A stretch of 23,955 nt of DNA from a virus. Where the stretch lies: positions 1-23,955 of IMG/VR virus record IMGVR_UViG_3300042691_009422; one strand, 5' to 3'. Positions 1 through 23,955 of the stretch are shown here, piece by piece (positions within the stretch are counted from its first letter, which is position 1; the number at the start of each line of letters is the position of its first letter). Both the position numbers and the translations under genes were made by a program. Under the pieces are notes generated by a model that did not search any database, was not told where the DNA came from, and saw only the letters and a program-made list of their open reading frames with translations.

Positions 1-2
1 CA

Positions 3-1928
3 GTAGAAGAAAGCCTAGCTTATCTTAATAATCTTGACGAGATTGCCGTAGATACGGAAACCTTGGGCTTTGACCCTTATACTTGTGCACTCATAAGTCT
101 TCAAATAGGTGACAGAGTTAATCAGTATTTTATTGACACAGCTACTATTGACATCCAGAATTATAAAAAATTACTTGAATCTAAGTTACTTGTCATGCAG
201 AATGGCAAGTTTGACCTTAGATTTCTTTATCATCATCGTATCGTTCCGACACGTATTTTTGACACTTTCCTCGCAGAAAGAACTCTTTATCTAGGTATCG
301 ACTCTCATAGAGCAGGTTTAGACTCTCTTTGTAAGGAGTATTTAGGAATCGAACTAAGCAAAGAAGAACGCAAAAACATTTCTGCTAGACTTACTGAGTC
401 TCTTATTGTTTACGGCTGTAAAGACGTAGAGTATCTTTTGGAGATTAAAAGAATCCAAGAAAGACTCATTAAAGAAAAAGGACTAGAAGTTTCTATCGAA
501 CTAGATAATAGGTTTGTAAAAGTCCTAGCCTATATAGAGTATTGTGGTATTAAGTTGGATACAGAAAAGTGGAAAGCTAAAATTGAGGCTACTCGCAAAG
601 AAATGATTGGTTACAAAAACCAACTAGATCAATTTATTCGTGAGAACAATATGAAAGAATTTATTAACTTTCAAGGCGACTTATTTAATCCAGAACTTTC
701 GGTAGTTATTAATTGGAACTCTCCTAAGCAGGTTATTCGTTTCTTTAACTTAATTGGAGTCAATACTAAAGTCAAAGACAAAGGCGAGTATAAAGATACC
801 GTAGAACAAGGACACCTTATTAAGTTTGCAAAAAAGTTTCCTATTATCGAAACTTACTGTAAATATAAGGAGTGCCAAAAAGACTTAAGTACCTACGGGG
901 AGAACTGGTTTAAACTAATCAATCCTGTAAGCGGAAGAATCCACACTCAGTATAAACAACTGATGAATACTGGCAGATTATCTTCTGGCGGTAAAGATAA
1001 AGTAATGAAAGTAGAACTACCTAATATGCAAAATATCCCCTCAGACGAAGAGACAAGAAGTTGTTTTGTAGCTGAGAAAGGTAACTTGCTTATTAGTTGC
1101 GACTACAGTTCCCAGGAATCCGTGGTTTTAACCAACCAGTCATTAGAGCCTAATCTGCTTGAATTCTACGACAGAGGGTTTTCTGACATGCATAGTTTTG
1201 TGGCAAAGAAAATGTTTAAGGAACTTAATCATTTAGAACTAGACGAAATTAAAAAGAATCACAAGAACAGAAGGCAGCAAAGTAAAATTGTTTCTTTTTG
1301 TTTAGCTTATGGAGGTAGTGCACAAGCTTTAGCTGACCAATTAAATCTTACCCAAGAAGAAGCAGAAGATATTTATGGTAAGTACTTTGAGGCTTTCTCA
1401 CAGCTTAAAGATTATTTTGAAACAGGAAAGAAAGAAGCTCTTGAAAAAGGCTATGTCACACTATCAAAAATCACAGGTAAAAAATGCTACATTGATTACT
1501 TTGATGAGTTCAAAGAATTAGAAAAGACTTTTGATAAATCTTATTGGGCTAGGTATAGAAACCTAAAAGAAAAAGCAAGTGACTCTCCAACTTTTCTAGA
1601 AATGAGAGAAAAAGTTTCAAAGTACTTTAGCAAAAAAGGAGAAATTGAAAGAATTTCCCAAAACTATTGTGTACAAGGCGAATCAGCGGAAATAACTAAA
1701 CTTGCTGGTATTTACTTTTGGCAGGATTACATATTACCTAATAACTTATTTGGGGTAGTTAAACTAGTTAATGTTGTTCATGATGAGTGGGTAATTGAAG
1801 CCCCTGAGCAGATGATTAATGAAGTAGCTACTCAAATACAACTTGCTATGGAAAAAGGAGCCAACCCGTTTTGTAAGCGAGTAAAATTAAAAGCCGAAGC
1901 TGCTGTTGCGAGTTATTGGAAAAAATAA
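3..1928 (+). CDS. DNA polymerase, family A, with 3'-5' exonuclease domain (5' end outside window)
   Basis: Replicative phage DNA polymerase of the PolA/T7 type. The reading frame is open to the left window edge, so the TTG at 63 is not the start. From position 3 the frame encodes exonuclease motif I (DTET, residues 17-20 of the visible 641), so probably only a few residues are missing. Exonuclease motif II is NGKFD (67-71) and motif III is YGCKD (137-141), so all DEDD acidic residues are present. Polymerase motif A is DYSSQE (D367), motif B has R424, K428, then F and Y each four residues further on as in the O helix, and motif C is HDE (593-595). All catalytic positions look intact, so this is an active proofreading polymerase by motif. 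The usual motif A ending with Arg is replaced here (SQESV). The HNH endonuclease gene follows directly behind a promoter. There is no 5'-3' exonuclease domain, as is usual for phage enzymes. Confidence 0.96.
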   Translation, partial: VEESLAYLNNLDEIAVDTETLGFDPYTCALISLQIGDRVNQYFIDTATIDIQNYKKLLESKLLVMQNGKFDLRFLYHHRIVPTRIFDTFLAERTLYLGIDSHRAGLDSLCKEYLGIELSKEERKNISARLTESLIVYGCKDVEYLLEIKRIQERLIKEKGLEVSIELDNRFVKVLAYIEYCGIKLDTEKWKAKIEATRKEMIGYKNQLDQFIRENNMKEFINFQGDLFNPELSVVINWNSPKQVIRFFNLIGVNTKVKDKGEYKDTVEQGHLIKFAKKFPIIETYCKYKECQKDLSTYGENWFKLINPVSGRIHTQYKQLMNTGRLSSGGKDKVMKVELPNMQNIPSDEETRSCFVAEKGNLLISCDYSSQESVVLTNQSLEPNLLEFYDRGFSDMHSFVAKKMFKELNHLELDEIKKNHKNRRQQSKIVSFCLAYGGSAQALADQLNLTQEEAEDIYGKYFEAFSQLKDYFETGKKEALEKGYVTLSKITGKKCYIDYFDEFKELEKTFDKSYWARYRNLKEKASDSPTFLEMREKVSKYFSKKGEIERISQNYCVQGESAEITKLAGIYFWQDYILPNNLFGVVKLVNVVHDEWVIEAPEQMINEVATQIQLAMEKGANPFCKRVKLKAEAAVASYWKK

Positions 1929-1929
1929 C

Positions 1930-1960
1930 TTGGAAAACTCTGTTCTTTTTTGTATATTTG
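1930..1960 (+). promoter_or_regulatory. Bacteroidota-type promoter ahead of the HNH gene
   Basis: TTGG at 1930-1933, a 19-bp spacer, then TATATTTG at 1953-1960. This matches the Bacteroidota primary sigma pattern (TTG around -33, TAnnTTTG around -7). The ATG of the next gene is only four bases beyond the -7 element, so the transcript would be almost or fully leaderless. Confidence 0.7.
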
Positions 1961-1964
1961 AGCT

Positions 1965-2657
1965 ATGATTACTAAAATCTGTAAAAATTGCAAAAAAGAA
2001 CTAGAGCTTCAGCTTTTTAATAGACACCCTTTAACCAAAGATGGGTATTTAGGGCACTGCAAAGAATGTGACTATATTAAAAGAAAGAAGAAACATAAGG
2101 AAGAAGTTAATATAGTTACAGAGAAATCATGCTGTGTGTGTAAAGAAGTCAAAAGTTCTAACTATTTTATGAGGGTTAATCGTAACCCTGATGGTTTGTC
2201 AGCTATATGTTTAACCTGCTGGGATGAACATCAAGTAACTGAAAAATCTAAGATAGATAGAAACTACCCAAGAAAACTTAGACTGCAACACGATCTAGGC
2301 TATCGAGAGTACATTAATCGACTTAAAATGAAAAGTCATAACACTCACTTGGGTAGAAGAAAAAGAATGCTAGGTAACGCAAGAAGAAGAGCCAAAAAAC
2401 TTAATTTAGATTTTAACCTAACAATTGAAGACATTATTATTCCAAACGAGTGCCCGGTGTTCAAAATTCCTTTTATATTTGCTGATGAAACAAGTTATCA
2501 AGATAACTGCTCACTAGACAGGATTGATAACACAAAAGGGTATGTAAAAGGAAATGTTCAAGTAATCTCAATGAAAGCTAACACAATGAAAAATAGTGCA
2601 ACAAATGAGGAGTTACTTAATTTTTGTAAGTACTTTTTAAAACAACTAGAAAAATAA
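1965..2657 (+). CDS. HNH-type endonuclease with two N-terminal Cys4 zinc fingers
   Basis: Free-standing DNA endonuclease, probably a homing-type mobile gene. Residues 6-35 carry CKNC and CKEC pairs, and residues about 55-84 carry a second set (CCVC and CLTC), giving two likely zinc ribbons for DNA binding. The C-terminal third holds the phage HNH signature: CPVF, then SLDRIDNTKGY, GNVQVIS and AN..K. The cysteine of CPVF and the D-R-I-D block are typical of this group. The gene sits between the polymerase and the small-gene chain with its own promoter, as expected for an inserted endonuclease gene next to a replication gene. The ATG at 1965 lies four bases after the -7 box, so translation would start at or next to the mRNA 5' end. 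A downstream start would cut into the first zinc finger. Confidence 0.85.
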   Translation: MITKICKNCKKELELQLFNRHPLTKDGYLGHCKECDYIKRKKKHKEEVNIVTEKSCCVCKEVKSSNYFMRVNRNPDGLSAICLTCWDEHQVTEKSKIDRNYPRKLRLQHDLGYREYINRLKMKSHNTHLGRRKRMLGNARRRAKKLNLDFNLTIEDIIIPNECPVFKIPFIFADETSYQDNCSLDRIDNTKGYVKGNVQVISMKANTMKNSATNEELLNFCKYFLKQLEK

Positions 2658-2661
2658 ATAT

Positions 2662-2913
2662 ATGAAAATAACAGTATTAGGAGAAACCGTAGCCATGGAA
2701 GGCATAAGACTCATTCGCAAAGAAGTAAAAGTTTACACGGTAAGGTATCCCCTAGAAGAAACTCTTGGGGATTACACTATTGAAGAAAAAGTCTATCTTC
2801 CTGCCAAAGTTCTCATGGACAAAATAACAGGAAAAACTTTTGAAGGAGATGAATTTGATACCTTCGTAGAGATTAATCTAAACAAAATTCAAGATGGAAA
2901 TCAACCTGAGTAA
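2662..2913 (+). CDS. Hypothetical protein, 83 residues
   Basis: No recognised family. A small, charged, probably beta-rich soluble protein with no membrane segment or signal peptide. It begins four bases after the HNH stop and its last 20 bases overlap the start of the next small gene, so it belongs to the same transcript. No Shine-Dalgarno sequence is visible; the region before the ATG is A/T-rich, as in many Bacteroidota genes. Confidence 0.75.
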   Translation: MKITVLGETVAMEGIRLIRKEVKVYTVRYPLEETLGDYTIEEKVYLPAKVLMDKITGKTFEGDEFDTFVEINLNKIQDGNQPE

Positions 2914-3052
2914 TTACAAAATACAAATTTTGGAAACTTTGGAAACAATCCAAGTTTCTATCTATACTAAAGAAGGAATGCTACTTCACAGCTACTTAGT
3001 AACAAAAGAACAACTAGTCGAAGAGCAAGCCAAAATTCTTTCAAGTCTTTAA
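2894..3052 (+). CDS. Hypothetical small protein, 52 residues
   Basis: ATG at 2894 to TAA at 3050-3052, in a different frame from the preceding gene, overlapping it by 20 bases and ending three bases before the next ATG. It fills an otherwise empty 140-base gap exactly, which supports it being real. The protein starts MEINLSNYK and ends with a Gln/Glu-rich helix (KEQLVEEQAKILSSL). The middle, with IQVSIYTKEG followed by LLHSYLV, looks like two beta strands. Function is unknown. Confidence 0.7.
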   Translation: MEINLSNYKIQILETLETIQVSIYTKEGMLLHSYLVTKEQLVEEQAKILSSL

Positions 3053-3055
3053 CTT

Positions 3056-3325
3056 ATGGAAATTATTTATTTAAACAGACATAACGACGAAATCAAGTTT
3101 AAAGCAGAAGAGGACACCGTAAAAGTAACCGGGTACTCTGAGTTTATAAGAACAGGATATAATCGTAGTGGAACTCAATTAGACTTTGTGGATTTTCCAG
3201 GGGGTCCTTGGATACACTTAGGTATGGGTTTAGGAATTATTGATCCTCTAATGACTAACCTCAAAGTAAAAAAAATCGAAAGACAAGAAGATCACTTTGT
3301 ATTACATGTAAACAAAATTAAATGA
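3056..3325 (+). CDS. Hypothetical protein, 89 residues
   Basis: No recognised family. A Gly/Pro-rich centre (FPGGPWIHLGMGLG, about residues 45-58) lies between two charged beta-like halves, and there is no membrane segment. The stop codon overlaps the next start as ATGA, so translation of the two is likely coupled. Its place in the early chain suggests an accessory or host-takeover function, which is inference only. Confidence 0.78.
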   Translation: MEIIYLNRHNDEIKFKAEEDTVKVTGYSEFIRTGYNRSGTQLDFVDFPGGPWIHLGMGLGIIDPLMTNLKVKKIERQEDHFVLHVNKIK

Positions 3326-3552
3326 AAAAATACAACATACTTAAAGTTTGTTACAACCCTCCTCTAAGTAATAAAAGTATTTCAGAAATACTTACTTACG
3401 CTAGTCCTAGTATGACTAGTATAGACGGAGACACTAACCAGTATAATATAGGTTTTCTTTTAGCTGGACTAGAAGAGTGGGATTTTAACCCAGAAGACGT
3501 TGAGATCTTAAAAGAACTACAAGAACAAGAAATAGATTACATAGAAATTTAA
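3322..3552 (+). CDS. Hypothetical acidic protein, 76 residues
   Basis: No recognised family. It starts in an ATGA overlap with the preceding gene. The C-terminal half is strongly acidic (residues from EEWDFNPEDVEIL to the end) and helical in character. A soluble protein with no catalytic motif visible. Confidence 0.75.
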   Translation: MKKYNILKVCYNPPLSNKSISEILTYASPSMTSIDGDTNQYNIGFLLAGLEEWDFNPEDVEILKELQEQEIDYIEI

Positions 3553-3566
3553 AAAAAATAAATCAG

Positions 3567-3956
3567 ATGGATAACAATTTAATTGAGGAATTTGCAGAAT
3601 TCCTAAGAGGAAAAGGTAAAGGCGAAGAAGCAGACTCTATGCTTAATACCTATGGTATTTTTGAAAAAGGCTTTGAAGACTTTAAAAAAGAAATGCTAGA
3701 AGAAGCTCAAAAACAAGTTGAGGAACCAAAAGAAGAAGTAATAGTAGATGGAATCACTATAGCTGATTGTACCTTTATGACAATAGCTATTCTTCCTAAT
3801 GGAGATATGCACATGGTTGACATAAATTCAGACGATATAGCAGATGCTATTGCGGATACAGGCAAATTTAGAGTAGCTGAACAACCTATGGGTAGAGCTG
3901 AGATTAAAACTCACTTTCTTGGCGGAAATTCTACAGACAAAAAATACTTAAACTAA
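3567..3956 (+). CDS. Hypothetical protein, 129 residues, acidic
   Basis: No recognised family. The N-terminal 55 residues are helical and acidic (EEFAEFLRGKGKGEEAD, EAQKQVEEPKEE). The rest looks like a small alpha/beta domain with a VDGITIADCTFMTIAIL strand region and a DDIADAIADTGKF helix. Its stop (TAA ending at 3956) shares one base with the following ATG. The role is unknown. Confidence 0.78.
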   Translation: MDNNLIEEFAEFLRGKGKGEEADSMLNTYGIFEKGFEDFKKEMLEEAQKQVEEPKEEVIVDGITIADCTFMTIAILPNGDMHMVDINSDDIADAIADTGKFRVAEQPMGRAEIKTHFLGGNSTDKKYLN

Positions 3957-4402
3957 TGCCTAATTGGTGCAGTAATTTCATCTTGACTGGCAATCAAGAT
4001 GTAAAAGACGTATTTGAGGAATTAATCAAAAATCAAGCGGAATCTGGAGGTGGAGAAACTCTTGATTGGTTTGAAGATGACAGGTATCTTTTTGATATTT
4101 ACATAGAAGGGGATTGTATTTATTTTAGTACAAAGTGGAGTCCTGCTCTTAAAACAGGAGAAGCTTTGGCTAAAACTTTAAAAACAGAAATAGAGCTTGA
4201 TTACAATGAACCTGGCAATCTTTTGTATGGAAAAGCTATCTTTAATCCTAAAGGAGAAATAACAGACTACTATCTTAGTGATTTAGATTTTGACAAGTAT
4301 GAACACGACGAAGAAAAAGATGTTTACATTTTTGAAGGACAAGAGTACGAGTCAGATGAGGACATTAAAGAAATTTTACTAAAAAGAAAAATGAATGATT
4401 AA
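3956..4402 (+). CDS. Api92/YubB-like ferredoxin-fold protein (DUF1281 type)
   Basis: The protein begins MPNWCSNFILTG, the hallmark start of Api92/DUF1281 (YubB ferredoxin-like) proteins common on phages and plasmids. The YFSTKWSPAL segment (about residues 59-68) also fits this family, whose members usually have a conserved tryptophan-rich stretch there. The C-terminal 45 residues are very acidic (for example YEHDEEKDVYIFEGQEYESD). The biochemical function of the family is not established. It overlaps the next gene by 8 bases. I am fairly sure of the family from the N-terminus, but not of any role. Confidence 0.7.
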   Translation: MPNWCSNFILTGNQDVKDVFEELIKNQAESGGGETLDWFEDDRYLFDIYIEGDCIYFSTKWSPALKTGEALAKTLKTEIELDYNEPGNLLYGKAIFNPKGEITDYYLSDLDFDKYEHDEEKDVYIFEGQEYESDEDIKEILLKRKMND

Positions 4403-4853
4403 CCGCATCTATATTCCTGGTACTCTACATAGGAAGATAGACGGTACTGTTGAACTCCAAGGAGACCGAGATTTAATGCAAAGTTATTTCTTGGCTCTTC
4501 TTGGAATAGACAATTACTGTGATGTAGAGATATGTTTTGTACGTTCCGAAGACAAAAAAAGCAATCCTCAGCTGAGATACTTTTTCGGAATTGTACTTCC
4601 AATTATTAAACAAGCTTTTGAAGAGATGCAGGGAGAAGCTTACTCTAAAGAAGAAATTGTAACTATTCTTAAAGATATGTATTTTTATGAAGAGAAATAC
4701 TCTCCTATCAGCGAAAGCGTTATTAAGGTTCCTATGAGTTTAGAACACGCCAAAAGGTCTGAGGTAGCACAATTTATAGACAAATGTGTTATTTTTGCAA
4801 CAGATATTCTAGGTGTTAAAATTCCAGACTCTGACAAATATGTAAAGGCATGA
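4395..4853 (+). CDS. Hypothetical protein, 152 residues, possible recombination/early protein
   Basis: Not firmly recognised. The layout, a small beta-rich N-terminus with basic residues, then SNPQLRYFFGIVLP and a helical C-terminus (AKRSEVAQFIDKCVIFATDILG), is faintly like NinB-type recombination proteins, but I see no diagnostic motif. It is soluble. Its TGA overlaps the following ATG (ATGA), and it sits directly ahead of the nucleotide-metabolism and nuclease genes. Treat any recombination role as a guess. Confidence 0.75.
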   Translation: MINRIYIPGTLHRKIDGTVELQGDRDLMQSYFLALLGIDNYCDVEICFVRSEDKKSNPQLRYFFGIVLPIIKQAFEEMQGEAYSKEEIVTILKDMYFYEEKYSPISESVIKVPMSLEHAKRSEVAQFIDKCVIFATDILGVKIPDSDKYVKA

Positions 4854-5170
4854 GTGCAGAAAAGGCTCTAAAATTTGACGATGAAAAACTTCCCTATTAC
4901 ACAGTGTTGTGTACTCAGTTTCCTTTAGCCGTTAGAGAGGTTGTAGCTAGAAGTAAACACGGTCACGATAAATACGAGAAAGGAGACGATTGGGAGAACT
5001 GGTTTCGTATCGGAGAAGAAAGAGGAATTGAAAGTTACCAAAATGCCTTAATGAGACACTTCTTTAAAGACGGAGAAGACTCTGAACTAGACCACGATAT
5101 AGCTGTAGCTTGGAACGCACTCGCTATACTTGAATTTAAACTAAGAAAAAATTTATATGATAATAGATAA
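4850..5170 (+). CDS. dATP/dGTP diphosphohydrolase-like protein (DUF5664 family)
   Basis: Resembles the family named for the N-terminal domain of dATP/dGTP diphosphohydrolases (formerly DUF5664), common in phages. Its parts appear in order: an N-terminal KFDDEKLPYY segment (family form K-x-x-x-x-K-L), GHDKYEKGDDWENW (family form GA-KY-x-x-x-NW), SYQNALMRHFF (family form Y-x-x-A-x-x-RH), and DHDIAVAWNALAIL. The conserved His and acidic residues are those expected to hold metal. Such proteins are thought to act on the dNTP pool, but activity here is inferred from family only. It overlaps the upstream gene by ATGA and the nuclease gene by 14 bases, suggesting coordinated production. Confidence 0.78.
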   Translation: MSAEKALKFDDEKLPYYTVLCTQFPLAVREVVARSKHGHDKYEKGDDWENWFRIGEERGIESYQNALMRHFFKDGEDSELDHDIAVAWNALAILEFKLRKNLYDNR

Positions 5171-6146
5171 TAATTATTTACAAAACAAAGGGTTAAACCA
5201 AAGTTTGCTTAAAAAACTACTTTATAGCCCACAACTCTTCCTTAAACGCTTACAAGAGCAAGAAGGAAGCGAAATCCCAGACGACGACGAACCCTCTGAA
5301 AATGTAATGATAGGAGACGCTTGTGATCTTATCTTAACTCAAGGAGAAGATAAGTTCTATGAACAATTCGTAGTTACAGATTTAATTAAGCCTACAGGAC
5401 AAGTAGGTGATTATGCTTGGCACCTATTCACTACTGGTAGTCCAGAGTTAGCTTATCAAAAGACAGGAGCTAAGATTAGCCACGATGTACTTAAAGTTAA
5501 ATTTCAGAAAGACGGACAAGACTATTACGAATTCCTCTGTAACAACCGAGGTAAAAAAGTCTTAACTTCTGAACAGTTTATAAAAGTACAATCCGTAGTA
5601 GATAGTCTTAGGTATAATGATTTTGTAAAGCATTATTTTAGCCAACCAGAAGACACAGAAAATCTATACCAAGTAGAACTTAACTTTACTTATGACGGAG
5701 AAGCTTGTAAAGGATTAATGGATTTAATTCACATTAATCACGAAAAGAAACTAATCTTTCCTGTAGATCTCAAAGTAACCGAAAGTCCTACAGATAACTG
5801 GGAATGGATATTCTGGAAAATGGGATATTACTTTCAAGCTTCTTTTTATTCTTACGGATTACACGAAAGTCCTCCTGAGAAAATCAAACAGTTGCTAGAA
5901 AAAGGGTATTTTATTGCACCTTTCTCTTTTGTAGTGGAATCATTTAAGTACCCAGGTTCACCAGTTGAGTATGTATGTGACTCTACAATTCTTCTAATGG
6001 GGGAACAAGGAGGCTACAAAGGAGAAAAGTATTACGACGGATTTGCTGAAGCTATCAAAAGATTTAAATGGCACACTGAAGAAGGTATTTGGCATTACCC
6101 TATGCATGTTTACTTAAATCAGGGAAAAAAATGGTTGACACTGTGA
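5157..6146 (+). CDS. PD-(D/E)XK exonuclease, RecE/RecB-like
   Basis: A predicted DNA exonuclease of 329 residues. The catalytic core reads E in YQVELNF (about 175), D in GLMDLI (about 188), then VDLK (D and K about 204 and 206), the PD-(D/E)XK arrangement. It is followed by QASFYSYGL (about 227), matching the QxxxY motif of RecB/RecE-type nucleases. The N-terminal half begins LNQSLLKKLLYSPQLF, like phage nucleases related to exonuclease VIII (DUF3799 type). The likely role is 5'-3' end resection for phage recombination. No annealing protein gene is recognised beside it. It overlaps the diphosphohydrolase-like gene by 14 bases and the next gene by 16. Confidence 0.85.
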   Translation: MIIDNNYLQNKGLNQSLLKKLLYSPQLFLKRLQEQEGSEIPDDDEPSENVMIGDACDLILTQGEDKFYEQFVVTDLIKPTGQVGDYAWHLFTTGSPELAYQKTGAKISHDVLKVKFQKDGQDYYEFLCNNRGKKVLTSEQFIKVQSVVDSLRYNDFVKHYFSQPEDTENLYQVELNFTYDGEACKGLMDLIHINHEKKLIFPVDLKVTESPTDNWEWIFWKMGYYFQASFYSYGLHESPPEKIKQLLEKGYFIAPFSFVVESFKYPGSPVEYVCDSTILLMGEQGGYKGEKYYDGFAEAIKRFKWHTEEGIWHYPMHVYLNQGKKWLTL

Positions 6147-6565
6147 CCAATGACACTACTAATATTCTATATGGGTTGATTTTTGAAAAAGGCAGTATGC
6201 CTCTTTTAAAAAGAGCTGGACTATTAGGAGTGTACCTAGATGATTATGGAGCTAGAAAAAAGTACAGAGAGTGTATCTTTTTTCACTTTAGAGTTCCTCA
6301 TGCTTTATTGATTCAAACTAGAACAGGAGTAACTGCTGCTAGTCTCTTAAATAACATAACAGAGTTTAAATCCTTTTATGATTATTACGAGACAGATGAA
6401 GGAATGATGTTTGTGTTTAAATATAAACCTATATTTAGACAGGATATTTACCTTTTTAGAAAAGGTAAATTTTCAGAATTCAGCAAAACCTTTAAAGAAA
6501 TAGTTTACTCAGGTCCACTTGAAGACAAAGTTGTGGACATCTCTAAAGAAATCTACAGATATTAA
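6131..6565 (+). CDS. Hypothetical protein, 144 residues
   Basis: No recognised family. A longer frame exists upstream, but ATG 6131 (MVDTVTNDT) is preferred: it has AGGGA six bases ahead and shortens the overlap with the nuclease gene to 16 bases. The protein is rich in aromatic and basic residues, and the C-terminal half (YYETDEGMMFVFKYKPIF, DIYLFRKGKFSEF) looks like a beta sheet. It is the last gene of the plus block, directly before the terminator. Confidence 0.72.
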   Translation: MVDTVTNDTTNILYGLIFEKGSMPLLKRAGLLGVYLDDYGARKKYRECIFFHFRVPHALLIQTRTGVTAASLLNNITEFKSFYDYYETDEGMMFVFKYKPIFRQDIYLFRKGKFSEFSKTFKEIVYSGPLEDKVVDISKEIYRY

Positions 6566-6575
6566 GCTAAAAAGA

Positions 6576-6600
6576 AAGGGGAGTTTTTACTCCCCTTTTT
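6576..6600. terminator. Bidirectional intrinsic terminator between converging blocks
   Basis: Nine-base stem AAGGGGAGT / ACTCCCCTT (6576-6584 and 6589-6597) with a TTTT loop. A T tract follows on the plus strand, and on the minus strand the exit reads through a T-rich stretch as well. It ends the plus block at 6565 and also contains the last codons and stop of the minus gene ending at 6587, so it serves both directions. Confidence 0.85.
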
Positions 6601-7018
6601 CTTTTTCCGTAGCTGTAACTTTGTGTCGATCTACCTTATCTAAAATAAAAGTAAGAAGTTCGTTTTTAATAAATCCTGCTCTCTCTGCGTTCTTTAAGGC
6701 TGAAATAAGTTGAAATAAAATAAAAGGAGCTGCAATTGTTTCTGATAGCCAGTCGGTTCCTACAAAACTCTTTTCGATTATAAAAACACCTGTAAGAAGA
6801 AGAATCCAGGTAACTAAAGTTTTAATGACTTTAAGAGCTTTGTGGGTTTTAAACCCCTCAATCTTAGTTCCGGCTATAGTTCCAAAAAATCCATCTAAAA
6901 GTACGACTGAAACAATTGCAAGATACTGTTCTGCGTAATCGGAACCCAACTTAAAAAAGTAGCTTCCTACAAAAGCAAAAACAGTGGTGGCCGAGTAAAG
7001 AGTCGCAGAGAGTTTCAT
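6587..7018 (-). CDS. Putative holin, four-segment membrane protein
   Basis: A 143-residue membrane protein with hydrophobic segments at about residues 10-28, 33-50, 64-84 and 96-110. The stretch LLDGFFGTIAGTKIEGFK after the second segment resembles the loop of phage holin family 4-type proteins (D-x-x-x-G-x-x-x-A). The C-terminus is charged and cytoplasmic in character (residues 115-143, many Lys/Glu). It is the last gene of the lysis/fibre transcript and its stop lies within the terminator hairpin. Holin is the most likely role, but other small membrane functions cannot be excluded. A second, smaller holin candidate lies at 12848-13057. Confidence 0.58.
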   Translation of the reverse strand: MKLSATLYSATTVFAFVGSYFFKLGSDYAEQYLAIVSVVLLDGFFGTIAGTKIEGFKTHKALKVIKTLVTWILLLTGVFIIEKSFVGTDWLSETIAAPFILFQLISALKNAERAGFIKNELLTFILDKVDRHKVTATEKEKGE

Positions 7019-7022
7019 TGGA

Positions 7023-7322
7023 TTATTTAACTACTACAACAGTTCCAGATCCGGTGATTTCTTCGATTAATTCAATAGCCTTGTTGTGAAACAACATAGC
7101 TAAGTCTGGACCGAAGAATTCTTCATAAGTCAACTCAACAGGGGCTAGATTAGGAAGACTTACATTTACTGTAGATTTTCCTTCTGAGTAAGAAGCTTCA
7201 TCTTTGTAGTAAGAAAGAATAGCTCTTGAAAATCCGTTGTAAAGTTGAATGTCAAGGAATACGAAAGGTTGTACAGTAAAACCATCGGTAGTCTGTACGT
7301 CAGCATTAATTTTAAGTGCCAT
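7023..7322 (-). CDS. Hypothetical virion-associated protein, 99 residues
   Basis: No named family recognised. A compact soluble protein with a beta-rich N-terminus (TVQPFVFLDIQLYNG) and a C-terminal helix FHNKAIELIEEI ending in the strand TVVVVK. It lies between the repeat-bearing fibre gene and the holin candidate, five bases from the latter. From its place in the fibre cluster it may be a small structural or assembly protein; that is inference from context only. Confidence 0.7.
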   Translation of the reverse strand: MALKINADVQTTDGFTVQPFVFLDIQLYNGFSRAILSYYKDEASYSEGKSTVNVSLPNLAPVELTYEEFFGPDLAMLFHNKAIELIEEITGSGTVVVVK

Positions 7323-7347
7323 GATTATTTAGTTTAGTTTAGTTTTA

Positions 7348-8856
7348 TTAATATTGAATTTGAAGTCCTCTGAATGTAGCTACTACACGAATTACTGTAG
7401 TGGATCCAGCAGTAGTGGGAGGAGTAAATTGTATTCTTAGGCTTTCGTTTGCGTCATTATTATCTATTGTAAAGACTCCAGTAGACATAGAAGCGTCTGC
7501 ATTAGTAGTTCCTATTTCTTGAACAGTTCCTACAAGTGAAGTAGTAGTTCCAATTCTTTTAATTGTAACTTTATAAGAAGTTGCTTCTACGGCTCCTACA
7601 GTTGTAGTTCCGTTACCTGTTACAGTACAAATGGCAGCTATTTCAATAGTTCCTTGCCAAAGAGCATTTGTAGCTGGAAGAATAGCAGCTATACTTGCTC
7701 CGTCAAGGAAAAGTTCTGTTTGTGCTGTTCCTGTTATTTCTCTACGCCAAATGAGTTCGTGTGCTTGTGCGTCTCCGAATATTCCTGCGCCTCCAAATCT
7801 TCCTGCTGCAAAAGCCTGTTGACCATACAGAGAAGCACTTGCTAAAGCACCTCCTTTTACAGTTGCATATTGAGCAGTAGCCCTACTCGCCCAACCTCCT
7901 GATACAGTGCTGTATTGAGCATTTGCTATATGGTCACCTCCTCCTGATATAACCGAGTTTACGCCTGATGCGGTATTCCTATCTCCTCCTCCAATGGCAG
8001 AGTTAAGCGCAGTTGCTAAATTCTGATACCCTCCGACAGATACTGAATAATTACCTGTCGCTTGGTTCAGAGCCCCTCCTCCAATAGTAGCCCAACCCGC
8101 ATTCGCTGTATTACTTTCCCCTCCTGCACAAACGCTATGACTACCTCCTGCTGTATTGCTTTGACCTGCTCCAACAAAACAGTATGTTCCACTTGCATTT
8201 GAAGCACCTCCTGCAATACAACTCCAACTCCCCCCTGCTGTATTAAAGCCTCCTGATAAAACAGCAGTCCCATCTGCTCCTGCACTAGCCGTATTAAAAT
8301 ACCCTCCTCCAACTACACTATAAAAACTTCTTGACGCATTACCAATCCCACCCCCTGAAAATGCTTGAGTTCCCGATGCTAAATTCCCATTACCTCCCCC
8401 TACAAAACTATCTGTACCTGATGCCGTATTCGACTGACCACCACCTATAAAAGAGTTGCTGCCACTTGCTGTGTTAGAAGTTCCTGATACAATACCCGAA
8501 CTGCCACCACTCGCCAATAAAGAAGCACCTGCTCCAACAAAACTATTGTTACCTGAAGCACGGTTATTTATGCCCCCTGTAATTACACTATAATTTCCAC
8601 TTGCAACTTGGTTGGCATTGTTTCTTCCCATTTGTAAATCAACAGCGTTCTGCCCTCTTGAATTTCCACCTACCGTTGTTCCTGTGGGTATTTGAGCCAA
8701 AATAGCTCCTGTTCCTTTAGGTTGAAATACAACAGACACATTAGCATCTGCTACTTTAGGAGTAAAAGATACATTAGTTTGTGTTGCGGTTGAGTAATTC
8801 TCAAGCCAAAATTTTAATCCTCCTCCTCCAGAGAAAGAAACCATTGCACATTCCAT
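7348..8856 (-). CDS. Tail fibre/adhesin with YadA-type head repeats
   Basis: 502 residues. After a short N-terminus (FSGGGGLKFWLENY), residues about 77-355 consist of roughly 17-18 units of 14-15 residues with the pattern SGxxSxVxGGxxNxA, the left-handed parallel beta-roll repeat of trimeric autotransporter heads (YadA/Hep_Hag). Residues about 360-502 form a beta-rich C-terminal domain (HELIWRREITG near its start, VATFRGLQIQY at the end), probably the tip or a trimer-assembly domain. There is no signal peptide or membrane anchor, so this is a virion fibre rather than a surface autotransporter. The start at 8856 is one base from the upstream stop; a second Met at residue 5 is possible. Likely role: host attachment. 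Confidence 0.85.
   Translation of the reverse strand: MECAMVSFSGGGGLKFWLENYSTATQTNVSFTPKVADANVSVVFQPKGTGAILAQIPTGTTVGGNSRGQNAVDLQMGRNNANQVASGNYSVITGGINNRASGNNSFVGAGASLLASGGSSGIVSGTSNTASGSNSFIGGGQSNTASGTDSFVGGGNGNLASGTQAFSGGGIGNASRSFYSVVGGGYFNTASAGADGTAVLSGGFNTAGGSWSCIAGGASNASGTYCFVGAGQSNTAGGSHSVCAGGESNTANAGWATIGGGALNQATGNYSVSVGGYQNLATALNSAIGGGDRNTASGVNSVISGGGDHIANAQYSTVSGGWASRATAQYATVKGGALASASLYGQQAFAAGRFGGAGIFGDAQAHELIWRREITGTAQTELFLDGASIAAILPATNALWQGTIEIAAICTVTGNGTTTVGAVEATSYKVTIKRIGTTTSLVGTVQEIGTTNADASMSTGVFTIDNNDANESLRIQFTPPTTAGSTTVIRVVATFRGLQIQY
7790..8628 (-). repeat. Coding repeat array, YadA-head units
   Basis: About 17-18 diverged 42-45 base units within the fibre gene, each encoding a 14-15 residue beta-roll turn. 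On the plus strand this shows as recurring blocks of CCTCCTCC and GCTGTATT. Units have diverged at synonymous sites, which argues for an old array rather than recent slippage. Confidence 0.75.
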
Positions 8857-8857
8857 C

Positions 8858-9292
8858 TTAGTAAATATAAATAAGTTTAACTGTACCTCCTACTGCGGTA
8901 ATTGTCAAGGTCTGAGAATTAAGCGCAGTAAAAGAAAGGTTTCCGTTACTTTCAAAAGTATTAGTAGTGACTCCATTAGATATTTGAATAGTAGCGCCTG
9001 TTCCTAGTTCCCAAGCAAAGCTATGTACTGAATTAGGTACAAAAGTTTGAGTTCCAGCAGCAGCTATAGATACACTACTCATTTGGTTGTAGCTACCTCC
9101 ACCACTAAGGGCATCTAAAATATCTTGAAGTAGTTCTTCTACTCCGTCTACTTCTAGTTCAATGTCTCCTACGTTAATATCAATATCGTTTACTGCTCCT
9201 GTTAGGCAGCAGAGCTGATCATAAATAGCTCTAAGTTTTTTATTTGACTCATTTATCCCATCTGTTGGGTTGGTCATTTTTTTATTTTGCAT
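8858..9292 (-). CDS. Small virion/fibre protein with shared N-terminal module
   Basis: 144 residues. Residues 1-30 (KKMTNPTDGIN, then NKKL and DQLCC) match the start of the 440-residue virion protein at 10820-12142, so both carry the same N-terminal module. Next comes an acidic helical stretch (DIELEVDGVEELLQDIL) and a Gly-rich hinge. The C-terminal half is a small beta domain (residues 70-144). It ends one base before the fibre ATG and starts five bases after the 77-residue gene. Probably a fibre or connector component. Start could be Met1 or Met6, and both Mets exist in the paralogue too. Confidence 0.72.
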   Translation of the reverse strand: MQNKKMTNPTDGINESNKKLRAIYDQLCCLTGAVNDIDINVGDIELEVDGVEELLQDILDALSGGGSYNQMSSVSIAAAGTQTFVPNSVHSFAWELGTGATIQISNGVTTNTFESNGNLSFTALNSQTLTITAVGGTVKLIYIY

Positions 9293-9297
9293 ATCTT

Positions 9298-9531
9298 TTA
9301 ATTTGTAAATTCTATTTCAAATTCAGAAGGAGGGCCTAATACTTCTAAAAGACTATCATCATGAAGAATAAACCAAAAAGGAGTATCAGGTCCTAAACTG
9401 TAGTAATAAGTTGTCCAAGTTGTAGTTACACTTGTTGGGCTTGAAGGTATACCGTAATAAGCATTGCAAAGATCTACAGCATCTTGCGCTGCTTGTTCTG
9501 TAAGATATTTATATCCTTTAATAGATTCCAT
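9298..9531 (-). CDS. Hypothetical fibre-cluster protein, 77 residues
   Basis: No named family. Begins MESIKGYKYLTEQAAQDA, followed by CNAYYGIPSSP and a Trp/Tyr-rich centre (TTTWTTYYYSLGPD). Proteins with a KYLTEQ helix and YYGIP are typical of small genes beside phage fibres, perhaps acting as fibre chaperones or tip subunits, but this is memory-based and not certain. Its start overlaps the upstream gene's end by 14 bases. Confidence 0.68.
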   Translation of the reverse strand: MESIKGYKYLTEQAAQDAVDLCNAYYGIPSSPTSVTTTWTTYYYSLGPDTPFWFILHDDSLLEVLGPPSEFEIEFTN

Positions 9532-10333
9532 AATAATTGTTTATTTGGGTTTGAATTGCAACTCTACTACTAGTCATATCCATAGGATAATTTATATATT
9601 CTTGAAAAAAGCCTTGAAGTCTATTAAACTGAAGTCCCCCATGTGCTCCAAGAGTTAATCCGTTTCTAACATTAGTGCCTATATTTTTAGTTACTTCGGT
9701 GTTATCTACTTTAATTAATGAATTAGCTCCATTAGTAATTGCAGTTAATAAATGCTGTTGATTTAATGGAAATATTCCTGAAGCAATGTCTATATTTCCA
9801 GCAAATACTCTTAAATCTCCTGGGGTATTTGTTGTCCAAATACTTATATTGTTGGTGTTGTTTCCGTCTGATATTATACAGTTAATTACATTAGCTCTTA
9901 CAACCATAAATTGACTATCAACAATTCCTCCTGTAAAAGAGTTTGTTTTTAGGTAAGCAAAATTGTTTAAATATTCTAAAGAAGGCTTACCATTTAAGGT
10001 AGATACACTTGAGATAGAATAAATTAAAGGCTGTTGAGAAGCTGTAAAGTTGTATGCAACCCTTGAGTTTGAAGATTGGTCATACCACATTGTTACCCAT
10101 CCAGTAGTTCCACTACAGAACGCAGACAAACTTGCAACATCTAAAAAATCTCCGGAGAATCCAATATCTTGTTCTGTATTATCGCTAGCTCTTCTTACAC
10201 GGATAGCACTTCCTGAGTAGGTGCTACTGAGTTTTCTTAAAGAAAAAGCAGCGTCAGCTCCTGGATACAAATCTAAAAGATAAGTATAAGGAGCTGAGTT
10301 AGGGATTATTATGCCGTGAGTAGATAGTATCAT
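9518..10333 (-). CDS. Virion lectin-like protein, arabinofuranosidase-B/LamG-type fold
   Basis: 271 residues. The start contains AFSLRKLSSTYSGSAIRVRR, EQDIGFSGDFLDVASL and WVTMWYDQSSNS, the well-known signature of arabinofuranosidase-B-like concanavalin-A/lectin domains in Bacteroidota phages and secreted proteins. The remainder is a beta sandwich (KPSLEYLNN, HLLTAITNGANSLIKVDN, GLTLGAHGG). Likely a sugar-binding part of the tail that recognises capsular or cell-surface glycans; hydrolase activity is not implied, since no catalytic residues can be assigned with confidence. It lies between two other fibre-type genes in the same transcript. Confidence 0.8.
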   Translation of the reverse strand: MILSTHGIIIPNSAPYTYLLDLYPGADAAFSLRKLSSTYSGSAIRVRRASDNTEQDIGFSGDFLDVASLSAFCSGTTGWVTMWYDQSSNSRVAYNFTASQQPLIYSISSVSTLNGKPSLEYLNNFAYLKTNSFTGGIVDSQFMVVRANVINCIISDGNNTNNISIWTTNTPGDLRVFAGNIDIASGIFPLNQQHLLTAITNGANSLIKVDNTEVTKNIGTNVRNGLTLGAHGGLQFNRLQGFFQEYINYPMDMTSSRVAIQTQINNYYGIY

Positions 10334-10337
10334 AAGA

Positions 10338-10790
10338 TTATACAGTTATATCTCCAAAAAGGTAAGCTTCAGTTGGAGAAATAAAAACCAAAGTAGCTCC
10401 ACTGTATTGAGCAGCTAATTTGTCTTTACCTCCATTACTACGAATAGTCATTCCTATTCCAGCTAAAACTGTAGTTTGTCCAGCTCCATATTGAGAGATA
10501 AGAATCTGTTGTCCTGCAGTAAATACGTTAGCAGGTACAGTTAGATTATTAGCTGAACCTACATTCATTTCTACCATTTTATCTGCGTCTGCAGCTTGTA
10601 AAACATAAGAAGCGGTCTGACGATTAAATGTAATAATCTTGGAAGTCTTAGAATCTATCTGAGTTTGAAGATTGGTTATGTCTTCGTTTGTGTTTTTAAT
10701 GACATAGTTTACATGTCCAATCTTTGCAGGACCATTATCTCCGAAGAGTTGTTCGTACTTGCGGAAATTTTTTACGTCAATATAGTTCAT
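10338..10790 (-). CDS. Fibre/virion protein with coiled-coil neck and beta tip domain
   Basis: 150 residues. Residues 1-25 form a charged N-terminus (FRKYEQLFGDNG), and 30-50 a short coiled coil (TNEDITNLQTQIDSK). Residues about 58-150 form the small beta domain common at the ends of phage fibres (family form: ADADKMVEMN, then LTVPAN, GQQILISQYGAGQTTV and SPTEAYLFGDI). It resembles a trimeric short fibre subunit or decoration protein. It starts after a 30-base A/T-rich gap below the 440-residue protein and ends four bases from the lectin-like gene. Confidence 0.72.
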   Translation of the reverse strand: MNYIDVKNFRKYEQLFGDNGPAKIGHVNYVIKNTNEDITNLQTQIDSKTSKIITFNRQTASYVLQAADADKMVEMNVGSANNLTVPANVFTAGQQILISQYGAGQTTVLAGIGMTIRSNGGKDKLAAQYSGATLVFISPTEAYLFGDITV

Positions 10791-10819
10791 TTTTATTTAT
10801 TTAGTTTTAAGTTTAAGTT

Positions 10820-12142
10820 TTATCGGCTTATTTCTTCCCAATCAATTGAAGCAAACACACTTTCACCTCCAGAAGTAGAAGCCACAGCTACTTCAAGTAC
10901 AAATTCATAAGGTACCCCAGTAAGTCCGTTTCTTTCTAATTGGTTGGAAAAAAGAGCTTCTTTTAATATATTAAGTGCAGGAGAAGCTTGGTTAGAAGAA
11001 TTAATATAACCGCTAGCTAAAATTCTTCCTCCTGCTACACTTGTTCCAGTTAAATTATACTGAACAGAAGAATCAGGAGAAGCATCAACCCAAGAACCTC
11101 CTGTAATAGTAGCCCCTCCATTTACTAATCTCCAAGCATAATTTTTACCATTTCCAGTACCTAAAAGAGAAATAGCAGTAATAATTACAATAGCATCAAG
11201 TCTAGCTGCCTTTAACTTAATCCCTACTATAGGATAATAAGTACCGGCTACTGCAAAAGTTCTAGGAGTAAGAATAGGAGTTCCTATAGAACGTTGTTCT
11301 CCTCTAAGTTCGTATCCTCCTTCAGAGATTACTGTAGAACAGATTTGTTTTAACGTAGAAGCTCCAGAAGTATCGGCTGTGTTCTCAATTTCATAACGGA
11401 GAGGAAGCGAAGCAGTAGTAATATAAGTACTAGGAATTACATTGGCGTGGTGGAATGTATGACAAACAATAAACTGTCCGTTAATTACAAATCCTAATCT
11501 AACAGAACCAACACCTAACCATTCAAGATCCATCCATAGAATCTGAGCTTTAGTTAAATCTAAAGTAATTCCACTAGCTCCAGAACCGTCTAGTCTATCT
11601 CCGTTCCAATCAGCTTGAACAACAGGAGTTTCAACAATTGATCCTGTTATAAAACTTCTTTTTATAAAAGCTACAGTAGAATCTTCTTGCTCTAGATAGA
11701 AACCATTTTCATCTCCGTAGTAACCTACACGCTGAGTAAGTCCTGTTTTAGCAGAACTCATTACAAACGTATTAAGAACTAAAAGAGATTTACCTGGTTG
11801 GTAAGAGAAAGTTTTAATTGTCTCTCTGATTACCGAGGAACCAGAAGATACGGTTACACTAAGATCAATTAAGCCTTGGTTAGAGTTAAATACAGCTGTA
11901 CCGCCTGTAGCAGTAGCTGTAGCCCACAAACCGTTATCATCGAATCTGTGGCTTGAATCAAATAAAGTAAAAGGCTCACTAACACGAAGACGACCAAACG
12001 AATCTAATTGAGGTCCAGCAGCTATAGGAACACCTGTAATAAGGTTGTCGTTGATACAACAGAGTTGATCTTCAACCGTGCTTAACTGCTTATTAGTCTG
12101 GTTAATCCCATCAGTGGGATTAGTCATCTTCTTATATCTCAT
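10820..12142 (-). CDS. Large virion structural protein, 440 residues
   Basis: Residues 1-31 carry the same module as the protein at 8858-9292 (KKMTNPTDGIN..NK.L....DQLCC). From about residue 45 the sequence FGRLRVSEPFTLFDSSHR, then PGKSLLVLNTFV, GLTQRVGYYGDENG and LEWLGVGSVRLGFVI are recognisable from virion proteins of several tailed phages whose role is described only as structural. The C-terminal 130 residues look like an added beta domain. It is the first gene after its own TTGAC promoter, with about a 40-base leader holding a small hairpin. Probably a tail-tip or appendage protein. Confidence 0.75.
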   Translation of the reverse strand: MRYKKMTNPTDGINQTNKQLSTVEDQLCCINDNLITGVPIAAGPQLDSFGRLRVSEPFTLFDSSHRFDDNGLWATATATGGTAVFNSNQGLIDLSVTVSSGSSVIRETIKTFSYQPGKSLLVLNTFVMSSAKTGLTQRVGYYGDENGFYLEQEDSTVAFIKRSFITGSIVETPVVQADWNGDRLDGSGASGITLDLTKAQILWMDLEWLGVGSVRLGFVINGQFIVCHTFHHANVIPSTYITTASLPLRYEIENTADTSGASTLKQICSTVISEGGYELRGEQRSIGTPILTPRTFAVAGTYYPIVGIKLKAARLDAIVIITAISLLGTGNGKNYAWRLVNGGATITGGSWVDASPDSSVQYNLTGTSVAGGRILASGYINSSNQASPALNILKEALFSNQLERNGLTGVPYEFVLEVAVASTSGGESVFASIDWEEISR

Positions 12143-12162
12143 AACTTTACGGATTATAAAAT

Positions 12163-12179
12163 CCCGCCCAAGAGGGCCA
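12163..12179 (-). other. Small GC-rich hairpin in the leader of the 440-residue gene
   Basis: GCCC / GGGC stem of four pairs around a four-base loop, in an otherwise AT-rich leader between the promoter and ATG 12142. It has no T tract, so it is not an obvious terminator. It might stabilise the leader or slow read-through. Weak evidence, mainly noted for its base composition. Confidence 0.3.
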
Positions 12180-12186
12180 ATTATGC

Positions 12187-12216
12187 CAAAGATAAACTTT
12201 TTCTAAAAAAAGTCAA
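12187..12216 (-). promoter_or_regulatory. Bacteroidota-type promoter for the fibre genes
   Basis: On the minus strand TTG (12216-12214, within CTTGACTT), a 19-bp spacer, then TATCTTTG (12194-12187). It lies in the gap between the endolysin stop and the 440-residue gene and shares -33 sequence, spacing and -7 form with the promoter at 16799-16828. Transcription should begin near 12181. Confidence 0.75.
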
Positions 12217-12224
12217 GAGAAATT

Positions 12225-12848
12225 TTATACTTCAAACAAAGTATAATCTATGAATTGTCCGTTGGTAAATAACTTACAAACTTCAAACCACATAGCATCT
12301 TGAACTATGTTACATCCTGCACTAAAGCCGTTAATAAACGCAGCTATTCCTCCTCTGTGAAGATTGATTCCAAAGAGTCCAAATTGAGTTACTAATTTGT
12401 CAATAAGTCTATCTTTGTTTCCGTCCCGGTAAATAGTAATAGGTCTTACTTGCATAAAGTAAGGAGCATTTAACCAAAGGAATTTCCAGTTTTTATTAGT
12501 CACAAACTGGTGTGCTCCAATAATCTGCTGTTCAGCTGCTATTGCGGTTCCTGTAATTCCTCCTACAGTCAAAGGGTTAAACACATAATAGTCTCCTGCA
12601 GTAGTAGAACATGGAAGAGCCATAACACAATTACCTCCTTTATAAACTGCTACAAAGTCATCAAAGGTATTAGTTAAGTTTTTGTCTGTTCTAATCCAAA
12701 CAAGTCCGTCAGTAGGCATACGCCACTTTCTCTTAGTTAGGTTAGACTTTACATATTCGTGTAAAGCAGCTAAACTCTTAGGGCCTATTATTCCGTCAGT
12801 GGTAAGAGAGGCTCCGTTTGCGTTTAAGATTTCTTGTAAACGTTTCAT
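12225..12848 (-). CDS. Putative endolysin: peptidoglycan-binding plus L,D-transpeptidase-like domain
   Basis: 207 residues. The N-terminus is a peptidoglycan-binding repeat: LQEILNANG, then TDGIIGPKSLAALHEYV (about residues 4-33), the PG_binding_1 pattern. The C-terminal domain has GINLHRGG (H164) and, 12 residues on, SAGCNIVQD (C179), resembling the His and Ser/Thr-x-Gly-Cys catalytic motif of YkuD-type L,D-transpeptidases, with C179 as candidate nucleophile. No lysozyme, amidase or CHAP motif is seen. There is no signal peptide, so it would rely on a holin. It starts one base inside the stop of the small membrane protein upstream (TAATG), a normal holin-lysin pairing. Likely a cell-wall enzyme for lysis, though a virion-borne role is also possible. 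Confidence 0.68.
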   Translation of the reverse strand: MKRLQEILNANGASLTTDGIIGPKSLAALHEYVKSNLTKRKWRMPTDGLVWIRTDKNLTNTFDDFVAVYKGGNCVMALPCSTTAGDYYVFNPLTVGGITGTAIAAEQQIIGAHQFVTNKNWKFLWLNAPYFMQVRPITIYRDGNKDRLIDKLVTQFGLFGINLHRGGIAAFINGFSAGCNIVQDAMWFEVCKLFTNGQFIDYTLFEV

Positions 12849-13057
12849 TACTCGGTTTTTTTACCTGCGAATTTTTCAACTACTGTTCCAAAAATTGCAG
12901 AAATGGTTATGAATTCAACAGCAGAAATGGCTTCTGGTTTTACACTTTCTTTACAAGTAAAAAGAAAAACTAAAAGACAAAGAAAGCCAAGAGTTCCAAG
13001 TACTCTTTTGTGGGAAGTTCCTCCGTCGGCTACAAACATTGATTTTATAAAGTCCAT
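12848..13057 (-). CDS. Small holin-like membrane protein, 69 residues
   Basis: Two hydrophobic segments (GTLGFLCLLVFLFTC, about residues 21-35, and ISAVEFITISAIFGTVV, about 44-60) flanked by a charged N-terminus and a basic C-terminus (EKFAGKKTE). Size, topology and position directly upstream of the endolysin with a one-base TAATG overlap fit a class II-like holin. It is the first gene of the transcript from the promoter at 13071-13100, with a leader of only about 8 bases. Confidence 0.65.
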   Translation of the reverse strand: MDFIKSMFVADGGTSHKRVLGTLGFLCLLVFLFTCKESVKPEAISAVEFITISAIFGTVVEKFAGKKTE

Positions 13058-13070
13058 AATTAAGTTTATC

Positions 13071-13100
13071 CAAATATAATATTTTTAGCAAAAAAGTCAA
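13071..13100 (-). promoter_or_regulatory. Bacteroidota-type promoter for the lysis genes
   Basis: Minus strand TTG (13100-13098, within CTTGACTTTTT), a 19-bp spacer, then TATATTTG (13078-13071). It sits between the terminator at 13119 and ATG 13057, so it can start the holin-endolysin transcript independently of the upstream gene. Confidence 0.75.
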
Positions 13101-13118
13101 GTTTAGGGGTAAAGAAAA

Positions 13119-13145
13119 ACCCCTAATGGGTTATTAGGGGTTTTC
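13119..13145 (-). terminator. Intrinsic terminator of the 84-residue gene
   Basis: Eight-base stem CCCCTAAT / ATTAGGGG (13120-13127 and 13133-13140) around a five-base loop. On the minus strand it is followed by TTTTTC and on the plus strand by TTTT, so it can stop transcription in both directions. It lies 50 bases past the stop of the gene at 13194 and just before the lysis promoter. Confidence 0.85.
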
Positions 13146-13193
13146 ACAAACACAAAATGTAATCAATGGATACTATCCAAGGAGGGGTTCTAA

Positions 13194-13448
13194 TTAGATA
13201 ACTGCACCTTCTATTTCAGGAGCTTCGGTAGGAAGTTCTCCTTTAGTAGCAATTCCGCCTTCAAGCATACGCTTCAAAATATCTTGACTAGCTTGCAAAG
13301 CAGGAATATAAAGTTCTTGCAAATCTTTAATGCTAAGTTGCGCTTGAGGGATTTCACACGAAGAAGCAAGACGAATTAGGAATTCAAACTCTCTGCCTGT
13401 TACTTCGATTTTGGCTTCTGGAGACCAACTGATTTTTTCTTGTTCCAT
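13194..13448 (-). CDS. Hypothetical protein, 84 residues, monocistronic
   Basis: No recognised family. The start is ATG 13448 (MEQEKISW); an upstream extension to 13499 would cross the promoter and is rejected. The sequence is soluble and acidic: a beta-like WSPEAKIEVTGREF is followed by helices (EFLIRLASSCEIPQ, SIKDLQELYIPAL, SQDILKRMLEGG) and a Pro/Glu tail. It is framed by its own promoter and its own strong terminator, so it is transcribed alone. It is divergent from the GroES trio. This isolated, divergent arrangement would fit a regulator, but there is no DNA-binding motif I can name. Confidence 0.78.
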   Translation of the reverse strand: MEQEKISWSPEAKIEVTGREFEFLIRLASSCEIPQAQLSIKDLQELYIPALQASQDILKRMLEGGIATKGELPTEAPEIEGAVI

Positions 13449-13480
13449 AAATTTTAAATTGATTTTTTGCTTTTTAGTTA

Positions 13481-13515
13481 TTTGCAAATATAATACCAAC
13501 TGCCTATATTTGCAA
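13481..13515. promoter_or_regulatory. Symmetric bidirectional promoter
   Basis: Two complete promoters share one 35-bp stretch. Plus: TTG 13482-13484, 20 bp, TATATTTG 13505-13512. Minus: TTG 13515-13513, 20 bp, TATATTTG 13492-13485. The elements fall in a perfect 11-base inverted repeat, TTGCAAATATA (13482-13492) and TATATTTGCAA (13505-13515), so the -33 of one direction lies inside the -7 of the other. It drives the 84-residue gene leftward and the GroES trio rightward. Confidence 0.78.
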
Positions 13516-13531
13516 TATTAAAAAATAAAAA

Positions 13532-13879
13532 ATGAGACACGTAGAAAAAGCCTACAATAAATTTGTAGAACAAACTACAGGCGAAATTCCTGTAATTCTT
13601 GATTACATTCAGCTTGAAAATGTTGAAGATGTACAAGGAGTTGCTCCAATCGTTAAGTTCACTATTCAGTCTGATCCTATTGGAGAAGTCGGAGTAAATG
13701 GATGCCAAGCACTTGATATGCTTAAGTATGTTAAGTGTTTGTTCGAAAGTTTAAACGATGCTTACCCAAGTGATTACAATGTGACTACAATTGCACACAT
13801 TGAAAATGCTATCAATGCACAGCATCTAAGAACTCAAGATAGATTAAAAAGAGGAGTAGAAGGTAAAAATATTGCATAA
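13532..13879 (+). CDS. Conserved-looking small phage protein, 115 residues, RGVEG C-terminus
   Basis: First gene of the GroES trio. No named domain. The C-terminus INAQHLRTQDRLKRGVEG resembles the tail of a widespread class of short phage proteins that end in RT..R..RGVEG. The middle (KFTIQSDPIGEVGVNGCQAL, then DMLKYVKCLFESLNDAYP) is a strand-helix arrangement suggesting a small ligand- or protein-binding fold. Biochemical role unknown. It starts about 15 bases after the predicted transcription start, in A-rich sequence. Whether it is related to any anti-defence protein cannot be settled by eye. Confidence 0.75.
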   Translation: MRHVEKAYNKFVEQTTGEIPVILDYIQLENVEDVQGVAPIVKFTIQSDPIGEVGVNGCQALDMLKYVKCLFESLNDAYPSDYNVTTIAHIENAINAQHLRTQDRLKRGVEGKNIA

Positions 13880-13883
13880 GCCC

Positions 13884-14264
13884 ATGGAAAATAAAAACTC
13901 AAAGCAACTCTTCTGGTACCACGAAGAATTTGAACGGGAAGTCGAGAAGCCTGTTCAACATGAAGATGAAATTGACTACATTGCTTCAAAAGAAAAAACT
14001 AAAGTAGTTAAAGGGTGTTTTAGCTTAGACCACGTAGCTGCAGCACGTATTGTCGAAGGAGGAAACATTGAAATCTACTTAAGTTTAGCTCACGACCAAA
14101 TGATTCCTGATCCAAGCAAACCTAAGTACAAAAACATCAAAGGACAAAAACAACTTATTGGCTTTGACCAAAAGGTTTACACTATGCCAATGGGTGTCAC
14201 TTTGACAGTATCTGAGGATAAGGAACGCTTTTTGTCATTAACAGGGGGAAACCAATATGTTTAA
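13884..14264 (+). CDS. Hypothetical protein, 126 residues
   Basis: No recognised family. ATG 13884 (MENKNSKQLFW) is preferred over the TTG at 13872, which lies inside the preceding gene. The N-terminal 45 residues are charged and polar (FEREVEKPVQHEDEIDY). The rest is beta-rich, with KGCFSLDHVAAARIVEGG and GVTLTVSEDKERFLSLTGG. It overlaps the GroES gene by 8 bases, so the two are probably translated together. A structural or assembly-related client of the chaperonin is one possible reading, without direct evidence. Confidence 0.72.
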   Translation: MENKNSKQLFWYHEEFEREVEKPVQHEDEIDYIASKEKTKVVKGCFSLDHVAAARIVEGGNIEIYLSLAHDQMIPDPSKPKYKNIKGQKQLIGFDQKVYTMPMGVTLTVSEDKERFLSLTGGNQYV

Positions 14265-14508
14265 ACCGTTAGCAAATCGTGTTTTAGTCTTGCCAGCTCA
14301 AAAAGAAGATTCAATTAACGGTATCTTTCTTCCAGATCAGTCAAAAACCAATCCTCCTCGTGGCAAAGTAGAGGCAGCTGGTTCGGAATGTAAAGATGTT
14401 AAAGTAGGCGACTTTGTTTACTTTAGCGAACACTCAGGTTCTCCTCTTAAACTTAACAATGTTGAGTATTTAATTATGAGGGAAACCGACTTATTCGGCA
14501 TCGAATAA
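14257..14508 (+). CDS. groES: Viral GroES-like co-chaperonin (Cpn10)
   Basis: 83 residues, slightly shorter than bacterial GroES (about 97). Recognisable family landmarks in order: PLANRVLVLP at the start (family R-P-L-x-D-R-V), a mobile loop EDSINGIFLPDQSKTNPPRG with the Gly-Ile-x-Leu contact motif, GKVEAAG, VKVGDFVYF and YLIMRETDLFGI. It is a lid protein for the host GroEL ring, presumably to help fold phage proteins such as the capsid, as gp31 does in T4. No GroEL gene is in the window, so it would use the host's. It is the third gene of a short transcript ending at a terminator 22 bases downstream. Confidence 0.9.
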   Translation: MFKPLANRVLVLPAQKEDSINGIFLPDQSKTNPPRGKVEAAGSECKDVKVGDFVYFSEHSGSPLKLNNVEYLIMRETDLFGIE

Positions 14509-14527
14509 CTCTCTAAAAACCAAAAAG

Positions 14528-14556
14528 AAAAAGGAGCTTATTAGGCTCCTTTTTTT
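14528..14556. terminator. Bidirectional intrinsic terminator after GroES
   Basis: Stem AAAAAGGAGC / GCTCCTTTTT around a seven-base loop (TTATTAG, 14538-14544), with a T tract on the plus strand and, on the minus strand, T-rich sequence beyond the A arm. It separates the converging ends of the GroES trio (14508) and the minus-strand 81-residue gene, whose stop is at 14555. Confidence 0.82.
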
Positions 14557-14800
14557 ATTCAGTCATTGAGAGAACTCTAGGTTCTTCTATTGGAACATCT
14601 GTTAGAATTACTTTAAGTCCGAATAATTCCTTGATAGGACTAGGCATATTCTTAGCGTTAATCCCGTTAGTTTTTAAGATAGCTTCGTATTGGTCTTGAG
14701 TTAATAAAAGATGTGTAGGCTTCATAGGAACTATAGAACCATCAGGAGCTACAGAAGTTTGCTTTTCCATATCTAAGCATTGTTCGATTATACTAAACAT
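14555..14800 (-). CDS. Hypothetical protein, 81 residues
   Basis: The start is ATG 14800 (MFSIIEQCLDM), which shares one base with the stop of the metallophosphoesterase (TAATG) and has a clear AGGAG eight bases ahead. A start at 14830 is possible but lacks such a site and would overlap more. Visible features: THLLLTQDQYEAILKTNG helix-like segment, and PIKELFGLKVILTD near the end, resembling small phage proteins of unknown role with an FGLKV strand. Last gene of the large minus-strand block. Confidence 0.72.
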   Translation of the reverse strand: MFSIIEQCLDMEKQTSVAPDGSIVPMKPTHLLLTQDQYEAILKTNGINAKNMPSPIKELFGLKVILTDVPIEEPRVLSMTE

Positions 14801-16068
14801 TATAGTCTCTCCTCTATAGTCATACAGCAACCATATTCTTTGTCGTAAATAATTGCTATAGCTGCTTTAACTGCGTTAACATAATTAGACTGGTTGTGCC
14901 AATTATCTTCTTTTGAAAGAGAAGGCAACTGACGAATGCGAACTCCTTGAATTTCTTTTTCGAATACATGATGTTTATCCCCGGTTAGAATCTGGTGATA
15001 GGTACATTGCCCCCACTCTTTACAGTATTCTTTTGCAAAGATAAGTGGAAGATCTGTAATCTTACAATCTCCGTGATGAAGTCCTATAAAGGTAGAGCCG
15101 TAAGTAAATACCTTACGAGGTATAGGATTCGTATCGAATAGTATATTATCGTCTGCTTCAAAGTATTTTTCCAAGCCATAAGCTAGATAAAATGATTTAG
15201 TTCTGTCGTGATTACCTGGCACCAAGATTACGTTTAACTTATTACAAAACTGTTTTAAGATTTGAATAGTGTTTGCGTAAATGTCAAAAGCCTGAGTAAA
15301 GGCATTGTGCCAAGTAGTGTTTGAGTCTTGGGGAGTTAAATTAGTTGTAGTTCCTTGGTAAGTGTCTGTATGAAGCATATCACTTCCTAAAACAAAAACT
15401 ATCTCGTCTATATAATTAGACTGATAGGCTCTGTAAAGAAGTTTAGTTGCTACTTGGTAAAATTGTTTTTTCTTTTCTTCGAGAGTTGTTCCGTAAATGT
15501 CTTGTTTGTCTAGATGGAAGTCAGTAAGATGAAGAATAAGGCAAGAAGGTCTAGTAAAAGCAGAATTAACGCAAATCTCACTCTTTTTGATCGGGGTGTA
15601 AGGTGAGTCATAATTTTTTAGTAGTTCGACAAATTCGTAGGGTTCCGCTGTATCAATAGTTTTTCTTACTGCGAATACACTTGAAGTAAAGTTTCCATTG
15701 GGTTGTTTTTTACTCCAGTAATTTTTTATAACGTAGATCTCAGGATTAACCTGATGTTCTTTATATAAATCCTCAATTGTCTTTGGGTCAAAAGAAGTAG
15801 TAATGGTACTTTCTAAAGTTCCTTTTTCAAAGTTCTCTTTTAAACTTTTAAGAGAGTTAAAAACGTCTTCAAGTTTTTCTTTAACCTCAGCTTTTTTCCA
15901 ACGAGTACCAAAAGCTACTTTTTTTAAGTTCCTTACATACTGAGAAATCTTGTGTTGTTGAGAAGAACTTAATCCAAACTTTTTACCTACTTCAAAAGCA
16001 CTTAGTTCAGTTGTAGGGTTTTCTTTGTAAAACCGAACTATAGCTTCTCTTATTTCGTTACTTACCAT
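14800..16068 (-). CDS. Metallophosphoesterase (calcineurin-like) with N-terminal HTH-like region
   Basis: 422 residues from ATG 16068; an upstream TTG (16089) is possible but lies over the predicted promoter. Residues 1-55 contain a helix-turn-helix-like part (AFEVGKKFGLSSSQQHKISQYV), followed by helical spacer. The phosphoesterase core shows LTDFHLD (D-x-H, about residue 183), LGSDMLH, PGNHDRTK (about 284), LHHGD (about 329) and TGDKHH (about 363), the metal-binding set of calcineurin-type enzymes. It is most like phage and DNA-repair phosphoesterases, such as nuclease subunits, but the substrate cannot be told. Its stop overlaps the next gene by one base. Confidence 0.82.
   Translation of the reverse strand: MVSNEIREAIVRFYKENPTTELSAFEVGKKFGLSSSQQHKISQYVRNLKKVAFGTRWKKAEVKEKLEDVFNSLKSLKENFEKGTLESTITTSFDPKTIEDLYKEHQVNPEIYVIKNYWSKKQPNGNFTSSVFAVRKTIDTAEPYEFVELLKNYDSPYTPIKKSEICVNSAFTRPSCLILHLTDFHLDKQDIYGTTLEEKKKQFYQVATKLLYRAYQSNYIDEIVFVLGSDMLHTDTYQGTTTNLTPQDSNTTWHNAFTQAFDIYANTIQILKQFCNKLNVILVPGNHDRTKSFYLAYGLEKYFEADDNILFDTNPIPRKVFTYGSTFIGLHHGDCKITDLPLIFAKEYCKEWGQCTYHQILTGDKHHVFEKEIQGVRIRQLPSLSKEDNWHNQSNYVNAVKAAIAIIYDKEYGCCMTIEERL
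14809..14813 (-). promoter_or_regulatory. Strong Shine-Dalgarno site deciding the start at 14800
   Basis: AGGAG within AGAGGAGAG, eight bases before ATG 14800 on the minus strand. Most genes in this window lack such a site, so it stands out and supports the shorter start. Confidence 0.65.
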
Positions 16069-16086
16069 ATTGGGGTATATGGAATA

Positions 16087-16094
16087 CAAAACTA
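16087..16094 (-). promoter_or_regulatory. Possible -7 element ahead of the metallophosphoesterase
   Basis: TAGTTTTG on the minus strand matches TAnnTTTG, with the ATG 16068 about 20 bases downstream. The upstream part is only TTAG about 20 bases away, so the -33 side is weak. It lies in the 70-base gap between genes. Confidence 0.4.
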
Positions 16095-16138
16095 GATTGA
16101 TAGTTTTGTAATTCCTAATGATTAAAGTTTAACTTAAT

Positions 16139-16561
16139 TTACTTTGCTAGAAAGAGTGCTGCAAAAAATAAAGTAGTTCCTTGAAATACTCTTTTCCAAA
16201 AGTATTCTGTTTCGGCTTTTTTAACAGCAATCACTAACTTGTTTTCTTGTTTTTTTAGTCTGGAATCCAAGTCCTTATTGATTATTTCGTATTTAGAAAT
16301 AACTGTATCTTTTAGGTTGATAATTTGAGAATCTAAAGTTATTTGTCTTTTTAGAACAAAGACTAACTTTCTGGCTTCTAATCCTTTTGTTAAATAAATG
16401 TTGATAACTTTCTTACAAATTGTATCAACTTTTACTTGAGATTTACTGCTATCGAATAGTGTCGAGGTAGGTGTGTTCCCTAACAAGTTCTTCGGTAATA
16501 AAACATTGGACACTATCAGGAGCCAACAAAATACGTTCAATAATTTTAGTAGATTCTTCAT
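16139..16561 (-). CDS. Membrane-anchored coiled-coil protein, spanin-like candidate
   Basis: 140 residues. N-terminal hydrophobic segment NLLKLLNVFCWLLIVSNVLL (residues 3-22), a long charged helical or coiled-coil region (about 45-115; INLKDTVISKYEIINKDLD, then RLKKQENKLVIAVKKAE) and a C-terminal hydrophobic segment TTLFFAALFLA. No lipobox is present. It starts 113 bases inside the upstream gene, in another frame, the layout of Rz/Rz1-type spanin genes. The overlapped part encodes the N-terminal hydrophobic segment, which argues that the long overlap is real. Other possibility: a signal-peptide protein of unknown envelope role. Confidence 0.6.
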   Translation of the reverse strand: MKNLLKLLNVFCWLLIVSNVLLPKNLLGNTPTSTLFDSSKSQVKVDTICKKVINIYLTKGLEARKLVFVLKRQITLDSQIINLKDTVISKYEIINKDLDSRLKKQENKLVIAVKKAETEYFWKRVFQGTTLFFAALFLAK

Positions 16562-16793
16562 GGATTCGTCTTTCTTCAGAGATTAGTTTTTTTCTAGTAA
16601 CCTTCAAACTGTCTATCTGGGTATTGACTTTAGATATTACTTGGTAAAGAGAGTCAATCTTTCTTACAGCTATGTAAGAATTGTAATCGTTTTCACAAGA
16701 CTTAGCAAACATAGCCAAAGAAAAAAAGAACAGTATCCAGCTAATCAGTGCCCAGGGATTAATTTTAAGGTTGTCGTTAGATTGGTTTGACAT
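16449..16793 (-). CDS. Single-pass coiled-coil membrane protein, inner-spanin-like candidate
   Basis: 114 residues. A short polar N-terminus (SNQSNDNLKINPW), one transmembrane helix (ALISWILFFFSLAMFAKSC, residues about 15-33) and then a charged helical domain (KIDSLYQVISKVNTQIDSLK, then KLISEERRIHEESTKIIERIL), which fits an inner spanin with a periplasmic coiled coil. It overlaps the 140-residue gene by 113 bases. Its ATG lies five bases after the -7 box of its promoter, so the mRNA is almost leaderless. Alternative: an unrelated virion or lysis-regulation membrane protein. Confidence 0.6.
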   Translation of the reverse strand: MSNQSNDNLKINPWALISWILFFFSLAMFAKSCENDYNSYIAVRKIDSLYQVISKVNTQIDSLKVTRKKLISEERRIHEESTKIIERILLAPDSVQCFITEELVREHTYLDTIR

Positions 16794-16798
16794 ATACT

Positions 16799-16828
16799 CA
16801 AAGATAAAGTTTTAAAAAATTAAGTCAA
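16799..16828 (-). promoter_or_regulatory. Bacteroidota-type promoter for the membrane pair
   Basis: Minus strand TTG (16828-16826, within CTTGACTT), a 19-bp spacer, then TATCTTTG (16806-16799). It lies between the 1541-residue gene's stop and ATG 16793, and its -33 and -7 match the fibre promoter at 12187-12216. Confidence 0.75.
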
Positions 16829-16831
16829 GAG

Positions 16832-19800
16832 TTAGTCTCTCTTCTTTTTAGATTTTGCTTTTTTAAATAGAGAAGACTTTTTAGCTCTTTTTGATTTCAT
16901 TCTTTCTTGGAAGCTAGTCTTTTTCTTTTTAGTTTTAACTCCTGCTACTTCCATGCTTTCTCTATTTTTTTCTTTCTTTTCTTTTCTTTCTTCTTTTTCG
17001 CTTTCAGACTCTATCTTTTTAACACTGCCTTCTTCACTTATATACCGTGTTTCTGTTTTTTCTGTGTAGAGCTTAGGATTAAAGTGTGTAAAGCTACGAG
17101 ACTTGTATTCCATTCTTCTAGGACTAACATCAAGTTCTCCAAAACCACTAAGCTTAAGTGCTAAAACAGCTATGGCAGGTTTACCTCCATAAAGAGGGTC
17201 TGTTGTGTTCCAATCTATTTTTCCTGCAGAGTTTCTTTTATAGTAAGGCTCCATAGGGTCAAAGAACCGTATAGCTGGGTCACTAAATATGTTCCACATC
17301 CTAGTCAAAGGAGAGATAAGCTGGTTTACTACTCTTTCAGGTGCGGAGATTTGTGTTTTCTGGTCTACGAATCCATAAGTAAAGTTTATTGGAGTCATAA
17401 TAGGATCTAAGCTTTCTAGTTCGTCTCCTACACCTTTAGCTAGCCAGTTTGCGTAGTCACAAGCATCTTGATCCCCATCGTCGTCACAGTCTTTGAGTAG
17501 GGCTTGAAGAACCATATAACTAGCAGTAAGTACAGTTGTCCTCCAAATAGGAGCAATTTGTTTCTTTTCAGTTGGAGTTAAAGTTTGATAAGCAGCTATA
17601 AAATTCTTTTGATACTTAGCTACATCTACTACAAATTGCCAAAGAACTTTGTAGGCTCCTTTAGATCTAACTCCGGCTAAGTAATCCACATACTCACTTC
17701 CAAAATATCTTTCTATTTTAGGAGCTTTCCATTTACCCATATAAAAAAGAATACGATAAATCACATACTTAGTTCCTTCTGGTTGATAGAGTTGATCGTA
17801 TAAACCCTGAGAGTGGTGGTTCATGTGTTTAATCTTGGCTCGAACAGCTCTTACTAGATGGTCAGGAACTTCGTAACCAGGCTTAATCACTAAGTTGTTT
17901 CCTTGTAAAGCATAAGCATCCATAAGTTTTGCTTGTGTTCCATTAGGGCCTTTTACATAAACCTTATTCATAATAGCAAAAGCCAAAGTAGCTTGCACTT
18001 CAAATTCAGTCCACTCCCTAAATCTGTTGACCATTTTAAAAATGTTTCCAAACTTTCTAAGAAAGGTAGACTTGATGAAAGCTCCTTGTCCAAAATCTCT
18101 TTGTTGGATAGCTCCAAAGTTATCAAGTATCTGGAGATTTAAAGGACGATTACCTACTTGAGGATTTAACAGCCAATCTTTTGAAGCTAATGCAGCTTCT
18201 ACTCTAGCAGCGTGTAAGTCAGCTAAAGTAATATCATAGTTACCTGCTAGGATAAAGTTTTGAGCCATTCCTGCTACTAAGTTCTTTACAGGAGAGCTTA
18301 AGTTTTGTCCTAGAGACATAGCTCCTGATCTTTTTAAAGTAAAATTAAACAAAGCACTAATTCTGTTAGCTACGTTGCTATCATAGTTCTTCATGTTCTC
18401 GCCATAAAGCACTCTGTTAATAATACCTTCAGTAGTTTTTGTGCCTGAGTTTATAGTACGTCTCTCTGCAATAGCTTGGGCTCCAAGAATAGTATTTTGG
18501 TTTTCTCGCAAAGCACTAAACTTAGTAGCTTCCCCTATGTAAAGTCCTATGCCTTTCATTATATCATAAGACATTACTCCTTTGTCTAGAGGACGAGCAT
18601 ACCTCATATAAAGAACTTTTCCTGCTTTTTCTAGAGGATTACCAAAAGCATCTTGTTGGTCTACTTCTCCATATACGTCATCTACGTCAGGGTTTTGAAA
18701 GTCTTGTTTTCTAAAAGCGGTTTTAAGTTCATTGATGGCGTTTTTAACTACTCCTTTTCTTTTAAGAGCAACTGTATCTAAAGAAAGTTCTAAACCTTCT
18801 TTCCTGTGATAAGGAAGAATAGTTCTAAGTTTATTTTGACTATATTGGTCTTTTTGTTCTTCTAAATAAAAATCAAGAAGATCTTTTGCAATAGACTTTT
18901 TCTCAGGAGATAAAGTATCCCATTCATTGTTATAAAAAGCTCCTTTGACTACTTTGAAATTAATATCTCGGCTGTAGTTTGGATTTTCTAATTTAGGGTT
19001 TACTCGATAACTAAACCAAACTCTAGAAGGAACTCGTTCTTGAACTACTTTAAGAGCTCTAAGTTCTTTTATTCTTTCTTTGTTTGCTACAGGGTCTTGT
19101 TGTTCGAGTCTATCCGCTAAAGCATTAGCTTCTTGTTTAATAGTATCAATAGCGTAATCAGAAGGAACAGTTCTTCTCCAGATAGCTATTGGTCTTGGAA
19201 TAAGTTGAAGTTTACCGTCTATGTATCTTTCGACATAAATATGATTATCTTGAAACCATTGAGAGTCTTCAAACTTTCTTTCTACTTCAGCGTTAAGTAT
19301 ATCTCCGTCATCCCACTCTTGATTTTTGAGAAGTTGAGAACGGATTAAATTTTTTCTATTTTCTACTTCGGTCTTGTAGTATTCTGTGGCTCCGGTGTAT
19401 TGAAGTTCTTGAAGTTCGTTTATTAGTCTACCTAAAGCGGCTTTATCTTCAAGAGTCATCTTAGATGTACCTTTAGTAGTTTTAAACGCTTCAATCTCTT
19501 CTTCTAAAGTTCTTATAGTATTAGTAAGATCAGTAGATACTTCGGTTCCGTCATAAACTCCATTAGCGTCTCTGTAGCCTTGTAGTAAGGTACGAATCTT
19601 TTTGTTGTTTTTACCTATAGTAGTTTCTTCGTACTTACTGGTTATTGCGTCAATTTTATCGGTTACTTTTTTAATCTTTGTATAATACTCAGGAGCAAAA
19701 GTATCCCTAGAGTAATAAGAAAGCCAACGAGCAAACTCATCTTGTGCAGCTTCTTTTTCTACAGCAGTTCCAGGGCCATTCAGAATTTTATTAAGTTTTT

Positions 19801-21457
19801 CTTCTTGCTCTTTTAAAGTAGCTTCAAACTGAAGCTTGGAAGAATTTTCTAAGTAAAAGTCATGCACTCCTAACTCTTGAGCTCTTTTATTATAGGCTTG
19901 AAGTAGTTGAGCAACTCGAACTTCTTCAGGAGATTTTAAATTACCAAAGTCATCGTATTCTTTACTTAAGTCTTTTATCGTCTTGTCGATAGCTTTGATA
20001 GCTTCTAAGTCTCCTTCTGAAATACTAATTCCGTCTAAACGAGCAATGATGGTGTTTTTTTCATCTCTTAATTCGTCTATTTTTTGTTTGATGTCTTCGG
20101 GTAGAATTTTTCTAAACTCGTAATAGTCATCTATGAATTTTCTTTCTTCGTAAGTTTCTGAAAACAGTTTAAGTGCGTCTATAGCTTTTTGGCGGTCTTC
20201 CTCATTCTCTGCTTTGTCAATTGCTTCTTTAAGTTTAAATCTTTCGTTGCGGAGTTCTTGGTCTTTCATTTGGGTTTGAAGAACCAAAGCAAAGTTTCCA
20301 AACTGGTCTACAGTTTCTCTGTACAAGCCTTTGTACATATTTCTAATGTCTAAGTTTTCTCCTGCTAAAGTTTGAATTCTCTCCATTATATCTTGGAGTC
20401 TATTCATTTTTTGGAAGAATTCTCTTTGAGCATCTTCTACTATATTGTAAATGTACTTAGATATTACTTGTACTCCTGGGTCTGCATTGTAACTACCAGA
20501 TTTAAAAATTAAAGCATACCAACTACCTGTAGGGTTGTTTATCCATCTTTCAAGGTTGGCTCTTGTTAAAGCATTCTTTTTAAAGGATTCTTGTTCTCTT
20601 TTAAGTTTAGTTTCTAAAAGCCTTCTTTGGCTGGGGCTTTTAGTCTCTGCTAGTTGTTTTTCTAGAAATTCAATTTGTTTTCCAAAAGCTTCTTTATTAA
20701 CTGCCTCAGCGTTAGGCCCAAACAAACTCCAAAGCTCGTCTGCAACTTGCTTACTTAACTTACTTTCATATATATTAGTAAGGTCAGCAATACTGTTTTC
20801 CATGCTTTTTTTGGTAGCAAACAGTTGTTCAAATCCTTTTCCTTTGTAATTATCTACTAGACTTCTAAAGTCTTCGTCTTCTGGAAAAATAGACTTTAAC
20901 TGTCTTTTAAAGTTATCTGCAGTTTGATAGGCAGAAAACAAAGCAGCTACTTTATTCCTAGTAGAAGCTTGAGATCCTAGGAAGGTTCTAAGGCCTTTAA
21001 CCATTCCTTCCAAATACATGTTAGAACGGTGAAGATACATATTAAGGTACTCAATAGACTCTGCAATGTATTCAGGAGTAATAGCTCCTCTTTCTGCGCT
21101 ATTTAGTAATTTTTGTAAAGCAAGACGAGGAAACTCTGTATTGGCTCCTTCTGTTGTGTCTATTATAGAGTTTTTAAAACTATTTAAAAGTCTAGTTACG
21201 TTTTCTGTTTTTGTCTCTGACCAGTTATCGTTTAGATTTTGTGCAAGTTTTTCAAAATACTCATAAGACATATTAGCAGAGTCTTGTACTTGTATTTGAA
21301 TTTTATAGTCTTCGTATTCTTTAACAGAAGGAATAGTATCTACTCCGTTGTTTTCTTGCCAAATATTAACAACAGCAGCTATTACTTTTTCAGAGTCAGT
21401 CGTATTAGTGACTAGATTTTTAAACTCTGGGGAATTTTGATTTATACACGAACTCAT
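16832..21457 (-). CDS. Giant virion-type/ejection protein, 1541 residues
   Basis: No named domain. The first ~900 residues are mostly charged alpha helix and probable coiled coil (for example ALKLFSETYEERKFIDDYYEF). A globular helical part follows at about 1030-1300 (MSLGQNLSSPVKNLVAGMAQ, FREWTEFEVQATLAFAIMN, YRILFYMGKWKAPK). Next are a hydrophobic helix TASYMVLQALLKD and a very acidic DCDDDGDQDACDY stretch (about 1322-1335). The last 70 residues are Lys/Glu- then Lys/Arg-rich (tail KSKRAKKSSLFKKAKSKKKRD, split at Ser). Size, helicity and position suggest an internal virion protein ejected with the DNA. It starts in an ATGA overlap with the ADP-ribosyltransferase-like gene. Role unproven; RNA polymerase was considered and rejected. 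Confidence 0.75.
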   Translation of the reverse strand: MSSCINQNSPEFKNLVTNTTDSEKVIAAVVNIWQENNGVDTIPSVKEYEDYKIQIQVQDSANMSYEYFEKLAQNLNDNWSETKTENVTRLLNSFKNSIIDTTEGANTEFPRLALQKLLNSAERGAITPEYIAESIEYLNMYLHRSNMYLEGMVKGLRTFLGSQASTRNKVAALFSAYQTADNFKRQLKSIFPEDEDFRSLVDNYKGKGFEQLFATKKSMENSIADLTNIYESKLSKQVADELWSLFGPNAEAVNKEAFGKQIEFLEKQLAETKSPSQRRLLETKLKREQESFKKNALTRANLERWINNPTGSWYALIFKSGSYNADPGVQVISKYIYNIVEDAQREFFQKMNRLQDIMERIQTLAGENLDIRNMYKGLYRETVDQFGNFALVLQTQMKDQELRNERFKLKEAIDKAENEEDRQKAIDALKLFSETYEERKFIDDYYEFRKILPEDIKQKIDELRDEKNTIIARLDGISISEGDLEAIKAIDKTIKDLSKEYDDFGNLKSPEEVRVAQLLQAYNKRAQELGVHDFYLENSSKLQFEATLKEQEEKLNKILNGPGTAVEKEAAQDEFARWLSYYSRDTFAPEYYTKIKKVTDKIDAITSKYEETTIGKNNKKIRTLLQGYRDANGVYDGTEVSTDLTNTIRTLEEEIEAFKTTKGTSKMTLEDKAALGRLINELQELQYTGATEYYKTEVENRKNLIRSQLLKNQEWDDGDILNAEVERKFEDSQWFQDNHIYVERYIDGKLQLIPRPIAIWRRTVPSDYAIDTIKQEANALADRLEQQDPVANKERIKELRALKVVQERVPSRVWFSYRVNPKLENPNYSRDINFKVVKGAFYNNEWDTLSPEKKSIAKDLLDFYLEEQKDQYSQNKLRTILPYHRKEGLELSLDTVALKRKGVVKNAINELKTAFRKQDFQNPDVDDVYGEVDQQDAFGNPLEKAGKVLYMRYARPLDKGVMSYDIMKGIGLYIGEATKFSALRENQNTILGAQAIAERRTINSGTKTTEGIINRVLYGENMKNYDSNVANRISALFNFTLKRSGAMSLGQNLSSPVKNLVAGMAQNFILAGNYDITLADLHAARVEAALASKDWLLNPQVGNRPLNLQILDNFGAIQQRDFGQGAFIKSTFLRKFGNIFKMVNRFREWTEFEVQATLAFAIMNKVYVKGPNGTQAKLMDAYALQGNNLVIKPGYEVPDHLVRAVRAKIKHMNHHSQGLYDQLYQPEGTKYVIYRILFYMGKWKAPKIERYFGSEYVDYLAGVRSKGAYKVLWQFVVDVAKYQKNFIAAYQTLTPTEKKQIAPIWRTTVLTASYMVLQALLKDCDDDGDQDACDYANWLAKGVGDELESLDPIMTPINFTYGFVDQKTQISAPERVVNQLISPLTRMWNIFSDPAIRFFDPMEPYYKRNSAGKIDWNTTDPLYGGKPAIAVLALKLSGFGELDVSPRRMEYKSRSFTHFNPKLYTEKTETRYISEEGSVKKIESESEKEERKEKKEKNRESMEVAGVKTKKKKTSFQERMKSKRAKKSSLFKKAKSKKKRD

Positions 21458-22113
21458 TTGCAGTTTTGATTTTGATAAATTATTGTAGCCATTACATCAG
21501 GTACTTGTGTAATTGGAGTAATTGTTGGTTTTGTTTTTACAAACTCTTTAAATCCTTCTATATCTTGTTTGGTTCCTAGTATGTGGATTTGTTCTGGTTC
21601 AAACGCAACTCCAATTTCATTTGGAGTAATAATAGCGTCATAACCTTCCTCCACAAACTTATCTTTATAAGTTTGTTCTAGACTATCATATTGAAGACTA
21701 TCTTTTTCTATAAAAGGATTTTTAAAATTTAAAATTAAACTTTTTGTTTTATCACCAAAAATACTAGTAGTTGGTTTGTAGTAACTAAAATAAATTACAG
21801 GACTTTCTGTGGATTTAGACAAATCAAATTTTTCAAAATCTTCTTTTCCTTGATGATAAACAATATCTTTTACTTTACTATCAGGAAATATAGTAGAAAG
21901 ATACTGCATATACTGAGCTTTAGTGCCAATAGCTGCAAGTTCTGGTGAATCTTTAAATACACCATCAATGGCTTCCATTTTTCTTTTAAATGAATCCATA
22001 ACATCTTTATTTTTAATAATAGATGTAACAAACTCATTTTTATTATTAATAAAATATTCTTTGAATTGTTTTTCAGAATACTGTTTTTCTTTATATGTTA
22101 TAACGCAACTCAT
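21454..22113 (-). CDS. ADP-ribosyltransferase-like protein of the polyvalent-protein type
   Basis: 219 residues. The C-terminal 140 residues read like the ART domain of phage polyvalent proteins: KDIVYHQGKEDFEKFD (H87), YFSYY (Y108), SLILNFKNPF, EEGYDAIITPNEIG, and VAFEPEQIHILG (E172-Q175). This order (His, then Tyr, then a Glu before QI) is that of H-Y-E type mono-ADP-ribosyltransferases, which use NAD+ to modify host proteins. The N-terminal 70 residues (MSCVITYKEKQYSEKQFKEYF) form a separate helical part, probably specific to these large phage proteins. Its ATG overlaps the GIY-YIG stop (ATGA) and its stop overlaps the giant gene's start. Activity is inferred from motif order, not shown. 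Confidence 0.7.
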   Translation of the reverse strand: MSCVITYKEKQYSEKQFKEYFINNKNEFVTSIIKNKDVMDSFKRKMEAIDGVFKDSPELAAIGTKAQYMQYLSTIFPDSKVKDIVYHQGKEDFEKFDLSKSTESPVIYFSYYKPTTSIFGDKTKSLILNFKNPFIEKDSLQYDSLEQTYKDKFVEEGYDAIITPNEIGVAFEPEQIHILGTKQDIEGFKEFVKTKPTITPITQVPDVMATIIYQNQNCK

Positions 22114-22790
22114 ACTTCTTTCCAGATTTTATTATTTTTAATTTTATATATAGTCATTTTAGCAACATTATACTTGATTGCTAAATCTTTCACAGCTAAA
22201 TCGGAGTTTCTAATTTCTTTAACGATATTCCAGTTTAATTTAGATGAAGGGTTATTTTCACCTTTAACTTTTTCAGAGAGTTTATTGCTTCTGTTTAAAG
22301 CAGCAAGTCTTAGATTTTCTCTATGTGTTTTAGAGAAAACTTTTTGTTTTCCTGATTCTGACATTTTTCTTTTAGTTTCATCAGATACATAATGAGGTTT
22401 ACCTACTTTAGATAAACTTAATAAATTCTTAGTTTCATCAGATACAATTTTACCTTTTAATTTTTTAGATATTTTTAGCTTTGTAGATTTTTTTGTAACC
22501 CTGCCTTTAGCACTATACGCAAATTTTAAATGGTTTAATAAATTTTTTGTATTATCTAAAAACCATTGTTCTAGTTTAATACAATATTCTGGTGGGCAAT
22601 AAGCAACTATAGCAGTGCTAAATACTTCTTTACCATGTTTATTATAAATGTTTTGAAGTCTTTTATTGCTGTGAATATTTTTCTTCAAACAAAAAAAGTG
22701 GTCTTTTAATCTTTTTTTAAGATTAACAGAACTTCCTACATAGTTCTTATTTTTATAAGATATAATATATACACCTGAATTTAATTGCAT
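22110..22790 (-). CDS. GIY-YIG homing-type endonuclease with NUMOD3 repeats and HTH
   Basis: 226 residues. The catalytic domain is at the N-terminus: GVY (6-8), YVG (17-19), R27 in KKRL, H31 and a Glu in KLEQWFLD (about 75). A linker with two NUMOD3-like units (SDETKNLLSLSKVGKP and SDETKRKMSESGKQ, about 117-150) follows. Last comes a helix-turn-helix (VKDLAIKYNVAKMTIYKIKNN). This is the I-TevI-type layout. It is a mobile endonuclease gene that cuts a target in phage lacking it. It begins 10 bases inside the upstream gene and ends in an ATGA overlap with the next, so it is fully embedded in the chain of translationally coupled genes. It looks more AT-rich than its neighbours, consistent with separate transfer. 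Confidence 0.9.
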   Translation of the reverse strand: MQLNSGVYIISYKNKNYVGSSVNLKKRLKDHFFCLKKNIHSNKRLQNIYNKHGKEVFSTAIVAYCPPEYCIKLEQWFLDNTKNLLNHLKFAYSAKGRVTKKSTKLKISKKLKGKIVSDETKNLLSLSKVGKPHYVSDETKRKMSESGKQKVFSKTHRENLRLAALNRSNKLSEKVKGENNPSSKLNWNIVKEIRNSDLAVKDLAIKYNVAKMTIYKIKNNKIWKEV

Positions 22791-23953
22791 TTTTTCTGAA
22801 TTATATTTTCTTCTTTTAAAATCTTTTCAACTTGTTCATAATCTTGTAAATATACATCTAAAAACTCAGAAAACAAAGAACTTGCTTGTTGTTTTTGTTG
22901 CGGAGTTATTTGAGGTTGTTGAAAAAATGCTTCTTCAGAATATGCTATAATATCTTCTAAAATAGAAGTATTTGTAAATCCTAATATTTTAGCAATAGCA
23001 TCTACAAAATCTTTAAATAAGTTAGATTTTTTACCCTCTGTAGGTATTTCTTTAAGTATATTTATTAATTCAGGGTTTGTAAATACTTCTGAAATAAACT
23101 CATGTAGATCTGTTTCAGATTCAGTATAATTTGTTCTTATAAAATAATCATAAGTACCAAATCCCCTATCTTGTTTTTGTATCTTATCTTTATTTTGTTC
23201 TACATAAGATACTACCTTATTTCTTATTCTAACTAAATTATCTAAAGCTTCTATTTGAGATTTACTTAAATCAACAGGTTTTATATAACCTTGTTTAATA
23301 AAATCTTTATAATATTTATCAGTAAAATCTACTGTTCCTTTTAAATTCTGATAGCTTAATATTATATTATTAGTTACAGAATGAAGTAACTCATGTCCTA
23401 TTTTTTTAGCAAGTGTAGATTTATTTTCTCCAGATGCTTCTATTTTTTTAATATTAGGTCGCCAAATTCCTGCTTCTGAAAGACCTAAGATAATCTGAGA
23501 TTCTTTTATTTCAGGTAAATATTCTCCTTTTAGTAATTTATTTATTAAAATAGAACTTGGTAGACTTGCTCTTTCTCCAGAAGTAAGTTCTTCAACTACA
23601 TCAAAAAATCTTGGTTCGCCATATTCAAATTGTTTACCTTGTAACTTTGTAGTAGGTATTTCAAATCCTAATGCTTCATATACTTGATTAGCTAACTCAG
23701 GATTAGAATCAAATAGTTCTGCCACTCCTGGTTTTACAGGAACAGGAAACTCAAGTTTAAGTTGTTCAACTTTAGTTTCCTTAAGAATTGGAAAATTATT
23801 CTCAGAAGTAGAAGGATCGAACATAGGAACTCCTTCTTCATTTACGATAGGATTAGGAGCTCTGTTTTGAGCAGCCCAAGCTTCATAAGGAATCATGTTT
23901 AAGGGTTCGTCTTCTCTTAGTTCTTGTTGGTAAAGAGCTTCGTCTTGTAAGAA
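22781..23953 (-). CDS. Zincin-containing large phage protein, C-terminal part (5' end outside window)
   Basis: The frame is open to the right window edge: codons above ATG 23896 (LQDEALYQQELREDEPLN) have no stop, so the true start lies outside. Visible length is 390 residues. It carries HELLH (HExxH, five residues about 168-172 counting from Met 23896) in the context IGHELLHSVTNN, the zinc-binding motif of zincin metalloproteases. A later DLHEFISEVFTNPEL (about 265-280) resembles the helper helix of phage-associated metallopeptidases. The end is Gln-rich and charged. Combined with the ADP-ribosyltransferase-like neighbour, it looks like part of a virion-delivered polyvalent protein. Target unknown. 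Confidence 0.72.
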   Translation of the reverse strand, partial: FLQDEALYQQELREDEPLNMIPYEAWAAQNRAPNPIVNEEGVPMFDPSTSENNFPILKETKVEQLKLEFPVPVKPGVAELFDSNPELANQVYEALGFEIPTTKLQGKQFEYGEPRFFDVVEELTSGERASLPSSILINKLLKGEYLPEIKESQIILGLSEAGIWRPNIKKIEASGENKSTLAKKIGHELLHSVTNNIILSYQNLKGTVDFTDKYYKDFIKQGYIKPVDLSKSQIEALDNLVRIRNKVVSYVEQNKDKIQKQDRGFGTYDYFIRTNYTESETDLHEFISEVFTNPELINILKEIPTEGKKSNLFKDFVDAIAKILGFTNTSILEDIIAYSEEAFFQQPQITPQQKQQASSLFSEFLDVYLQDYEQVEKILKEENIIQKKCN

Positions 23954-23955
23954 GG

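Follow-up and report, generated by a model that had tools for sequence, protein, structure and literature searches.

Gene arrangement and sequence of the palindrome

In the viral DNA analysed here (23,955 nt over its whole length, referred to as the window) a perfect inverted repeat separates two divergent gene units. The leftward unit consists solely of a gene for an 84-aa protein (13194..13448, minus strand), which has homologues in three relatives (L155-L157), gave no Pfam or PHROG match and has a predicted structure of low confidence. The rightward unit on the plus strand comprises a 115-aa gene (13532..13879; phrog_2428, unknown function), which is absent in L155-L157, a 126-aa gene of unknown function (13884..14264), which is the first rightward gene in these relatives, and the gene for the GroES co-chaperonin (14257..14508; PF00166, E 5e-17; phrog_3188). 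The left end of this cassette is marked by a terminator-like hairpin after the 84-aa gene (13116..13144, minus strand; a 12-bp perfect stem followed by a T-rich stretch), the right end by a terminator-like inverted repeat between GroES and the minus-strand gene at 14555 (14523..14559). With terminator-like repeats on both flanks, the palindrome remains as the one obvious promoter of either unit. By comparison, the next unit is restarted by an ordinary one-way promoter, TTGACT-16-TATATTTG (13071..13100, minus strand). Pfam/PHROG-type matching recognised no regulator family among the cassette genes, BLASTN with this region found no match among annotated phages, and no Rfam match was obtained.

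Direct reading of the sequence confirmed the predicted perfect 11-base inverted repeat with arms 12 bases apart. The whole 34-bp repeat occupies 13482-13515 and has the form TTGCAAATATA-N12-TATATTTGCAA; with its flanking bases it can be written as a-TTTGCAAATATA-ATACCAACTGCC-TATATTTGCAA-t, and the plus strand from 13481 to 13516 reads TTTGCAAATATAATACCAACTGCCTATATTTGCAAT. On both strands we likewise recovered the predicted double use of the arms, in which each arm serves as the -33 element (TTG) of one promoter and as the -7 box (TATATTTG) of the opposite one, with a distance of 20 bp from TTTG or ATTG to TATATTTG. The rightward promoter has its -33 TTG at 13482..13484 and its -7 box at 13505..13512 (both plus strand), the leftward promoter at 13513..13515 and 13485..13492 (both minus strand). 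Read as sigma70-type hexamers, both strands give TTGCAA-17-TATATT. The base at 13481 is an additional T that completes TTTG on the plus strand only, while the minus-strand -33 element is ATTG, so the two promoters are unlike at -33. The -7 boxes are separate, 12 bp apart, and lie 19 and 36 nt from the respective ATGs.

Promoters of the primary sigma factor in Bacteroidota carry a -7 box TAnnTTTG and a -33 element TTG/TTTG (PMC7366714 for B. thetaiotaomicron, PMC9723704 for F. psychrophilum), and in F. psychrophilum the -7 box was mapped at -12 to -5 (PMC9723704). Here TATATTTG fits TAnnTTTG on both strands, and the TTTG on the plus strand and the ATTG on the minus strand both lie within the usual ~19-21 bp upstream. 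Applying the mapped box position, rightward transcription is predicted to start at ~13517 with a leader of ~15 nt and leftward transcription at ~13480 with a leader of ~31 nt, so that the starts would be ~37 bp apart. The palindrome thus resembles Bacteroidota sigma-factor promoters in both boxes and has ordinary spacing and leader lengths, but differs from those described in the papers searched in that two of them are nested symmetrically. The host of this phage appears to be a member of the Bacteroidota, judging from the type of promoter and because relatives of the terminase found in one of the additional contexts described below occur in phages of Bacteroidota.

Three one-way promoters of the type TTGACT-16-TANNTTTG (the box being TATATTTG or TATCTTTG, i.e. 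TTGACT-16-TAT(A/C)TTTG) are present in the window, compared to 0.05 expected with spacers of 15-18 bp; all three are on the minus strand (12187-12216, 13071-13100 and 16799-16828). Orthologous one-way sites with TTGACT or TTGACA occur in the relatives, so that the phage clade seems to possess a strong -33 box. The symmetric promoter lacks the ACT of TTGACT because these bases are taken by the CAAA of the opposing box.

Conservation and chance expectation

Relatives were collected by searching with the 84-aa protein, hence the palindrome itself was not used as a query. This search yielded one 100% identical copy and the three relatives L155-L157, and a search with the 126-aa protein led to the same contigs. 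TTGCAAATATA-N12-TATATTTGCAA is kept in all of them. The original prediction had called for related phages to be screened for the same symmetric arrangement, and the three relatives retain 22/22 arm positions and the gap of 12. In the deeper pairs none of the 22 arm positions is changed, while 8-9 of the 12 spacer positions differ (p 4e-6 and 3e-5). That the arms stay intact and at an exactly constant distance although the intervening DNA changes indicates that the palindrome is under selection. Since L155-L157 lack the 115-aa gene and the promoter there directly meets the 126-aa homologue, it has been kept whichever gene comes first. The 115-aa gene was also tried as an anchor, and its relatives show other upstream contexts, mostly without the palindrome. 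This anchor fails because the gene is absent in the close relatives; the promoter belongs to the pair of 84-aa and 126-aa genes.

Symmetry alone is weak evidence, whereas promoter content and conservation are strong. In simulated 24-kb sequences perfect 11-bp arms with a gap of 0-60 bp occurred with a mean of 1.2, so that about one such repeat per 24 kb would also be expected if this were a chance palindrome in AT-rich DNA. Restricting the gap to 11-13 bp lowered the mean to 0.08, and CAAANNTA-N11-13-TANNTTTG had a mean of 0.03 per simulated sequence, a value computed after the fact. That arms and gap length persist alongside a diverged gap sequence already contradicts a chance origin, and the gap of 12 moreover recurs in unrelated contexts (see below); we regard chance as extremely improbable. 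Conservation and the recurrent N=12 geometry accordingly support the prediction on two counts, namely that two fully overlapping divergent promoters are present and that they reflect selection rather than chance.

Recurrence of the geometry in IMG/VR

Exact arm pairs with gaps of 2-32 bp were found 15 times in IMG/VR, and in 11 of these the gap is 12. A naive test gives p 5e-14 for this enrichment, which is an overstatement because several matches are related; counted by context, a gap of 12 is found in 3/7 (p 0.001). The three N=12 contexts are the 84-aa/GroES locus, a terminase gene divergent from the gene of a second protein whose function is unknown, and a gene for a DnaG-type primase. In a relaxed scan with free nn positions in the arms, where neighbouring genes were taken from simple ORF calls, 16 of 78 non-redundant sites among the matches listed had N=11-12 (p 3e-5). 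Again among the matches listed, 12 of the 18 sites with N=11-13 lie between divergent genes, compared to 4 of 60 elsewhere. In a scan for CAAATATA-N6-30-TATATTTG, the spacing signal was blurred among the matches listed, many of which were coding. Divergent regions picked without regard to the motif contain few box pairs, and no divergent N=11-13 case was present in the stretches examined from three named phages and an uncultured one.

The primase and terminase contexts provide natural variants. The upstream gene in the primase context has the same orientation as the primase gene. L291 and L292 keep the full palindrome there without a divergent gene, before a single co-directional gene; L293-L295 have TTGTAAATATA, and in L298 and L299 the reverse box is lost, with the forward TATATTTG staying. 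Between the divergent genes of the terminase context the N=12 layout is present in L304-L306, L309, L315 and L316, with a weakened -33 element in L309 and L316. Decay in the primase context and retention in the terminase context indicate that the second box persists where there is a gene that requires it. In one terminase subclade with divergent genes (L311-L313, L317) the boxes are ~32 bp apart, hence overlap is common but not obligatory.

Several further sites were noted. The cultured Flavobacterium phage elemoF (NC_055853.1) carries TTGCAAATATA-N16-TATCTTTG between groEL (minus strand) and a divergent gene (L318, 16070-16101), a further chaperonin operon associated with divergent boxes that overlap, at a wider gap. 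Exact arms are also located beside HTH-like repressor genes in L169 (746-793, gap 26) and L172 (6647-6692, gap 24); these long-gap arms may be separated promoters or operators. In L173 the primase gene has a GIY-YIG-like ORF (454-1098) directly inside its start, which suggests an intron or a homing insertion.

Promoter model, alternative readings and known systems

With opposed promoter cores on the same DNA and a gene on each side, as is likewise the case in L155-L157, we read the palindrome as the shared core of overlapping divergent sigma-A promoters that would drive the 84-aa gene and the GroES operon of a terminator-bounded cassette. Very probably these are host sigma-A promoters, through which both units share one polymerase-binding site. 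Each 11-base arm would correspond exactly to the TTG of one promoter abutting the -7 box of the other. Because TTGCAA is its own reverse complement, TTTGCAA ends one -7 box and at the same time supplies the other -33 element, and the 12-bp gap sets the hexamers 17 bp apart on either strand. The melting regions of the two promoters should not overlap, the polymerase footprints would; judging from footprint size, a polymerase bound in one direction should cover the opposite promoter, and one enzyme at a time is expected.

Being a perfect 11-bp dyad whose half-site centres are spaced by 23 bp, the palindrome could also be mainly an operator, bound at both arms by a dimeric regulator that controls one or both genes, and the exact-arm sites with N=24 and 26 do adjoin HTH-like repressor genes. 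The symmetry, however, ends exactly at the sigma boxes: the bases just outside and just inside the arms are unpaired, so the dyad is not independent of the promoter elements, which makes a repressor operator unlikely. Many of the N=11-12 sites in the relaxed scan are asymmetric at the nn positions, a feature compatible with sigma boxes but not with a symmetric operator, the same arms stand in unrelated gene contexts, and no regulator family was found among the cassette genes. A single functional promoter is the other alternative, the opposite one then being a by-product that the extended box TATATTTGCAA entails and that is tolerated, with antisense or idle initiation. The palindromes of L291 and L292 before a single co-directional gene are in line with this, as is the finding that bidirectional initiation is common in E. 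coli and need not serve a function on each side (PMC10268837). Several points oppose this reading: a gene is located 16-36 nt away on each side in the window lineage, the one other promoter that could serve the 84-aa gene is separated from it by a terminator, 4/4 loci of this lineage keep both -7 boxes, and the reverse box decays where no divergent gene is present (L293-L295, L298, L299); we consider such a by-product improbable.

Overlapping divergent promoters are a kind already known, and the palindrome belongs with them. The bidirectional promoters of E. coli and Salmonella described by Warman, Grainger and colleagues (PMC12825309, PMC10268837) similarly use a short symmetric element at which polymerase can bind in either orientation, one way excluding the other, and give divergent RNAs. 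They share a -10 element and have starts 7-25 bp apart, whereas the -7 boxes of the palindrome are separate, each nested with the -33 element of the other, and the predicted starts are farther apart than in that class. Pc/Pr of the Bacillus plasmid pLS20 (PMC4207663) resembles the palindrome in having divergent cores on the same DNA and an expected exclusive occupancy by polymerase. The pLS20 promoters are unequal and act with the regulator RcoLS20 and looping, while those of the palindrome are near-identical and no regulator was recognised.

These comparisons bear on the predicted outcome of competition, "a simple switch or balance". The tested E. coli bidirectional promoters show no competition at basal activity and compete solely under strong activation of one direction (PMC12825309), and an overlapping-promoter switch is said, in a passage of PMC4207663 citing Bendtsen et al., to need unequal promoters and a differential regulator. 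With no recognisable regulator at this locus, the switch found no support. Near-identical promoters instead suggest balance, and output is probably roughly balanced and mutually limited rather than bistable.

In the papers searched we found no description of the symmetric nested geometry for Bacteroidota or their phages, an absence that counts as weak evidence. Bacteroidota phages might have repeatedly evolved a compact symmetric module (TTG abutting an opposing TAnnTTTG on both strands, gap of 11-12 bp) that ties a pair of divergent operons to a single polymerase-binding site, with the expression ratio set by polymerase competition without a regulator; we put this forward only tentatively, and rather doubt that it holds. 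The geometry TTGCAAANNTA-N11-12-TANNTTTGCAA can be searched for as a pattern of overlapping divergent Bacteroidota sigma-factor promoters. It is distinct from the shared -10 class of Enterobacteria, has conserved natural examples before GroES and terminase genes, and makes the palindrome a clean system to ask whether polymerase competition alone balances two genes.

Elsewhere in the window, at 16793 (minus strand) and 1965 (plus strand), a TATCTTTG and a TATATTTG box end 4-5 nt before the ATG, from which leaderless mRNAs are predicted. An imperfect 18-nt inverted repeat (1942-2001) overlaps the latter box and the start of an endonuclease VII-like gene (1965). The 1541-aa protein encoded at 16832-21457 (minus strand), which has no Pfam match, is weakly similar (24%) to a region carrying the annotation RNA polymerase subunit in the crAss-like phage cr128_1.
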